Made by a program: the position numbers and the translations under genes. A stretch of DNA of 47,194 bases, from positions 1 to 47,194 of the forward strand of contig NZ_JAATOX010000019.1 in NCBI RefSeq assembly GCF_011806385.1, given 5' to 3'. The stretch is from Phaeobacter sp. HF9A (GTDB lineage: Bacteria; Pseudomonadota; Alphaproteobacteria; Rhodobacterales; Rhodobacteraceae). Below the pieces are notes generated by a model. That model did not search any database. It was not told the DNA's origin and was given only the letters and a program-made list of their open reading frames with translations. Shown here piece by piece: positions 1 through 47,194 of this stretch (positions are counted from its first letter, which is position 1; each line of letters begins with the position of its first letter).

Positions 1-54
1 GGCCGCATCCTTCGGTGGCGCCGCTGGCGCGGCGCGGTTGCGCGTGCTGCCTGG

Positions 55-765
55 TTAGCCCGCCACATCCCCCTCGCGCAGGCAGGTCCAGACGATGCGG
101 GTGGAGACCTCCTGCACCTTGTGAAACCCCGCCGCGCGCAGGACATTCTTGCACGCGCGCATGCCCGCGACCTCATAGACCTCGGGGTGAAATTCGATCA
201 CGATGGCGCGAAAGGGCGCAAGGTCCATCGCCTGCAAAAGCGCCAGCTCGCCGCCCTCGATATCCATCACCAGAACCGTCGGTTCGAGCTCCGCCACCAC
301 CTCGGCCAGATCCACCGTCGGCACTTTGACCACCCGCGAGGGCCGCCCGCTCTCGTTGATCAACGACGAGCCGAGAAAGCTGCTGCGCAGGTGGAACTCC
401 ATATCCGCCGGGCGATCCTCGCCCGCAAAGAGCAGCTGATTGCGCAGCTCGATCCGGTCCTCAAGACCGTTCATCTGATGCAGGGCAGAGATCACCGGGA
501 TCAGCTCCGGGTTGGCCTCAAAGGACAGCACCTTTTGCGGTTTGGCATTCTGCGCGATCACCGCGCCCACGATCCCCAGCCCGGCGCCGACCTCCAGCAC
601 CCTGTCCTCGGGCCCCACCACATGCAGGGCACCGGCGATCTCCGGCCCTTCATAGCGGGCTTCGTTGATCCGCTTGATGCGCGTCTCGTTCAGGAAGCGG
701 GACATCGGGACCTTGACGCCGTGACATACTGCGGCGACCTCCGGGGCGGGGGCGGGCTCTGACAT
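55..765 (-). CDS. FkbM family SAM-dependent methyltransferase
   Basis: 236-residue protein predicted to transfer a methyl group from S-adenosylmethionine; the substrate cannot be read from the sequence. The SAM-binding loop VLEVGAGLGIVG lies near residues 55-66 and is followed by an acidic strand end (SFEANPE). The later VLVMDIEGGE stretch (near residues 166-175) is the usual FkbM-family motif. The length suits a stand-alone FkbM domain, and no signal peptide or membrane segment is visible. It lies 146 bp downstream of the AtuA-like gene on the same strand and may be co-transcribed, but the gap also allows its own promoter. FkbM enzymes often act on sugars or small secondary metabolites; assigning one here would be guesswork. 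Confidence 0.85.
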   Translation of the reverse strand: MSEPAPAPEVAAVCHGVKVPMSRFLNETRIKRINEARYEGPEIAGALHVVGPEDRVLEVGAGLGIVGAVIAQNAKPQKVLSFEANPELIPVISALHQMNGLEDRIELRNQLLFAGEDRPADMEFHLRSSFLGSSLINESGRPSRVVKVPTVDLAEVVAELEPTVLVMDIEGGELALLQAMDLAPFRAIVIEFHPEVYEVAGMRACKNVLRAAGFHKVQEVSTRIVWTCLREGDVAG

Positions 766-911
766 GCTGTATTCTGCTCTTTCTTGTCATCGGGGTGGCC
801 GTTGGTGCGGCTCCGAAGACCCCAACAGGCGTTGGCCGCCACTCTGGCGCAAGAGACGCGGCAAAGGCAAGCATCCGCACGCCCAGGCCCGGCCCGGTCG
901 CCGCTCTGGTG

Positions 912-2726
912 CTATTGACGTGCGCTGCTCAGCAGGGACCAATCCATCAGGATCGGGGCCGCCAGCACCAGCTGCGCAAAGCCCCTGCCCTGCGGATCAT
1001 TGCGCAACGAGCGGCAACCGCCGCCGCCCAGCGCCCCCGAAATCGTGATCGTCATCGCATGCAGCCCAGGCACCGGATAGCGCCTGATCCGCGCGCCTTT
1101 TTTCATAAAATGGCCAAAGACCTCTTGCAGATGCAGCTGGGTCAGCCCGGACCAGATCCAGGGAAGCTGCTCCGGGTGGCGGGCGATGACGCCAAGGGCA
1201 ACCATATCGCCAAGATCACAACTGCGCGCAAAGGCCACCCGCGACAGCGGCATCGAGACCGTCGGCCCCTTCGCCATTGGCGCCCTGGGCGGATCCGGCG
1301 GCGCGACGGTCTTCACCGTATCCCGGGGCAGGCTGGGGGCGGGCTCCAGCAGCTTGCGCGGCGGGGCATTGCCGATCCGCAGGCTCAGTGGCACCTCCGA
1401 TTTCGGCGTCAGATAGGAAAAGGACGCCAGCACCGGCGCCGGGCGCGGACGCAGGCCCGCACAACCGCAGAGCCCGGGCGGCGCCGCCTGTTCAAGCGCC
1501 ATCAGCGCCTTCATAAAAACCATGGTGCCGCTGGCCTCCGGGTGGCGGACCGCGATCTTCAGCACCACCTCGCGCGCCACGTCAGAGGCGCGCAGGGCGC
1601 CGAACTGGCTCTCCCCGCCCAGGACCTCGACGCTGGTTTCGGCGAAGGGGGCGAGCTTGCGCGCCGCCACCCCCTCTGCCGCCCGGTGCAGCACCGCAGC
1701 GGCGAAATGTTCGGCCTTTTGTTCCGCATCCAGCCCATAGAAGGTGAGATATTGACCGATCCGAAACCCATCCCGCCAGGTCCCGCTGATCTTGTAGCGC
1801 TCCGGGGGCGGCAGGCCGCGCGCGCCGCGCAGGCGCACCCGGTCGGGGCCGATCTCCTCCAGCTGGAGGGCGGTCACATCGCAGATCACATCCGCCAGCG
1901 CATAGGCCGTGGGCTCGGCAATCCCGCCGAGAAGCTGCTCGCCCACCGTGCCGGGGCTGACCAACCCGCCGGTGCCCTCGGGCTTGGTCATCACAAAGCT
2001 GCCATCGGCCAGGATCTCGACGATCGGGGCCCCCAATGAGGCGATATCCCCGGCGACCTCCTCCCAATCGGTGAAATTGCCACCGCAGGCCTGCACGCCG
2101 CCCGCCAGCACATGTCCGGCCAGCCCGCCGCCCGCCAGATAGTGAAGATCGCGCGGCTCCCAGCCGAAATGCTGCATCGCCGCCCCAAGCGTCAGGGCGC
2201 TGGCCGCACAACAGCCGGTGATGATGATATCCGCCCCCTCGTCCAGCGCCGCGACCACCGGGGCCGCGCCGAGTTGCGCGTTGAGGCTGGTGATCCGCTC
2301 CGCCGGGGGAAACTCCGCCTTGCTGTCCAGATCCAGCGGCGCGCGTTTGGCGATCTTGTCCAGCTCCGGCATCAGATCATCGCCGCTGATCGCCGCCACC
2401 TGAAGCGCAAGCCCCGCCTGTTTGACCGCCTGCATCACCATCGCCGCGCAGGCCTCCGGGTTGGCGCCGCCCGCGTTGGCGATCACTTTCACCCGCTGCG
2501 TGGCGATCTGTTTCAGATGGGGCAGCAGCGCATCATTCAGAAACTCGACAAAAAAACCCGCCTTGGGATCCTGCCGCCGGGCCTGGGCCTGGATCGCCAT
2601 GCTCGTCTCGGTCAGGTAGTCATAGACCAGCACATCCACCTGCCCCGCAGCCAAGAGCTGCTGCGTGGCCTGCGCCGCGTCGCCCCCGTGGCGACAGACC
2701 CCACCGACGCGCAAAACATTGCTCAT
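912..2726 (-). CDS. AtuA-like protein (DUF1446 domain plus AtuA-like C-terminal domain)
   Basis: 604-residue protein of the acyclic terpene utilisation A (AtuA) family, whose biochemical role is not established. The N-terminal DUF1446 domain covers roughly residues 1-430, opens with LRVGGVCRHGGDAAQ and contains a DIIITGCCAASALTLG segment. A proline-rich linker (about 430-490) leads to an AtuA-like C-terminal domain of about 100 residues with the pattern ARSCDLGDMVALGVIAR...RYPVPGLHAM...ALGGGGCRSLRNDPQG. I chose the ATG at 2726 because family members begin close to the RIGG-like strand; an in-frame ATG at 2753 would add nine residues. None of the carboxylase or citronellyl-CoA genes that accompany atuA in pseudomonads is present, so a terpene role is not supported here. 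Confidence 0.8.
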   Translation of the reverse strand: MSNVLRVGGVCRHGGDAAQATQQLLAAGQVDVLVYDYLTETSMAIQAQARRQDPKAGFFVEFLNDALLPHLKQIATQRVKVIANAGGANPEACAAMVMQAVKQAGLALQVAAISGDDLMPELDKIAKRAPLDLDSKAEFPPAERITSLNAQLGAAPVVAALDEGADIIITGCCAASALTLGAAMQHFGWEPRDLHYLAGGGLAGHVLAGGVQACGGNFTDWEEVAGDIASLGAPIVEILADGSFVMTKPEGTGGLVSPGTVGEQLLGGIAEPTAYALADVICDVTALQLEEIGPDRVRLRGARGLPPPERYKISGTWRDGFRIGQYLTFYGLDAEQKAEHFAAAVLHRAAEGVAARKLAPFAETSVEVLGGESQFGALRASDVAREVVLKIAVRHPEASGTMVFMKALMALEQAAPPGLCGCAGLRPRPAPVLASFSYLTPKSEVPLSLRIGNAPPRKLLEPAPSLPRDTVKTVAPPDPPRAPMAKGPTVSMPLSRVAFARSCDLGDMVALGVIARHPEQLPWIWSGLTQLHLQEVFGHFMKKGARIRRYPVPGLHAMTITISGALGGGGCRSLRNDPQGRGFAQLVLAAPILMDWSLLSSARQ

Positions 2727-3026
2727 TTCAGGCAGCCCGGCCCCCTTTCCCATATTCGCGTTCAGATCCCGCGTTCGCGTTCAGGCCGAAATCCGCCGCG
2801 GCGACTCGCCTTTTTCTGCGCTCATCATGGCGCAATCGGGGGCGCTGAGTCTCGGGGATGTCGCAATTTTCTTGATTTTACGATATGTTAGCGCAAGTGC
2901 CCCCTCCCGGACCCCGACCGCGCGGTGCCGGTGCCTTGGGACAAATTGGCACTGGACCTTGCCCGGCCTGCCGCCTAACGTCGCGATTGTATCCAATCCT
3001 GCCCTTTCCAAGACCCGAGGTTTCCC
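2727..3026. other. Divergent intergenic region
   Basis: About 300 bp separate the AtuA-like gene (minus) from the branched-chain aminotransferase (plus), so both promoters should lie here. The centre (about 2860-2890) is AT-rich. A GTGCC/GGCAC inverted repeat flanks the segment around 2931-2952. A good ribosome-binding sequence, GAGGT, precedes the aminotransferase start. I see no convincing small gene. Confidence 0.4.
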
Positions 3027-3890
3027 ATGGCTGTCGGCAGCACCATCCGCACCTATTTCAACGGCACCTGGCATGACGGCGACACGCCGATCATCAAAGC
3101 CGCCGACCACGCCGCCTGGCTCGGCTCCACCGTGTTTGACGGTGCGCGCTGGTTTGACGGCGTCACCCCCGACCTGGACAAGCACTGCGCCCGCACCAAT
3201 GCCTCTGCCGAGGCGCTGATGATGGCCGCCACCGTGCCCGCCGACCAAATGGTGGAAATCGCGCTGGAAGGGCTGAAGGGGTTTGCGCCCGATGCGGCCG
3301 TCTATATCCGGCCGATGTATTGGGCCACCGATGGCGACCAGAGCGTGATTGCCCCCTCGCCCGAAGCAACGCAATTCGCGCTCTGCCTGGAGGAGATCCC
3401 GATGGCACCGGCCGACGCCAGCGCGACGCTCACCCGCACCCGTTTTCGCCGTCCGGTGCTGGAATCTGCGGTGATCAACGCCAAGGCCGGCTGCCTTTAT
3501 CCCAACAACGCCCGGATGCTGCGCGAAGCCCGCGCCAAGGGCTTTAGCAATACGCTCACCTGCGATGTGATGGGCAATGTGGCCGAAACCGCGACCGCGA
3601 ATATTTTCCTGGTCAAGGATGGCGAGGTCTTTACCCCGATCGCCAATGGCACCTTCCTCGCCGGGATCACCCGTGCGCGCCATATCGAAAACCTGCGCGC
3701 CGATGGGGTCACCGTGCATGAAACGGTGCTGAGTTATGCCCATTTCGAGGTCGCGGATGAGGTCTTCATGTCCGGCAACCTGTCCAAGGTCACCCCGGTC
3801 ACCGCCTTTGACGATGTCACCTACGCCCATGGCCCCATGACCAAACGGGTGCGCGAGCTGTACTGGGATTGGGCCAAATCCGGCGCCTAG
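3027..3890 (+). CDS. ilvE: Branched-chain amino acid aminotransferase (class IV)
   Basis: 287-residue PLP enzyme that interconverts leucine, isoleucine or valine with their 2-oxo acids using 2-oxoglutarate/glutamate; cytoplasmic. The likely PLP lysine is K153 in NAKAG, and the conserved glutamate is E187 in VAETATANIF. The 34-residue spacing between them equals that in E. coli IlvE (K159/E193). The length is slightly short of the usual 300-310 residues. The ATG at 3027 is preceded by GAGGT. The gene stands alone, divergent from the AtuA-like gene. A D-amino-acid or 4-amino-4-deoxychorismate-type class IV enzyme is possible but less likely given the YIRPMYW and NIF patterns. Confidence 0.85.
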   Translation: MAVGSTIRTYFNGTWHDGDTPIIKAADHAAWLGSTVFDGARWFDGVTPDLDKHCARTNASAEALMMAATVPADQMVEIALEGLKGFAPDAAVYIRPMYWATDGDQSVIAPSPEATQFALCLEEIPMAPADASATLTRTRFRRPVLESAVINAKAGCLYPNNARMLREARAKGFSNTLTCDVMGNVAETATANIFLVKDGEVFTPIANGTFLAGITRARHIENLRADGVTVHETVLSYAHFEVADEVFMSGNLSKVTPVTAFDDVTYAHGPMTKRVRELYWDWAKSGA

Positions 3891-4014
3891 GGGCGCGCCG
3901 GGCGCGCGGGCAGCGGATCGCGCGCCACCGCTCCAGACCGGCCTCCTGCACGGATCTATTGCGCGGAGGCATCGCATCGGCCAATATACGCGTCACACGA
4001 GAGCAGAGGGTTCC

Positions 4015-4470
4015 ATGCGCAAATTCCTGGTGGTGCTGGACGACAGCCGAGAATGCCTGAACGCCATGCGCTTTGCCGCCATGCGCGCAGCCAAGACCAA
4101 CGGCGGCGTGCAGATCCTGTCGATCATCCCGCCGGATGAGTTCAACCACTGGATCGGCGTCGGCGAGGTCATGCGGGAAGAGAGCCGCGAGCGTATCCAC
4201 GCCCATTTCGAGGTCTTCGCCAAATGGATGCGTGACCGTCAGGGCGTTGACCCGGAGCTGGTGGTGCGCGAAGGCGAGATCGTGCCCGAGATCCACGCCC
4301 AGATCGAAAGTGACCCGGAAATCGGCGTGCTGGTGCTGGGCGCGGCCAGCGGACGCAAGGGCCCCGGCCCCATCGTCAGCCAGCTGATCCGCACCGCCGG
4401 ATCGCTGCCCTTTCCCATCACCATCGTGCCGGGCGACATGTCCAAGGAAAAGCTGGAGGCCATCACCTGA
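4015..4470 (+). CDS. Universal stress protein (UspA family)
   Basis: 151-residue single Usp domain. It opens with the typical strand MRKFLVVLDDS and ends with the nucleotide-binding-type segment VLGAASGRKGPGPIVSQLI (about residues 106-124) followed by PITIVPG. The G-x2-G-x(n)-G arrangement suggests the ATP-binding subclass, although the spacing is shorter than in the best-known members. The ORF is bracketed by short intergenic regions and is not obviously part of an operon. An AATATA element with TTGCGC 18 bp upstream (3959-3988) could be its promoter. The role is probably stress or energy-limitation adaptation; a specific partner cannot be inferred. Confidence 0.85.
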   Translation: MRKFLVVLDDSRECLNAMRFAAMRAAKTNGGVQILSIIPPDEFNHWIGVGEVMREESRERIHAHFEVFAKWMRDRQGVDPELVVREGEIVPEIHAQIESDPEIGVLVLGAASGRKGPGPIVSQLIRTAGSLPFPITIVPGDMSKEKLEAIT

Positions 4471-4587
4471 CGGCCCCGCCCGCCCCTCTCACAGCCACGC
4501 CGCCCGCATCAGGCCCCCGCGCAGAGCCGCGCCTCCGAAGGTCCCGGCCAACATGCCAAGGCTTGCAATTCGCGCCGCAGCCGCTAA

Positions 4588-4604
4588 TTTAGAACCATTC
4601 CAAA
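4588..4604 (+). promoter_or_regulatory. Irr-box (ICE)-like palindrome upstream of nfuA
   Basis: The sequence TTTAGAACCATTCCAAA matches the alphaproteobacterial Irr box (TTTAGAA-N3-TTCTAAA) with one mismatch in the right arm. It ends 56 bp before the nfuA start codon and sits directly upstream of a TTGACA hexamer at 4607-4612 that could be the -35 element. Irr controls iron-dependent functions in this class, so a site in front of an Fe-S scaffold gene makes sense. Binding itself is inferred. Confidence 0.6.
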
Positions 4605-4660
4605 ACTTGACAGGCCCGGGGCGCAGGCGCATATCCCGGTGACCCTGATGGAGAGCCGAT

Positions 4661-5224
4661 ATGTTTATCCAGACCGAATCCACGCCGAACCCGGCAACCC
4701 TGAAATTCCTGCCCGGCCAGACCGTTCTGGAAGCAGGCACCGCCGATTTCCCCTCCGCCGAGGCCGCCGGCAAATCGCCGCTGGCACAGCGCATCTTTGC
4801 CGTGGGTGGCGTCACCGGAGTGTTCTTTGGCAATGATTTTGTCACCGTCACCAAGGATGACGCGGTCGAATGGGATCACATCAAACCCGCAGTGCTCGGC
4901 GCGGTGATGGAGCATTACCAATCCGGCCAGCCGGTCATCGACGAGGGCGGGCAGCAGGCCTCGGGCCACGCTGAACACTCCGGCGAGGATGGCGAAATCG
5001 TCAACCAGATCAAGGAATTGCTGGACAGCCGCGTGCGCCCGGCGGTGGCACAGGATGGTGGCGACATCACCTTCCACGGTTTTGATCGCGGCGTTGTCTA
5101 CCTGCATATGCAGGGCGCCTGCGCGGGCTGCCCCTCCTCGACGCTGACCCTGAAAATGGGCATCGAGAACCTGCTGCGCCACTACATCCCCGAAGTGACC
5201 GAGGTCCGCCCCGTTGCCGTCTGA
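4661..5224 (+). CDS. nfuA: NfuA/NFU1-type iron-sulfur cluster scaffold (NifU family)
   Basis: 187-residue Fe-S carrier or scaffold. The N-terminal Nfu_N domain (about residues 1-90) starts with the typical MFIQTESTPNPATLKF. A linker leads to the C-terminal NifU-like domain (about 110-187), where the cluster-binding CxxC is C154-A-G-C157. This two-domain layout is the mitochondrial NFU1 / alphaproteobacterial form rather than the A-type-plus-NifU form of gamma-proteobacterial NfuA. Its 3' end overlaps the tsaB start by 11 bp, so the two are probably co-transcribed and coupled. An Irr-box-like palindrome at 4588-4604 suggests iron-dependent control. Clients here could include the SdhB clusters, which is inference. 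Confidence 0.9.
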   Translation: MFIQTESTPNPATLKFLPGQTVLEAGTADFPSAEAAGKSPLAQRIFAVGGVTGVFFGNDFVTVTKDDAVEWDHIKPAVLGAVMEHYQSGQPVIDEGGQQASGHAEHSGEDGEIVNQIKELLDSRVRPAVAQDGGDITFHGFDRGVVYLHMQGACAGCPSSTLTLKMGIENLLRHYIPEVTEVRPVAV

Positions 5225-5873
5225 CCAAGACCCGGCCAAGGCGCTGATCCTGGCGTTTGATACATCGGCCGCGCATTGCGCGGCCGCTTTGCTGCGCGGT
5301 GACGAGATCCTGGCCCAGCGCCAGGAAGAGATGGCGCGCGGACAGGCCGAACGGCTGATGCCGCTGCTCGAAGAGGTGCTGGCGGCGGGCGATGCAACCT
5401 GGGCCGACCTCGACGCGGTGGCGGTGGGAATCGGGCCGGGCAATTTCACCGGCATCCGCATCTCTGTCTCGGCGGCGCGGGGGCTGGCGCTGGGGCTCGA
5501 CAAGCCGGCCATCGGCATCTCCAGCCTGGAGGCGCTGGCCTGCGGGGCCGAGGGTCCTGTGGTGACCAGCCTCGATGCGCGGCGCGAGATGCTTTATGTG
5601 CAGATCAATGATCAGCCGCCCTGCCTGACCACGCTGGAGAGCCTGCCGCCCCTGCCCGACGCGCCGCTCTGCCTCGGCCATGCCGCCGCCGGGATCGCGG
5701 CCCGCTGCAAGGGCACCGTCGCCGCCGCCCGCTATCCCATGGCCGAGGCGATCGCGCGCGTTGCCGCCACGCGGCTGGGCCAGCCCGACCTTCCGCCGCC
5801 CGCGCCGCTCTATCTGCGCGAGGCCGATGCGGCGCCGTCGCGGGAGCAGCCCCCGGCCCTGCTCGATGACTGA
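5214..5873 (+). CDS. tsaB: tRNA threonylcarbamoyladenosine biosynthesis protein TsaB
   Basis: 219-residue ASKHA-fold protein that partners TsaD and TsaE to make t6A37 in ANN-decoding tRNAs. Diagnostic segments are LAFDTSAAHCAAAL at the N-terminus and AVGIGPGNFTGIRI near residues 70-83. The start appears to be a TTG at 5214 inside the nfuA coding end; no ATG or GTG fits before the first beta strand. This gives an 11-bp overlap with nfuA and suggests translational coupling. The 3' end overlaps rimI by 8 bp. The tsaB-rimI pair is a common alphaproteobacterial arrangement. Confidence 0.9.
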   Translation: MPSDQDPAKALILAFDTSAAHCAAALLRGDEILAQRQEEMARGQAERLMPLLEEVLAAGDATWADLDAVAVGIGPGNFTGIRISVSAARGLALGLDKPAIGISSLEALACGAEGPVVTSLDARREMLYVQINDQPPCLTTLESLPPLPDAPLCLGHAAAGIAARCKGTVAAARYPMAEAIARVAATRLGQPDLPPPAPLYLREADAAPSREQPPALLDD

Positions 5874-6318
5874 GACCGCAGCGACCGTGCCGCCAAGCGC
5901 CGAGGCGCTGGCCGCGACTCACGCGGCGGCCTTTACCCAATCGCCCAGCCCGTCGCGCCCCTGGTCCGCCAGCGAGATCGCCGACCTTCTGGCGGATCGC
6001 TTCACCTATTTCACCGGCGACGCCCGCGCCTTTGCCCTGGCGCGCGAGATCGCCGGAGAGGCGGAGCTTTTGACCATTGCCACCCATCCCGATCATCACC
6101 GCCAGGGTCTGGCCGCGCAGGTGATGCAGGACTGGATGCAAAAAGCCGCAAGCCGTGGCGTCACCGACGCTTTTCTTGAGGTCGCAGAAGACAATACCGC
6201 CGCACGGGCGTTATACTGCCGATGCGGATTCGGGCTTGTTGGGATTCGAAAAGCCTATTATCCGCGCCCACCGGCGGCAGCGGCGGATGCTTTGCTCATG
6301 AAACGGCTGCTTCCCTAG
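5866..6318 (+). CDS. rimI: Ribosomal protein bS18-alanine N-acetyltransferase-like GNAT protein
   Basis: 150-residue GNAT acetyltransferase. The acetyl-CoA-binding motif A is LLTIATHPDHHRQGLA (near residues 65-80, with the Q/RxxGxG/A-type turn), and the C-terminal AEDNTAARALYCRCGFGLVG segment is typical of RimI. I start it at the ATG at 5866, which overlaps the tsaB stop by 8 bp; longer in-frame extensions run through tsaB and are unlikely. The proposed job is N-terminal acetylation of ribosomal protein bS18, based on homology and on its place right behind tsaB; other protein targets are possible. Confidence 0.85.
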   Translation: MTETAATVPPSAEALAATHAAAFTQSPSPSRPWSASEIADLLADRFTYFTGDARAFALAREIAGEAELLTIATHPDHHRQGLAAQVMQDWMQKAASRGVTDAFLEVAEDNTAARALYCRCGFGLVGIRKAYYPRPPAAAADALLMKRLLP

Positions 6319-6344
6319 CGGAAGCCCTGTTTTCTGAACCGATT

Positions 6345-6363
6345 GGTCAATAATGGGTTGACC
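6345..6363 (+). promoter_or_regulatory. Operator-like inverted repeat before the BMP transporter
   Basis: GGTCAA-TAATGGG-TTGACC is a perfect 6-bp inverted repeat with a 7-bp spacer, centred about 100 bp before the binding-protein start. The right arm TTGACC could double as a -35 element, with GCTAAA 17 bp further on (6381-6386) as a weak -10. A protein bound here would block that promoter. The regulator is unknown; the arm sequence would suit a GntR-type dimer, but that is only a resemblance. Confidence 0.5.
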
Positions 6364-6453
6364 CCGGACCAGCGCAAGAGGCTAAATCGCTCCACCTTTT
6401 AGAACGGACACGCCCGCCATGCGGGGCAGAACAAGAATACTGGGAGTATGTGA

Positions 6454-7449
6454 ATGACCCTGATGAAATCGCTCATGGGCGCGGTGGCCACCGTCGCACT
6501 GACCGCAGGCGCCGCGCTGGCGAATCCGGCGCTGATTTTCGACCTTGGCGGCAAGTTCGACAAATCCTTCAATGAGGCGGCCTTTAACGGCGCGCAGCGT
6601 TGGGCCGACGAGACCGGCGGCAAATACCTGGAAATCGAGATGAAGTCCGAGGCCCAGCGCGAGCAGGCGCTGCGTCGCTTTGCCGAATCCGGTGCCAACC
6701 CGATCATCACCACCGGTTTTGCCATGAGCGCGCCGCTGGCCGAAGTGGCCGCTGACTACCCGGACACCAAATTCGTCACCATCGACGGCTGGGTCGATGC
6801 GCCGAACGTGCATGTGGTCAGCTTCACCGAGCATGAAGGCTCCTTCCTTGTTGGCATGCTGGCGGCGGAAGCCTCCAAATCCGGCACCGTTGGCTTCATC
6901 GGTGGCATGGATGTTCCGCTGATCCGCAAATTCGCCTGTGGCTATGCCCAGGGCGTCAAGGCGGTGAACCCGGATGCGACCGTGATTGCCAATATGACCG
7001 GCACCACCCCGGCGGCCTGGAATGACCCGGTCAAGGGCTCCGAGCTGACCAAGGCGCAGATCTCCCAGGGCGCGGATGTGATCTACGCCGCGGCTGGCGG
7101 CACCGGTGTTGGCGTACTGCAAACCGCAGCCGACGAAGGCATCCTGTCGATCGGCGTGGACAGCAACCAGAACCACCTGCACCCGGGCAAGGTTCTGACC
7201 TCGATGCTGAAACGCGTTGACGTGGCCGTCTACAACATCATGAGCGCGGGCGAGGATCTTGAGGTTGGCAAGGTCACCCTCGGTCTGGCCGACAATGGTG
7301 TGGGCTATGCCATGGACGACAACAACGCCGATCTGGTCAGCGCCGATATGCAAGCCTCTGTCGAGGACGCGAAGGCGAAGATCATCGCGGGCGACATCAA
7401 GGTTCACGACTATACCAGCGACGACAGCTGCCCGGTTCTGAACTTCTGA
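6454..7449 (+). CDS. BMP-family ABC transporter substrate-binding protein (nucleoside type)
   Basis: 331-residue periplasmic binding protein of the basic membrane protein (BMP/PnrA/Med) family, which usually binds purine or other nucleosides. The first 23 residues form a signal peptide with probable cleavage after ALA (ALA-NPALIF). The mature start PALIFDLGGKFDKSFNEAAF is the family's substrate-site strand, with the catalytic-looking KSFNE. Later typical segments are GFIGGMDVPLIRKF and IGVDSNQ. It heads a four-gene importer locus (binding protein, double ATPase, two permeases). An inverted repeat at 6345-6363 may be its operator, and a hairpin after the gene may keep its message more abundant than that of the membrane parts. 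Confidence 0.9.
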   Translation: MTLMKSLMGAVATVALTAGAALANPALIFDLGGKFDKSFNEAAFNGAQRWADETGGKYLEIEMKSEAQREQALRRFAESGANPIITTGFAMSAPLAEVAADYPDTKFVTIDGWVDAPNVHVVSFTEHEGSFLVGMLAAEASKSGTVGFIGGMDVPLIRKFACGYAQGVKAVNPDATVIANMTGTTPAAWNDPVKGSELTKAQISQGADVIYAAAGGTGVGVLQTAADEGILSIGVDSNQNHLHPGKVLTSMLKRVDVAVYNIMSAGEDLEVGKVTLGLADNGVGYAMDDNNADLVSADMQASVEDAKAKIIAGDIKVHDYTSDDSCPVLNF

Positions 7450-7461
7450 TCCACATGACCC

Positions 7462-7543
7462 GCCCCCCGCGTCGCCATCGGCATCTGCCCGGCAGCGGGG
7501 GGCAAGAATATGGCCCGGAGGTCACGCCCATGTGCCCTCCGGG
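7462..7543 (+). terminator. Two hairpins between binding-protein and ATPase genes (attenuator candidate)
   Basis: GCCCCCCGC (7462-7470) pairs with GCGGGGGGC (7495-7503). CCCGGAGG (7514-7521) pairs with CCTCCGGG (7536-7543), followed by a T-rich TTTGGTATTT. The second could stop part of the transcription after the binding-protein gene, a common arrangement in ABC operons. A TTGACA at 7572-7577 suggests a possible extra promoter before the ATPase gene, though no good -10 follows it. Confidence 0.45.
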
Positions 7544-7637
7544 TTTGGTATTTCCCGTCCCGGTCCTTCTCTTGACAAGAATATAACGTGCAGGCTCTAG
7601 CTGCATGAACCGGCGATGAGGTGACAGGGGAGCCCCG

Positions 7638-9167
7638 ATGACGGCACCAGCAATCGAACTCAAAGGCATTTCCAAGGCCTTTGGCCCGGTCCAGGCGAAC
7701 AAGGACATTTCCATCAGCGTCCAACCCGGGACGATCCACGGCATTATCGGCGAGAACGGTGCCGGGAAATCCACGCTGATGAGCATTCTTTACGGATTTT
7801 ACAAAGCCGACAAAGGCGAGATCTGGATCAAGGGCAACAAGACCGAGATCCCCGACAGCCAGGCCGCCATTGCCGCCGGAATCGGCATGGTGTTCCAGCA
7901 TTTCAAGCTGGTCGAAAACTTCACGGTGCTGGAAAACATCGTGCTTGGCGCCGAGGATTCCGGCCTGCTGATGCCCTCGCTCTCGCGCGCCCGTAAGGAG
8001 CTGAAGGAGCTGGAGGAAGAATACGAGCTCTATGTGGACCCCGACAAGCGCATTGATGAGATCGGCGTCGGCATGCAGCAGCGGGTGGAAATCCTCAAGG
8101 CGCTCTATCGCAAGGCCGAGATCCTGATTTTGGACGAGCCCACCGGCGTGTTGACCCCGGCCGAGGCGGACCAGCTGTTCCGCATCCTCGACCGGCTGCG
8201 CTCGGAAGGCAAAACCATCATCCTGATCACGCATAAGCTGCGCGAAATCATGGAATATACCGATACCGTATCGGTGATGCGGCGCGGCGAGATGAACGCC
8301 ACCGTGAAGACCTCCGAAAGCAGCCCCGAACAGCTCGCCGAGCTGATGGTGGGCCGTAAGGTGTTGTTGCGGGTGGATAAAACCCCCGCCACACCGGGCA
8401 AGCCGATCCTGGAGATCGAGAAGCTCTCGGTGGTGGACGAGGCCGGGGTGCAGCGCGTCAAGGACATCGACCTAACCGTGCGCGCGGGCGAGATTCTCGG
8501 CATTGCCGGGGTTGCGGGCAATGGTCAGTCGGAACTGCTGGAGGTTCTGGGCGGCATGCGCCCCGGCACCGGCACGATCCGCATCAATGGCCAGCCGCTG
8601 CCGCTTTCGGGGGCCGGATCGGATGCACGGTCACGGCGCCATGCGGGCATTGCCCATGTGCCCGAGGATCGCCAGCGCGAAGGTCTGATCATGGATTTCG
8701 ACGCCTGGGAAAACGTCGGCTTTGGCTATCACCGGGAAGCCGAATACAAAAAGGGCCTGTTGCTGGACAACGCCGCCCTGCGCGCGGATACCGCCGCCAA
8801 GATGGAAAAATTCGACGTCCGCCCCCCCAATCCCATGCTCGCCGCCAAGAATTTCTCTGGCGGCAACCAGCAGAAAATCGTTGTCGCCCGCGAGATCGAG
8901 CGCAACCCCGACCTGCTGTTGATCGGCCAGCCGACCCGCGGCGTGGATATCGGCGCCATCGAATTTATCCACCAGCAGATTGTCGCCCTGCGCGATCAGG
9001 GCAAGGCGATCCTGCTGGTGTCGGTAGAGCTGGAAGAGATCCTGTCGCTCAGCGACCGGGTTGCAGTGATGTTTGACGGCAAGATCATGGGCGAACGCGC
9101 CGCAGATCAGACCGATGAAAAAGAACTCGGCCTCCTGATGGCCGGCGTCGCGGGGGAGGCCGCGTAA
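7638..9167 (+). CDS. ABC transporter ATP-binding protein, double domain (nucleoside/sugar type)
   Basis: 509-residue fused pair of ATPase domains that powers the importer. In domain 1, Walker A is GENGAGKST (residues 38-46), the signature is the family variant VGMQQRVEI, and Walker B is ILILDEPTGVLTP. In domain 2, the Walker A equivalent is degenerate (GVAGNGQSE), as usual in RbsA/NupA-like proteins, while the signature FSGGNQQK is intact. Domain 1 is therefore the likely main hydrolysis site. The stop codon directly abuts the first permease start (9168), indicating one operon. The family is recognised by its similarity to BMP-linked nucleoside importers, so the substrate is inferred from the neighbour. 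Confidence 0.92.
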   Translation: MTAPAIELKGISKAFGPVQANKDISISVQPGTIHGIIGENGAGKSTLMSILYGFYKADKGEIWIKGNKTEIPDSQAAIAAGIGMVFQHFKLVENFTVLENIVLGAEDSGLLMPSLSRARKELKELEEEYELYVDPDKRIDEIGVGMQQRVEILKALYRKAEILILDEPTGVLTPAEADQLFRILDRLRSEGKTIILITHKLREIMEYTDTVSVMRRGEMNATVKTSESSPEQLAELMVGRKVLLRVDKTPATPGKPILEIEKLSVVDEAGVQRVKDIDLTVRAGEILGIAGVAGNGQSELLEVLGGMRPGTGTIRINGQPLPLSGAGSDARSRRHAGIAHVPEDRQREGLIMDFDAWENVGFGYHREAEYKKGLLLDNAALRADTAAKMEKFDVRPPNPMLAAKNFSGGNQQKIVVAREIERNPDLLLIGQPTRGVDIGAIEFIHQQIVALRDQGKAILLVSVELEEILSLSDRVAVMFDGKIMGERAADQTDEKELGLLMAGVAGEAA

Positions 9168-10262
9168 ATGGAAAAGATGCCTAAATGGGCCGATGTGGTG
9201 CTGATCCCGGTGATCAGCCTGCTTCTGGCCGCGATTATCTCCGCCCTTGTGATCCTCTTCATCGGCGAAAGCCCGACCGAGGCGCTCTCTCTCATGGTGA
9301 AAGGCGCGCTGGGGTCCACCTATGGCTGGGGCTATACGCTCTATTATGCCACCAACTTCCTGTTCACCGGGCTTGCGGTGGCGGTGGCCGCCCATGCCGG
9401 GCTCTTCAACATCGGCGGCGAGGGGCAGGCGATGATCGGCGGCCTCGGGCTGGCGATCGTCTGCCTTTATATCCCCTTCCCGCATTGGTCGATCGCCTTG
9501 CTGGTCGCCGGTCTGGGGGCTGGGCTCTTTGGTGCGGCCTGGGCGGCGATCCCGGCCTATCTGCAAGCCAAACGCGGCAGCCATATCGTGATCACCACCA
9601 TCATGTTCAACTTCATCGCTGCGGCGGTTCTGAACTACATGCTGGTCAATGCGCTGAAACCCAAGGGCGCGATGGATCCCTCCACCGCGAAATTCCAGGA
9701 GGCGGCGCAGCTGCCCTCGCTGCACGAGATCCTGGCGCCGATCGGCATCGAGTTCTCCAAATCCGCCCCCGCCAATGTGACGCTCTTTGTCGGTCTTGCC
9801 GCCTGTGTGGTGGTCTGGGGCCTGATCTGGCACACGCCGCTGGGCCACGAGATCCGCGCCCTGGGCAAATCCGAGCGCGGCGCGGTTTATGCGGGCATTT
9901 CGCCGGTGCGCACCATCATGGTGACCATGCTGATTTCCGGCGCGCTCTGCGGCTTGATGGCGACCAATAACGTCATGGGCGAGGCCGAACGGCTGGTGCT
10001 CAACGCCACCGAGGGCGCGGGCTTTATCGGCATCGCGGTGGCCCTGATGGGCCGCAACCACCCCTTTGGCGTCTTCCTTGCGGCGATCCTTTTTGGCTTT
10101 CTTTATCAGGGCGGGGCGGAGCTGGCGCTTTGGACCAATATCCCCTCTGAACTGATCGTGGTCATTCAGGCCCTGGTGATCCTGTTCACCGGTGCGCTGG
10201 ACAACATGGTGCGCATGCCGATCGAGAAGATCTTCATTGCCCTGCGGAAGGAGAACGCCTGA
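9168..10262 (+). CDS. ABC transporter permease 1 (BMP/nucleoside type)
   Basis: 364-residue inner-membrane permease with about eight to nine hydrophobic segments, the first at residues 9-33. The LFNIGGEGQAMIGG motif and the cytoplasmic EIRALGKSERGAVYAGI loop are characteristic of the branched-chain amino acid/nucleoside permease superfamily (BPD_transp_2). It starts immediately after the ATPase stop and its own stop overlaps the next ATG by one base (TGATG), so translation is probably coupled. Confidence 0.92.
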   Translation: MEKMPKWADVVLIPVISLLLAAIISALVILFIGESPTEALSLMVKGALGSTYGWGYTLYYATNFLFTGLAVAVAAHAGLFNIGGEGQAMIGGLGLAIVCLYIPFPHWSIALLVAGLGAGLFGAAWAAIPAYLQAKRGSHIVITTIMFNFIAAAVLNYMLVNALKPKGAMDPSTAKFQEAAQLPSLHEILAPIGIEFSKSAPANVTLFVGLAACVVVWGLIWHTPLGHEIRALGKSERGAVYAGISPVRTIMVTMLISGALCGLMATNNVMGEAERLVLNATEGAGFIGIAVALMGRNHPFGVFLAAILFGFLYQGGAELALWTNIPSELIVVIQALVILFTGALDNMVRMPIEKIFIALRKENA

Positions 10263-11269
10263 TGGATTTCCTGACCCTGATCCAGGTGCTCGACAGCACC
10301 GTGCGCATGGCGACACCCCTGTTGCTCGCCTGCCTGGCTGGATTGTTTTCTGAGCGCGCCGGCATTTTCGACATCGGCCTTGAGGGCAAGATGCTGATGG
10401 CGGCGTTTTTCTCCGCTGCGATCGCCGCCATCACCGGCAATGTCTGGCTTGGCCTTCTGGCGGGCATCGCCGCCTCGCTGGCGCTCTCGGCCCTGCACGG
10501 GCTGGCCTCGATCACCTTTCGCGGCAATCAGCTCATCTCTGGCGTGGCGCTGAACTTCCTGGCCTCGGGCCTGACGGTTCTGATCGCCGAGAGCTGGTTC
10601 CAGCAGGGCGGGCGCACGCCGTCGCTGCTGACACAGGGCCGCTTCAACGGCATCGAGCTGCCCTTTGCCATCGGCCCGACCGACGCCGAGGCCGCGGGCC
10701 GTCCGCTCAGCGAGCTGATCGCCAATGCCAATGTGGTGCAGCAGCTCTATTCCGAGCTGATCTCCGGCCATTCCATCCTGGTCTATGTCTCCTTCCTCGC
10801 CGTGCCGCTGACCTGGTGGGTGCTGTTCCGCACCCGCTTTGGCCTGCGCCTGCGCGCGGTGGGGGAAAACCCGGCAGCGGTGGACACGGCGGGGATCTCC
10901 GTGGTGCGGCTGCGCTTTGCGGCGATTGCCATCTGCGGTCTGCTCTGCGGTATCGCGGGGGCCTATCTGGCGACCGGCCTGCAAGCGGGTTTTGTCAAGG
11001 AGATGACCTCCGGGCGCGGCTATATCGCGCTGGCGGCGCTGATCTTCGCCAAATGGCGGCCCTGGCACGCGCTGGGGGCCTGTCTGCTGTTCGGTCTGCT
11101 TCAGGCGGTCGCGCTCAGGTTCCAGAGCATCCAGCTGGGTGGTTTCACCATTCCGGTGCAGGTGATGGACGCGCTGCCCTATATCCTGACCGTGGTGATC
11201 CTGGCCGGTTTTGTCGGCCGCGCCATCCCACCGCGCGCCGGTGGGCAACCCTACGTCAAGGAGCGTTGA
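10262..11269 (+). CDS. ABC transporter permease 2 (BMP/nucleoside type)
   Basis: 335-residue inner-membrane permease, the second half of the channel heterodimer. It has the FDIGLEGKMLMAAFF motif near residue 40 (counterpart of NIGGEGQ in permease 1) and the LRLRAVGENPAAVDTAGI coupling loop near residue 200, with about eight hydrophobic segments. It is the last gene of the importer operon. A strong terminator hairpin follows 48 bp after its stop. Confidence 0.92.
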   Translation: MDFLTLIQVLDSTVRMATPLLLACLAGLFSERAGIFDIGLEGKMLMAAFFSAAIAAITGNVWLGLLAGIAASLALSALHGLASITFRGNQLISGVALNFLASGLTVLIAESWFQQGGRTPSLLTQGRFNGIELPFAIGPTDAEAAGRPLSELIANANVVQQLYSELISGHSILVYVSFLAVPLTWWVLFRTRFGLRLRAVGENPAAVDTAGISVVRLRFAAIAICGLLCGIAGAYLATGLQAGFVKEMTSGRGYIALAALIFAKWRPWHALGACLLFGLLQAVALRFQSIQLGGFTIPVQVMDALPYILTVVILAGFVGRAIPPRAGGQPYVKER

Positions 11270-11291
11270 GCCCTTAACCCTCCTGTTCCGC

Positions 11292-11352
11292 GGGCGAGCC
11301 CCCTCGCCCCCTGTAGCGCCCTTGCCTCAGATCCGAGCGCAAGGGCGTTTTT
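11292..11352 (+). terminator. Rho-independent terminator of the ABC importer operon
   Basis: Two hairpins lie in tandem. GGGCGAG-CCCC-CTCGCCC spans 11292-11309. The main stem CGCCCTTGC (11317-11325) pairs perfectly with GCAAGGGCG (11339-11347) and is followed by TTTTT (11348-11352). The stem, short loop and U-run give a classical plus-strand terminator. Confidence 0.85.
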
Positions 11353-11473
11353 CATTCGCCTGCTGTCGCTTTCGCGACCGGTCTGCTCTACAGTTGATGA
11401 AACCCCGCCCCGCGGATGTCGCGTGGTCAAAATTTTCAGTGCTTCACTGGCCCATAAAAGACGCCCCAAGCAT

Positions 11474-12391
11474 ATGTATATCTATCTTCCCATCGCCGAA
11501 GTCGCCGTAAACGCTTTTCTCGTTCTCGGACTCGGCGGCATGGTGGGCGTGCTGTCGGGCATGTTCGGGGTGGGCGGTGGCTTTTTGCTGACGCCCTTGT
11601 TGTTCTTTATCGGCATTCCGCCCTCGGTCGCGGTCGCCACCGGCGCCAATCAGATCGTGGCCTCCTCGGTCTCTGGTGTGCTGGCGCATCTGCGCCGCCG
11701 CACGGTGGATCTGAAGATGGGCATGATCTTGCAGGCGGGCGGGCTGGTTGGTGCCACCCTGGGGATCGTGATCTTCAACTACTTGAAATCGCTGGGGCAG
11801 GTCGATCTCTTCGTGACCCTGTGCTATGTGGTCTTCCTCGGCATCGTCGGCGGGCTGATGTTCATCGAGAGCCTCAACGCCCTGCGCAAATCCAAACGTG
11901 GCGCACCGGCCGCGCGCAAGCAACGCAGCTGGATCCATGCCCTGCCGTTCAAGATGCGCTTTCGCACCTCCGGGCTCTATATCTCGGTGCTGCCGCCCAT
12001 TCTCGTGGGGGCCTTTGTCGGCATGCTGACCGCCATCATGGGGGTTGGCGGCGGTTTCATCATGGTTCCGGCGATGATCTACCTTCTGGGCATGCCGACC
12101 AAAGTGGTGGTCGGGACCTCGCTGTTTCAGATCATCCTGGTGACCGGCGCCACCACCATGATGCATGCGATCACCAACCAGACCGTCGATATCGTGCTGG
12201 CCGTGCTGCTGTTGCTGGGCGGCGTGGTGGGGGCGCAATTCGGCACCCGTATCGGCGCCCTGCTGCGGGCCGAGCAGCTGCGCATCCTGCTGGCCCTGCT
12301 GGTCATTCTGGTCTGCGCCAAACTGGCGCTGGATCTGCTGCTGGAACCTTCCGAGCTCTATTCCCTCAGCCCGTTGCGGGAGGCCAAGTAA
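11474..12391 (+). CDS. Sulfite exporter TauE/SafE family permease
   Basis: 305-residue inner-membrane protein of the TauE/SafE/YfcA family. It has two repeat halves, each opening with a glycine-rich segment (GMFGVGGGFLLTP near residue 32 and AIMGVGGGFIMVPAMIYL near residue 190), and about eight hydrophobic segments. Members are thought to move sulfite, sulfoacetate or other organic anions outward. I start it at the ATG at 11474, just before the first membrane segment; a GTG at 11423 would add an unlikely basic extension. The stop overlaps the start of the next gene by one base (TAATG). That partner is a TIGR02186-type membrane protein, a pairing common in alphaproteobacteria. Confidence 0.85.
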   Translation: MYIYLPIAEVAVNAFLVLGLGGMVGVLSGMFGVGGGFLLTPLLFFIGIPPSVAVATGANQIVASSVSGVLAHLRRRTVDLKMGMILQAGGLVGATLGIVIFNYLKSLGQVDLFVTLCYVVFLGIVGGLMFIESLNALRKSKRGAPAARKQRSWIHALPFKMRFRTSGLYISVLPPILVGAFVGMLTAIMGVGGGFIMVPAMIYLLGMPTKVVVGTSLFQIILVTGATTMMHAITNQTVDIVLAVLLLLGGVVGAQFGTRIGALLRAEQLRILLALLVILVCAKLALDLLLEPSELYSLSPLREAK

Positions 12392-13158
12392 TGCCCCTGA
12401 TGCGCGCTGTCCTGCTGTCGATCTGTTCGCTGTTCTGGGCCACCCTGGCCCCGGCGGAGGAAATCGTGCTTGGCCTGAGCCAGGATCGGGTGGCGATCAC
12501 CGCCACCTTTGACGGCTCCGAAATCCTGATCTTTGGCGCCGTCAAGCGCGAAGCCCCGATCCCCGCAACCGCCCCGCTGGAAGTGGTGGTGACCGTCTCC
12601 GGCCCCGACGAGCCGGTGATGGTGCGTCACAAGACCCGCAATATGGGGATCTGGATCAATACCGAAAGCGTCGCGGTCGATTCCGCGCCCAGCTTTTACG
12701 CCGTCGCCACCAGCGCGCCGTTTTCCCAAGCGATGAGCGACACCGAAGATCTGCGCCACAAGGTCTCGATTCGCCGCGCGATCCGCTCCGTTGGCTCCGA
12801 AATCGAAGGCGCCGAGCGCTTTACCGCGGCGCTGATGCGCATCCGCGAGGAAAACGGGTTTTACAGCCTGCGGGAAAACACCGTGGCGCTGGATCAGCAA
12901 ACCCTGTTCCGCACCGCACTCAGCATGCCCGCGGATCTGATCGAGGGCGAGTATAAGACCCGCATTTTCCTGACCCGCGCGGGCAAGGTGGTGTCGCATT
13001 ATGAAACGGTGATCGCGGTCAACAAGGTCGGGATGGAGCGTTTCCTGTTCAACCTCTCGCGCGAACAGCCGGCGCTTTATGGCGTGCTGGCGCTGTTGAT
13101 CGCCGCCATCGCCGGATGGGGCGCTGCGGCAGGGTTCCAGCTCTTGCGCGACCGCTGA
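12391..13158 (+). CDS. TIGR02186 family membrane-anchored protein
   Basis: 255-residue protein with an N-terminal signal peptide (residues 1-22, cleavage probably after APA, before EEIVLGLSQDRV), a beta-rich periplasmic domain and one C-terminal membrane segment (about residues 230-250, ALYGVLALLIAAIAGWGAAA). This is the architecture of the alphaproteobacterial TIGR02186 family, of unknown function. It starts at 12391, one base inside the TauE stop codon, and no separate ribosome-binding site is needed. The coupling suggests that it assists or gates the TauE-like exporter, which is inference. Confidence 0.8.
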   Translation: MPLMRAVLLSICSLFWATLAPAEEIVLGLSQDRVAITATFDGSEILIFGAVKREAPIPATAPLEVVVTVSGPDEPVMVRHKTRNMGIWINTESVAVDSAPSFYAVATSAPFSQAMSDTEDLRHKVSIRRAIRSVGSEIEGAERFTAALMRIREENGFYSLRENTVALDQQTLFRTALSMPADLIEGEYKTRIFLTRAGKVVSHYETVIAVNKVGMERFLFNLSREQPALYGVLALLIAAIAGWGAAAGFQLLRDR

Positions 13159-13172
13159 TCCCGGGTGTGACC

Positions 13173-13196
13173 GCGCCGCGCGCCCGCGCGCGGCGC
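13173..13196. terminator. GC-only hairpin at a convergent gene boundary
   Basis: GCGCCGCGCG (13173-13182) pairs perfectly with CGCGCGGCGC (13187-13196) across a 4-base loop. It lies 15 bp after the TIGR02186 gene and faces the 3' end of the SDR gene. There is no T-run, so it may be a bidirectional pause or stability structure rather than an intrinsic terminator. Confidence 0.4.
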
Positions 13197-13284
13197 CCGG
13201 CCCAACCAGAGGCCAGGTGCCGTCAGGCGCAGGGCAAATGGGCGGGAGCACCCCCGGCCTTCGCGCGCCCCCTCGATGGCCTCT

Positions 13285-14022
13285 TCAGCCCCGGCCGATA
13301 TAGGGCATGCGCGTTGCCATCACCGTCATGAACTGCACATTCGCCTCCAGCGGCAGATCCGCCATATGCAAGACCGACCGCGCCGCGTCGGCCACGTCAA
13401 AGGCTTCCATCGGCGGCGCTTCGGGGTTCAGCTCCGCATGGCGCTGCGCCAGCCCGTCCACCATCGGGGTGCGGGCATTGCCGATGTCGATCTGACCACA
13501 GGCGATATTGAAGGCGCGGCCATCCAGTGACAGCGATTTGGTCAGCCCGGTGATCGCAGATTTGGTCGTGGCATAGGGCGTGCTTTCGGGGCGTGGGACA
13601 TGGGCGGCGATCGAGCCATTGTTGATGATCCGCCCGCCCATCGGCTGCTGATGCCGCATCCGCGAAAACGCCGCCCGGGCGCAGAGGAACATGCCGGTGA
13701 GGTTGACATTCACAGAGGCGAGCCAGTCTGACAGCGGGATCTCGTCAATCAACCCCGGCGGGGTGAAAATGCCCGCATTGTTAAACAGCACGTCCAGATG
13801 TCCGGCCTCCGTGCAGAAGCGGTCAAAACCGGCCTCCACCGCCTCGGGGTCGGTCACATCGGCAGCCAGCACGATGGCACGGCGATGCCCGGCAGCGATT
13901 TCCGCCAGCCGATCCGCGCGCCGTGCCAACAGGCCGACCGTCCAGCCCTGCGCGAGGAAGAGCTCCGCCACCGCCTGGCCGATACCGGAACTGGCGCCGG
14001 TGATCAGGATGGATCGTGTCAT
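13285..14022 (-). CDS. Short-chain dehydrogenase/reductase (SDR)
   Basis: 245-residue classical SDR. It shows the cofactor loop TGASSGIG (residues 8-15), NNAG (81-84), the catalytic serine S137 (NNGSIAA), and Y150xxxK154 (YATTK). The arginine pair after the second strand (LLARRADRL) favours NADP(H). The start overlaps the helicase stop by 4 bp (ATGA), so it is translated from a helicase-SDR bicistronic message. The substrate is unknown. Confidence 0.88.
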   Translation of the reverse strand: MTRSILITGASSGIGQAVAELFLAQGWTVGLLARRADRLAEIAAGHRRAIVLAADVTDPEAVEAGFDRFCTEAGHLDVLFNNAGIFTPPGLIDEIPLSDWLASVNVNLTGMFLCARAAFSRMRHQQPMGGRIINNGSIAAHVPRPESTPYATTKSAITGLTKSLSLDGRAFNIACGQIDIGNARTPMVDGLAQRHAELNPEAPPMEAFDVADAARSVLHMADLPLEANVQFMTVMATRMPYIGRG

Positions 14023-15560
14023 GGGCTTGCCTCCGCCTCCTGGGTTTCCAATGTCAGGGTCGGCGCCGCAACCTGGCGCAGGTCATCCACCCGCAAGGGG
14101 CCAGTGGGTTTGGCCAGCCGGTTGCGCACCACCCAGATCAGCCGTTCCTGGGCGCGGGTGATCGCCACATAGGCCAGCCGTTTCCACAAGGGCTGCCCCG
14201 CTTCCCCCCGCCCCATCCGCGCGGCGGCATAGATGTCGGGAGCAAAGACCTGCGTGGTGTCCCACTGGCTGCCCTGCGCCTTGTGGATCGTCACCGCCGC
14301 GCCATGCAGAAAGGTCGCCCCCATGCGGGCGGCAAAGGGGATAAACGGCTCTTCCTCATCGGGTTTTTCGATCTTCACGATCGAGGCGGCCGAGATCTGC
14401 GGATCTTCGGCGCCCATCACATGCAGCCGCGAGAACCCGGGCTTGCGACCGGGGCCGAGGTAGATCACCTGCGCGCCCTTGATGAGGCCCCGCGCCTCCA
14501 GGTCCAGCCGTTTCTTGCGGTGTTTCAGCGGCAACTCCAGCCCGTCGCAAATCAGCGGCTCGCCCTCCAAAAGCTGATCCTCCGGCGCGCCATGCACCGC
14601 GCGAAAGGCGTTGATCAGCCGGATGCGGGTGTTGTTGCGCCAGACCAGCACCGGCGAGCGCGCCATCAGGTCGACCTCCACCCGCTGGCCCCAGACCACC
14701 CGCTCGTCCTGGCGGGCCTTGTCTTCGACCATCCGTTCGAAATCGTCAAACCCCAGCTGCGGATCCGCCAGGGCATGCGCCAGATCGAGGATCGGATTGT
14801 CCGCCTCCTGCCGGTGAATGCGGTTAAGGATCAGCTGGCGCTCCTCGGGCAGATCGTCAAACACCATCGAGCCGGACTGGTTGACCGGCGCCAGCTGCGC
14901 CGGATCGCCAAACAGCACCAGCGTCGGAAAGATCTCCTTCAGGTCCTCGAACTGGCGGTTGTCCAGCATCGAGGCCTCATCGACAAAACCGATGTCCAAA
15001 GGCTCTTCGCGCCGTTTCCAGCCGGTGATGAAATCTGACCCGCGCAGCCCCGCCGCCGCCATTGCGCCGGGGATGGATTTGTTCTTTTCGTAAAACGCCG
15101 CCGCGCGCGCCAGCGCCTCGTCCGTCAGCCCGTCAATATCGGGCCGCTCTCCCTCGCCCGCCAGCCATTCGGCGATGCGCTCGTATTCCGGATCATACAC
15201 CGGGGTATAAAGAATGCGGTGAATGGTGGTGGCGGGCACCCCGCGCAGGCGCAGCACGCTGGCGGCCTTGTTGGTCGGTGCCAGAATCGCCAGGGTGCGC
15301 TTGTCGCCCTTCTTGCGGCTCTCGTAATCGCCGGAGACAACCTCCACCCCCGCCGCCGCCAGCGCCTTGTAGAACTCGGCCAAAAGCAGGGTCTTGCCCG
15401 ATCCCGCCTTACCGATCACGGCGGAAACGCCGGTCTCGCCGCGCGGCGGATGCAGCAGGTCTTCGCCCAGATCGACGCCAGCCTTGCGCAGCTGTTCTGT
15501 CAGGGCATCAAAGGCTTGCGCCTGATCGTCGGAGAATTGAAGGGCGGGTGTTTCTGTCAT
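14019..15560 (-). CDS. RecD-like ATP-dependent DNA helicase (SF1)
   Basis: 513-residue superfamily 1 helicase. Walker A is GKAGSGKT (residues 50-57). Motif Ia region is APTNKAASVL, motif II is FVDEASMLD, motif III is FGDPAQLAPV, and the C-terminal UvrD_C_2-type segment contains VTIHKAQGSQWD and YVAITRAQERL. It lacks the long N-terminal domain of RecD2, so it is a short AAA_30/viral-type helicase. The role is probably DNA repair or recombination; no RecBC partners are nearby. It is the first gene of a pair with the SDR, coupled by a 4-bp overlap. Confidence 0.85.
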   Translation of the reverse strand: MTETPALQFSDDQAQAFDALTEQLRKAGVDLGEDLLHPPRGETGVSAVIGKAGSGKTLLLAEFYKALAAAGVEVVSGDYESRKKGDKRTLAILAPTNKAASVLRLRGVPATTIHRILYTPVYDPEYERIAEWLAGEGERPDIDGLTDEALARAAAFYEKNKSIPGAMAAAGLRGSDFITGWKRREEPLDIGFVDEASMLDNRQFEDLKEIFPTLVLFGDPAQLAPVNQSGSMVFDDLPEERQLILNRIHRQEADNPILDLAHALADPQLGFDDFERMVEDKARQDERVVWGQRVEVDLMARSPVLVWRNNTRIRLINAFRAVHGAPEDQLLEGEPLICDGLELPLKHRKKRLDLEARGLIKGAQVIYLGPGRKPGFSRLHVMGAEDPQISAASIVKIEKPDEEEPFIPFAARMGATFLHGAAVTIHKAQGSQWDTTQVFAPDIYAAARMGRGEAGQPLWKRLAYVAITRAQERLIWVVRNRLAKPTGPLRVDDLRQVAAPTLTLETQEAEASP

Positions 15561-15656
15561 GGCGCGACCCTACAACCGCCCGCGGGCCGGCACCAGTGGG
15601 ATTGATACGCGCCCCGCCCAAGCGCCAGGGTCAGGGGGGGCAACGCCGCTCTGCGA

Positions 15657-16376
15657 TCAGACCGCGATCAGCCCCAGCGCGATCGCCTTGGCCACCGCAT
15701 GGGTGGTGTTCTGCGCCTGCAACTTGTGGCGCGCGCCTTCGATATAGACCCGCAGCGTATGTTCGGAAATCTCCAGCGCCTCTGCCGCCCGGGCGCGGCT
15801 GTGCCCTTCGGCCAAGAGGCTCAGCGCCTCGTTCTCGCGCATCGAAAGGGGCTGTTCCGGCGCCGGGTAATAGTTCATTTCAAAATCAAGCGCGCGCCGG
15901 TTCACGTAGTGGGCCAGCAGGATCAGATCGCGGCTGTTCTTGCGGGCGAATTTATCCCAGGCGGGGCCGTCGCAGTTCTTGGTGATGGTGAACACCGCAT
16001 ATTGCCCCGCAGGCCCCCGCACCGGGATGCTATAGCCCTGCGCGCCCATCCCATGCGCCAGACTGTCCTTGCGAAACGCCGCGGCCAGCCGCGTGGACCA
16101 ATCCAGGTCGCGCCAGTCCACGGGGTGAAAGGCGGTGTAGCAGGCGATCACCACCGGGTCGATCCGATGATAGCGCATCGCGATATAGCGATCCTGCCAG
16201 GCCAGCGGCAATGTGGTGAAACCACAGATGCTATCGGAGCGGTCCACCCAGCGATAGGACACATGGCCAAGGTCCAAAAGGTCCCGGAACCGCGTCATCA
16301 ACTCCCTGATTTCTTCAAGGTTACTCGCCGCCTCGATCGCTTCGAGCATCGCATTCAGGGTCTGACGTTTCACCAT
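15657..16376 (-). CDS. LuxR-family regulator with autoinducer-binding domain
   Basis: 239-residue quorum-sensing-type transcription factor. The N-terminal autoinducer-binding domain (about residues 15-165) keeps W60, Y64, D73-P74 (HRIDPVV), W88 and the glycine near 111-114, matching the residues that line the acyl-homoserine-lactone pocket in TraR/LuxR. The C-terminal helix-turn-helix (about 172-235) reads LSMRENEALSLLAEGHS...ISEHTLRVYI. The ATG at 16376 gives a normal-length protein; the frame stays open upstream to 16610 but that part looks non-coding. No luxI synthase is visible in the window, so it may be a LuxR solo. It is transcribed in the same direction as ccr but behind the ccr terminator. 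Confidence 0.88.
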   Translation of the reverse strand: MVKRQTLNAMLEAIEAASNLEEIRELMTRFRDLLDLGHVSYRWVDRSDSICGFTTLPLAWQDRYIAMRYHRIDPVVIACYTAFHPVDWRDLDWSTRLAAAFRKDSLAHGMGAQGYSIPVRGPAGQYAVFTITKNCDGPAWDKFARKNSRDLILLAHYVNRRALDFEMNYYPAPEQPLSMRENEALSLLAEGHSRARAAEALEISEHTLRVYIEGARHKLQAQNTTHAVAKAIALGLIAV

Positions 16377-16730
16377 TACCAACCACTCACCATCACATGC
16401 TGACGTGCGGTAAATCCGCGAAAAAAGCAACAGGACCGCCGCGCCAATCGCAGCGTTTTTCGCCCTTATCGCACACCACCCGGGCCTCTGCCCCACCGGA
16501 TTGACGCGCCGGGCCACCATCTGCGGGCCGGAGCGGGGTGAATGATGTGCAATGGCATGCACCTTCTCTGTCAATCCGAAACAGGACTCGCTTCCCCCAC
16601 AGGACCTCACCCAAACACATAAGAAACACGGCTGACGCCCCTGCCCCCCGCAGGGCCGCCGAATCCGATGTGACTCCTGTTTTAGACCAGCAGACTGGCC
16701 TCTGACCAGATAGAAGCTGTCATTTTGATA
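16377..16730. other. Intergenic region between luxR-type gene and ccr terminator
   Basis: About 350 bp before the LuxR-type gene with no credible gene. It contains the inverted repeat CCCTGC-CCCCC-GCAGGG (16639-16655). The repeat has the CTG...CAG symmetry of lux boxes but a shorter spacing, and it lies 263 bp upstream of the start codon. The stretch 16376-16440 is comparatively AT-rich and may hold the promoter. Confidence 0.35.
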
Positions 16731-16758
16731 ATAAAGCCCGGCTGCTGCGCAGCCGGGC
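16731..16758 (-). terminator. Terminator of ccr
   Basis: On the minus strand a perfect 10-bp stem (GCCCGGCTGC/GCAGCCGGGC, 16736-16745 with 16749-16758) with a 3-base loop is followed by TTTATTAT. It lies 40 bp after the ccr stop. Confidence 0.8.
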
Positions 16759-16797
16759 CTCGGACGCGGGATCTCCCCGCAAAACCAGCATAAAACA

Positions 16798-18078
16798 TTA
16801 GCCGTTCACGACTTCTTCCAGCGTGCGCAGCCCGGTGCGCGGCGCCTGAACCAGCACCGACATATTGCCCGGCTTATGTTCGTTGCGCAGCATCTTCATA
16901 TGCGCCTGGGGCAGTTCCGCCCAGGAGAAGACCTCCGACATGCAGGGATCGAGACGGCGCTCCACCATCAGCTTGTTGGCGGCCGAAGCCTGTTTCAGAT
17001 GCGCGAAATGCGAGCCTTGCAGGCGTTTCTGGTGCATCCACATATAGCGCACGTCAAAGGTGCAGTTGAAGCCGGAGGTGCCGGCGCAGATCACCACCAT
17101 GCCGCCCTTTTTCACCACGAAGGTGGAGACGGGAAAGGTTGCCTCGCCGGGGTGTTCAAACACCATATCGACGTTGTTGCCCTTGCCGGTGATCTCCCAG
17201 ATCGCCTTGCCGAATTTGCGCGCCTCTTTGAACCAATCGGCATATTCCGGCGTGTTCACGGTGGGCAGCTGACCCCAGCAATTGAAATCGCGCCGGTTCA
17301 GAACGCCCTTGGCGCCCAGCGACATCACAAACTCGCGCTTGCTCTCGTCCGAGATCACCCCGATGGCATTGGCGCCCGCCGTGTTGATCAGCTGGATCGC
17401 GTAGGAGCCAAGCCCGCCGGAGGCGCCCCAGACCAGCACGTTCTGGCCCGGTTTCAGATCATGCGGCTCGTGGCCGAAGAGCATCCGATAGGCGGTGGCC
17501 AGCGTCAGCGTATAGCAGGCGCTTTCCTCCCAGGTCAGATGCTTCGGGCGCGGCATCAGCTGCTGGCTCTGCACCCGGGTGAATTGGCTGAAGGAGCCAT
17601 CCGGCGTCTCATAGCCCCAGATCCGCTGGCTGGTGGAGAACATCGGATCGCCGCCGTTGCATTCCTCGTCGTCGCCATCGTCCTGATTGCAGTGGATCAC
17701 CACCTCGTCGCCGACCTTCCAGCGGGTGACCTTGTCGCCCACCGCCCAGACAATCCCCGCCGCATCCGACCCGGCGATGTGATAGGGGGCCTTGTGGCCG
17801 TCAAAGGGGCTGATGGGCTGGCCCAGCGCGGCCCAGACGCCGTTGTAGTTCACGCCCGCCGCCATCACCAGAACCAGCACCTCGTTGCTGTCGATGCTCG
17901 GCACATCGACCACTTCCTGCTGCATTGCGGTGTCCGGCTCGCCGTGGCGCTCCTTGCGGATGGCCCAGGCGTACATCTTTTGCGGCACATAGCCCATCGG
18001 GGGGATTTCCCCCATTTCATACAGATCTTTCTGCGGTGCGTCGTAGCTCATGATGCCGTCCTGCGTATCCAAAGCCAT
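16798..18078 (-). CDS. ccr: Crotonyl-CoA carboxylase/reductase
   Basis: 426-residue MDR-family enzyme that reductively carboxylates crotonyl-CoA with NADPH and CO2 to (2S)-ethylmalonyl-CoA, the committed step of the ethylmalonyl-CoA pathway. The protein follows Rhodobacter Ccr closely, for example AAGVNYNGVWAALG, HCNQDDGDDEECNGGDPMF, VLVWGASGGLGSYAIQL (nucleotide-binding loop) and DMVFEHPGEATFPVS. Residues used for CO2 binding in studied Ccr enzymes (the Asn of NYNG and the Glu of FEHPGE) are present. I start at the ATG at 18078, which has a GGGGAG ribosome-binding site and gives the family N-terminus MALD; an ATG seven codons upstream is less likely. A CTGCG/CGCAG palindrome lies about 60 bp upstream. 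Confidence 0.97.
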   Translation of the reverse strand: MALDTQDGIMSYDAPQKDLYEMGEIPPMGYVPQKMYAWAIRKERHGEPDTAMQQEVVDVPSIDSNEVLVLVMAAGVNYNGVWAALGQPISPFDGHKAPYHIAGSDAAGIVWAVGDKVTRWKVGDEVVIHCNQDDGDDEECNGGDPMFSTSQRIWGYETPDGSFSQFTRVQSQQLMPRPKHLTWEESACYTLTLATAYRMLFGHEPHDLKPGQNVLVWGASGGLGSYAIQLINTAGANAIGVISDESKREFVMSLGAKGVLNRRDFNCWGQLPTVNTPEYADWFKEARKFGKAIWEITGKGNNVDMVFEHPGEATFPVSTFVVKKGGMVVICAGTSGFNCTFDVRYMWMHQKRLQGSHFAHLKQASAANKLMVERRLDPCMSEVFSWAELPQAHMKMLRNEHKPGNMSVLVQAPRTGLRTLEEVVNG

Positions 18079-18129
18079 GCCGGTCTCCCCTGGTCTCATA
18101 CTCCGGGATTCATGTCCCGATGACGTGAA

Positions 18130-18146
18130 ATTCTGCGACGCAGAAT
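18130..18146 (-). promoter_or_regulatory. Palindromic operator candidate upstream of ccr
   Basis: ATTCTGCG-A-CGCAGAAT is a perfect 8-bp inverted repeat centred 60 bp before the ccr ATG. A half-site CGCAGAA lies at 18231-18237. A related imperfect copy precedes mcl2 (35244-35258); read on the minus strand, 13 of 16 positions match. In the ccr leader it lies downstream of the best promoter candidate (TTGCAA-N17-TACCCA, minus strand). Confidence 0.55.
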
Positions 18147-18241
18147 CGCGTCCTCCCCTTATGGGTAAGAATGAGCGGGTAACATTGCAACCCCATTCGT
18201 GATGATTTTGAAATTTTATAACCTCGCGAGCGCAGAAACGC

Positions 18242-19654
18242 CTATGCGCCCGCAGAAATTTCCGCGCTGCTCTCTCCGGGATCGGGTGGCTCCAGCGCGG
18301 CGGGCACCAGATGGGCGATGGAATTGGCGTAGAAATGCAGCATATCCATCTGGCTGCGCTCGGGGATGATCTGCGCGCCGCTGCTGCGGATCAGCCCCCG
18401 GCGGCGCATCTGCTGCACCGCGCTCTGGACCACGAATTCATGCGAATGCGCGGGCATGTGGATCTGCGCCAGCGGCATCAGCGCCGTGACCTCGGCCACC
18501 GCATGCACCAGCGCGGTCTGGCTCATGGCGCCGCGCTGGATCAGGATATAGCTCACCAGCGGCACCGGCAGCACCGGCACCACCTCGCCAATGCGGGACA
18601 TCAATTCGCGCGCCAGCTCGCGCGCCGGATCGCGGCCCGGTTCCGCCGCCAGCTCGCTCAGCGCCAGCGGTCTGCCAAAGCTCACCGCCGCCGCGCCCGC
18701 CCGCTGATAGCGCCCGGTGATCCAGCGCCAGAACTGCCAGACCAGCCGCAGCATGACCGATCCGATGCGCGCCCGAAACCGCCGCGTGCCGCTGCGGGCG
18801 GCCTTGGTCAGGACCTTGTCCTCCAGCACCCGGTCATAATTCAGCGCCACCGGCACAAAGACCACGTCCTTGCCCATCTCACTGCTGCCTTCGAGGATAT
18901 ATTTCAGCAGCCCGTGTTTTGGCGGCATCAACCCGCCGGTCAGGCTCAGCCCGCCTTCGGGGAACATCGCCTGCGTCACCCCTGCCCGCGTCGCCAGCCG
19001 CACATAGGCCGCCAGCACTTTGCGATAGAGTTCGTTTTGCGATTTGCGGCGGATGAAATAGGCGCCCATGGCCCGGATCAGGCGGCTTAATGGCCAGACC
19101 CGCGCCCATTCCCCCACCGCATAAGACAGCGCCGAGCGTTTCGCGACCAGATAGGTCACCAGCACGTAATCCATATTGCTGCGGTGATTCATCACAAAAA
19201 CCACCGTGGAATCCTTGTCGATCGCCTTCAGCAGCCCTTCGTCATAGCTGCCCAATCGCACATTGTAGATGGCATTGGACAAAAACCGCGCCGCCCGGAT
19301 GGCAAAGCTGAAATAGGTGAAGGCGGAAAAGGAGGGCACGATTTCGCGGGCATAGCGGCGGGCCTCTTCAAAGGCGACGTTTTCAGGAATGCCCCTGGCC
19401 GCCGCATGATCCGAAACTGCCTGCGCCACCTGCGGATCGTAAATCAGCCGCTGAATCATATCGTAGCGCCGTGCCAGTTTAAACGGCTCGATCGGGCGTT
19501 CCAGCCGCTCGTTCACCCGCGCCACCGCGCGTTCCAGCCGGCGGCGAAAAAACCAGCGCACCGAGGGAAACAGAAAATGCGAGGCAAAGGTGACCGCCGC
19601 AAACAGCAGGATCAACACAAAGGCCCAAATCGGTAATTCCACGGTCTGCGTCAT
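18242..19654 (-). CDS. Glycerolipid acyltransferase (PlsB/PlsC-like)
   Basis: 470-residue membrane-associated acyltransferase, probably acylating glycerol-3-phosphate or lysophosphatidate. One N-terminal membrane segment (residues 8-30) precedes the catalytic HX4D motif H157-RSNM-D162. It is followed by the substrate motif FPEGGLSLTG (231-240) and a PVALNYDR-type segment. It is longer than classical PlsC (about 240 residues) and shorter than E. coli PlsB (about 800), so the exact acceptor is open. I chose the ATG at 19654, which puts the membrane segment at the N-terminus; ATG 19684 is an alternative. It lies upstream of ccr on the same strand (163 bp gap) and divergent from ecm. Confidence 0.8.
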   Translation of the reverse strand: MTQTVELPIWAFVLILLFAAVTFASHFLFPSVRWFFRRRLERAVARVNERLERPIEPFKLARRYDMIQRLIYDPQVAQAVSDHAAARGIPENVAFEEARRYAREIVPSFSAFTYFSFAIRAARFLSNAIYNVRLGSYDEGLLKAIDKDSTVVFVMNHRSNMDYVLVTYLVAKRSALSYAVGEWARVWPLSRLIRAMGAYFIRRKSQNELYRKVLAAYVRLATRAGVTQAMFPEGGLSLTGGLMPPKHGLLKYILEGSSEMGKDVVFVPVALNYDRVLEDKVLTKAARSGTRRFRARIGSVMLRLVWQFWRWITGRYQRAGAAAVSFGRPLALSELAAEPGRDPARELARELMSRIGEVVPVLPVPLVSYILIQRGAMSQTALVHAVAEVTALMPLAQIHMPAHSHEFVVQSAVQQMRRRGLIRSSGAQIIPERSQMDMLHFYANSIAHLVPAALEPPDPGESSAEISAGA

Positions 19655-19753
19655 AGCCGCACTGTTACCGAGCCCCCCTGCCATGACAAGCACAAGCGGG
19701 CGGCTTCTGCACCTGCAAAGGTCACAGCCGGGAAATTGCCGCAACGCGGCGAA

Positions 19754-19782
19754 TTGACAAGGTTTCAAAATTCCAGTTTATA
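19754..19782 (+). promoter_or_regulatory. Sigma-70-type promoter of ecm
   Basis: TTGACA (19754-19759) is followed after 17 bp by TTTATA (19777-19782). This is the best consensus-like promoter in the window and would start transcription about 40 bp before the ecm ATG. Upstream, TTCTGCA-CC-TGCAAAG (19705-19720) weakly resembles the ccr/mcl2 palindrome. Confidence 0.6.
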
Positions 19783-19830
19783 CACAGCTGAGGAAATATA
19801 ATTACCCACGCACAGCACACGAGGTCCGCC

Positions 19831-21804
19831 ATGTCGCAAGCGCAGCAAGATCGCCCCAAAGACCGCCCCTGGCTGATCCGCACCTATGCGGGCCATTCCA
19901 CCGCCAGCGCCTCCAACGCGCTCTATCGGGCCAATCTCGCCAAAGGGCAGACCGGCCTCTCGGTGGCGTTCGACCTGCCGACCCAGACCGGCTATGACAG
20001 CGATCACCAGCTGGCGCGGGGCGAGGTTGGCAAGGTTGGCGTGCCGGTCTGCCACCTGGGCGACATGCGGGCGCTGTTTGACCAGATCCCGCTGGACCAG
20101 ATGAACACCTCGATGACCATCAACGCCACCGCCCCCTGGCTGCTGAGCCTGTATATTGCCGTGGCCGAGGAACAGGGCGCCGACATCAAAGCGCTGCAAG
20201 GCACCGTGCAGAATGATCTGATCAAGGAATACCTCAGCCGGGGCACCTATGTCTGCCCGCCCGCGCCGAGCCTCAAGATGATCGCGGATGTGGCCGAGTA
20301 CTGCTATCACAACGTGCCGAAATGGAACCCGATGAACGTCTGCTCCTACCACCTGCAAGAGGCGGGGGCGACGCCGGAGCAGGAGCTGGCCTTTGCGCTC
20401 GCCACCGCGCAGGCGGTCCTGGACGAGCTGCAACCCCGCGTTCCGGCGGAGGATTTCCCGGCCATGGTGGGGCGCATTTCCTTCTTTGTGAACGCGGGCA
20501 TCCGCTTTGTCACCGAGATGTGCAAAATGCGCGCCTTTGTCGAGCTTTGGGACGAGATCTGCCGCGACCGCTATGGCGTCGAGGATCCCAAGTTCCGTCG
20601 CTTTCGCTACGGCGTGCAGGTGAACTCGCTTGGCCTCACCGAACAGCAGCCGGAAAACAACGTCTATCGCATCCTGATCGAGATGCTCGCCGTGACCCTC
20701 TCGAAAAACGCCCGCGCCCGCGCGGTGCAGCTGCCCGCCTGGAACGAGGCGCTCGGCCTGCCCCGCCCCTGGGACCAGCAATGGTCGATGCGGATGCAGC
20801 AGATCCTGGCCTATGAGACGGACCTTCTGGAATACGGCGACCTCTTTGACGGCAACCCGGTGGTGGACGGCAAGGTCGAGGCGCTGAAGGCCGGTGCGCG
20901 GGCGGAGCTCGCAACACTGGACGGCATGGGCGGCGCCGTGGCCTCGATCGAATATATGAAATCGCGGCTGGTGGAGTCCAACGCCGAGCGCCTGAACCGC
21001 ATCGAAGCGGGCGAGACCGTGGTGGTGGGCGTCAACAAATGGACCGAGGGAGAGCCCTCTCCGCTGCAAACCGAGGATGGCGGCATCATGACCGTGGACC
21101 CGGCGGTGGAGGCCGAGCAAATCTCCCGGCTCAACGCCTGGCGCAGCAGCCGCGACACCGCAGAGGTCACCGCAGCGCTGGACGCCCTGCGCGAGGCGGC
21201 CCGCAATGGCGACAACATCATGCCCGCCTCAATCCGCGCCGCCAGGGCCGGGGTGACCACCGGCGAATGGGCCGAAGAGATGCGCAAGGCCTATGGCACC
21301 TATCGCGGCCCCACCGGCGTCTCTGCCTCCCCCTCCAACAAGACCGAGGGGCTGGAGCATCTGCGCGAGGCAGTGAATGCGGTCTCCGACCAGCTGGGCC
21401 GCCGGTTGAAATTCGTGGTCGGCAAGCCCGGTCTGGACGGCCATTCCAACGGTGCCGAGCAAATCGCCTTTCGCGCCCGCGACTGCGGCATGGACATCAC
21501 CTATGACGGCATCCGCCTCACGCCCGAGGAACTTGTCGCCTCTGCGCGTCAGGACGAGGCCCATGTTGTCGGTCTTTCGATCCTCTCCGGCAGCCATTTG
21601 CCGCTGGTCGAGGACACGATGACGCGTTTGCGCGACGCCGGGCTTTCGGATGTGCCGGTTGTGGTCGGTGGCATTATTCCCGATGACGACGCAGAGAAAT
21701 TACTCAACCTAGGTGTTGCACGCGTCTATACACCAAAAAACTTTGAGCTGAATTCAATCATGATGGACATCGTCGAACTCGCAAAAACAAACGCGAAAAC
21801 GTAA
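19831..21804 (+). CDS. ecm: Ethylmalonyl-CoA mutase (adenosylcobalamin-dependent)
   Basis: 657-residue B12 enzyme that converts (2R)-ethylmalonyl-CoA to (2S)-methylsuccinyl-CoA. The N-terminal mutase barrel begins RPWLIRTYAGHSTASASNALYR... with GLSVAFDLPTQTGYDSDH. The C-terminal cobalamin domain has the base-off motif GLDGHSNG (D536, H538), SILSG near 583-587 and VVGGIIP near 620. Its single-chain form and barrel sequence fit Ecm rather than the longer methylmalonyl-CoA mutase. A GAGGT ribosome-binding site precedes the ATG. The last 60 bases and the following spacer are AT-richer than the rest. It is divergent from the acyltransferase gene and lies 1.75 kb from ccr, its pathway partner. Confidence 0.95.
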   Translation: MSQAQQDRPKDRPWLIRTYAGHSTASASNALYRANLAKGQTGLSVAFDLPTQTGYDSDHQLARGEVGKVGVPVCHLGDMRALFDQIPLDQMNTSMTINATAPWLLSLYIAVAEEQGADIKALQGTVQNDLIKEYLSRGTYVCPPAPSLKMIADVAEYCYHNVPKWNPMNVCSYHLQEAGATPEQELAFALATAQAVLDELQPRVPAEDFPAMVGRISFFVNAGIRFVTEMCKMRAFVELWDEICRDRYGVEDPKFRRFRYGVQVNSLGLTEQQPENNVYRILIEMLAVTLSKNARARAVQLPAWNEALGLPRPWDQQWSMRMQQILAYETDLLEYGDLFDGNPVVDGKVEALKAGARAELATLDGMGGAVASIEYMKSRLVESNAERLNRIEAGETVVVGVNKWTEGEPSPLQTEDGGIMTVDPAVEAEQISRLNAWRSSRDTAEVTAALDALREAARNGDNIMPASIRAARAGVTTGEWAEEMRKAYGTYRGPTGVSASPSNKTEGLEHLREAVNAVSDQLGRRLKFVVGKPGLDGHSNGAEQIAFRARDCGMDITYDGIRLTPEELVASARQDEAHVVGLSILSGSHLPLVEDTMTRLRDAGLSDVPVVVGGIIPDDDAEKLLNLGVARVYTPKNFELNSIMMDIVELAKTNAKT

Positions 21805-21933
21805 AATTTCGCGCTGTTTTTCGCCGAAATTCGAAAAACACGCAATTAGATGCTGAATAGCATCTGGAATTCGGTCTAATAGGAAGCCTAGCCCGGAATT
21901 ATCATCCGTGGCTATTTTCCTATGGAGTAAACA

Positions 21934-22254
21934 ATGTCCATCGACTTGACTGAAATGTCCCGAAAAGAGCTGCTTCAGCTTCAGAAAGACGTTGAAAAGG
22001 CACTGAAAGATGCCGAGCAACGTGAACGCAATGCAGCCCTGAAAGCCGTCGAACAAGCGGCTGCCGAATTTGGGTTCTCTCTGGATGAGGTCCTGACATC
22101 CCCCGCCAAAGGCGGCGCGCGCAAAAGCAAAGCCGTCGCGAAATATCGCAACCCCGAAAATCCTGACGAAACGTGGACAGGCCGTGGCCGGAAACCGCAT
22201 TGGGTTCACGCCGCGCTCAGCCGGGGCGTTGATATTTCCGACCTCGAAATCTGA
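21934..22254 (+). CDS. H-NS/HvrA-like nucleoid-associated regulator
   Basis: 106-residue protein. The N-terminal half (residues 1-45) is a charged coiled coil (SRKELLQLQKDVEKALKDAEQRERNAALKAV) for oligomerisation. The C-terminal half carries the H-NS DNA-binding core, YRNPENPDETWTGRGRKPHW (71-90). Rhodobacter HvrA, a light- and redox-linked regulator, has the same organisation. It is expected to bind curved AT-rich DNA. It lies 129 bp after ecm and 16 bp before deoD. The AT-rich spacer in front may contain its own promoter. Confidence 0.88.
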   Translation: MSIDLTEMSRKELLQLQKDVEKALKDAEQRERNAALKAVEQAAAEFGFSLDEVLTSPAKGGARKSKAVAKYRNPENPDETWTGRGRKPHWVHAALSRGVDISDLEI

Positions 22255-22270
22255 ACTGGGACGACAATAA

Positions 22271-22975
22271 GTGACAGTTCATATTGGAGCAAAAAAAGGC
22301 GATTTCGCCGAAACCGTCCTGATGCCGGGCGATCCTTATCGTGCGAAATGGGCCGCAGAAACATTCCTGAGCGATGTGCGCCTCGTCAATGAGGTGCGTG
22401 GCATGCTCGGGTTTACCGGCACATGGAAGGGGCACCGGGTCTCGATCCAGGGCAGCGGCATGGGCATGCCCTCGCTGTCGATCTATGCCAACGAGCTGAT
22501 CCGCGACTTCGACGCCCAAACCCTGATCCGTATCGGATCCTGTGGCGGCATGCAGCCTCAGGTAAAGGTCCGCGATGTTATTATCGCAATGACCGCCACC
22601 AGCGTCAGCACGCCCTCCCACAGCATCTTTAAAGAGTTGAACTTTGCCCCAACCGCGGACTGGACGCTGTTGCGCAACGCCGTTGCCGCCGCCGAGGCCC
22701 AGGGCCTCACCCCGCATGTGGGTGGGATCTACTCCTCCGACACCTTCTATGACGAGCGCCCCGATCTGAACGAACAGATGGTGCGTCACGGTGTTCTGGG
22801 CGTGGAGATGGAAGCGGCAGAGCTTTATACGCTGGCGGCCCGTTACGGGCGGCGGGCGCTGGCGGTTCTGACGGTGTCAGATCACCTGCAAACCGGCGAG
22901 GCGCTGCCCTCGGAAGACCGCGAACGCAGCTTTGGTGAGATGGTGGAAATCGCCCTCACCGCCGCGTTTGCCTGA
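22271..22975 (+). CDS. deoD: Purine-nucleoside phosphorylase, DeoD type
   Basis: 234-residue cytoplasmic enzyme that phosphorolyses purine nucleosides to base plus (deoxy)ribose-1-phosphate. Typical segments are [12 protein letters not shown] (phosphate site), [25 protein letters not shown] and [10 protein letters not shown], the last with the catalytic aspartate. The start is GTG at 22271, 16 bp after the H-NS-like gene, so the two are likely co-transcribed. It could act on purine nucleosides brought in by the BMP importer at 6.4-11.3 kb, though the loci are far apart. A bidirectional terminator follows. Confidence 0.93.
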
Positions 22976-23021
22976 TTTGGCCGCTGCCTGCGCCACTCAC
23001 CAGGCATGCCAAGTGACATTG

Positions 23022-23050
23022 AAAAGGGCCGCCCTCGGGTGGCCCTTTTT
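23022..23050. terminator. Bidirectional terminator between deoD and the DUF1989 gene
   Basis: AAAAGGGCC (23022-23030) pairs with GGCCCTTTT (23041-23049), followed by T. The A-run before and the T-run after let it serve the plus-strand deoD and the minus-strand DUF1989 gene. Confidence 0.8.
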
Positions 23051-23068
23051 GCTGCGAGCCTTGCGCGC

Positions 23069-23929
23069 TCAGCGCCCGTGGCTGCCGTCATAGCCATTGC
23101 GCGCCGGGCTCTGCCAGCCCGCCAGCGCGCCCTCCGCCGGGGCAAAGACCTCGACCCGGAGCGGATAGCAGGCGGCGGTGTCGCTGGAATGCTCGGTCGA
23201 GCAATCGCCCCCCGGGCAGGCGCTCAGCGCGCCCAGGATGTCGATCTCGGCAAAAAACTCCAGATAATCGCCGGGGCGCACCGGGCTTGCCTTCATGAAA
23301 TACTGCCCCGTGTCGCGGGTAAAGCCGGTGCACATGAAGACATTCAGCACGTCATGCACATGTGGCTCTGCCTCAATCAGCGGGATATTCAGATGATCCG
23401 CCAGCGCCCGGGTCAGGTTGGAATGGCAGCAGTGATGGTAGTGCCCGCCTTGCAGCAGCGCCCCGGTATAAGGGTCGCAGCGGGTGCCGATCACATCATG
23501 CACCGAGCCGCCATAGGCGTCGATGCCGTACCACTCCAGCGTGTCGGCCAGGATCGTCGCCATCGGGCGCAGATACGGCAGGTTCGACCAGAGCCGCTCT
23601 CCGGTGCTGACATGGGTGCCATGCAGCGCCCGCGTCTTGCCGGAAAAGAATCGTTCGGAAATGTCGTTTCGATTCCAGAGGTTAAGGTCGCCCACCTGCG
23701 GCCCCTCAACCGAGGAGATGCGGAAAAATTGCCCGGCCTCGGCCTCGAACACGGCGGCCTCGCGCGCCGGCACGAGAACCTCGGCGACCTTCGTGGCCCC
23801 CTCCCGTGCCGCCTGATACAGCGCCAGATCCGGCCGCGGCAGCGTTTCAGGCGGATAGCAAATGACCGGCTTGATGGCGCGGCGCGCCTCTGCGTCGGCG
23901 GGGATCGGAAAAGTCTTGGTTGATGTCAT
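23069..23929 (-). CDS. DUF1989 (urea carboxylase-associated) family protein
   Basis: 286-residue protein of the DUF1989 family, often annotated as urea carboxylase-associated. Recognisable segments are VGDLNLWNRND, SGKTRALHGTHVS, GTRCDPYT, HHCCHSNL and DYLEFFAEIDIL. The His/Cys-rich stretches suggest a metal site, but no activity is proven. I start it at the ATG at 23929; the 14-codon upstream extension lacks a family-like sequence. No urea carboxylase or allophanate hydrolase genes are in the window, so the name says little about function here. TTTCAAATGAAA (23971-23982) is a small palindrome in its promoter region. Confidence 0.8.
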   Translation of the reverse strand: MTSTKTFPIPADAEARRAIKPVICYPPETLPRPDLALYQAAREGATKVAEVLVPAREAAVFEAEAGQFFRISSVEGPQVGDLNLWNRNDISERFFSGKTRALHGTHVSTGERLWSNLPYLRPMATILADTLEWYGIDAYGGSVHDVIGTRCDPYTGALLQGGHYHHCCHSNLTRALADHLNIPLIEAEPHVHDVLNVFMCTGFTRDTGQYFMKASPVRPGDYLEFFAEIDILGALSACPGGDCSTEHSSDTAACYPLRVEVFAPAEGALAGWQSPARNGYDGSHGR

Positions 23930-24067
23930 CTCTGGATAGGCTCCCTGTTGGGTGCAATCTATCCTACACATTTCAAATGAAAAGAGGCGCGCGCGTTCCG
24001 CAGCCCCCCGGGCGAAGGCTCAGCGCACCGATTTGACGCGTTCCGCGCATCAGCCTGACCCTGAAAT

Positions 24068-24101
24068 GATCCGGGGCCGCGCCTTTGGCCGGCCCCGGAT
24101 C
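24068..24101 (-). terminator. Terminator-like hairpin behind ornithine decarboxylase
   Basis: GATCCGGGGCC (24068-24078) and GGCCCCGGATC (24091-24101) form a perfect 11-bp stem 8 bp after the decarboxylase stop codon. On the minus strand it is followed by ATTTC, a weak U-tract. Confidence 0.6.
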
Positions 24102-24109
24102 ACAACAGA

Positions 24110-25282
24110 TCAGATCACCACGACATCCAGCGGCGGGAAGCCGTTGAACCCGACCGTGGCATAGGTGGAGGTATAGGCTCCGCAGGAATGGATCACCACG
24201 CGATCCCCGGCCCGAAGGCCAAGCGGCAATTGCACCGGCTGCTTTTCATAAAGCACATCAACGCTGTCGCAGGAGGGGCCAGCCAGAACGCAAGCGCCGG
24301 TCGGCTCGTGGTCACGCTCCGTGGTGATCTTGTAGCGGATCGCCTCATCCATGGTTTCGGCCAGACCGGAGAATTTGCCGATGTCCAGATAGACCCAGCG
24401 GTGCAGGTCGCTGTCATGTTTGCGCGACACCAGCAGCACCTCGGCGGCAATGGCACCGGCCTCGGCCACCAGACCCCGGCCCGGCTCCGCCATCACCTCG
24501 ACATCACTGCCAAAGCGCGCATCAACCCGCGCCATAACGGCGGCGGCATAGGCCTCTGCGCCCATCACCTCGCTGCCATAGCTGGCGGGAAAACCGCCAC
24601 CGATGTTCAAAAGCTTCAGTGCATGGCCCGCGGCCTGGGCGGATTGCCAGATCCCGGCCACCTGATCCAGCACCCCGTCCCACATGGCCGGATCGCGGGT
24701 TTGCGAGCCGACATGGAAGGACAGCCCATGCGGCACCAGCCCCAGCGCGGTGCAGCGTGCCATCAGGCTGATCGCCATCTCCGGCGCGCTGCCGAACTTG
24801 CGGCTGAGCGGCCAGTCGGCGCCGGTGGGCTCCACCAGAACCCGCAGGCAAACATGGGCACCGGGCGCATGCTCGGCCAGCTTTTCCAGCTCTTCTTCCG
24901 CATCGGCGGCAAAATGGCGAATGCCCAGATCGTAAGCATAGACGATATCGGCCGGGCGTTTGATGGTGTTGCCAAAGGTGATCCGCGCGGCAGAGGCCCC
25001 GGCGGCACGGCACATCTCGATCTCGGCGCGGCTGGCGGCATCGAAATTCGACCCCAGCGCCACCAGACGGCGCAGGATCTCCGGCGCCGGGTTGGCCTTG
25101 ACCGCATAGTGGATCTTGGCCCGGCCCAACCCGCGCGACAGCGCCAGATACTGGCGCGCCACGGCGGCGCTGTCGATCACCAGCGTCGGCTGATCAAAGC
25201 GCGTATTGGCAATATAGGCGAGGTGGCGGGGGGCAAGACTCGCGTCATCGCGGGCGATTTGCCCGAGCACATTTGCATTCAT
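24110..25282 (-). CDS. Ornithine decarboxylase (PLP fold type III)
   Basis: 390-residue enzyme that makes putrescine from ornithine. The PLP lysine is K62 in HYAVKANP. HVGSQ and LNIGGGFP mark the barrel, and the substrate-binding GPSCDSVDV (C338, D339) is the eukaryotic-type ODC signature that separates it from diaminopimelate decarboxylase. I start it at the ATG at 25282: the GGAG at 25292-25289 is six bases away, whereas it directly abuts the ATG at 25288. An inverted repeat could fold the ribosome-binding site next to a stem (see the leader entry), so translation may be regulated by polyamine or ornithine level, which is inference. Confidence 0.93.
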   Translation of the reverse strand: MNANVLGQIARDDASLAPRHLAYIANTRFDQPTLVIDSAAVARQYLALSRGLGRAKIHYAVKANPAPEILRRLVALGSNFDAASRAEIEMCRAAGASAARITFGNTIKRPADIVYAYDLGIRHFAADAEEELEKLAEHAPGAHVCLRVLVEPTGADWPLSRKFGSAPEMAISLMARCTALGLVPHGLSFHVGSQTRDPAMWDGVLDQVAGIWQSAQAAGHALKLLNIGGGFPASYGSEVMGAEAYAAAVMARVDARFGSDVEVMAEPGRGLVAEAGAIAAEVLLVSRKHDSDLHRWVYLDIGKFSGLAETMDEAIRYKITTERDHEPTGACVLAGPSCDSVDVLYEKQPVQLPLGLRAGDRVVIHSCGAYTSTYATVGFNGFPPLDVVVI

Positions 25283-25496
25283 GGTCATCTCCAAAAGACC
25301 CGGCCATATATGACCGCTCAGTTCCATCAGAGACGTTACCGTCGCTACGTAACCCTAGGGATCTGAACCCTTTCGACAGAGGCGCGTGCGTTGGCGTCTA
25401 GAACGCGCATATCGGGCAAAACCCTGAGTCGATCAAGGGTCAATTTCTGCATGGGAGATATTTCTTTTGCGCATGACGCAGGCACGCTTGTCGGCG
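25283..25496 (-). promoter_or_regulatory. Structured leader of ornithine decarboxylase (speF-motif candidate)
   Basis: The 214 bp upstream of the decarboxylase contain several potential hairpins. ACCCTTGA/TCAGGGT (25440-25421) is followed by TTTT. GTTAC/GTAAC lies at 25335-25353. GGTCAT (25315-25310) can pair either with ATGGCC (25307-25302) or with ATGACC (25288-25283), which borders the ribosome-binding site. The alternatives exclude each other, as expected of a switch. A structured RNA called the speF motif is known upstream of alphaproteobacterial ornithine decarboxylases; whether this is a member needs a covariance search. Confidence 0.5.
25345..25452 (-). CDS. Possible 35-residue leader peptide before ornithine decarboxylase
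   Basis: A short ORF starting at ATG 25452 encodes MQKLTLDRLRVLP and then an arginine-rich stretch, ending at TAG 25345, 62 bp before the decarboxylase start. It has no recognisable ribosome-binding site, which argues against it. In its favour, it spans two of the leader hairpins, and arginine-rich leader peptides control ornithine decarboxylase (speFL) in enterobacteria. It could be chance. Confidence 0.25.
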   Translation of the reverse strand: MQKLTLDRLRVLPDMRVLDANARASVERVQIPRVT

Positions 25497-25697
25497 TCAG
25501 GACCCTTCGCCCTGCCCGCGCAGACAATGGATCGGGCTGCCCTCGCCCGCATCCCGCGCGCCACAAAAGGCGCAGTGCCAGCCTCCGACCCGACGATCCG
25601 CGCGCCAGCGGCAATTGCGGGTGAGCGTGGTGGTCTTGCGACGCCAGTACAGATAGCCCAGCGTGCCAAACAGCAAAAGGATCAGAAGGATCGGCAT
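25497..25697 (-). CDS. Small membrane-anchored zinc-ribbon-like protein
   Basis: 66 residues. The first 18 form a hydrophobic segment (PILLILLLFGTLGYLYW), followed by a basic patch. The C-terminal part has four cysteines, C29, C42-x2-C45 and C58 (WHCAFCG...PIHCLRG), suggesting a small metal-binding knuckle facing the cytoplasm. The pattern looks like a small uncharacterised protein I associate with Rhodobacteraceae, though that cannot be checked here. It is on the same strand as ornithine decarboxylase and ends where its leader begins. Function unknown. Confidence 0.6.
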   Translation of the reverse strand: MPILLILLLFGTLGYLYWRRKTTTLTRNCRWRADRRVGGWHCAFCGARDAGEGSPIHCLRGQGEGS

Positions 25698-25768
25698 GGC
25701 ACGCGTCTAGCCCCCTCGCCCGGTGAGATCAAGCATCCACCGGACCTGGGGGGCCGTATCTTCGCGCC

Positions 25769-25942
25769 TCAGGCGGCCTGGTAGTAGTCCAGCACACCAT
25801 CCACGGCGGTGGTGTCATCGGCCAGAACCACCGGGGTTTCCGGCGTATAATAGGACCAGGCTTCATCCAGCGCGGCCAGCGCGGCGCGGGCGTCGAGGGA
25901 GATAACATCAACGGGGTGAGCGGCGGTTTTCAGTTCGGTCAT
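25769..25942 (-). CDS. Small conserved-looking acidic protein
   Basis: 57 residues beginning MTELKTAAHPVDVISLD, acidic, no membrane segment, ending in VLDYYQAA. The composition (AALAALDEAWSYYTPETPVV) looks like a genuine folded protein rather than a shadow ORF. Alternative starts are ATG 25960 (63 residues, preceded by GAGAA) and TTG 25972 close behind GGGAGG. I do not recognise a domain. It lies 71 bp upstream of the zinc-ribbon-like gene in the same direction. Confidence 0.55.
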   Translation of the reverse strand: MTELKTAAHPVDVISLDARAALAALDEAWSYYTPETPVVLADDTTAVDGVLDYYQAA

Positions 25943-25992
25943 GGTGTGTACTCGGATCATATCGGTTCTCAATGCCTCCCTCGCGGCGGACC

Positions 25993-26115
25993 CTACACCG
26001 CATTCCCCGCCGCCACATCCGCCAGTTTTGCAAGGACGGCATGCAGATCCTGCAATCGCCCCTGCGTCAACTGGCGCCCGAAGACCTCAGCGCGTGTCGC
26101 GCCGCCCGGCCCGGT
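25993..26115 (-). pseudogene. Possible remnant of a MarR-like regulator C-terminus
   Basis: In the minus-strand frame, 40 codons run from just after a TGA to a TAG at 25993: ...TRAEVFGRQLTQG... then RLQDLHAVLAKLAD. The spacing VFG-x2-L-x4-L-x2-L-x3-L-x2-L resembles the last helix of MarR-type regulators. It overlaps the last ten codons of the aldo/keto reductase gene in another frame and has no start codon or DNA-binding part. It may be what is left of a deleted gene, or a coincidence. Confidence 0.25.
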
Positions 26116-27154
26116 TCAGCGACGGGCTGGGCAGGCTGTCGTGCAGCTCTTCGATCACATCGAGCACCTCTTCGCTCAGGGTGATATCCTCCGCCGAGAG
26201 ACATTCCTCCAGCTGGCTGACCGAGGTGGCGCCGATGATATTGGCGCCGAGATAGGGGCGGCTGTTCACAAAGGCCAGCGCCAGCTGCGTCGGGGTCAGC
26301 CCGTGATCGCGGGCCAGCGCCACATAGCGATGCAGGATATCGCTGTCGCGGTTGCGCCAATGGCCCGACATCACCTCGGCCCCCCAGGGCAGGCTGAAGC
26401 GCGCGCCCTCCGGCTGCGCCCCGTCGGCGTATTTGCCCGACAAGGCCCCGCCCGCCAGCGGCGAATAGGCCAGCAGATCCACGCCTTCGCGCATCGCGAC
26501 CTCGCCGGCGGCGACATCCCAGTGGCGCTGCAACAGGCTATAGGGGTTCTGGCTGGATTGGATGCGCGGCAGGCCCTTGCTGCGGTGCAGCTCCAGATAG
26601 CGCATGATGCCCCAGGGGGTCTCGTTCGAGACACCAATCTCGCGGATCTTGCCCTTCTCGATCATCCGCCCCAACGCCGCCAGCATGCCCTCCATGTCCT
26701 CGCCGGTGAGCGAGCGATGCAGATGCGGCTGGAAATCGCGCTGGCCAAAGGCGTTCAGCTGGCGTTGCGGCCAATGCAGCTGATAGAGGTCGATCACCTC
26801 AACGCCGAGCCGCTTGAGAGAGCCATCCACCGCGGCCTCCACATCCGCAGGATTGAGCCCATGGCTGCGATAGGGGCCGCCCGGCCCTTCCATCTTGGTG
26901 GCGAGGATCACATCGTTGCGCCGCCCCCGTTCGGCAAACCAGCGGCCGATATATTCCTCGGTGCGGCCGGCATAGTCACCGGACATCGGCACCGGATAGA
27001 CCTCGGCAGTGTCAAAGAAATTGACGCCGCGCTCCAGCGCCAGATCCATCTGCGCGGCGGCCTCCTCATAGCTGTTCTGCACGCCCCAGGTCATGGTGCC
27101 GAGGCAAATCCGGGAAACATTGAGGTCGCTGGTGCCAAGCTTACGGTATTGCAT
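26087..27154 (-). CDS. Aldo/keto reductase (Tas/YajO-like)
   Basis: 355-residue NADPH-dependent (beta/alpha)8 barrel reductase. The catalytic tetrad is visible: D48 and Y53 (FFDTAEVY), K87 (ATKMEG) and H127 (LYQLHWPQ). Cofactor-binding segments GVSNETPWG and IIGATSVSQLEE are near the middle and end. The long QLHWPQR loop region and overall length match the E. coli Tas subgroup. The substrate is unknown. The last codons (SLNRAGRRDTR) look less family-like and overlap the possible gene remnant, so the C-terminus may have been altered. Confidence 0.88.
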   Translation of the reverse strand: MQYRKLGTSDLNVSRICLGTMTWGVQNSYEEAAAQMDLALERGVNFFDTAEVYPVPMSGDYAGRTEEYIGRWFAERGRRNDVILATKMEGPGGPYRSHGLNPADVEAAVDGSLKRLGVEVIDLYQLHWPQRQLNAFGQRDFQPHLHRSLTGEDMEGMLAALGRMIEKGKIREIGVSNETPWGIMRYLELHRSKGLPRIQSSQNPYSLLQRHWDVAAGEVAMREGVDLLAYSPLAGGALSGKYADGAQPEGARFSLPWGAEVMSGHWRNRDSDILHRYVALARDHGLTPTQLALAFVNSRPYLGANIIGATSVSQLEECLSAEDITLSEEVLDVIEELHDSLPSPSLNRAGRRDTR

Positions 27155-27600
27155 GAAAATCTCGCATATCTGGGGGCTGTTGAGACCAGAGATAAAGCCT
27201 GCGCCGGGATATCAAAGAGCCGATCACGGGATTGGCACGATTGGGAAGAGATTTGGCACGGATCGCGGCTGTTGCGCCCCCGGCGCGCGCCCTGCTGCCG
27301 TGATATTCATCCCCCCGTGTCAGGCTGACGAGCGTCGCGACAGCACGATCAAGGAGACACGGCCCGCCAAAGACCACCCTCACCCGGGTGCAGGTGCGGG
27401 TCCGATTCGAGCTCATGTTCGGACGTGGGGCTTTCCACCCCATCCGACCCTCCGCCCCATGGGCGGCCGCCTATTTTTGAATTGAACGAAAGAGACAAGA
27501 TGAAAACGACAGCCCCCGAGCCTGGGTGGGGGTGAAGCCCCCTCCCGCGGGGAGGGTCGGGGGCTGTCCGGCCTTCGGCCAGACGGACCACCTGCATACA
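27155..27600. other. Intergenic region with palindromic element
   Basis: About 450 bp between the aldo/keto reductase start and the sdh terminator. Apart from the palindromic element at 27508-27568 and a GGCC-TTC-GGCC mini-hairpin at 27570-27580, I see no gene. The segment near 27155-27250 should hold the reductase promoter. Confidence 0.4.
27508..27568. repeat. Palindromic intergenic element (REP-like)
   Basis: GACAGCCCCCGA (27508-27519) and TCGGGGGCTGTC (27557-27568) are perfect 12-bp inverted arms. They enclose a second hairpin, CCTCCC-GCG-GGGAGG (27541-27555). The nested design and extreme GC content resemble repetitive extragenic palindromes; I see only this copy in the window. Confidence 0.55.
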
Positions 27601-27601
27601 A

Positions 27602-27632
27602 ACAAAAACCCCGCAGCCAAACGGCTACGGGG
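27602..27632 (-). terminator. Terminator of the sdh operon
   Basis: The stem at 27609-27618 with 27623-27632 has nine pairs and one mismatch around an AAAC loop. On the minus strand it is followed by TTTTTGTTTG. It lies 27 bp after the sdhB stop. Confidence 0.85.
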
Positions 27633-27658
27633 CAAAACCTGCGACCTGTCGGTCCCGA

Positions 27659-28438
27659 TCAAACCGCGCGGTCGATCATCATTTTCTTGATATGCGAAAT
27701 CGCCTTGGCCGGGTTCAGCCCCTTGGGGCAGGTCTTGGCGCAGTTCATGATGGTGTGGCAGCGATAGAGCTTGAAGGGATCTTCAAGGTTATCGAGCCGC
27801 TCGCCGGTCGCTTCGTCACGGCTGTCGATGATCCAGCGATAGGCGTGCAGCAAGGCGGCGGGGCCGAGGTAGCGATCACCATTCCACCAGTAGCTCGGGC
27901 AGGAGGTGGAGCAGCTGGCGCACATCACGCATTCATAAAGCCCGTCGAGCTTCTTGCGGTCCTCGATGGATTGCTTCCACTCCTTGGCGGGGCGGTTGGT
28001 CTTGGTTTCCAGCCAGGGCATGATCGAGGCATGCTGGGCGTAGAAATGGGTCAGATCGGGGATCAGGTCCTTCACCACCGGCATATGCGGCAGCGGGTAG
28101 ATCTTCACATCGCCCTTGATCTCGTCCAGCCCATAGATACAGGCCAGCGTGTTGATACCGTCGATGTTCATCGCGCAGGAACCACAGATCCCCTCGCGGC
28201 AGGAGCGGCGGAAGGTCAGGGTCGGGTCGATCTCGTTCTTGATCTTGATCAGCGCGTCCAGCACCATCGGGCCGCATTTGTCCATATCAAGGAAATACGT
28301 GTCCACGCTGGGGTTTTTGCCGTCATCCGGGTTCCAGCGGTAGATCTGGAACTTGCGCACATTGGTGGCGCCTTCGGGCTTGGGCCAGGTCTTGCCTGTG
28401 GTGATCCTGGAGTTTTTCGGGAGTGCGAATTCAACCAT
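27659..28438 (-). CDS. sdhB: Succinate dehydrogenase iron-sulfur subunit
   Basis: 259-residue subunit of complex II that relays electrons from FAD to ubiquinone. All cluster ligands are visible: 2Fe-2S C80, C85, C88, C100; 4Fe-4S C170, C173, C176, C237; 3Fe-4S C180, C227, C233 ([11 protein letters not shown] and [11 protein letters not shown]). The start at 28438 has an AGGAG ribosome-binding site; longer forms are not family-like. It is the last gene of the sdhC-D-A-x-B cluster, separated from sdhA by a sulfotransferase-like gene, and is followed by a clear terminator. Confidence 0.97.
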
Positions 28439-28567
28439 GATCTGTCTCCTTGCTTGGCTGCCCACCGCCACCGCAAAGGCGCAGGTGATCGGGGGAAGAG
28501 GGCTGGACCCGGACCATCCGGGTATCATTTCGGGCGCAGAAGCTGCGCATCGTGTCGGCGCGAGAGG

Positions 28568-29440
28568 TCATTGCAAGACCTCCGCGTCAAATCCGGGCAG
28601 CGCGGCAATGCGCGCCAGGCGGGCGGCGTCTTCGGGAAAGGCGCGCGTGAGGCGCGCGCAGAGATCCTCATCCAGCGCCGCGAGCCGCAGCAGCGCCTGA
28701 TATTCGGGATCATGGGCCATCATGCGCCAGCGCGCCTGCGGCGCCAGATCCTCGGCCGTGGCGGCCGCCTTCTGGAAACTTGAGCCGCCGCCATAGGGCT
28801 GCACCGCGCCAAGACCATTGTCGCGCAGCGGCAGGCCCAGTCGCGCCAGAACCCCTTCGCGATAGGCCGCATCGGCAACCCATTGGTCATAGCAGATCGG
28901 CACATGGCCGGTCTGGTCGGCCTCCGCCACCTCGGCCAGCAGGTCGCCATAGGTCGCCAGCGCCCGCGCCATCACCGCCATCCGGTCGCCAGAGCGGTAA
29001 TTTTCATTGCCTTGCAGCTTTTTCAGCAGCGAGGCGCTCCAGTTCAGGAAACTGCGGAAGATCAGGATATCGCCGTCAAAGGCCGCGTCGCCATAGGGGC
29101 CGGACATCGGGCGCTCGGCGCAATAGCGCAGATGCACCGTGTCCTCGTAAGAGATCAAGAGCAACGCGCCCTCCCCGGCCGCCTTGGCAGCGGCGGCGAC
29201 ATCATCGCGATGCCAGTGACCGGACACCTCGATGCCCTTGCGGCTGCGCAGCGGATCGGTCCCGGGACGGCAATTGTTGAGAAACAGCGCCTGCCCCTCG
29301 GGCGCATTGCGCTGCAACCAATTGGTGATCGCATGATTGCCGGACCGACGCATGCCCACCACGCGCAGGGCGGTTGCCGGCGTGATACCAAGCCCTGCCC
29401 AATCACCGGCCTGCGTGAATTCGGAGCGAACGGCCATCAT
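28568..29440 (-). CDS. P-loop sulfotransferase-like protein inserted between sdhA and sdhB
   Basis: 290 residues, no signal peptide. A P-loop-like motif near the N-terminus, VVGMRRSGNHAITNWL (residues 27-42), is typical of sulfotransferase-type proteins that use PAPS. A later ILIFRSFLNWSASLL segment resembles the 3'-phosphate-binding region. The start at 29440 is fixed by a strong GGGGAGG seven bases away. It reads in the operon direction, 88 bp after sdhA and 129 bp before sdhB. The catalytic target is unknown, and a pure P-loop protein of other function is possible. A link to complex II assembly or envelope sulfation is only suggested by position. Confidence 0.7.
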   Translation of the reverse strand: MMAVRSEFTQAGDWAGLGITPATALRVVGMRRSGNHAITNWLQRNAPEGQALFLNNCRPGTDPLRSRKGIEVSGHWHRDDVAAAAKAAGEGALLLISYEDTVHLRYCAERPMSGPYGDAAFDGDILIFRSFLNWSASLLKKLQGNENYRSGDRMAVMARALATYGDLLAEVAEADQTGHVPICYDQWVADAAYREGVLARLGLPLRDNGLGAVQPYGGGSSFQKAAATAEDLAPQARWRMMAHDPEYQALLRLAALDEDLCARLTRAFPEDAARLARIAALPGFDAEVLQ

Positions 29441-29528
29441 CGCTGCACCTCCCCAACCCGACGCAGACCGCGCGCGCCGAACGGGGCACACGCGGTTGCA
29501 TCACAGGATTGGATCGGCGCAAGCCGCA

Positions 29529-31334
29529 TCAGAAGGTCCGCGCTTTCGGGGCGATCTTCGCCAGCGAGATGCCGCCTTCTTCTTCGGTCGAGAGCGGATC
29601 AACGATCACCGGACGATAGCTGAGCTCGACCGAGGCACCCTCGACGCGGCTGATGGTATGCACCCGCCAGTTCTCGTCGTCCCGCGCGGCGTAATCCTCA
29701 TGCGCATGCGCACCGCGGCTTTCCTTGCGCGCCTCGGCACCGTGGATGGTGGCCAATGCGTTGGGCATCAGGTTGGTCAGCTCCAGCGTTTCCATCAGAT
29801 CGGAGTTCCAGACCAGCGAGCGGTCCGTCACATGCAGATCGTCCAGCTTGCCCGCGATGGAGGTCATCTTCTCGACGCCCTCTTTCAGGGTCTTGTCGGT
29901 GCGGAACACCGCCGCATCCGCCTGCATGGTGCGCTGCATTTCCAGCCGCAGCTCTGCCGTGGGCGTGCCGCCCTTGGCGTTGCGCAGGGCATCAAAGCGG
30001 TCAAACGCCTTGTCGATAGACGCCTGGTTCAGCACCGGATTGGGCGCGTTCGGATCCACGATCTCGCCCGCGCGGATCGAGGCCGCACGACCAAAGACCA
30101 CCAGGTCGATGAGCGAGTTGGAGCCCAGACGGTTGGCCCCATGCACCGAGGCACAGCCCGCCTCGCCCGCGGCCATCAGGCCCGGCACGATCGCGGTCGG
30201 ATTCTCGGCCGTCGGGTTCAGCACCTCGCCCCAATAGTTGGTCGGGATGCCGCCCATGTTGTAATGCACCGTCGGCAGAACCGGGATCGGCTCCTTGGTG
30301 ACATCCACCCCGGCAAAGATCTTGGCGCTTTCGGAAATCCCCGGCAGCCGCTCGGCCAATGCCTCTGCGGGCAGGTGGGAGAGGTTCAGGTGGATGTGGT
30401 CGCCATGTTCGCCAACACCACGCCCTTCGCGGATCTCCATCGTCATCGAACGAGAGACATAGTCGCGCGGCGCGAGGTCCTTATACTGCGGCGCGTAACG
30501 CTCCATGAAGCGCTCGCCCTCGGAGTTGGTCAGATAGCCGCCCTCGCCGCGCGCGCCTTCGGTGATCAGACAGCCGGAGCCATAGATTCCGGTGGGGTGG
30601 AATTGCACGAACTCCATGTCCTGCAAGGCCAGACCGGCACGTGCCACCATGCCGCCGCCGTCGCCGGTGCAGGTATGGGCAGAGGTCGCCGAGAAATAGG
30701 CCCGGCCATAGCCGCCGGTCGCCAGCACCACCATCTTGGCGTTGAAAACATGCATGGTGCCATCGTCGAGCTTCCAGCACACCACACCCTGACATTGCCC
30801 ATCCTCGGACATGATCAGGTCGATGGCGAAATACTCGATGTAGAACTCGGCGTTATGCTTCAGCGACTGACCATAAAGCGTGTGCAGAATGGCGTGGCCG
30901 GTGCGGTCGGCGGCGGCACAGGTGCGCTGCACCGGCGGGCCTTCGCCAAATTCGGTGGTATGACCGCCAAAGGGGCGCTGGTAGATCTTGCCTTCTTCGG
31001 TCCGCGAAAACGGCACGCCGTAGTGTTCCAGCTCGTAAACCGCCTTGGGGGCTTCGCGCGCGAGATATTCCATCGCGTCGGTGTCGCCCAGCCAGTCAGA
31101 GCCCTTGACGGTGTCATACATGTGCCACTGCCAGTTGTCCGGGCCCATGTTGGAAAGAGAGGCCGCGATGCCGCCCTGCGCCGCAACGGTGTGCGAACGG
31201 GTCGGAAAGACCTTGGTCACACAGGCGGTGCGCAGCCCTTGTTCTGCCATGCCCAATGTCGCGCGCAGACCCGCGCCACCGGCACCGACAACCACCACGT
31301 CATAGTCGTGGGTTTCATATTCATATGCTGTCAT
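29529..31334 (-). CDS. sdhA: Succinate dehydrogenase flavoprotein subunit
   Basis: 601-residue catalytic subunit oxidising succinate to fumarate. The FAD dinucleotide-binding loop is [13 protein letters not shown] (residues 13-25), and the histidine for covalent FAD is H48 in [10 protein letters not shown]. The substrate and active-site region includes [11 protein letters not shown] and the C-terminal [13 protein letters not shown]. The length is normal for SdhA. It is the third gene of the cluster, 24 bp after sdhD, and the flavinylation factor SdhE is not visible nearby. Confidence 0.98.
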
Positions 31335-31358
31335 CGTGTTAAATCCTTACCGCGCGGA

Positions 31359-31730
31359 TCAGAGGGCGAGTTTGACGAGGGCAAAAAGCCCAACGGCGAT
31401 CATGGTGTAGGAAAAGGCCGCAACCGCGACCAGCATCAGCTTTTCCGCCAGCCCATGCATGTAGTCTTCCACCGCCTCGCGCACTTCGCGCATCATATGC
31501 AGGATGCCCACCACCAGCGTCAGCCCGGTGATGATCGCCGGACAGGGGCGGGCGTAATAGGCCAGAACCTCTTCGTAGCTGCCGCCAAGGCCGAGCCCAA
31601 AGGTGATCACAAAAAGCGGCACCAGGATGACCAGCAGCATCGAGGTGACCATCGCCTGCCAATGTTCATGGGTGCCGCCCCGGCTGGCGCCCAGCCCTTC
31701 GGCGCGTTTGCGGTCTGTCAGATAATTCAT
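31359..31730 (-). CDS. sdhD: Succinate dehydrogenase membrane anchor subunit
   Basis: 123-residue membrane anchor with three hydrophobic segments (about residues 28-50, 60-80 and 97-121). After an N-terminal GASRGGTHEHWQ stretch, it contains LHMMREVREAVEDYMHG, the SdhD-type H...EDY region by the quinone/heme site. It lies 11 bp after sdhC and 24 bp before sdhA. Confidence 0.92.
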   Translation of the reverse strand: MNYLTDRKRAEGLGASRGGTHEHWQAMVTSMLLVILVPLFVITFGLGLGGSYEEVLAYYARPCPAIITGLTLVVGILHMMREVREAVEDYMHGLAEKLMLVAVAAFSYTMIAVGLFALVKLAL

Positions 31731-31741
31731 CGCGCTGCCCC

Positions 31742-32125
31742 TTATACGATCAAAGCGGCCAGAACGGTCAGGACCGTCGCGCCAACAAACATGCCCATGC
31801 CGAGCTTCTCGGCAACCTCGACCTCAAGGCAATAGCCGAAGTCCCAGATCACGTGCCGCAGACGTCCCAGCATGTGATAGAAGATCGCCCAGGTCGCCCC
31901 CAGCATAACAAGATCGCCAAACCAGCTGCGCAGCAGCCCGTCCACAACGGCGAAATAGGGTTCCGAGGTCGCCGCAGCCAGCAGCCACCACACCACCAAG
32001 AGCGCCGCTCCCAGGGTCGCGATGCCGGTTATCCGCACCATGATAGATGACGCCGAGGTCATCTGAGGACGATAAATGGACAAATGCGGCGAAAGCGGGC
32101 GATTGCCCCGATTGACATCGGCCAT
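31742..32125 (-). CDS. sdhC: Succinate dehydrogenase cytochrome b556 subunit
   Basis: 127-residue anchor with three membrane segments. The RPLSPHLSIYRPQMTSASSI motif (residues 9-28) is the SdhC signature, and H84 in IFYHMLGRLRH is the expected heme b ligand. First gene of the operon; AAAGGAG lies five bases before the ATG. Two GTGATCAC palindromes, 116-144 bp upstream, are probably operator sites shared with the suc operon. Confidence 0.95.
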   Translation of the reverse strand: MADVNRGNRPLSPHLSIYRPQMTSASSIMVRITGIATLGAALLVVWWLLAAATSEPYFAVVDGLLRSWFGDLVMLGATWAIFYHMLGRLRHVIWDFGYCLEVEVAEKLGMGMFVGATVLTVLAALIV

Positions 32126-32238
32126 GTTGGCTCCTTTCCGGTTAGCTGACGACGTTCTAGCCTATTTTTGCGCTCTGTCACGCAACCGAGTGGTAAAAAT
32201 CATCTGATTTTGTGGTTGTTTGGTCGTTTTTCTCACAC

Positions 32239-32270
32239 TTGTGATCACAACTCGGAATGCCGTGATCACA
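32239..32270 (-). promoter_or_regulatory. Paired GTGATCAC operator upstream of sdhCDAB
   Basis: TTGTGATCACAA (32239-32250) and CGTGATCACA (32261-32270) share the core GTGATCAC at 32241-32248 and 32262-32269. Centres are 21 bp apart, two helical turns. The proximal core is 116 bp upstream of the sdhC ATG. The same pair, same spacing and nearly the same distance is found before sucC. Read in the gene direction, both have an AT-rich flank (ATTT) before the distal core and AA after the proximal core. Confidence 0.75.
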
Positions 32271-32405
32271 AATTAAAAATCCTATAACTTCACTCAGAAT
32301 CAATCAATCCACCCCGGCCACACCAAAACCAGCCGCCCCAAGCGGCATGATCCCGGCACGGGCCCCAATGACATGGCGCAACAGACCCGTACTTCTTCTA
32401 ACCGG

Positions 32406-32455
32406 AAATATCCCGGGGGTGAATTGCCCAAAGGGCAAGAGGGGGCAGCGCCCCC
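32406..32455. repeat. AAATATCCCGGGGG element with two hairpins behind mch
   Basis: AAATATCCCGGGGG (32406-32419) is followed by TTGCCC-AAA-GGGCAA (32424-32438) and GGGGGC-AGC-GCCCCC (32441-32455), ending 6 bp from the mch stop codon. It can act as the mch terminator on the minus strand. The same 14-base head occurs at 47176-47189; I recognise this as a widespread roseobacter 3'-end repeat. Confidence 0.65.
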
Positions 32456-32461
32456 ACCCTC

Positions 32462-33508
32462 CTAGAGCGGCATCACCGCCCAGTAATCGAGATCCAGCAA
32501 GACCTCTGGCAGATATTTCCCGCCCTCATCCCGCAGCTGGAACGGCGCACCGCCCGACGTGGCCACCAACCGCAAGCGGATCGCACCAACGCCCGGCGCG
32601 GCGGTCTCGGCCTTGTCCAGCACCTCTGACCAGGCGCGGATCGTTGTGCCTGCCAGACAGGGGTTGGCATGCGCGCCACCATTCAGCCCGACGATCATCT
32701 GCGCATTGGCCAGCCCGTTGAACGACAGCGCCCGCGCCATGGAGATCACATGACCGCCATAGATCAGGCGGCTGCCGTCGGGGCGCGCGGTGGTATCGAA
32801 ATGCACCTTGGCGGTGTTCTGCCAGAGTCGGGTGGCCAGCATATGCTCGGCCTCCTCGACAGTGACCCCATCCACATGGTCGATCCGCTCGCCCACCGCG
32901 TAATCGCCCCAGCGATGCGGCTCTCCGGCCAGGGTGAAATCATAGCCGGTGAAGTCGAGCCCCGCCGGCAGCAGCAGATCTTCCGCTGCCAGAACCGGCA
33001 CCAGATCCGGCACGTGGGTCTCCGGTGCATCGGCTGACGGGTTGCCCTTGCGCACCATCACCCATCGCACGTAGTCGAGCACCAGCTCGTCGCGCTGGTT
33101 AAAGCCACGGCTGCGCACCCAGACCACCCCGGTCTTGCCGTTGGAGTTCTGCTTGAGCCCGATCACCTCGCTCTCCGCGCGCAGGCTGTCGCCGGGATAG
33201 ACCGGCTGATGCCAGCGCCCTTCGGCATAGCCAAGATTGGCCACAGCATTCAGCGAGATATCCGGCACCGTCTTGCCAAAGACCAGATGGAAGGCCGCCA
33301 GATCATCCAGCGGCGCCGCCGGCAGGCCAGAGGCGCGGGCAAATTCATCCGAGGAATAAAGCGCATGCCGCGCCGGATAGAGCGCGTGATAGAGCGCGCG
33401 CTCGCCCCCCGACACGGTGCGCGGCACCGCATGCCGGATCACCTCGCCCAGCCTGTAGTCCTCAAAGAACCGGCCCGGGTTTGTCTTGCCTGCGGTGCTT
33501 TTTGCCAT
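32462..33508 (-). CDS. mch: Mesaconyl-C1-CoA hydratase (MaoC family)
   Basis: 348-residue double-hotdog hydratase that converts mesaconyl-C1-CoA to beta-methylmalyl-CoA in the ethylmalonyl-CoA pathway. The protein follows the Rhodobacter enzyme from the start (KTNPGRFFEDYRLGE) through GKTVPDISLNAVANLGYAEG, VYPGDSL and SRGFNQRDELVLDYVRWVM. The second hotdog half begins near residue 190 (YAVGERIDHVDGVTVEEAEH). It is the last gene of the mcl2-nnrU-DUF1737-mch run, two bases behind the DUF1737 stop. Confidence 0.95.
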   Translation of the reverse strand: MAKSTAGKTNPGRFFEDYRLGEVIRHAVPRTVSGGERALYHALYPARHALYSSDEFARASGLPAAPLDDLAAFHLVFGKTVPDISLNAVANLGYAEGRWHQPVYPGDSLRAESEVIGLKQNSNGKTGVVWVRSRGFNQRDELVLDYVRWVMVRKGNPSADAPETHVPDLVPVLAAEDLLLPAGLDFTGYDFTLAGEPHRWGDYAVGERIDHVDGVTVEEAEHMLATRLWQNTAKVHFDTTARPDGSRLIYGGHVISMARALSFNGLANAQMIVGLNGGAHANPCLAGTTIRAWSEVLDKAETAAPGVGAIRLRLVATSGGAPFQLRDEGGKYLPEVLLDLDYWAVMPL

Positions 33509-33510
33509 CT

Positions 33511-33714
33511 CTAATGTGCTCCCAGTTTGGTGTCCGGCGTATAGGTGCCCTCCACCTCCTTCACCACCGCCTGACCACAGCGCATCACGCCGCGCGCGGC
33601 GTCAAAGGCATAGGTCGGATCGCCATGCAGCGCCCAGCCCTTGTTCAGCGCCTCGGTCACCTTGTGGCAAAAGGCGGAGGTGTCATCCTCACTCAAAAAA
33701 CGATAGAGTTTCAT
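33511..33714 (-). CDS. DUF1737 domain protein
   Basis: 67-residue protein matching the small DUF1737 pattern: MKLYRFLSEDD, then CHKVTEALNKGWALHGDPT and CGQAVVKEVEG. Function unknown. It fits tightly between nnrU (4 bp gap) and mch (2 bp gap), so it is almost certainly translated from the ethylmalonyl-CoA operon message. Confidence 0.8.
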   Translation of the reverse strand: MKLYRFLSEDDTSAFCHKVTEALNKGWALHGDPTYAFDAARGVMRCGQAVVKEVEGTYTPDTKLGAH

Positions 33715-33718
33715 CTAC

Positions 33719-34267
33719 TTACCCCGGAAACGGCCAAGGGCCGACCAGCCCGTGAATATAGCCGACGACGCCGACCAGCAGCACGGAAATCGCCAGGAAC
33801 ATCAGCCCCTTGGCCACGGTGCCCTTGGGCCCCGGCGTCCAGCTCGGCTCGGCCCGGTTGATCATCAGCACCTCGACCCCGGCCCAGATCAGCATCGAGC
33901 CAAACAACACGATCGCCGCCACATCCCCATTGACCAGCAAATGCGCCACCGCCCAGAGCGACAGGCCAAACAGCATCGGGTGGCGCATCCTGTAAAACAG
34001 CCGCCCCTTGCGCGGCCCCGGGCTGACAAAGAAAAACGCCAGCACCATCAAGGAGTTGTTCACATGCACCATGACCGCTGGCGGCGACCACACATGGATA
34101 TATTCCGCGCTGCGAAAGCCAAAGATCATCAGCACGACACTGACCAGCAGCACCAGCGCCACCAGCCCCTTGCCCTTGTCGCCAAGCGCCGCGCGCTGCG
34201 CCGGCATCAGCCGTTTGAACAGATGTGCCGCCCACCAAAGGGCAATGCCAAGTATCAGTAGTGCCAT
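33719..34267 (-). CDS. NnrU family membrane protein
   Basis: 182-residue inner-membrane protein with about five hydrophobic segments. MRHPMLFGLSLWAVAHLLVNGD (near residue 90) is the NnrU/isoprenylcysteine methyltransferase-like motif. NnrU was named for its place near nitrite/nitric oxide reductase genes, but its activity is not known and there are no denitrification genes here. It lies 39 bp after mcl2, with GGAG seven bases before its start. Confidence 0.85.
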   Translation of the reverse strand: MALLILGIALWWAAHLFKRLMPAQRAALGDKGKGLVALVLLVSVVLMIFGFRSAEYIHVWSPPAVMVHVNNSLMVLAFFFVSPGPRKGRLFYRMRHPMLFGLSLWAVAHLLVNGDVAAIVLFGSMLIWAGVEVLMINRAEPSWTPGPKGTVAKGLMFLAISVLLVGVVGYIHGLVGPWPFPG

Positions 34268-34306
34268 GTCTTTTCTCCATGCTCAGACTGGTGCCTGCGA
34301 CAAGGC

Positions 34307-35161
34307 TTAGCCGGTGAGCTGGGCAATTGCATCCGCTTTTGCGAGGATTTCACGTGCGGTCGCCACATGCAGGTTTTCGACGATCTTGCCATCCACCACC
34401 GCGACCCCCTGCCCCTCGGCCTCGGCGGCCTCAAAGGCGGCGATCTGGCGGCCGGCCAGGTCGATTTCCTCGGGCGAGGGCGCAAAGGCCGCATTGGCGA
34501 TGTCGATCTGCGCCGGGTGGATCAGGGTCTTGCCGTCAAACCCCATTTCGCGGCCCTGCGTGCATTCCGCCAGCAGCCCGTCCTCATCCTTAAAGGCGTT
34601 ATAAACCCCATCGACGATCACCTTCCCCTCGGCCCTGGCCGCCAGCACGCAGAGGCCCAGACCGCTCATCAGGGGCAGCCGGTCCGGGCGGAACCGGGTC
34701 TGCATCTCCTTGGCGAGATCATTGGTGCCCATCACCATCCCCTGTAGCCTGGGGTGCGCGGCAATCGCGGCGGCATTCAGCATGCCACGCGGGGTCTCCA
34801 TCATCGCCCAGAGCGCCAGATCGCCGGTGATCGCTGCCAGCGCGTCCAGGTCTTCGGGCGAAGACACCTTGGGCAGCAACACGGCGTCACATCCCATGTT
34901 CGCCGCAGCCTCCGCGTCCGCGCGCCCCCAGGCCGTGTCGAGCCCGTTGATGCGCACAATCTTCAACCTTGCGCCATAGCCCCCCGCCGAGAGCGCCTCG
35001 GCCAGGGTGTCCCTTGCGCTGGCCTTCTCCCCGGCGGTGACCGCGTCTTCGAGATCAAAGATGATCGCATCCACGGCAAGGCCCCGCGCCTTCTCCAGCG
35101 CCCGGGGCCGGGATCCCGGAATATAAAGCACCGAGCGGTAAGGGCGGGAGCGCGGGTCCAT
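34307..35161 (-). CDS. mcl2: (3S)-malyl-CoA thioesterase (CitE/HpcH-like)
   Basis: 284-residue HpcH/HpaI-type TIM barrel. The sequence RSVLYIPGSRPRALEKARGL, AIIFDLEDAV (Mg-binding acids), METPRGMLNAAAIAAHPRL, MVMGTNDLAKEM and FDGKTLIHPAQIDIANAAF follows the Rhodobacter Mcl2 thioesterase, which hydrolyses (3S)-malyl-CoA to malate. It is shorter than the lyase Mcl1 (about 318 residues). It could still have some malyl-CoA/beta-methylmalyl-CoA lyase activity. GGAGG stands seven bases before the ATG. First gene of the run ending in mch. Confidence 0.88.
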   Translation of the reverse strand: MDPRSRPYRSVLYIPGSRPRALEKARGLAVDAIIFDLEDAVTAGEKASARDTLAEALSAGGYGARLKIVRINGLDTAWGRADAEAAANMGCDAVLLPKVSSPEDLDALAAITGDLALWAMMETPRGMLNAAAIAAHPRLQGMVMGTNDLAKEMQTRFRPDRLPLMSGLGLCVLAARAEGKVIVDGVYNAFKDEDGLLAECTQGREMGFDGKTLIHPAQIDIANAAFAPSPEEIDLAGRQIAAFEAAEAEGQGVAVVDGKIVENLHVATAREILAKADAIAQLTG

Positions 35162-35509
35162 GAGAGATCCTCCAGATCTATGCGTGAGACATAAAATTAC
35201 CCAAACGGCTACATTCGACGCCTGATCATTTCAAGTCAAAATGTGCTGCGATGCAGAAATTACCTGAGTCTCCCCCAGTCAGATCCTGTGTAAAGGTTTG
35301 AAAAAACAGGTGAACGCCGCATTAACCAGATATCAGCACCTCTGTGTCAGTCTCACTCTTACCGACGCTCCCCTGCGACAGATGTCTCTTTGCCAGCGCC
35401 GGGCGGGGTCTGACCCCGCGATCATGATGAACTGCCACAAAACCGGCCCGCTCAGGTTCGGGATGCGCCCTCTGCATCCCTTCGCGGAGGTCGTTTCGAA
35501 AGGGGTAAG
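35162..35509. other. Divergent region between mcl2 and a small secreted protein
   Basis: 348 bp with no visible gene. It contains the mcl2 palindrome (35244-35258) and, next to it, a minus-strand TTGACT that could be the mcl2 -35. GGGATGC-GCCCTCT-GCATCCC (35460-35480) is a perfect 7-bp hairpin in the leader of the plus-strand gene. Confidence 0.45.
35244..35258 (-). promoter_or_regulatory. ccr-like palindrome upstream of mcl2
   Basis: TGCTGCG-A-TGCAGAA is an imperfect inverted repeat centred 90 bp before the mcl2 ATG. Read on the minus strand, TTCTGCATCGCAGCAC matches the ccr site TTCTGCGTCGCAGAAT at 13 of 16 positions. It lies upstream of the candidate -35, a position suited to activation. 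Confidence 0.45.
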
Positions 35510-35839
35510 ATGATGATGAAGACACTGTTGAAAAGCGTTGCGGGCCTTGCCCTTGCTCTGGCTGTGGTCGCCACAACGGCGACAACCGCCGACGCACAAC
35601 GCCAGAACTGCGCGCCGCGCGAGCTGGTGGTGAAACGCCTGGCCGAGAAATATGGCGAAAGCCGCCAGAGCATTGGCATGGGCCAGCAAGGAATGGTGAT
35701 GGAGACCTTTGCCTCCAACGAATCCGGCTCCTGGACGATCACGGTCACCACACCAAACGGCATGACCTGCCTTGTCGCCTCCGGTCAATCCTACGAGGTG
35801 CTGGCCGAGGCGCTGCCGGTGGTGGATACCGACGCCTGA
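35510..35839 (+). CDS. Small secreted protein of unknown function
   Basis: 109 residues. A clear signal peptide (about residues 1-29, cleavage after ADA, before QRQNC) is followed by an 80-residue mature domain with two cysteines (in QNCAPRE and MTCLVAS) that may form a disulfide. Three successive ATG codons follow AGGGG; any could be the start. The composition (LVVKRLAEKYGESRQSIGM) suggests a real periplasmic domain. I do not recognise the family. It stands alone between mcl2 and mdh. Confidence 0.7.
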   Translation: MMMKTLLKSVAGLALALAVVATTATTADAQRQNCAPRELVVKRLAEKYGESRQSIGMGQQGMVMETFASNESGSWTITVTTPNGMTCLVASGQSYEVLAEALPVVDTDA

Positions 35840-37135
<1,296 letters not shown>

Positions 37136-37155
37136 GCGCCAGACAGTCCAAACGG

Positions 37156-37184
37156 AAAGGCCGCCCAACCTCGGGCGGCCTTTT
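37156..37184. terminator. Terminator behind mdh (bidirectional)
   Basis: AAAGGCCGCCC (37156-37166) pairs with GGGCGGCCTTT (37173-37183) over a 6-base loop and is followed by T. With A-rich sequence on the left and T on the right it can also serve the opposing glycosyltransferase gene. Confidence 0.88.
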
Positions 37185-37206
37185 CTGTTGCTGGATGCCA
37201 ATCTGC

Positions 37207-38304
37207 CTATTCTGCGAGGATGGCCTCTGGCTCGGGTTCAAAAAACTGCCGGTAGCGCCGCTGCCAACGGGCCCGGAACCGATCCGCATTGGGCAGATCC
37301 AGCGCCAGGGCCTGATCGAAACTCCGCACCGAAAGATCCACCTCGATCCCATATCCCCGCATCGCAGCCCCCGGATTGATCCGGGGTGTTGCCAGCAGCC
37401 CCAGCAGATCCAGCCGCTCCAGATCCACCACGGGCAGTGATTTCAACTGCTGGTGCAGGGCAACCAATGCGACCATATCGCGACCGCTCTCCTGCACTTG
37501 CCGGATCTGAGCCAGCCGCGCCTGCGACAGCTGCGCATGGGCGCCCTTGGCCTCTGGCTGATCCGACCAGCCCCGTGTCAGCTTGGCGATAAAATGCAAA
37601 CCGGTGAGCCCATCGAAGTGCAGGATCCGGGCGCGGGTGGCCGGCCATGAGATCAACCGCGGTTGTTCCTTTGGGTCTTTCGCCCGGGGCGAATGGATCC
37701 CCTGCCACAGGGATCGCCCGGTGCGGACGACGGATTTCCCCTGCGAATGCCCGGTCAGCCCGTTGTGCAAATAGGGCTGCACATCAGCAGACAGGACCTG
37801 CGACTGGTTCGGCCAGCCACGTGCAAGCGGCGCCCGCATATACCCATCAAACAACTGAAGCTGCGGGCGATCCCTGTCAAACACCCGCTCCAGATTGGGC
37901 AGGGCCAGGAAATCCACCTGGTCCGGCAGCGCCCCCAGGAGAGCAGACAGCGGCAGATCCACCTCCAGGAATTCATCGGCATCCAGATGTAGCAGCCAGT
38001 CCACCTCGGCCCGTGCATAGGCGCGGATCGCATTGCGGATTTGCCGCTTTTCGGTGGCGGGCGGCCGGGGGCCGCCGATGTCCTCCTGCCAATAGGCGTC
38101 ATCGCAGAGCGTAACCCGACAGCCCGGCAGCCGCTGAAGCGCCGCCTCTACCTGCGGGTCGGGGCGATCCAAAAACAGCTCCACATAGCTGGCCCCCAGC
38201 GCGAGGTGATGGCTGACGAAGGCAAGGAGCAGAACGGTGGGTTCGTGGCAGGTGCAAACCACACCCCAGCTGACATCTTGCTGTCCGCCATCAATAAAAT
38301 ACAT
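37207..38304 (-). CDS. Glycosyltransferase family 2-like protein
   Basis: 365-residue protein of the Glyco_tranf_2_4 type. The N-terminal GT-A-like fold opens with WGVVCTCHEPTVLLLAFVSHHL. The metal/nucleotide-sugar site is LLHLDADEFLEV (D108-A-D110). The C-terminal 150 residues are not recognised. No signal peptide is present. Similar proteins occur in surface polysaccharide loci, but there is none here, so its acceptor is unknown. It is a single gene convergent with mdh and divergent from the suc operon. Confidence 0.8.
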   Translation of the reverse strand: MYFIDGGQQDVSWGVVCTCHEPTVLLLAFVSHHLALGASYVELFLDRPDPQVEAALQRLPGCRVTLCDDAYWQEDIGGPRPPATEKRQIRNAIRAYARAEVDWLLHLDADEFLEVDLPLSALLGALPDQVDFLALPNLERVFDRDRPQLQLFDGYMRAPLARGWPNQSQVLSADVQPYLHNGLTGHSQGKSVVRTGRSLWQGIHSPRAKDPKEQPRLISWPATRARILHFDGLTGLHFIAKLTRGWSDQPEAKGAHAQLSQARLAQIRQVQESGRDMVALVALHQQLKSLPVVDLERLDLLGLLATPRINPGAAMRGYGIEVDLSVRSFDQALALDLPNADRFRARWQRRYRQFFEPEPEAILAE

Positions 38305-38652
38305 ACCTATGCGTCCTTGGTCATATTGCGGGCGCGAGGGACTTTATATTCACCCCAAGCGAGATCAACCCAAAAACGAGCAACGCGAGCGGAGCACACC
38401 CCTATGGTGTTCGCCGCACCCTGTCATCGGGACGTTTCGACAGGCGGTGCCAATGCGTGGAGGTCACACGAATCACTTGCTGGCATGGCTCCTGGCACCG
38501 CTTTCATTTAGTGATCACACCCCGTGACGCTGTGATCACAAATTCGCAAAAACTCCGCCATTTGGCGCAAGAAGGGCAGAAAACCCTTTAACCTCTTGTT
38601 TGAACACGGCGTACTAAGAAGGGAAAATTGCAGCCAGACGGGACAGTTTCTC
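38305..38652. other. Divergent region between glycosyltransferase and sucC
   Basis: 348 bp without a gene. It holds the paired GTGATCAC operator (38511-38540) and an AT-rich stretch (38590-38640) that probably contains the suc promoter. I cannot place -35 and -10 elements with confidence. Confidence 0.45.
38511..38540 (+). promoter_or_regulatory. Paired GTGATCAC operator upstream of the suc operon
   Basis: GTGATCACAC (38511-38520) and TGTGATCACA (38531-38540) have cores at 38511-38518 and 38532-38539, centres 21 bp apart. The proximal core ends 113 bp before the sucC ATG. This copies the geometry seen before sdhC. Confidence 0.75.
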
Positions 38653-39846
<1,194 letters not shown>

Positions 39847-39851
39847 GCAGG

Positions 39852-40187
39852 ATGCGAAATGGTTCAGCCTATGCGCTCGTTGTGGCAGCATCGCTGATGG
39901 CAGCATGCGCCCCATCGGCGGTCAGTGTCCGCAACGGGCCACAGGCGGAAAACCCGTTGACAGGGGTAGTGGACTATCCCTCCAACGCCGCCACTGACGT
40001 GGCATATTACGGATCAACGTTCGCCGCTCCAGCACAGCCCAATGACACTATCCCGGCGCAACACGTCAATAGTGCCCAGCTGTACCAGCAGGGTGCCCAG
40101 CCCGCCAATGGGAACGAGTATAACCGGAATGCTGACATCTATAGGGGCGCTTTTGCCGGAGCCCTTTCTGTGTCCGCCGCGCATTGA
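39852..40187 (+). CDS. Small lipoprotein encoded between sucC and sucD
   Basis: 111 residues. The N-terminal signal ends in a lipobox LMAAC (C19), so it should be a lipid-anchored envelope protein of about 93 mature residues. The mature part is polar and rich in Asn, Gln and Ala (e.g. HVNSAQLYQQGAQPANGNEY), without a recognised domain. It starts 5 bp after sucC and ends 56 bp before sucD, so it sits inside the succinyl-CoA synthetase pair. Ribosome-binding sequence is weak; translation may depend on sucC. Function unknown. Confidence 0.7.
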   Translation: MRNGSAYALVVAASLMAACAPSAVSVRNGPQAENPLTGVVDYPSNAATDVAYYGSTFAAPAQPNDTIPAQHVNSAQLYQQGAQPANGNEYNRNADIYRGAFAGALSVSAAH

Positions 40188-40188
40188 C

Positions 40189-40210
40189 GCGCGCCTGATC
40201 TCAGGCGCGC
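40189..40210 (+). other. Intercistronic hairpin between the lipoprotein gene and sucD
   Basis: GCGCGCCTGA (40189-40198) and TCAGGCGCGC (40201-40210) form a perfect 10-bp inverted repeat beginning right after the lipoprotein stop. No T-run follows, so it looks like an RNA-stability or processing element rather than a terminator. Confidence 0.5.
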
Positions 40211-40243
40211 CACCCATTCGAGAAAAACAGGAGACTCCTAAAA

Positions 40244-41131
40244 ATGGCAGTCCTCATCGACGAAAACACCAAAGTCATCTGTCAGGGCCTGACCGGCTCG
40301 CAGGGCACTTTCCACTCTGAACAGGCCATCGCCTATGGCACCAAGATGGTCGGCGGCGTCACACCCGGCAAGGGCGGTCAGACGCATCTTGACCTGCCGG
40401 TGTTCAACTCCGTGCATGAAGCCAAGCACGTGACCGAGGCAAATGCCTCCGTGATCTATGTGCCGCCGCCCTTCGCCGCGGATTCCATCCTTGAGGCGAT
40501 CGACGCCGAGATGGAGCTGATCGTCTGCATCACCGAGGGTATCCCGGTTCTGGACATGATGAAGGTCCAGCGCGCGCTGGAAGGGTCCGCCTCGCGTCTC
40601 ATCGGCCCCAACTGCCCCGGCGTGATCACCCCCGACGCCTGCAAGATCGGCATTATGCCCGGTCACATTCACAAGCGCGGGAGCGTGGGTGTTGTGAGCC
40701 GTTCCGGCACCCTAACTTATGAAGCTGTGAAACAGACGTCAGATATCGGCCTTGGCCAATCCACCGCAGTCGGCATCGGCGGCGACCCGATCAAGGGCAC
40801 CGAGCATATCGACATTCTGGACATGTTCCTCGATGACCCGGAGACCCAGTCCATCATCATGATCGGTGAGATCGGTGGCTCTGCCGAGGAAGAGGCCGCA
40901 GAATTCATCGCCGAGCAGAAGAAAAAAGGCCGCTGGAAGCCGATCGCCGGTTTCATCGCAGGCCGCACCGCCCCTCCGGGCCGTCGCATGGGCCACGCGG
41001 GCGCGATTGTCGCCGGTGGCAAAGGTGGCGCCGAGGACAAGATCGAAGCCATGCGCTCTGCCGGGATCATCGTGGCAGACAGCCCCGCGACCCTGGGCGA
41101 AGCGGTTCAGGAAGCGATCGCCAAGGGCTGA
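40244..41131 (+). CDS. sucD: Succinyl-CoA synthetase alpha subunit
   Basis: 295-residue subunit carrying the phosphorylated histidine. The CoA-binding region starts [30 protein letters not shown] lies at about 118-130, and the catalytic H251 is in [21 protein letters not shown] ribosome-binding site precedes the ATG. It is separated from sucC by a lipoprotein gene and a hairpin, although the two subunits are needed in equal amounts. Confidence 0.97.
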
Positions 41132-41156
41132 AGTCTGCTGAACGCCTACACAAGAC

Positions 41157-41185
41157 GGGCAGCGCTTCTTAAAGAAGCGCTGCCC
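41157..41185 (+). terminator. Hairpin after sucD (partial terminator candidate)
   Basis: GGGCAGCGCTTC (41157-41168) pairs with GAAGCGCTGCCC (41174-41185) across TTAAA. The stem is perfect but is followed only by CTTCT, so termination is probably partial. It may adjust expression of sucAB relative to sucCD. Confidence 0.6.
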
Positions 41186-41220
41186 CTTCTGGAAAGATCA
41201 CACCGGGAAACGCAGCGAAA

Positions 41221-41765
41221 ATGACTTTTTTTCAGAACGCAAAAACCTGTTTCAAGAAGTCGTTTCATTTCAAAGGGCGCGCGACCAAATCTGAGTTTTG
41301 GAAATTCTTCTGGTTCGTGGTTCTGGGCCTCATACTCTGCGTTATCGTGAATTCGATATTATTCGGCCCGTCTACCACCTACACCTTTCAGGCAGATGCA
41401 AATGGTCAGCTTATAATTCTGGGATCTTTGGAACGATATTTGTATTGGTCTGTGCGCTTCCCATGATCAGCGTCGGTTGGCGCCGCATGCATGACGTAGG
41501 CAAACCCGGTTATTTTCCTTATCTCACCATTTTTGCCTGGATCTTAATCGTGGCTGGCGTGCTGATCGCCTACAACGGTTTCGGCGCGACAATCGAGGAC
41601 ATTCGCGACACCGGCCAAGCAAAGGTCCAGATAAATCCAGCACTCGGTCTTGCGATCTTAGTTGCTTTCATTCTCGTCCTGATTACGAACATCCGCTGGC
41701 TCGTGTCACCTTCACTATCCGGCGCCAACAAATACGGTCCCAACCCGAATGAGGTTCCACTATGA
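41221..41765 (+). pseudogene. DUF805 membrane protein, frameshifted
   Basis: The first part (41221 on) reads a DUF805 N-terminus: FFQNAKTCFKKSFHFKGR, then ATKSEFWKFFWFVV, and stops at 41466. The rest of the family (IFGTIFVLVCALP, VGWRRMHDVGKPGYFP, GANKYGPNP) is in the frame one base back and runs to 41765. Adding one G to the GGG at 41421-41423 joins LIILG to IFGTIF exactly, so a single-base deletion or sequencing error is likely. The intact frame would end in ATGA overlap with sucA. Base composition is AT-richer than its neighbours. DUF805 proteins are small inner-membrane proteins of unknown function. Confidence 0.8.
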
Positions 41766-44713
41766 CCGACCAAAGCCCCAACGACATCTTCCATGCCTCC
41801 TCCTTTATGCAGGGGCATAATGCCGAATATCTGGAGCAGCTTTACGCGCGATACGCCAGCGACCCGAATGCGGTTGATGCCGCCTGGGCAGAGTTCTTTC
41901 GCCAGATGGGCGACGCGGAGCTCGACGTAAAGAAAGAGGCGCAGGGCCCGAGCTGGGCGCGCAGCGACTGGCCGCCGGCCCCCAGTGATGACCTGACCGC
42001 CGCGCTGACCGGCGAATGGCCCGCCCCGGTGGAGACCAAGGCCGCCGGCAAGAAGATCGCGGCAAAGGCCAAGGAAAAGGGCGTTGAGATCTCGGACGAG
42101 CAAGTGCAGCGCGCGGTGCTTGATTCCGTGCGCGCCCTGATGCTGATCCGGGCCTATCGGATCCGGGGGCATCTGGCCGCCGATCTGGACCCGCTTGGCA
42201 TGCGCGCCGCAACCGCGCATCCGGAGCTGGACCCGAAGACCTATGGCTTTGGCGATGCGGATATGGATCGGCCGATCTTTATCGACAATGTGCTGGGGCT
42301 TCAGGTGGCCTCCATGCGGCAGATCGTGGAGATCGTGAAACGCACCTATTGCGGCACCTTTGCGCTGCAATACATGCATATTTCCGACCCCGAGCAGAGC
42401 GCCTGGCTGAAAGAGCGGATCGAAGGCTACGACAAGGAAATCACCTTTACCCGCGAGGGGCGCAAGGCGATCCTGAACAAGATGGTCGAGGCCGAGGGCT
42501 TCGAGAAATTCCTGCATGTGAAATACATGGGCACCAAGCGTTTTGGTCTGGATGGCGGCGAGAGCCTCATTCCCGCGATGGAGCAGATCATCAAGCGCGG
42601 CGGCAATCTCGGCGTCAAGGAGATCGTCATCGGCATGCCGCACCGGGGCCGCCTGTCGGTTCTGGCCAATGTGATGCAGAAGCCCTATCGCGCGATCTTC
42701 AACGAATTCCAGGGCGGCAGCTTCAAGCCCGACGATGTCGATGGCTCGGGCGATGTGAAATATCACCTTGGCGCCTCCTCGGACCGCGAATTTGACGGCA
42801 ACAAGGTGCACCTCAGCCTGACCGCCAACCCCTCGCATCTGGAAGCGGTGAACCCGGTTGTGCTGGGCAAGGTGCGCGCCAAGCAGGACCAGCTGGCCGA
42901 CACCGACCGCACCGCCGTGATGCCGATCCTGCTGCACGGCGATGCCGCCTTTGCCGGTCAGGGCGTGGTTGCGGAATGTTTCGCGCTCTCGGGTCTGCGC
43001 GGTCACCGCGCCGGTGGCACCATGCATATCGTTGTGAACAACCAGATCGGCTTCACCACCGCGCCGCATTTCTCGCGCTCCTCGCCCTATCCCACCGACA
43101 ACGCGCTGGTGGTCGAGGCTCCGATCTTCCACGTCAACGGCGACGACCCCGAAGCGGTGGTACATGCCGCCAAGGTCGCAACCGAGTTCCGTCAGAAGTT
43201 CCACAAGGATGTGGTCATCGACATCTTCTGCTATCGCCGGTTTGGTCACAACGAAGGCGACGAGCCGATGTTCACCAACCCGTTGATGTACAAGAAGATC
43301 AAGGGCCACAAGACCACGCTCAGCCTCTATACCGAACGTCTGGTCAAGGATGGTCTGATCCCCGAGGGCGAGATCGAGGACATGAAGGCCGCATTCCAGG
43401 CGCATCTCAATGAGGAATTCGAGGCCGGGAAAGTCTATAAACCCAACAAGGCCGACTGGCTGGACGGGCGCTGGTCGCATCTGGATCGCAAGGACGAGGA
43501 TTACCAGCGCGGCGAAACCGCCATCAAACCGGAAACGCTGGAAGAAATCGGTCGCGGGCTGACCAGCCTGCCCGAGGGCTATCCGGTGCATAAGACCGTC
43601 GGGCGTTTCCTTGCGGCGCGCAAGGCGATGTTTGACAGCGGCGAGGGTTTTGACTGGGCCACCGGCGAGGCGATGGCCTTTGGCTCGCTGCTCACCGAGG
43701 GGTACCCGGTGCGGCTGGCCGGTCAGGACAGCACCCGCGGCACCTTCAGCCAACGCCATTCCGGCATTGTGAGCCAGGAAACCGAAGACCGCTACTACCC
43801 GCTCAACAATATCCGCTCGGGACAGGCGCAATATGAGGTCATCGACTCGGCGCTGTCGGAATATGCGGTGCTGGGCTTTGAATATGGCTACTCGCTGGCG
43901 GAACCCAACGCGCTGACCCTCTGGGAAGCGCAGTTCGGCGATTTTGCCAATGGCGCGCAGATCATGTTCGACCAGTTCATCTCCTCCGGCGAGAGCAAAT
44001 GGCTGCGGATGTCCGGTCTAGTCTGCCTCTTGCCGCATGGGTTTGAGGGCCAGGGCCCGGAGCACTCCTCGGCACGGCTGGAGCGGTTCTTGCAGATGTG
44101 TGGTCAGGACAACTGGAACGTGGCCAATTGCACCACGCCGGCGAACTATTTCCACATCCTGCGCCGTCAGCTGCACCGCACCTTCCGCAAACCGCTGATC
44201 ATGATGACGCCGAAATCGCTGCTGCGCCACAAGCTGGCGGTGAGCAAGGCGGAGGAATTCACCAGCGGGTCGAGCTTCCACCGGGTGCTCTGGGATGATG
44301 CCCAACATGGCAATTCCGACACCCAGCTGGTCAGCGATGACAAGATCAAGCGCGTCGTCATGTGTTCCGGCAAGGTCTATTACGACCTCCTGGAGGAACG
44401 CGACGCCCGCGGCATTGATGATGTCTACCTGATGCGGATCGAGCAGTTCTACCCCTTCCCGGCGATCTCCTTGGTCAAGGAGCTGGAACGCTTCAAGGAC
44501 GCGGATATGGTCTGGTGTCAGGAAGAGCCCAAGAACCAGGGGGCCTGGAGCTTTATCGAGCCGAATATCGAATGGGTCCTCACCCGGATCAACGCCAAAC
44601 ACACCCGCCCGACCTATGTTGGTCGCGCCACCTCGGCTTCGCCCGCCACGGGTCTGGCCAGCCAACACAAAGCCCAACAAGCTGCGCTCGTTGACGAAGC
44701 GCTGAGCATCTGA
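41762..44713 (+). CDS. sucA: 2-oxoglutarate dehydrogenase E1 component
   Basis: 983-residue thiamine-diphosphate enzyme, the decarboxylating E1 of the 2-oxoglutarate dehydrogenase complex. The N-terminal segment ([19 protein letters not shown]) resembles the E2-binding region. [14 protein letters not shown] is typical of SucA. The ThDP-binding motif [14 protein letters not shown] starts near residue 396, and the C-terminal domain includes [19 protein letters not shown] and [11 protein letters not shown]. The ATG overlaps the DUF805 stop (ATGA), suggesting coupling to the upstream gene when that is intact. Confidence 0.98.
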
Positions 44714-44727
44714 GGAAGATTGAGATC

Positions 44728-46236
44728 ATGACAACCGAAGTGCGCGTGCCCACCCTGGGCGAATCCGTGACCGAAGCGACCGTCGCCACCTGGTTCAAGA
44801 AACCCGGCGACACCGTGGCGCAGGACGAGATGCTCTGCGAGCTGGAGACCGACAAGGTAACGGTCGAAGTCCCCGCCCCCGCCGCCGGGGTGCTGGCCGA
44901 AATCGTCGCCAATGAAGGCGACACCGTTGGCGTCGATGCCCTGCTGGCCAGCATCAGCGAGGCCGGAGAAGCCACTACCCCCGCCGCAGACGCCCCGAAA
45001 GCCGCGGCCGAGGCCCCTGCCGCCGCGAGCGACAGCGGTGCCAGCACCGACGTGATGGTGCCGACCCTTGGCGAAAGCGTCACCGAAGCCAGCGTCTCCA
45101 CCTGGTTCAAGAAGGTCGGCGATACCGTCGCGCAGGACGAAATGCTCTGCGAGCTGGAGACCGACAAGGTCTCCGTCGAGGTTCCCGCCCCCGCTGCCGG
45201 TGTGCTGACCGAGATCATCGCGCCGGAAGGCACCACGGTCGATGCCTCGGCCAAGCTCGGGGTGATCTCCGGCGGCGAAGGTGCTTCGGCGGCGGCGGCC
45301 CCCTCTGCTGCGCCTGCCGCAGCCGCTGCACCGGCCGCCGCGGGCAAGGACGTCGCCAATGCGCCATCGGCGGAAAAAGCGATGGCCGAGGCCGGTCTGA
45401 GCGCGGATCAGGGCAGCGGCCGCGATGGTCGCATCATGAAAGAAGACGTGGCCGCAGCCGTCGCAGCCGCCAAAGCGGCCCCCGCACCGGCCCCGGCCGC
45501 CGCGCCGGTACGTGGTCCGGTCTCTGCCGATGATGCCTCGCGCGAGGAACGGGTGAAGATGACCCGCCTGCGCCAGACCATCGCCAAGCGCCTGAAGGAC
45601 AGTCAGAACACCGCCGCCATGCTGACCACCTACAACGAGGTCGACATGACCGAGGTGATGGCGCTGCGCAACGAGTACAAAGACCTGTTCCTGAAGAAAC
45701 ACGGCGTCAAACTCGGCTTCATGTCCTTCTTCACCAAGGCCTGCGTGCACGCCCTGCGCGAAGTGCCCGAGGTCAACGCAGAAATCGACGGCACCGATAT
45801 CGTCTACAAGAACTTCGTGCACATGGGCATCGCCGCCGGCACGCCGACGGGTCTTGTGGTGCCGGTGATCCGCGACGCCGACGCGATGTCATTCGCCGAT
45901 ATCGAGAAGGCGATTGCCGAGAAAGGCGCGCGCGCCCGTGACGGCAAACTGTCGATGGCGGAAATGCAGGGCGGCACCTTCACCATCTCCAACGGTGGTG
46001 TCTATGGCTCGCTGATGTCCTCGCCGATCCTGAACCCGCCGCAATCGGGTATCCTCGGCATGCACAAGATCCAGGACCGTCCGATGGCGATCAACGGCAA
46101 GGTGGAAATCCGCCCGATGATGTATCTGGCGCTGTCTTATGACCACCGCATCGTCGACGGCAAAGGTGCCGTGACCTTCCTCGTGCGCGTCAAGGAAGCG
46201 CTGGAAGACCCGCGTCGTCTGCTGATGGATCTGTAA
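44728..46236 (+). CDS. sucB: Dihydrolipoyl succinyltransferase (E2) with two lipoyl domains
   Basis: 502-residue E2 core. Two tandem lipoyl domains cover about residues 1-78 and 105-183, each with ELETDK (lipoyl lysines K43 and K147). They are joined and followed by Ala/Pro-rich linkers. The peripheral subunit-binding domain is near 211-241 ([13 protein letters not shown]...[11 protein letters not shown]), and the catalytic domain ends with [15 protein letters not shown]. Most SucB proteins have one lipoyl domain and about 400 residues; here the duplicates are also strongly similar at DNA level. It lies 14 bp after sucA. No E3 (lpd) is seen before the window ends. Confidence 0.97.
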
Positions 46237-46242
46237 AACGCC

Positions 46243-46287
46243 CATTGGCCCTGCTCCGCGCCCAAGTGGCAAGGACCAGGGCCAATG
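46243..46287 (+). other. Long-loop hairpin after sucB
   Basis: CATTGGCCCTG (46243-46253) and CAGGGCCAATG (46277-46287) are perfect 11-bp arms with a 23-base loop and no T-run. It starts 6 bp after the sucB stop and may protect or end the suc message. Confidence 0.45.
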
Positions 46288-46354
46288 CCTTACGCAAAAC
46301 GGGCGCGACCGCCAAAGCGGCACAGCCAAAGTCGGCCAACAGGAGCCCCCCACA

Positions 46355-46747
46355 ATGACGCCAGAACTCAGCGCACTTGCTGCAACGGTCCTGATCCATG
46401 TGGTCACGGTCTTCTGGTCGCAACGGGCGCTGGAAGCGGATATCGGCCATGATGGCAACGTCGGCACCCGCGAAAATCTGGACGACCGCCTGTCGGAACG
46501 CAGCAACCGCCTGCGCCGCTCGCTGGCGAACCACACCGAGAACATCGGCCCCTTCATCATCGCGGTGCTGCTGGTCACCCTGACCGACACCGCCTCATCC
46601 TTCACCGCGATCTGTGCCTGGACCTATGTGGCCGCGCGCGCCCTCTATGTTCCGGCCTATGCCTTTGCCTGGGTGCCCTGGCGCAGCGTGATCTTCGCAA
46701 TCGGTCTACTCGCCACAGTTTCGATGATTGTCGCGAGCTTTATTTGA
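46355..46747 (+). CDS. MAPEG family membrane protein (first copy)
   Basis: 130-residue protein with four hydrophobic segments, the MAPEG (membrane-associated eicosanoid/glutathione metabolism) architecture. The signature region ERSNRLRRSLANHTENIGPF (about residues 48-67) and the C-terminal ALYVPAYAFAWVPWRSVIF are typical. Bacterial members may handle glutathione-linked hydrophobic substrates; none is established here. Followed by a paralogue one base further on. Confidence 0.85.
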   Translation: MTPELSALAATVLIHVVTVFWSQRALEADIGHDGNVGTRENLDDRLSERSNRLRRSLANHTENIGPFIIAVLLVTLTDTASSFTAICAWTYVAARALYVPAYAFAWVPWRSVIFAIGLLATVSMIVASFI

Positions 46748-46748
46748 C

Positions 46749-47159
46749 ATGCCCCCCGAACTCACCGCCCTCACCCTCGCCGCGCTCTTGCAGATCTTCC
46801 AGATCGCCCTGATGGCGGTGTCCGCGAACCTGGAGCTGCAACCCGGCCAGACCCTCGGGCCGCGCGACCGCGACCGGTTGGGCGGCGATCTCCAGGATAT
46901 GGTCTCCAAACGCACCGCACGGCTCTTCCGCGCAATGAACAACCACTTCGAGGGGCTGATCCTCTTCTCCATCGCCTGCGTGGCGGTCACCCTCGCCGAC
47001 AAATCCTCGCCCCTCACCGCGGCCTGCGCCTATGGCTACCTCGCCGCACGTGTCCTCTATATTCCGGCCTATGCCCTTGGCTGGACCCCCTGGCGCAGCC
47101 TGATCTGGGCCGTGGGCTATCTTGCGACCACGCTTATGTTGATCGCAGCCCTACTATGA
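46749..47159 (+). CDS. MAPEG family membrane protein (second copy)
   Basis: 136 residues, four hydrophobic segments, same layout as the first copy: SKRTARLFRAMNNHFEGLILF corresponds to ERSNRLRRSLANHTENIGPF, and RVLYIPAYALGWTPWRSLIW to RALYVPAYAFAWVPWRSVIF. The ATG at 46749 starts one base after the first copy's stop; a TTG at 46728 would overlap it. The pair probably arose by tandem duplication. Confidence 0.85.
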   Translation: MPPELTALTLAALLQIFQIALMAVSANLELQPGQTLGPRDRDRLGGDLQDMVSKRTARLFRAMNNHFEGLILFSIACVAVTLADKSSPLTAACAYGYLAARVLYIPAYALGWTPWRSLIWAVGYLATTLMLIAALL

Positions 47160-47175
47160 GCTTTCATCTTTTCTC

Positions 47176-47189
47176 AAATATCCCGGGGG
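47176..47189. repeat. Second copy of the AAATATCCCGGGGG element
   Basis: The 14 bases AAATATCCCGGGGG repeat those at 32406-32419, again just behind a gene end (here the second MAPEG gene). The rest of the element lies beyond the window. Confidence 0.6.
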
Positions 47190-47194
47190 AGGCC

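Follow-up and report, generated by a model that had tools for sequence, protein, structure and literature searches.

The genes sucC and sdhC of Phaeobacter sp. HF9A are each preceded by two copies of the 8-bp palindrome GTGATCAC, placed 21 bp apart centre to centre. We suggest that these pairs are very probably tandem operators of an ortholog of AkgR, a GntR-family regulator of the FCD subfamily, which would activate sdhC and sucC and repress its own gene. The candidate ortholog is protein P0004 of the same genome, and its gene is called akgR below. The sites, their spacing and conservation, a fixed offset to a promoter-like element at sdhC and the co-occurrence with the regulator were all computed here.

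The R. sphaeroides regulator RSP_0981 is presumably AkgR, an identity reportedly given in the primary AkgR paper (Imam 2015, mBio). For AkgR of R. sphaeroides, a GntR-family activator, passages of PMC6365646 report GTGATCAC among the binding sites. RSP_0981, a GntR regulator, is predicted in passages of PMC4344238 to control sucCD (succinyl-CoA synthetase), sdh and the 2-oxoglutarate dehydrogenase genes. With a GntR regulator, the GTGATCAC motif and these same targets, the system resembles the AkgR regulon of R. (Cereibacter) sphaeroides as described in parts of PMC4344238 and PMC6365646. It is most likely the known AkgR circuit in a further member of the family, strongly conserved, and no new kind of system.

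Paired operators in the window

The window is the whole stretch of DNA that was analysed, 47,194 nucleotides. It holds two exact pairs, both of the form GTGATCAC-N13-GTGATCAC.

38511 to 38539, plus strand: sucC paired operator, two GTGATCAC cores (38511-38518 and 38532-38539), 21 bp centre to centre
32241 to 32269, minus strand: sdhC paired operator, two GTGATCAC cores (32241-32248 and 32262-32269), 21 bp centre to centre

The preliminary description had claimed the same core, the same 21-bp spacing and a matched distance to the start codon at both genes. Core and spacing are exact matches at both, and the last core base lies 114 bp from the ATG of sucC (38653) and 116 bp from that of sdhC (32125). 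Agreement of the flanks had also been claimed. This is true of the AA after the proximal core, present in both, but the ATTT before the distal core is shifted by one base owing to an extra A in sucC. The operons lie on opposite strands, as had been noted. They are divergent and approximately 6.2 kb apart, and are "unlinked" only in the sense of being separate transcription units.

The window contains three further exact GTGATCAC, at 9588, 31603 and 40622, all of them single. Since these lie outside the stretch between the two pairs, mdh (start at approximately 36.2 kb) has no exact core, in agreement with the earlier reading.

The CRP/FNR consensus is TGTGA-N6-TCACA. We did not find a site of this type at the sucC or sdhC pair when reading the sequence; the half-sites abut without a 6-bp centre, which rules out a CRP-type identity for the pair.

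The genes concerned were assigned by NCBIfam models, all above cut-off:

38653 to 39846, plus strand: sucC, succinate-CoA ligase beta subunit (NF001913)
40244 to 41131, plus strand: sucD, succinate-CoA ligase alpha subunit (NF004230)
41762 to 44713, plus strand: sucA, 2-oxoglutarate dehydrogenase E1 (NF006914)
44728 to 46236, plus strand: sucB, dihydrolipoyllysine succinyltransferase E2 (NF004309)
31742 to 32125, minus strand: sdhC, succinate dehydrogenase cytochrome b subunit (TIGR02970)
29529 to 31334, minus strand: sdhA, succinate dehydrogenase flavoprotein (TIGR01816)

The targets sucCD, sucAB and sdh are thus all present downstream of the pairs by NCBIfam; transcription of sucCDAB as one unit is assumed. 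A mesaconyl-CoA hydratase-like gene (32462-33508, Pfam MC_hydratase) and a malyl-CoA lyase-like gene (34307-35161, by eye) are located between the operons. Matches to these two genes also adjoin sdhC in several relatives.

Conservation of the pair

We searched a panel of 61 genomes from 44 genera, 37 of them of the window's family and 24 of other families. The exact 21-bp pair occurs in 31 of the 61 genomes and in 15 of the 44 genera. All 31 are among the 37 family genomes, and none of the 24 genomes from other families has the pair. For the individual genes, the best pair at a spacing of 14-32 bp was sought in the 400 bp before sucC and sdhC. Of the family genomes that could be read, 32 of 36 have an exact pair before sucC and 28 of 35 have one before sdhC; G014 was unreadable for both genes and G036 for sdhC. 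Among these 60 exact pairs, 53 have a spacing of 21 bp and seven a spacing of 20 bp. The spacer sequence in the family upstream regions is mostly free, with T-rich DNA before the distal core and A-rich DNA after the proximal core. After the proximal core of sucC, the first and third bases are A in all 32 distinct regions.

A named collection was read in addition, covering the best 80 loci listed, which are 77-88% identical to the P0004 query and all carry akgR. Their titles name genera of Rhodobacteraceae or relatives, or bins at family, order or phylum level, and the R. sphaeroides genome is absent from these 80. Among them, an exact pair precedes sucC in 11 of 11 loci with at least 250 bp upstream, a count that omits 13 loci whose upstream DNA was too short or whose gene start was incomplete. 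For sdhC the figure is four of five among the same 80 loci. Cereibacter ovatus and C. flavus, which are closely related to R. sphaeroides, have both pairs. Szabonella (L222) and R. capsulatus (L273) have a single exact core before sdhC in the stretch read.

Two loci, from Pseudotabrizicola sediminis (L198) and a Gemmobacter nectariphilus bin (L200), carry three exact cores at 21-bp steps upstream of sucC. These rows would fit a phased array of dimers. Pseudorhodobacter antarcticus has, in addition to its sdhC pair, a third exact core farther upstream (L242:12124), at 86 bp start to start from the nearest core.

Promoter geometry and proposed mechanism

Candidate promoters were placed downstream of both pairs:

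32154 to 32181, minus strand: predicted sdhC promoter, GTGACA-16 bp-TAGAAC, beginning 59 bases past the end of the proximal core, placed by sequence
38587 to 38615, plus strand: tentative sucC promoter, TTTAAC with a weak -10, beginning 47 bases past the end of the proximal core, a weaker prediction than that for sdhC

The sdhC regions compared were 29, namely the 28 with an exact pair and that of G026. A downstream GTGAC, resembling a -35 element, is found in 27 of them, and G005 and G018 lack an exact copy. In 25 of the 27, and in nine of 11 outside the window's own genus, this GTGAC begins 57-60 bases past the proximal core. The two exceptions have offsets of 68 (G032) and 36 (G035), near one and two helical turns away. 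A hexamer starting with TA follows 16 bp after GTGACN in 23 of the 27. The distance from GTGAC to the ATG varies from 56 to 121 while the offset from the pair is held, and the sdhC pair is therefore positioned relative to the promoter-like element rather than to the start of the gene. Such a fixed offset would be as for an upstream activator.

Of 32 sucC regions, 24 have a TTT starting at an offset of 47 bases from the core: all 17 within the own genus and seven of 15 outside it. From the predicted start sites, the proximal core would be centred at approximately -98 for sdhC and -87 for sucC, a difference of about one turn.

The gene akgR has an exact core upstream in 25 of 30 orthologs (30 fetched of 32). 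In 23 of these 25 upstream regions the core begins 18 bases past a TTGAY element, and its end would therefore contribute to the -10 (mostly TCACAT). A site overlapping the predicted -10 is a repressor-type arrangement and suggests self-repression. In the named collection, the core was sought from 250 bp upstream to 30 bp into the match. Of the 79 loci with upstream DNA among the best 80 listed, 28 have the exact core, eight have one mismatch at best and 43 have neither. None of the 11 loci titled Gemmobacter, Cereibacter or Tabrizicola among these 80 has the exact core. With the site exact in only these 28 of 79 loci and in none of those 11, much of the family is without it, and self-repression cannot be general. 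The predicted akgR start site is a few bases from the ATG in many orthologs (L071-L100), and the arrangement suggests a near-leaderless akgR transcript.

We propose the following mechanism. Two AkgR dimers, here of P0004, would bind the two 8-bp palindromes, possibly cooperatively. Because the palindromes are two helical turns apart, the dimers would sit on the same face of the DNA, some 85-120 bp before the start sites predicted for sdhC and sucC. From there they would activate the two promoters, probably through contact with RNA polymerase. At the single site over its own predicted -10, AkgR would probably repress akgR.

Many GntR-family regulators of the FCD subfamily are repressors that are released by a metabolite. 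AkgR might likewise bind the pairs and repress sdhC and sucC, for example by looping or bending, until a metabolite releases it, and the overlap of the akgR site with its own predicted promoter is in keeping with this. We consider such repression unlikely. The pairs are well upstream of the predicted promoters, with a fixed offset at sdhC, unlike the promoter-overlapping site of akgR, and AkgR is described as an activator in passages of PMC6365646.

Activation by AkgR from the tandem operators may be framed more specifically. We tentatively suggest, with slightly less than even confidence, that the pair could serve family-wide as a rigid platform for two dimers, kept in helical register with the promoter so that only whole-turn shifts occur, and that part of the family could add single-site self-repression of a near-leaderless akgR. 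If so, the circuit would be a homeostatic one, devoted to the steps from 2-oxoglutarate to fumarate alone and not to the whole TCA cycle. The fixed geometry of pair and promoter makes the activation mechanism easy to test. Tandem spacing, promoter register and self-repression are elements that we infer here, beyond the AkgR content of the passages of PMC6365646 and PMC4344238.

Candidate regulator

The genome has 31 GntR domain matches, from which 30 loci were retrieved. P0004 is a protein of 220 aa encoded on contig C6. It combines an N-terminal GntR winged helix (PF00392, 49.8 bits) with a C-terminal FCD domain (PF07729, 63.1 bits), both above the Pfam cut-off, and its closest solved relative is the regulator mcbR (4p9f). 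When the 450 bp before the HTH match were compared for the 30 GntR loci, only P0004 had an exact TGTGATCACA there. P0004 is likely the ortholog of AkgR (RSP_0981), an assignment that stands on family, motif and targets. Its domains, own-promoter site and co-occurrence would fit an akgR ortholog.

Orthologs of P0004 (at least 64% identity) are present in 32 of the 61 genomes, all in the family. Any match at E of at most 1e-20 is found in 37 genomes, the remaining five being homologs of 30-37% identity; two of these weak homologs belong to genomes outside the family (G050, G051). Where an ortholog is present, all 31 readable genomes have an exact pair before sucC, and 28 of 31 have one before sdhC. 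The sdhC pair is not intact in G024 and G029, and has one mismatch in G026. Without an ortholog, the pair is found before sucC in one of five family genomes and before sdhC in none of four. Fisher tests give p = 8e-5 for sucC and 7e-4 for sdhC, ignoring shared ancestry. The family genomes that have neither ortholog nor pair may represent one or more outlying branches. The one sucC pair without an ortholog is that of G036, which has only a 36% homolog and a fragmented 2.3-Mb assembly that is 91% complete.

The proposal that one regulator serves both succinyl-CoA and succinate oxidation is well supported by these data, as the two pairs are retained jointly in much of the family, alongside a single GntR regulator. 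It also accords with RSP_0981 of R. sphaeroides, predicted to act on the same operons in passages of PMC4344238.

The linkage of akgR to sdh and suc varies between genera. Among the best 80 loci listed, akgR is approximately 4-7 kb from sdhA in Fertoeibacter, Szabonella, two Pseudorhodobacter and one Gemmobacter. We did not find akgR within the stretches around sdh in Cereibacter ovatus and C. flavus.

Two other regulators deserve comparison. CceR of R. sphaeroides is a LacI family protein with a different operator. It is alike in controlling central carbon metabolism and was described together with AkgR, as seen from a title in reference lists and a passage of PMC4419725. In passages of PMC4419725, PMC11323563 and PMC7471390, AkgR appears only among the references. 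PS417_07240, from a deoxyribonate cluster of Pseudomonas simiae, is alike in being GntR-like, in having the same palindrome and in a site near its own start codon, but it is only 32% identical to AkgR, belongs to another pathway cluster and is a proposed binder only, according to passages of PMC6365646. Since this protein is proposed to bind the same palindrome, the palindrome is not unique to one ortholog group.

It should be noted that the nearest GntR paralog in the genome (L061, G000:C182), 39% identical to P0004, has TTTGATCAAA 159 bases upstream of its HTH match. This related palindrome may be the paralog's own operator.

Binding of the pairs by a different regulator, such as the C182 paralog or a protein of another family, is less probable still than repression by AkgR. 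The genome is rich in GntR paralogs, a distant relative, the P. simiae protein, is proposed in passages of PMC6365646 to bind the same palindrome, and G036 keeps its sucC pair with merely a 36% homolog. Against this, the exact site lies upstream of P0004 alone while the C182 paralog has TTTGATCAAA instead, and the pair tracks the P0004 ortholog across genomes.

Rarity of the pair and extent of the regulon

The draft genome comprises 4.27 Mb in 262 contigs and is 94.8% complete, so that approximately 5% may be absent. The pair with N13 occurs twice in this draft as an exact match, five times with one mismatch and four times with two. Allowing any gap of 4-34 bases between exact cores gave the same two places only. 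The scan that had been proposed thus found no random scatter, both exact places in the draft being the upstream regions of sdhC and sucC. In the window, the pair is matched three times at up to three mismatches, with 0.19 expected and none of 100 shuffles reaching three; the matches are the two pairs and 31603, with three mismatches.

The expected number of exact 21-bp pairs per 4.27 Mb is 0.0008 under a first-order Markov model from the window and 0.017 when the frequency of unpaired cores in the window is used. The chance that the pairs are a coincidence of common GATC-centred palindromes is practically nil: the window has an excess of cores with at most one mismatch (41 vs 17.5 expected), but two exact pairs exceed both expectations, and the exact pair recurs in 15 genera with differing spacer sequence, a conservation that refutes a chance origin.

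The preliminary description had envisaged a wider TCA-cycle regulon, with gltA, acn, icd or lpd as expected members. This did not hold for exact pairs, as the draft has no third one at any gap of 4-34 bases, and we rejected a wider regulon on that measure, the sdhC and sucC pairs standing alone. Genome-wide there are six exact TGTGATCACA. The sdhC pair and the sucC pair contain one each, a third precedes akgR, and the other three are in long open reading frames:

C29:3448, C191:26880 and C191:29757: TGTGATCACA 10-mers judged coding by frame length and by look

This genome has 106 places within two mismatches of TTGTGATCACAA; the reversed pattern has 26. Weaker sites, or single ones, in other parts of the genome would be compatible with our reading, and the small target set would hold for exact sites. 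The analysis thus names a likely regulator with a very small exact target set, namely suc, sdh and akgR.

In four relatives (G008, G020, G030, G035) we viewed exact 10-mers away from sdhC, sucC and akgR together with their reading frames. By eye, no recurrence at one gene was seen among the nine sites in these four genomes. At least six of the nine are within long reading frames, and G008 (L170) and G020 (L173) have one each that is apparently intergenic. The site in G008 (L170:1531) is a single exact TTTGTGATCACAT located in the region that separates the two operons, between mdh and an mcl-like gene, approximately 0.6 kb from the mdh start.
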